A stretch of DNA of 12,522 bases from an uncultured Ruminococcus sp. Its GTDB lineage: Bacteria > Bacillota > Clostridia > Oscillospirales > Acutalibacteraceae. The notes beneath the pieces are model-generated. The model ran no database searches. It had not been told where the DNA came from and saw only the letters and a list, made by a program, of their open reading frames with translations. The number at the start of each line of letters is the position of its first letter. The stretch's first letter is position 1. Location of the stretch: assembly GCA_902803125.1 (NCBI GenBank), contig CADCOZ010000073.1, positions 1 through 12,522 of the forward strand, given 5' to 3'. Both the position numbers and the translations under genes were made by a program. Below are positions 1 through 12,522 of this stretch, in pieces.

Positions 1-3
1 TCA

Positions 4-38
4 TTATTCGTTATTCTTTATTCTTTATTCTTTATTTC
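4..38 (+). repeat. Heptanucleotide tandem repeat (TTATTCT)n upstream of the tubulin-like gene
   Basis: Five consecutive 7-nt units are visible: TTATTCG, three exact TTATTCT copies, and a degenerate TTATTTC. The tract ends one base before the GGAGGAG ribosome-binding site of the first gene. It may continue left of the window, since position 1 is already close to the repeat. It lies in the likely 5' untranslated region or promoter spacer, so a change of copy number would alter spacing or leader structure and not the reading frame. Pyrimidine-rich leaders can also simply be unstructured translation enhancers. Confidence 0.85.
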
Positions 39-39
39 T

Positions 40-46
40 GGAGGAG
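40..46 (+). promoter_or_regulatory. Strong Shine-Dalgarno site of the tubulin-like gene
   Basis: GGAGGAG lies 6 nt upstream of the ATG at 53 and decides that start. An ATG at 48 is followed at once by a stop in its frame (ATG ATA TGA) and can be discarded. No sigma-70 -35/-10 pair is recognisable in positions 1-39, so the promoter is probably further left. Confidence 0.85.
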
Positions 47-52
47 TATGAT

Positions 53-3000
53 ATGATTTTATCTGAGAATGAAAGAACAAAACTGCAAAATATTTTTAGT
101 TTGGATAAGCATGGCGGCTTGTACTATGAAGGGTCCCGTATCCAGAAAAATCAGGCGACCCGCTGGCTGCTGGTGGGCATCGGCGGCATGGGAACCAGTA
201 CCCTGATTCGTATTAAGCACGAGGTGATGACCCGCATGAAGCTGCCGGAAGACGACCATTCACAGCTGCCCGGTGGTATCAAATTTTTGGCGATAGATAC
301 CAAAAACGGCGATTTGGAAAAAATGTTCTATGCCGATACCAAATTCGACCGCAGTGAAATACTCTATACCGGTTCGGAAACGCCGACTTCCCGCAGTTCA
401 TGGGACATCATTGTTAACGGGATGTATAATGACAGACGGAACGATGAGAACGGTTATGCCGGTTTCCTGCCCCCTCAGCGTGACGACCTCGGAAGGTTGC
501 CCACCAGTCCGGCGGCAGGTGAAAAACGATTGCTGGGACGTGTGGGTTTGTTTTATCATCAAGAGAGAGTCAAGAGCTTTGTGGATCAGGTTGTCCGGTC
601 ACTGGCGGCCGAAGCCGGCACGGTGCAAATTTGCCTGTTCGCCGGATTGGGCGGCGGCACCGGTTCCGGCTCTTTCATGGATGTTGCCTTTTTGCTCAAA
701 CAGTTGGCACCCGCCATTACAACCTCTGCCACACCGATATCCGCTTATCTGTTTTTGCCGGATCTACAGAATGAATCTGCCGGTAATAACGGACGAAAGA
801 GCAACGCATTCGCCGCTTTGAAGGAACTGGATCAGCTGGATGTGCTTGGCAGTCAGATTCCTTCTTATTGGTTCGGCAAAGGCATTACCCGCATTAACTG
901 CACCGACACACCTTTGGACTATTGCTATCTGATCAACAGCGTTGATGACGGCGGATTAACCCATGAAACCGAAGAGGTCATTACGGATGTGGCGGAAAGT
1001 GTGTTTGAACTGATTGCTGACCAAACAGATAACGGTGAAGGGGCGGGAGCCGGTATTTCGGCCATTCAGGATAATGCCACTAACTGGTTTGACCAGAATA
1101 GCGGTGCGGCCTCGTTCCCGGCCAATTACCGCTATATGTCCACCTGTTCAACGGTCAAGCGTATTCCGTATCTGGAAATCAACACCCTTGTGGTCAGTAA
1201 GATGTTTGAGGCCCTTTCCGGCGTGTGGAACAGAGTACCGACAGAGGAAGATATGGTAGCGGCCTTGAGGGAGCTTGGCTTTGGTAATGATTATCTCACC
1301 CCCGGATTGGACTTAAAGACCGGCATTGAACAGACACTCATGTTAATGATAGAAGAAAATACCTCTTCATCTGCGGAACTGTCCCGCAAGAGATTATTTA
1401 CACCGGGAAGATATCAGAAAATCGATATTTGGGATGACGGCATTATCGGTTATGAAAAAACACGGCCGTGGATGGATGCCTATCTGGCCACGAAGGAGTA
1501 TCAAACGGCACTGAACGCCAACTTTTCAGCCATGACCGGCTGTAAACTGGACAGCAGTACCAGAACGGTCAGTGACGGAGAAAACATCGGTACACTGGAA
1601 GGAAGATTAAAAACCTATATGCTCAATGCTTTGGCAGATGAGCACAGAGGGCCTGTTTATTTGCGCAATATTATCGGTTCTCCCTACTGCAATAATCTGA
1701 TCAACCTCTTTAACGGTATGAGCAGTTATTTTGCACGGATATCCGATCAGGAAGCCGCCGAAGCCAATTTAGCGGTTTCTGATGCCAACAACGGGTGCAA
1801 GACGATTTTTGCAAGACACAATCACAACAGAAGGAATATGGATGCCTTTTTACAGGCGGTGGACGATTGGCAGACCCATAAGCGATTGGCCGATAAGTAT
1901 TATTATATGGCCAAGCTGTGCGAAGTGATTGTCAAGGTGTATCAAAAATACTATGACCTGGTCATTGAGTTGCTGGCCGATACAGTGCTGACCGTAAAGG
2001 ATATTTTTGCCGCTAACTATGAAACCTTAAAAGCCAGAGAAGAGGGTTATCAGGAACACCCGGATAACAGTTTGCTGATTACTCCCATGAAATTTATTGA
2101 GAATCCGGCCTATCAGCCGACTTTTGATTCTTGTGTTGACCAAGCCAAAATCACCTTCCTTGCTTTCCTGCGGGACAATATGCGGGATTGGATCGGCACA
2201 CAAATCGCCCATACACAAAAGAGAGCGGATTGTATTCCACAAAGAGAACTCCGAGCGATCCATATTGACGAGAGTTTGTCCGGCTTTATCTCTCAGTTCC
2301 TTAATACCCTGTATCAAACCGTATCCATCGAACAGATTTATCAAAGCAAATATCCGACCAATTTTACGGAAGGCGTTCATAGAGAATTGACGGATATGTA
2401 TCAAAGCGTCCATCCGTTCTTCCACAAGAATGCATTGGATACAGCGGGTACGGTACAGGATTTTACGATTTTCTTTGTGCCGGCCACGAACAATCCGAAT
2501 ATAAAAACAGAGGCACAGAGCTGGCAGAGGAACCCCGAATATGTTAATAATGTTCAGATAATGTATAGTGCCGATGTCAGCCGCATTTCGGTGGTAAAGG
2601 TGGCCGAGGGCTATTCCATCATCAATAACGCCTGCGTAAAGGATTGGGAAAAAATCTATGAAACGTATCCCAGTGTGTCACAGCATATTGACTATCGCTG
2701 GAGAGAAGCGTTCCCCAGTCCCCGAACGGAAACCTCTTGGCAGGATGATACGGATCGCTGTCAGCATACCATCGACAGAAACGAAAAGTATCGTGAGATG
2801 TTCCGCTACTGCCGGCAGTATGGCGTGATTGTTCCTTCCGATGATCCTACGGACCCGCCGTTAACCGCCCTGCTGCACGTTGGGTTTGATCAATTTCTGG
2901 GGCAAACGCCGGAAGAATACCTTGACAGCGTGAAAATTTCCGGCGACACGATTGAGGCAAAAAAACGCTCTCTGGACATCATCTTTAAGAACATCTGGAG

Positions 3001-4114
3001 AAACGGCACCACCCCCGTTAAGTTAAGCGGTATGGGTACCTATAAAAATACCGCCAACAGCACCGATGAAGATCGGATGGAAAACATTCAGGAAACGACC
3101 CTGCTGAACTCCTATCTTTGTGACTGTATCGAGCGGGAATATCGCCTGCTGCAAAAATATGCGGCCTTAGCAGACAGTCTTACCCTGCCGGAATACTATA
3201 TTAAGGCATGGGTTTGCGGCATGATGGCCTACAGCAACAGCACCGGCCGCAGTATTTTGCATTCCAGAGATACGGAAAGACCTCTTTCGAAGGATGGCTC
3301 TATCCGCATGAACCGAGATGATTTTGATTATGCTCTTTACCAGCGTTTTGTCCCTGTGCTGAATGAAAAAATGAATGCGTCCAAAACGTGGAAGGAATGC
3401 ATTGATGAGCATTGGAACAATTCAATGGAAATCGAAAGCCGATTGGTTTTAGCGGGTCGACTGAAAACCAGAGTGAGTGCCTTTGTGGAAGCCAAAGAAA
3501 AGTATCTCCAAATGGCTCGTGAGGAACCGAATCCGAAGGAAAAAGTACACTACCTTCGTATTGCGAATTTTTATGAAACCGGCTTGATCTATGCCAATGA
3601 GATTCTCAGCGTATTGATTTCGGAAGCACCGCTTTACTATATCAAAGCGATGGTTTGTCAGCTGATGATTGTCAGCAAAGATAAGACAGCCTATCTGCTT
3701 CGTGTGAACAGTACCTGCCGTGAAAATCTTGCGGCCGTGTTAACGGCGGCGGAAACAGTATCGAAGGGAGATCCCCTGTTGGATTACAAGCTCTATACGT
3801 TTATCCAGCAGCTTTTGAAGCAAAAATCCCCTGACGGAAAGGTTTGGAGTGAGGTTATCAATGCCAACTGGACACAGCTGTTGGAAAGCATTGAAAAAGA
3901 CAACAGTGTTCTTTCCCTTGACAAAGGAGAAAGTCTGGCAGACAAAGCAAGGGTTCGTCTGGAGGAAAGACGCCATAAATTCCAGTCTGTTTTGAAGAAT
4001 GCACAGTTGGATAGCGATGAACGTTATTTCTATGAAGAAGGCATTCGCTATTGTAAGGAATTGCTTGATCAGATTGCGGTTGATACAGATGACGATGACC
4101 CTGAAGTTCTTTAA
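53..4114 (+). CDS. Tubulin/FtsZ-like GTP-binding protein (Tubulin_2-type) with a long helical C-terminal region
   Basis: This is a large cytoplasmic protein, with no signal peptide or membrane segment seen. Its N-terminal third carries tubulin/FtsZ nucleotide-binding signatures: a glycine-rich T1-like loop GIGGMGTST at residues 42-50, an acidic T2/T3-like turn IDTKNG near 81-86 (D82), and the hallmark T4 loop AGLGGGTGSG at 197-206 after a hydrophobic strand. A conserved-looking NAFAALKEL helix follows near 260-270, then the strand YCYLINS. This order matches the Pfam Tubulin_2 family. I could not find an FtsZ-type T7 catalytic motif. Roughly 950 residues follow, mostly helical in appearance, including a duplicated segment (about 1045-1127 and 1192-1280), and the protein ends in an acidic tail (DTDDDDPEVL). 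It is first in the five-gene operon. The likely role is a GTP-binding, possibly filament-forming, subunit working with the TRAFAC GTPase encoded downstream. The tubulin assignment is strong, the function inferred. Confidence 0.9.
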   Translation: MILSENERTKLQNIFSLDKHGGLYYEGSRIQKNQATRWLLVGIGGMGTSTLIRIKHEVMTRMKLPEDDHSQLPGGIKFLAIDTKNGDLEKMFYADTKFDRSEILYTGSETPTSRSSWDIIVNGMYNDRRNDENGYAGFLPPQRDDLGRLPTSPAAGEKRLLGRVGLFYHQERVKSFVDQVVRSLAAEAGTVQICLFAGLGGGTGSGSFMDVAFLLKQLAPAITTSATPISAYLFLPDLQNESAGNNGRKSNAFAALKELDQLDVLGSQIPSYWFGKGITRINCTDTPLDYCYLINSVDDGGLTHETEEVITDVAESVFELIADQTDNGEGAGAGISAIQDNATNWFDQNSGAASFPANYRYMSTCSTVKRIPYLEINTLVVSKMFEALSGVWNRVPTEEDMVAALRELGFGNDYLTPGLDLKTGIEQTLMLMIEENTSSSAELSRKRLFTPGRYQKIDIWDDGIIGYEKTRPWMDAYLATKEYQTALNANFSAMTGCKLDSSTRTVSDGENIGTLEGRLKTYMLNALADEHRGPVYLRNIIGSPYCNNLINLFNGMSSYFARISDQEAAEANLAVSDANNGCKTIFARHNHNRRNMDAFLQAVDDWQTHKRLADKYYYMAKLCEVIVKVYQKYYDLVIELLADTVLTVKDIFAANYETLKAREEGYQEHPDNSLLITPMKFIENPAYQPTFDSCVDQAKITFLAFLRDNMRDWIGTQIAHTQKRADCIPQRELRAIHIDESLSGFISQFLNTLYQTVSIEQIYQSKYPTNFTEGVHRELTDMYQSVHPFFHKNALDTAGTVQDFTIFFVPATNNPNIKTEAQSWQRNPEYVNNVQIMYSADVSRISVVKVAEGYSIINNACVKDWEKIYETYPSVSQHIDYRWREAFPSPRTETSWQDDTDRCQHTIDRNEKYREMFRYCRQYGVIVPSDDPTDPPLTALLHVGFDQFLGQTPEEYLDSVKISGDTIEAKKRSLDIIFKNIWRNGTTPVKLSGMGTYKNTANSTDEDRMENIQETTLLNSYLCDCIEREYRLLQKYAALADSLTLPEYYIKAWVCGMMAYSNSTGRSILHSRDTERPLSKDGSIRMNRDDFDYALYQRFVPVLNEKMNASKTWKECIDEHWNNSMEIESRLVLAGRLKTRVSAFVEAKEKYLQMAREEPNPKEKVHYLRIANFYETGLIYANEILSVLISEAPLYYIKAMVCQLMIVSKDKTAYLLRVNSTCRENLAAVLTAAETVSKGDPLLDYKLYTFIQQLLKQKSPDGKVWSEVINANWTQLLESIEKDNSVLSLDKGESLADKARVRLEERRHKFQSVLKNAQLDSDERYFYEEGIRYCKELLDQIAVDTDDDDPEVL

Positions 4115-4130
4115 CCCAAACGGACGAAGA

Positions 4131-4193
4131 TTCCTCTGACTGAACGCCAGCGCCCTTCTGATCGGAGGGCGTTGGCGGCTGACCGCAGAGGAA
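4131..4193 (+). repeat. Long imperfect hairpin in the gene 1/gene 2 spacer
   Basis: The inner stem pairs 4145-4158 with 4164-4177: 14 bp including two G-T wobbles, closed by a 5-nt TGATC loop. An outer stem pairs TTCCTCTG (4131-4138) with CAGAGGAA (4186-4193), with an asymmetric internal loop between the two. It begins 17 nt after the stop codon of the tubulin-like gene. No T-run follows on either strand, so it is not a canonical intrinsic terminator. It could stabilise the 3' end of the upstream message, mark a processing site, or belong to a palindromic repeat family. Confidence 0.7.
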
Positions 4194-4241
4194 AAAACTC
4201 ATGAAATATCAACACAAAAGTTTTTCAAAGGCTTGCGGAGT

Positions 4242-4336
4242 CCAGAGCCAAGCCTCTGGTGAGAGGTTTGGAGAGCAAAGCCCTCCAACAGCATTCCGTG
4301 GTGTTGGTGAAGAAAGCGATTTGAAGGAGGAATGCT
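4242..4336 (+). promoter_or_regulatory. Structured leader of gene 2 with overlapping hairpins that can mask its ribosome-binding site
   Basis: Several inverted repeats overlap so that they cannot all form at once: 4242-4247 with 4254-4259; 4248-4257 with 4262-4271 (10 bp, one G-T, GGTG loop); 4268-4276 with 4280-4288 (9 bp including an A-C mismatch); and 4285-4290 with 4302-4307. The loop of the last hairpin contains GCATTCC, which is complementary to GGAATGC at 4329-4335 and would cover the 3' half of the gene 2 Shine-Dalgarno site in a pseudoknot-like fold. It does not match any riboswitch class I recognise. Alternatively it is a dispersed hairpin-rich intergenic repeat with no switching role. 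Confidence 0.45.
4325..4330 (+). promoter_or_regulatory. Shine-Dalgarno site of the 607-residue unknown protein
   Basis: AGGAGG lies 9 nt upstream of the ATG at 4340 and selects that start over the in-frame ATG at 4367 (codon 10). Its last two bases are part of GGAATGCT (4329-4336), the exact complement of AGCATTCC at 4290-4297. Confidence 0.8.
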
Positions 4337-4339
4337 TTT

Positions 4340-6163
4340 ATGGATATTCGAGAAAAGGTTATTTCCATGGAAACTTCTGACACACACTTGACGGTTCATC
4401 GAAATCCGTTTCATTCGGATCGGGTGACCATTTACCTGATCATCAGCGGCGAGCCTGTTTCCCCAAACGATACGGATTTTGCGGAAACACAGCTGCTGAA
4501 GGCTTATCTGAAGGAATATTTTCTGACACAGAATGCATTATATCTTTCCTTGTCGGCCAAAGAAAATGATGGCGAAACGGTTTTTCAGCGTTTTGAAGAA
4601 CAGTACAATACGGCTATCAGGGACAACCAGCTCCGATATACCAGTTCTTTTGCGGTGGTGCCGGTGTTCATGCAGGGAGAACAGTTTCCGGAATCCCTTT
4701 GGCAGAACTTTCATCAATGGTTCAGCAAAATGCTGGTCTATATTTCACATCATGCCATCAATGATATCTGGCTGCCGGCGGTGCTGTTTTCAGGGCGTGA
4801 CTATTTCAAAAACGATGCGTTTATTCAAAAAATCCTGTCCAATGAGCAGCTCCTCAAAAGAAGCCTGCCGCTTTTGATACTCTATCCCCAAAACAGCCAC
4901 GGCTTTATTCCGCTGGAAAACCGCCTGAAAACGATTGCGGTGCTTTCACTCCTGCTGCCGTGTCAGACGAACAGTGTTTTCGGAAAAACAGGCGACCCCG
5001 ATATTCAATGCTATGCGGCACGGCTGATGACCATACGCAAGCCCAAAAACATGGAAAAACTTCTGCGAGCCAAAAGCCTGTTGGAATTCTTTGAAAAAGA
5101 TCCCGAAGATGCGGATAAACAGCTGAAGCAGTTGGGGGAAAAGCTATCCGAACTGTTATATGAAGTATGGGACAGGTTGGAAAGCCTGCCGTGTAAACGG
5201 GATAACGGCGGTAATCATTTGGCCTATGACAGTAAAACCATTAGCTTGGCTCCCTTTTACAGTATTCTGTTTGATAAGAATGCCGGCAGTGACCAAAAGC
5301 AGAAGAAACTGCGTTTCTTTGCCCAAAAATATTACCTGCGGTATCTGCCGTTGTACACTCCTTTGCTGAATGATATTGACTGCCGCAGCTTTTTCCGAAA
5401 ATATCAGGATAGCTACGGAAACTATCTGACCGGCCTGTCCTATCTCTTTGATGAGAGCTTACAGCAGTCACTTTTGAACAGGATAGCACCCCTTCAGCTG
5501 TCACAGAACCATATATTGCCGCAGGATCATGAAATCACGATTTATCTGACGGATTTGTCGAAAGAAATGACAAACCGCAGTACCGCATTTTATCAGAAAA
5601 TGTTCACAAATGCCTCTTGGTTCCTGAAAGCCAAAGAGCGTTTTTCCGGTTTGCAAAGCTGTCTGACCACCTTGAAAGAAAGCCTTGATGAACGTATTCG
5701 CTTTTACAGCGGCCTTGAAGGTTCTGTAGATACCTCCGGCATTCAATGGGGCGACAAGCACCGGAAAGAACTGATGGACGTATGGCTTGACCTGCTGTTT
5801 TCCGAAAAGTCAGAAGAGGATTTTGTGGACATCTTTTGTCAAAAGCTGTTTGAGATCGCAGGGTTCTCACAGGAAAGCATAACGGAGTATCTGCGGCATT
5901 TCGACCATCATATTGACAACGGGAAGGTGCTGAAATCGTGGCAAAAGCTGTTGGACGTTGATACAGCAGGGATTGCACCGGCTTCCGGTGTGGTGGAAGA
6001 AAACTATGTTATGTGCAGCAGTGCCTTAACGGGTAAAGAAGTTCTCGAAAAAATTCATCCTGTCAGCGAATTGATAGATACAAAAGAAATGCAGGACCGC
6101 ATTGAATTTGTTTTTCTGGACAGAGCGGGTAAATGGATCAGCACACAGGAGGGAAACAAATGA
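4340..6163 (+). CDS. Uncharacterised protein of the tubulin/GTPase operon
   Basis: I do not recognise the family. The 607-residue protein has no signal peptide and no clear membrane helix. The N-terminal 210 residues or so alternate hydrophobic strands and helices (IYLIISGEP near 31, SFAVVPVFMQGE near 102, IWLPAVLFSGRDYF near 140, LPLLILYPQ near 177), which suggests a Rossmann-like alpha/beta domain. It has no P-loop and no tubulin GGGTGSG motif, so nucleotide binding is not supported. The central part (about 230-480) looks helical and charged. The C-terminus returns to mixed strands (VMCSSALTG; IEFVFLDRAGKW). Its stop overlaps the start of the next gene (ATGA), indicating translational coupling. 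By position it is likely a structural or adaptor subunit of the same machine. A degenerate nucleotide-binding domain is possible but unproven. Confidence 0.85.
   Translation: MDIREKVISMETSDTHLTVHRNPFHSDRVTIYLIISGEPVSPNDTDFAETQLLKAYLKEYFLTQNALYLSLSAKENDGETVFQRFEEQYNTAIRDNQLRYTSSFAVVPVFMQGEQFPESLWQNFHQWFSKMLVYISHHAINDIWLPAVLFSGRDYFKNDAFIQKILSNEQLLKRSLPLLILYPQNSHGFIPLENRLKTIAVLSLLLPCQTNSVFGKTGDPDIQCYAARLMTIRKPKNMEKLLRAKSLLEFFEKDPEDADKQLKQLGEKLSELLYEVWDRLESLPCKRDNGGNHLAYDSKTISLAPFYSILFDKNAGSDQKQKKLRFFAQKYYLRYLPLYTPLLNDIDCRSFFRKYQDSYGNYLTGLSYLFDESLQQSLLNRIAPLQLSQNHILPQDHEITIYLTDLSKEMTNRSTAFYQKMFTNASWFLKAKERFSGLQSCLTTLKESLDERIRFYSGLEGSVDTSGIQWGDKHRKELMDVWLDLLFSEKSEEDFVDIFCQKLFEIAGFSQESITEYLRHFDHHIDNGKVLKSWQKLLDVDTAGIAPASGVVEENYVMCSSALTGKEVLEKIHPVSELIDTKEMQDRIEFVFLDRAGKWISTQEGNK
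6147..6152 (+). promoter_or_regulatory. Shine-Dalgarno site that fixes the gene 3 start
   Basis: AGGAGG lies inside the end of the preceding gene, 7 nt before the ATG at 6160. It argues against the longer in-frame start at 6133, which has no ribosome-binding site and would only add nine residues encoded by the site itself. Confidence 0.8.
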
Positions 6164-6924
6164 TTAAATTTGAAGATATCAATTGTGACTATGATGGAAG
6201 GGGTCGTTTTCGTTTTTCATGGGACAGAAAACAAAAAGATCCCTCTGTAACCAGAGTGATTCTCTTTGAGGTGACTGAAAAAGACCCGGACCTGTATAAC
6301 CTTTCCGATGCGAATCTTCAGCGGGCGAAGATTTCGGACGGCAGTGTGACCTTTCAAAGTGCGGCAGAGAGGGAACCGGAGCATCGCTTTATTATCCTGG
6401 CCGCAGGGGATAACCCTGCCTCTGACAGCAGCGATAAACCCGAGGCGATTGCTAAATGGTGTCGCGAACAGGGGATTGATAATCTGATTGTCAAGGGTAT
6501 CTCCATTGAAGGAACCTTATACTATCAGGTCAATCAGGCCGATGAATATGCAGCCAGTAACCTGTCGCTGGGTACCCGTTTAACGCCGCAAACCGGTCTG
6601 ACACTGCTGGAACTGACCTTGTATCCGCAGGAGGGCTTAGAGATTCCCCAAGGATACATATACTATTCCTACACCTTCAACGACCGCCCCTTTGACTTTA
6701 TGATCCCGCAAATCATTGATCAAGAAACCACCCTGCGTATTTATGTTCCGGACGGATTTGAAAACTTTGTGGTGAAGCAGGAACGATCAAAAATTGAGGT
6801 GCTGTATCAATATCCCGATGAAGATCAGCCGGCCGGCTGTTTCTTGGGCAGACTTTGGAAGAAGCTGCGGAGAAAAAAGCAGTCATCGACAGGCGATAAG
6901 AAAATATCGAAAAACAGGATGTGA
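6160..6924 (+). CDS. Small beta-strand-rich protein of the tubulin/GTPase operon
   Basis: This 254-residue protein belongs to no family I can name with confidence. The first 80 residues or so (GRGRFRFSWDRK, then SVTRVILFEV, then HRFIILAAG) have the strand spacing and conserved tryptophan of a fibronectin-III-like or related beta-sandwich. The remainder is also rich in short alternating strands (IYYSYTFNDRPFDFM; TTLRIYVPDGF; KIEVLYQY), suggesting a second beta domain. The C-terminus is strongly basic (RLWKKLRRKK, then KKISKNRM). There is no signal peptide, so a cytoplasmic scaffold or binding subunit is more likely than an exported adhesin. Its ATG overlaps the stop of the upstream gene, and the downstream GTPase starts 6 nt after its stop, so the three are probably made together. 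The fold call is tentative. Confidence 0.85.
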   Translation: MIKFEDINCDYDGRGRFRFSWDRKQKDPSVTRVILFEVTEKDPDLYNLSDANLQRAKISDGSVTFQSAAEREPEHRFIILAAGDNPASDSSDKPEAIAKWCREQGIDNLIVKGISIEGTLYYQVNQADEYAASNLSLGTRLTPQTGLTLLELTLYPQEGLEIPQGYIYYSYTFNDRPFDFMIPQIIDQETTLRIYVPDGFENFVVKQERSKIEVLYQYPDEDQPAGCFLGRLWKKLRRKKQSSTGDKKISKNRM

Positions 6925-6930
6925 GATTCT

Positions 6931-8799
6931 ATGTTTACTTGTAAATGCGTATATTGTTTCAGCCACATAAAAAAAGAAGAACTGCTTTTCCGTGTGGCTG
7001 ACCTGATGGAGCGTCTGAAGCCGAAGCCGCAGCCAACGCCGGAGCCTGAAGCACCCGAAGAAAAGGAAACAGACACTTGGTTCAACGAAAATGAAGGGGC
7101 AACGGCTTCTTTTCTCAAAAAGAATGTGATGATAGACGAAGGCGAAGAGGGAGAAGAAGGGGAAGAATATGATGAAAATTCGCCCCTTAATTCACCGATG
7201 GGAGGTCAAGCCTCTGCGGCTTCCCGTCCCTATGGCGGCGGTACGGAGGAATCGATGGATTCCGATGCCCTGATAGACCTGAAAGATGCCTTGGAACAGA
7301 AAAAAGCCGTTTATGAAATGGAATCGAATGTTCAGACACAGCAGGTCAAAGAGGTACTGAAGATATATGATCTTGAATGGAGCGGCCAATCCTATGAGGG
7401 AAAAATATATGTTTCGGAGATTAACCGTTACTGCCCTGTGTGCGGGGAAAAGGTCATTTCCTCTATCGGGAGATGTCCCATCATCACCATTGGGCTTATC
7501 GGTCATCAAGCGGCCGGTAAAACGGTTTATCTTACCATACAGGATTATTTTCTGAGGAAATACAGTGCGATGGAAGATGACGATCAAGACATGATGGTTC
7601 CCGCTGCACAGCGGGATGACCGCAGAAGAGAGTTGACCGTGCCGGGAGGAAGGCTTTACTTTTCACGAGAGGATTCCTATCTGGGTATAACAGAAGAAGG
7701 TCAGGCAGAGGTTGAAATCATTTCGGATGCTTCCAAAAATTTTAACAATGATGCTCGTTTTCCGGACAGTACCGGTTTCATTCCGCCGCCGTATTGTATT
7801 CGGGTGGGTTACCGCAGAAAAGGTGAAAACGTGGAATGCAGTGAATGCGTGGTTTGCTATCGTGATATTATGGGTGAGGTCTATACGACATCCCGACCGG
7901 AGGATTTTGAAAAAGCACGGTTATTTCTTCAGCGAGCCGATGCTTTTTTGGTGCTGACCGATCCGACGGTTTTTTCTTTGGGAGAAGCCTATGGCCATTG
8001 TCGAGATTTTGATAAAAACCTTTCCGAAGGACTCCAGGAGAAAATAAGCAAAATTTTCGAGGGTGTCCAAGGTGTTATCAATAAGCCCTGTGTATTGATG
8101 GTGACCAAACAAGATGAGATTGAGGACTACATTAAGAACCATATTGGCAAGTTATCCGGCTTTTCCATGGCTGATCCCATTGTAGCACCGGGCTTTTCCA
8201 TGGCCTTTTCTAAAGATAGTAATTTTGCGGCGGCCTTTCGTGAGCTGAGCGAAAGCACCCGCAAATGCTTCAAAACCTTCACATACGGTTCTTCTTGGTA
8301 CGCTTTGCTGGATAAGCATTTCGACATTCGTACCATGCCGTTTATTCCGATTACCGCCATTGGCGATGAATGTACGGTTTATGAACACCATTTAGCGGCT
8401 AAGGATGATAAGGGAGAACTGATCAGATTAAGAGAATCACAATATGATGAATGGAAGCGGGAGCAGGAACAGAAAAAAAAGGAACAAGCCCAAAACGGTT
8501 CGCATGACGGTGAGACCGGCCATGCACCCAATCAGCCGGAATTTGAGTTTGTTCCGCCGTCTGCTTATATCGACAGAGCCATCGAGAAGATCAAGCACCG
8601 TTTCCTGTTTCTGCCGCTGCTGTATCTGCTGGATTTCTTCAGTGTCATTCCTCCGATGTTCCGTCCCGAAAGCTATGAAACCGTAGACGTGACCCAAAAA
8701 TGCTGGTTCTTTTTTGAGCGGGTAGTGGGAAGCCATGATACGTTCAGGGACGATTATTTGAATACTTGGTATGAATTTGTGTCCAAGAATAAGGAGTGA
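6931..8799 (+). CDS. TRAFAC-type GTPase with split zinc ribbon (DO-GTPase2-like)
   Basis: G motifs appear in order: a P-loop GHQAAGKT at 191-198, a G3-like DIMG at 312-315 after the strand CVVCYR, a strand LVLTDP at 342-345, a G4-like TKQD at 392-395, and a possible G5 ITAIG at 474-478. It also has cysteine pairs typical of a zinc ribbon: C4, C6, C9 and H12 at the N-terminus, then C168, C171 and C182 just before the P-loop. About 140 residues of proline-rich and very acidic sequence (about 30-50 and 69-80) separate the two halves. Near the C-terminus are a charged helix (EWKREQEQKKKEQ) and a hydrophobic stretch at 558-577 that could touch membrane or a partner. The layout fits the TRAFAC-clade DO-GTPase2 family, described as partnering GAP1 in predicted conflict systems. 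The start ATG has only a weak AGGA at 6916-6919, so coupling to the gene just upstream is likely. GTPase confidence is high; the subfamily name is from memory. Confidence 0.88.
   Translation: MFTCKCVYCFSHIKKEELLFRVADLMERLKPKPQPTPEPEAPEEKETDTWFNENEGATASFLKKNVMIDEGEEGEEGEEYDENSPLNSPMGGQASAASRPYGGGTEESMDSDALIDLKDALEQKKAVYEMESNVQTQQVKEVLKIYDLEWSGQSYEGKIYVSEINRYCPVCGEKVISSIGRCPIITIGLIGHQAAGKTVYLTIQDYFLRKYSAMEDDDQDMMVPAAQRDDRRRELTVPGGRLYFSREDSYLGITEEGQAEVEIISDASKNFNNDARFPDSTGFIPPPYCIRVGYRRKGENVECSECVVCYRDIMGEVYTTSRPEDFEKARLFLQRADAFLVLTDPTVFSLGEAYGHCRDFDKNLSEGLQEKISKIFEGVQGVINKPCVLMVTKQDEIEDYIKNHIGKLSGFSMADPIVAPGFSMAFSKDSNFAAAFRELSESTRKCFKTFTYGSSWYALLDKHFDIRTMPFIPITAIGDECTVYEHHLAAKDDKGELIRLRESQYDEWKREQEQKKKEQAQNGSHDGETGHAPNQPEFEFVPPSAYIDRAIEKIKHRFLFLPLLYLLDFFSVIPPMFRPESYETVDVTQKCWFFFERVVGSHDTFRDDYLNTWYEFVSKNKE
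8791..8796 (+). promoter_or_regulatory. Shine-Dalgarno site indicating a GTG start for the GAP1-like gene
   Basis: AAGGAG ends 8 nt before GTG at 8805, giving an N-terminus of MISQHLMLRC. The alternative GTG at 8796 lies within the end of this site and the stop of the GTPase gene, so it would have no usable ribosome-binding site. An ATG at 8803 meets a stop at once. Confidence 0.7.
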
Positions 8800-8804
8800 T
8801 CCAT

Positions 8805-11800
8805 GTGATTTCTCAGCACTTGATGCTTCGCTGTAAAAAAGGGTTTTACGATAAATCCCTTTTGGCCGGCATGAAAACCGCCGCAGTTTCGGATTCCTGG
8901 ACACAATATACAGCCGGTTTCCGACAGGAGTTGGAAAGCAGTATTGCCAAAGCGGTTCTGCCGGACAATGTGGATACGCCAAACGGCGGCAACAGAGGCC
9001 TTCTTCGTTTGAGTTATCTTGGTGACTGTTTGATCGTGAACCGCATTTTTCGTGTCAGCGATCGGTGTGACTTCCGCGGCAACAGTACGTTTGTTCATTC
9101 CTACTGTATTGATGGCCCTGACAGGGAAAAGGTGTTGGCACAACCGGCGACCCTGTCCCAAATAAAGAGCTTTGACGACTATCAAAGTGTCAATACCCGC
9201 TGCGGCGGTTTGGATACCAATCATCCCATTCCGCTGAATCAATCGCTGGTCATGCCGGATGAAACCGCCTCGTTTTCCAAAGAAGATGTCTTATCCTGCT
9301 GTGGCAAAGACGGCTTGGCTCGTATCATTACAGCGGTTTGTCGGGTTTTATCCGGCAGCGGTGTGCTGTCTGTACTGCTGCCGCCGCTGACAGAAGATAC
9401 CTGGACAAAAGAAGGCGGCAGCTTATTGGGCGAAGAGATCATGCTGTCACTGCTGCAACTCCTGCCGGATTGTTTGTCAAGGTTCTTTAGCGGTATTTCT
9501 TATTGGAATGAAAGCAACAGTTTTTACGGTTTGGAACCGATCAAAATTCGTTTTTGTACGCCCCGTTTCCTGTCTGATTTGAAGAAATATCCGAATATGT
9601 CTTTGATACAGATAACGGATAAAGGTGTACTTTCTTCGGTAAAGCCGTGTTTGTTCGGAGAGTATTTGTGGGATATTCGTAATGACAAAGAAGCGGTTGC
9701 GGCTTTCCACCGCTTTATTCGGGAGCTGTTCGGTGAAGCGGTCGATACAATTGGCAAACCGTCCAAGCTGATGGACACGGTCACACAGCTGTATTGGCAC
9801 CAACATCCGGATGACCCGCTGGCACAAAGTATTGCGGGCGACTTTATTGAGATGTTTGGCGGAAGTCTGAACCGATTCCCCAACATCAGAAACTACTGTC
9901 ATGAGGTCATTCAATATTGTATCGATCATCGCATACGGCTGGACGAGAAGTTTGAAAAAACGCTGAACAGCACCAAAAAGCTGTCCAAACCAATGGTGCA
10001 GTGTCTGATGCAGCAGATTATCAAGGGATGGGCTTCACAAGGCACCATAGACCGCATGACCAAACTGTTGGTTTCTCAGCGATCCCCTACCGCTGAAGCG
10101 ATTTTTAAGGAACAGATTCAGAAATCCGGCCACATATCGCTGATGGAAGATACCATGCTGCGGCTGATGTGTGCCTATTACATTGATGCACAGGAGGAAG
10201 AACTGCCATCGCGTCTGTATCATATTTTGAACGGTGCGGCCATCTGGTTTAATAACGAGCAGGATTATGACCACTACCTGTTTTTACTGCACTGTCTGTT
10301 CAGCACCGAAAGAACTTTTTTATATCTTCCGGATCAGCTGATTTCGCCGGAAGAATGGTATGAACGGAACTGCGACAGAATGATTTATCTTTTCCAAGAA
10401 AATGACCGCTATGCCAAAGCGGTTGGAGAGATTCTGCTATCGCATTATTTGTGCATCAAAAAGAGTACCCACTTTATCCTGTACAGTGAACTGTTATTCA
10501 AGCACTTTTTCCAAAAGGCCAATACCCTTGTTCGCTGTCAGCTGTGCCGACAGGAAACGGTTTTTCGGGTGTTCATCAAACTGTCTATTCCGCTGATTTC
10601 CACCCAAACGGGATGGCGTTATTGGGAATCTGCCTATCGGGAAATGTTGGCCAAGGATTGGGGCTGCTTTCAAAAAACGGATCACTTTCTGGACGATGAA
10701 ACGGTACAGGATCGCTGTATCGGGCTTTGTCGGGTGGAAAGCGCTCGTGTGGCTCTCCGACAGCGTTCCTCGTGGCCAATGATCCGCCGTGTTTTTGCAT
10801 ACACCACACAAACAAGAGATATCTGTCAAATCATTGACTACTTTTACACAAAGGTGATGAACAAAGAGGAAATCCTACAGGATATGTCCGCCGATCCGTG
10901 GATTTATCCCTTTGTGCTGTATCGTATCCACGTTGATAAAACCGCCACAAGGGAAGAACTCATACGGTATGCCAACTGTCTGCTTCAGCGGGAGGACTGT
11001 TTTGACCGTTTGATAGAAGCCGCCGAAGATGAATCCTTTCAAGAGGATGTTCCAAAAGCCGAAAATTCTCCCTTGACCAAGGTGTTGATCAATTATTATT
11101 GGTTTTTCTGGTCTGTTAAATATCCTGCACATAATATTGCCGAGCATGAAACGATAGCGGCCTTGTGTGAAGAAGAAAAACGGCTGGCCCCGCACAGCTT
11201 CGGTAAGGCCATCATGAAATCTTTCGGCCGATTGTTCCCGCTGCATGGATGTTTGCTTGACCTGCCGCCGGAATCGGTATCGTTTGTTAACAACTGCATG
11301 GTAAAGTATCAATGGCAGAACATCTGCGGTTTGGATACGGATGAGGTGGTTCGTTGGCAGTTTCGGGAAATTATTGACCATCTACTGGCAAAAAACAATC
11401 TTGACCCGCAGGATGACAGCCGCCTTGACTGGCGGTATCTGCGTCCCCAAAGAGGACAGCCGGACAGCAGACTGCTTTCGTTACTTCCGTTTATCAAGAA
11501 TAAGCTGGAAGAACAGACGAATAATGATAATGAACCGATTCATGAAGGCTGTGCCATTTTGGCAGTGATTTATGTGCTGTCTATGCAGAGAAGAACGGAT
11601 AAATATGCATGGGTGTATTTGTCCCTGCTGAACTCCGGCAGTCCATCGAGTATGCATTGGCGTTCGGCCGGCTACCTGATGCTGGCTCTGAAATATTTGT
11701 GCATGATGAATGATGACTATTTCGGCAAACTCTACAGCTTTAGAGCAAGCTGTGTCGGCATTTTTGCGGAGAAGCTGATGATTTCGGACGGCAAACAACA

Positions 11801-11969
11801 CGTTCTGGCCACCAAGGGAACTTTTGATCAATATGTCAAAGACCGGTTGGAAACAGAATTGTTTTCCCAATTGAGCAATAAAGCGGCAGAACTTCATGAC
11901 GAAGATTATAAACAGATGTTCCCACAGAAACATCACTTTACGCCCCCGAAGAAAAAGAAAAAAGGATAA
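8805..11969 (+). CDS. GTPase-associated protein 1 (GAP1)-like protein
   Basis: This large 1054-residue protein starts at GTG and lies directly after the TRAFAC GTPase gene (5-nt gap). The N-terminal 100 residues resemble the GAP1 N-terminal domain: an opening QHLMLRCKKGFYDKSLL, then SYLGD at 70-74, and a DFRGNSTFVHSY block at 89-100. That block corresponds to the family pattern of an Arg-Gly pair followed a few residues later by a conserved His. The remaining 900 or so residues are mostly helical, Trp/Tyr/Leu/Cys-rich and without a P-loop, catalytic triad or membrane segment that I can recognise, consistent with the GAP1 middle and C-terminal regions. It ends in a lysine-rich tail (PPKKKKKG). 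GAP1 proteins are proposed partners or regulators of their neighbouring GTPases in predicted conflict systems. The biochemical activity is unknown, and the family call rests on N-terminal pattern plus gene order. Confidence 0.82.
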   Translation: MISQHLMLRCKKGFYDKSLLAGMKTAAVSDSWTQYTAGFRQELESSIAKAVLPDNVDTPNGGNRGLLRLSYLGDCLIVNRIFRVSDRCDFRGNSTFVHSYCIDGPDREKVLAQPATLSQIKSFDDYQSVNTRCGGLDTNHPIPLNQSLVMPDETASFSKEDVLSCCGKDGLARIITAVCRVLSGSGVLSVLLPPLTEDTWTKEGGSLLGEEIMLSLLQLLPDCLSRFFSGISYWNESNSFYGLEPIKIRFCTPRFLSDLKKYPNMSLIQITDKGVLSSVKPCLFGEYLWDIRNDKEAVAAFHRFIRELFGEAVDTIGKPSKLMDTVTQLYWHQHPDDPLAQSIAGDFIEMFGGSLNRFPNIRNYCHEVIQYCIDHRIRLDEKFEKTLNSTKKLSKPMVQCLMQQIIKGWASQGTIDRMTKLLVSQRSPTAEAIFKEQIQKSGHISLMEDTMLRLMCAYYIDAQEEELPSRLYHILNGAAIWFNNEQDYDHYLFLLHCLFSTERTFLYLPDQLISPEEWYERNCDRMIYLFQENDRYAKAVGEILLSHYLCIKKSTHFILYSELLFKHFFQKANTLVRCQLCRQETVFRVFIKLSIPLISTQTGWRYWESAYREMLAKDWGCFQKTDHFLDDETVQDRCIGLCRVESARVALRQRSSWPMIRRVFAYTTQTRDICQIIDYFYTKVMNKEEILQDMSADPWIYPFVLYRIHVDKTATREELIRYANCLLQREDCFDRLIEAAEDESFQEDVPKAENSPLTKVLINYYWFFWSVKYPAHNIAEHETIAALCEEEKRLAPHSFGKAIMKSFGRLFPLHGCLLDLPPESVSFVNNCMVKYQWQNICGLDTDEVVRWQFREIIDHLLAKNNLDPQDDSRLDWRYLRPQRGQPDSRLLSLLPFIKNKLEEQTNNDNEPIHEGCAILAVIYVLSMQRRTDKYAWVYLSLLNSGSPSSMHWRSAGYLMLALKYLCMMNDDYFGKLYSFRASCVGIFAEKLMISDGKQHVLATKGTFDQYVKDRLETELFSQLSNKAAELHDEDYKQMFPQKHHFTPPKKKKKG

Positions 11970-12013
11970 ATCTTTAGGCTGTTTTATGCCTGCTAAGCAA
12001 CGGAAAACCAATC

Positions 12014-12055
12014 AAATCCCCGTAAACCTTGTTGATAAGGTTTACGGGGATTTTT
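12014..12055 (+). terminator. Intrinsic terminator of the five-gene operon
   Basis: A perfect stem pairs ATCCCCGTAAACCTT (12016-12030) with AAGGTTTACGGGGAT (12037-12051) around a GTTGAT loop, extendable by two A-T pairs. It is followed by a short T-run (12051-12055) on the plus strand. It lies 44 nt after the stop of the GAP1-like gene. Because the neighbouring transporter gene converges on it, the same stem may also stop minus-strand transcription, although the T-run on that side is poor. The stretch 12056-12149 shows no gene. Confidence 0.88.
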
Positions 12056-12149
12056 GAAAAAGCAGGATTCTAATGAGGGTTAGCCTGCACACGCTGTCAG
12101 GGTGGGAGCGTCCATCCGTGTATCCAAAGAGGGAAAACAGGTGCGGCGG

Positions 12150-12522
12150 TCAGGTCTTTTTTTTGGCACTGAGTGTTTCTGCAATAAGAATGGCAGAGAA
12201 CAACAGCACACAGCCAATGATTTCCTGTATGCTCATGCGTTCCCCCAGTACCAACGCCCCGGCCAGTACGGCAAAGACAGATTCCAGACTCATCAGCAGG
12301 GAAGCGATAGCGGGGTCGGTGTGTTTCTGTGCGATGATTTGCAGGGTGTAGCCGATACCGCCCGATACAATACCGCAGTATAGAATGGGAACAGCAGCCG
12401 ATACGATTTTATCCCACGTTGGGATTTCCAGTATCCAAGCGGCCACAGCCGAGATGACAGCCGCCGTGATGAATTGTATGACCGAGAGCAGAAGGGGATC
12501 CGCCTGTTTGACAAAATGGTCA
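12150..12522 (-). CDS. EamA-family (DMT superfamily) transporter, C-terminal part, cut by window edge
   Basis: The minus-strand frame stays open to the right edge of the window, so only the last 123 residues or so are seen. They begin DHFVKQADPLLLSVIQF and contain four hydrophobic segments: PLLLSVIQFITAAVISAV, VSAAVPILYCGIVSGGIGY, a pair around DPAIASLLMSLESVFAVLAG, and IIGCVLLFSAILIAE, ending in a short basic tail. The pattern with SLESVFAVLAG followed by LVLGERMS is typical of the second EamA repeat of ten-helix drug/metabolite transporters of the inner membrane. The substrate cannot be told. It converges on the operon and has no evident functional link to it. A GTG at 12444-12446 is not the start, since the homologous sequence continues upstream. 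Confidence 0.9.
   Translation of the reverse strand, partial: DHFVKQADPLLLSVIQFITAAVISAVAAWILEIPTWDKIVSAAVPILYCGIVSGGIGYTLQIIAQKHTDPAIASLLMSLESVFAVLAGALVLGERMSIQEIIGCVLLFSAILIAETLSAKKKT

Follow-up and report, generated by a model that had tools for sequence, protein, structure and literature searches.

The window, i.e. the whole stretch of DNA analysed (12,522 bases), carries a strongly diverged variant of a kind of system already in print: the union of tubulin, GTPase and GAP1 was described by Kaur et al. 2020 (PMC7159879). The window is assigned to the broad tubulin type of GAP1-N2 DO-GTPase systems, not to the strict Firmicutes version. The favoured reading is an accessory, membrane-linked, GTP-switched assembly, a tubulin-theme GAP1-N2 DO-GTPase system with a predicted phage role, most of whose genes lie on the window. 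This reading is given an even chance of being right and is not placed higher because it includes the predicted phage role. The window is one entire contig; the source genome consists of 410 contigs and has a completeness of 74%. The features are as follows.

53..4114, + strand: T, Tubulin_2-type protein, 1353 aa, long C-terminal part with an internal repeat (Pfam, motif, profile match).
4145..4177, + strand: strong hairpin without U-tract in the gap downstream of T (folding with neighbours).
4340..6163, + strand: O2, 607 aa, predicted alpha/beta N-terminal part followed by helices, occupying the tubulin-partner slot of the canonical order (same-slot relatives, poor model).
6160..6924, reading frame open from 6133 too, + strand: O3, predicted tandem fibronectin type III (FNIII) pair (model, fold searches).
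6931..8799, + strand: G, zinc-ribbon DO-GTPase (TRAFAC), 622 aa (Pfam near cut-off, motifs, profile match).
8796..11969, + strand: GAP1, divergent GAP1-N2/GAP1-M protein, 1057 aa, Lys-rich C-terminal tail (profile-profile match).
12014..12053, no strand assigned: inverted repeat of 17 bp between GAP1 and a convergent EamA gene, probably a terminator acting both ways (repeat scan, tail, folding).

Five open reading frames on the + strand occupy positions 53-11969 (53-4114, 4340-6163, 6133-6924, 6931-8799 and 8796-11969). The gap between T and O2 measures 225 bases and the spacing between O3 and G 6 bases; 4-base overlaps are found at O2/O3 (with O3 counted from 6160) and at G/GAP1. All five genes hold up as real and belong to a single operon, as the original prediction had stated; a chance origin is excluded because T matches Tubulin_2 with 144 bits (cut-off 27) and the same gene order recurs in four other loci, as far as the contigs reach. 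The same prediction took the set to be five genes, which has to be corrected to probably at least six, the first of them coding for a vWA membrane protein, as judged from the relatives. The contig begins 53 bases before T, and the 5' end of the operon may therefore be missing. The contig of G264 is intact; there a vWA gene with transmembrane segments is followed by tubulin, O2, O3 and GTPase, then by a GAP1 whose C-terminal segment is hydrophobic and by a 336-aa protein for which a single span is predicted. G084 has parts of the operon on two contigs: one breaks off within the tubulin gene, with a vWA gene directly upstream, and the other starts inside the tubulin gene and continues through GAP1. 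The vWA protein of G084 matches vWA with E 5e-15 and contains a YtkA-like stretch (23.6 bits, cut-off 25.9); in both G084 and G264 this protein has hydrophobic segments at its N- and C-terminus. As the vWA gene is first in these two relatives, the operon probably exceeds five genes, and a vWA gene likely lies off the contig upstream of T. The sole relative of this vWA membrane gene found in the window's genome is on another contig beside gat genes; G029 and G084 show the same arrangement, and this relative looks like a conserved gene in its own right.

The hairpin at 4145..4177, folded with its neighbours, reaches -42.6 kcal/mol (z -5.2, 0/200 shuffles). The end of the operon had been described as one strong terminator. 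The hairpin at 12014-12053 folds with -27.6 kcal/mol (z -5.75) and has a T-rich + strand tail, GGGGATTTTTG, which agrees with that description, although the terminator scan itself listed only the - strand; it is probably a two-way terminator between convergent genes. Beyond it lies a convergent EamA transporter gene, truncated by the contig end. An Rfam search of the window gave no match.

The labels of Tubulin_2 and of a GGGTGSG loop, assigned to T beforehand, are borne out. T matches PF13809 (Tubulin_2) in Pfam with E 6.9e-42, and the T4 loop GGGTGSG is found at residue 200; the motif GGTG[SA]G is kept in 10/10 tubulins examined. Profile matches connect T with two other tubulins: that of G125, a genome sharing the GTDB family, over 779 columns at E 5e-34 (covering the GTPase domain and extending into the C-terminal part), and that of L051 at E 9.6e-24. 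T is a tubulin-domain protein with a C-terminal extension, as in the Firmicutes tubulin theme. The C-terminal part contains an internal repeat, with copies near residues 1048 and 1195 (30% over 86, E 1.5e-10). A sequence search of the PDB returned nothing for T.

The description of G as a zinc-ribbon TRAFAC GTPase with P-loop, DxxG and TKxD motifs was likewise accurate. All motifs were located in G: the P-loop GHQAAGKT (191), DIMGE (312), TKQD (392) and CxxC pairs (6, 168). The P-loop, DxxGE, KxD and four zinc-type cysteines (two CxxC pairs) are invariant in 5/5 window-type GTPases, the zinc ribbon(s) consisting in each of a CxxC near the N-terminus and a CPxC directly before the P-loop. Both the Walker B glutamate, conserved as DxxGE in 5/5, and the N-terminal zinc ribbon(s), again 5/5, are as in GAP1-N2 systems. 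Scores against PF19993 (DO-GTPase2, cut-off 27) lie on both sides of the cut-off: the window (25.3 bits), G264 (25.1) and G029 (17.1) are below, L008 (28.5) and L009 (28.8) above. Profile comparison with the GTPase of G125 gives E 3e-14, and a PDB sequence search with G returned nothing. An extra C-x-x-C before DxxGE is present in 5/5 window-type GTPases versus 0/3 canonical ones; in G it is C306/C309, beside switch II, and this cysteine pair could be a redox or metal gate.

Pfam GAP1 models do not match the fifth protein, GAP1-N2 was not found with Pfam in the window's genome, and among nine window-type GAP1 proteins Pfam gave one GAP1-M match only (E 0.2, below cut-off). A profile of these nine proteins matches the profile of five canonical GAP1 proteins, from genomes of family f129, with E 4.2e-6 over 313 columns (4-342 versus 9-341). 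In 30 column shuffles none was as good, and the pair was clearly top among 36 profile pairs (62 versus 33 for the second). By sequence profiles, then, the fifth protein is a divergent GAP1-N2/M protein; the GAP1-like label of the original prediction was right, but it is recovered by profile-profile comparison only, and so are the GAP1-N2 and GAP1-M parts that belong to GAP1-N2 systems. A hydrophobic C-terminus is present in the GAP1 proteins of G264, L009 and P0006 and absent in those of the window and L008. Two designed helical-repeat chains in the PDB (E 0.011 and 0.08) were taken as chance matches.

The five proteins were scanned with Pfam, NCBIfam and PADLOC, and no relevant family came up for O2, O3 or GAP1. 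O2 and O3 had been left as two unrecognised proteins, which remains true of O2, for which the scans gave no family, but no longer of O3. The start of O3 is probably 6160, with GGAGGG upstream and the 4-base overlap with O2. Its model has a pLDDT of 76, and the Foldseek and VIA-align matches are mainly FNIII chains, so that O3 is predicted to be an FNIII pair, a part expected in GAP1-N2 DO-GTPase systems, which contain an FNIII-repeat protein.

Relatives of O2 occupy the same slot in 4 loci. Its model is poor (pLDDT 52.8), with residues 28-204 predicted as alpha/beta. A fold name was not taken from it: the matches (FMN reductases, TIR, hydrolases, FtsZ) are generic alpha/beta, with no Foldseek E under 0.001. 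In the canonical order the second tubulin occupies the slot of O2, and there the protein of L051 itself is weak for Tubulin_2 (E 0.028). O2 shows a collinear likeness to the canonical partner, with scores of 25.6 and 24.3 and no shuffle as good (0/50 and 0/40); it is not claimed as a relative of that partner, because, the shuffle test notwithstanding, pairs of unrelated profiles reach 24.2 and 23.8, almost the same level. A large protein search with O2 as query returned O2 alone although relatives 41% identical exist, and the six GAP1 matches, one of them the window's own, are therefore a lower bound.

GAP1-N2 DO-GTPase systems were already described by Kaur et al. 2020, about 52% of them centred on tubulin; among the themes of GAP1-N2 neighbourhoods in that paper, tubulin is met most often (PMC7159879). 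The addition of a tubulin homologue, to which the original prediction pointed, is therefore not new. The same source predicts a conflict role from comparative genomics, via containment, decoy or cell death, describes a vWA-YtkA gene for the Firmicutes version, and points to a location near the membrane. A literature search that missed most subscription journals and preprints found no experimental study of tubulin-GAP1 systems.

The window resembles the Firmicutes version of the tubulin theme, as given in PMC7159879, in its tubulin with a C-terminal extension, its zinc-ribbon DO-GTPase with Walker B glutamate, its GAP1-N2/M protein and its FNIII protein, and the relatives of the window add a vWA-YtkA-like gene. 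Unlike that version, the window lacks a second, multi-span vWA gene in the place between O2 and O3 and has only one recognisable tubulin, its GAP1 is undetectable with Pfam, and the window-type GTPases have the extra C-x-x-C. O2 and O3 are adjacent or overlapping in the window, L008, L009, L010 and L012, whereas a second multi-span vWA gene lies between the partner and the FN gene in 5/5 f129 genomes. These five genomes (5.6-7.3 Mb) have the same operon slots as the window, with a recognisable GAP1: L051, the one scanned of the five, has GAP1-N2 at 1.5e-43 and GAP1-M at 1.6e-25, the other four being BLAST relatives of L051. In the same genus as the window, G072 (L102) has the canonical order of vWA1, tubulin, a 591-aa protein, vWA2, a 196-aa protein, DO-GTPase2 (28 bits, cut-off 27) and a 670-aa protein; it differs in the presence of the second vWA gene, and profile comparison detects no likeness between its 670-aa protein and the window's GAP1 or between its 591-aa protein and O2. 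G125 (L038/L066), of the same GTDB family, has vWA, tubulins, a 657-aa protein, a 230-aa protein, DO-GTPase2 (38.5 bits) and a GAP1-M-like protein (21.8 bits, cut-off 24); it differs in having two tubulin genes, and the profiles of O2, O3 and GAP1 have no one-to-one match to its 657-aa, 230-aa and GAP1 proteins. Systems of the GAP1-N1/GASH type share a DO-GTPase and GAP1 with the window, but according to PMC7159879 they carry two DO-GTPases along with a GASH protein and effectors that are enzymes; in the window a single GTPase is accompanied by a tubulin and an FNIII pair. The earlier family reading of DO-GTPase, GAP1 and tubulin is thus upheld by the motifs, Tubulin_2 and the GAP1 profile match; the defence role that went with it stays a prediction.

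The gene order of the window is shared by G264, L008 (the same sequence as contig C194 of G084, which belongs to the window's genus) and L009, and partly by G029, whose contig stops before reaching the tubulin gene. Homologues are hence kept in the same order across loci, and the genes are not spread through the whole genus; on both points, which the original prediction had named as possible refutations, the outcome favours it. Window-type GAP1 occurs in 3/64 genomes of the genus, in 2/394 of the order sample and in 1/391 of the class sample, the window's own genome being counted in each, and in 1/297 of the family of G264, namely G264 itself; these samples overlap and include many incomplete MAGs. 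It was not found in viral contigs. Among G000, G084 and G029 the identity of GatA/GatB is 84-90% versus 22-52% for the system proteins (some O2 alignments comprise only 32-82 residues). The GTPase of G029 scores 221 bits with G264, of another family, versus 133 with G000 and 145 with G084, and its GAP1 scores 277 bits with G264 versus 270 and 249 with G000 and G084; O3 of G029 shows the opposite trend (65.5 with G264, 85.9 with G000). This pattern fits an accessory, rapidly diversifying system that perhaps moves horizontally.

Tubulin_2 is found in 10/64 genomes of the genus, i.e. G000, G084, G072, six others and G026 (a fragment). The tubulin operons of those six genomes have no GTPase match within the stretch examined; two of these loci (L096, L099) were scanned with Pfam. 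DO-GTPase2 gave 21 matches in 17/245 genomes; loci from five genomes were retrieved, and one (L038) was scanned with Pfam. Of the genomes with GAP1-M, all loci were retrieved (8/8), and five, those of f129, have the tubulin order. By eye, G1092 has two HSP70-like N-termini, and no tubulin or GTPase was recognised in the locus of G1090. For a possible insertion site, GAPDH in the genus of G264 was inspected: larger stretches were read for 7 of the 12 listed loci, and in none of the seven does another flank gene or a system gene of G264 lie beside GAPDH, so that no empty site was recognised.

Gene set and order, motifs and the patchy, fast-diverging inheritance are established by comparison; the mechanism is drawn from the parts and from PMC7159879. 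A trigger, either a phage component or an envelope disturbance, would be met by the vWA protein and/or the FNIII pair. GAP1 would act as coordinator and relay the signal to the zinc-ribbon DO-GTPase, whose GTP state may serve as a threshold switch. The switch would free GTP-driven tubulin assembly on the inner side of the membrane, O2 being the putative partner of the tubulin. This assembly would then be the effector, by which the infected cell is walled off, decoyed or halted; no separate toxic enzyme was recognised among the proteins of the operon. A more far-reaching form of this is an immune machine with the cytoskeleton as sole effector, in which an outward vWA sensor and a GAP1/DO-GTPase switch lead to a tubulin assembly that contains the phage or stops the cell, a gut-Clostridia subtype with one recognisable tubulin and its own cysteine pair. 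In that form the proposal is rather improbable.

The main rival is an envelope-stress or wall-maintenance machine, in which the vWA protein outside the cell would sense wall or membrane damage, the tubulin would form a scaffold under the membrane, and phage would not be the target. The hydrophobic terminal segments of the vWA proteins of G084 and G264 are consistent with it, as are the hydrophobic GAP1 C-termini of G264, L009 and P0006, the latter feature however being absent in the window and L008. The near-membrane place indicated in PMC7159879 also agrees, and in a paper of 2024 about the phage shock response DO-GTPases are given a predicted role in membrane stress. The occurrence in 3/64 genomes of the genus and the 22-52% identity set against 84-90% for GatA/GatB are unlike a maintenance function, and the envelope reading is considered unlikely.

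A conventional effector hidden in O2, e.g. a TIR-like enzyme that the tubulin merely localises, is a highly improbable explanation: the model has a pLDDT of 52.8, the scores of ketoreductases, flavoproteins and FtsZ differ by no more than 1-2.5 Z, and the single invariant column of the O2 alignment, D586, is outside the alpha/beta part. The tubulin family membership of T, with its T4 loop, could also suggest a mobile element with a TubZRC-like system, either DNA-partitioning or cytomotive. TubZRC comprises the DNA-binding partner TubR and centromere repeats, and DO-GTPase and GAP1 partners are not known to belong to it. T reaches 21 bits with PF00091, under the cut-off of 33, window-type GAP1 has no match in plasmids and T none in phages; this reading is hardly to be credited.

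The GTP-switched assembly with a predicted phage role is thus retained as the best explanation. If a tubulin assembly gated by a second GTPase were indeed a defence effector, the mechanism would stand apart from nucleases, NADases and pores, and would be a bacterial parallel to assembly-driven immunity. As the window's GTPase falls just under the Pfam cut-off and its GAP1 is undetected, model-based counts are probably too low in Clostridia. Annotation misses such loci, and the window locus and its relatives offer a compact version for testing. The window represents a rare and rapidly changing version, from a gut bacterium, of a machine predicted to be of the immune type; such machines combine a tubulin-like protein with a GTP switch and are of a kind already described.

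The DO-GTPase of the window's operon, a zinc-ribbon protein of 622 residues termed G, carries a cysteine pair, C-x-x-C, immediately N-terminal to its DxxGE motif.

Window 7837-7878, G residues 303-316: C-x-x-C (C306, C309) just ahead of DxxGE.

The pair is invariant in all five window-type GTPases (window and loci L008, L009, L010 and L012) and occurs at this position in none of the three canonical GTPases inspected.

A complete operon of canonical gene order is present in the same genus as the window, in genome G072, and its sequences are barely similar to those of the window's system.

L102 155-15674: seven genes, including two vWA genes, tubulin and DO-GTPase2.

A distinct Tubulin_2 operon was also observed in the genus, at L096, L097, L098 and L100 (genomes G001, G017, G004, G076), and at L099 and L101 (G062, G033). 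It runs from a secreted-looking protein through tubulin and a protein starting with FFIN or FLIN to a large membrane protein; no GTPase match was found in the fetched stretches of these six loci. Pfam scans, performed for two of the six, identified a transglutaminase-like domain in the membrane protein of L096 (E 2.6e-7); in that of L099 they matched a metallopeptidase-like stretch, DUF6782 (E 9.3e-7).

A further vWA membrane-type gene adjoins gat genes in G000, G029 and G084, among which it is 54-67% identical, versus 84-90% for GatA/GatB.

L064 1456-3435; L065 6817-8808; L063 1-1953: gat-adjoining vWA genes.

The tubulin-like protein T contains an internal repeat in its C-terminal part (30% identity over 86 residues, E 1.5e-10). 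The tubulin protein of G264, a relative from another family, is shorter, and its alignment with T leaves a gap at the second copy.

T residues about 1048-1126 and 1195-1278: repeat copies.

Genes 3' of GAP1 in L008 and G264 were named by eye as TetM-like translation factors; in G264 a DUF1810 and PARG-type protein (L013 2245-3576) lies between GAP1 and this gene.

L008 9871-10317; L013 3667-6267 (G264): TetM-like genes.

A strong hairpin closely follows the tubulin stop codon in the window (folding z -5.2) and in L008 (z -3.0).

Window 4145-4177; L008 2046-2179: post-tubulin hairpins.

The two are unlike in sequence and both without a U-tract; in L012 the gap after the tubulin gene is just 30 bases. 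The hairpin perhaps serves mRNA processing or alters tubulin dosage.
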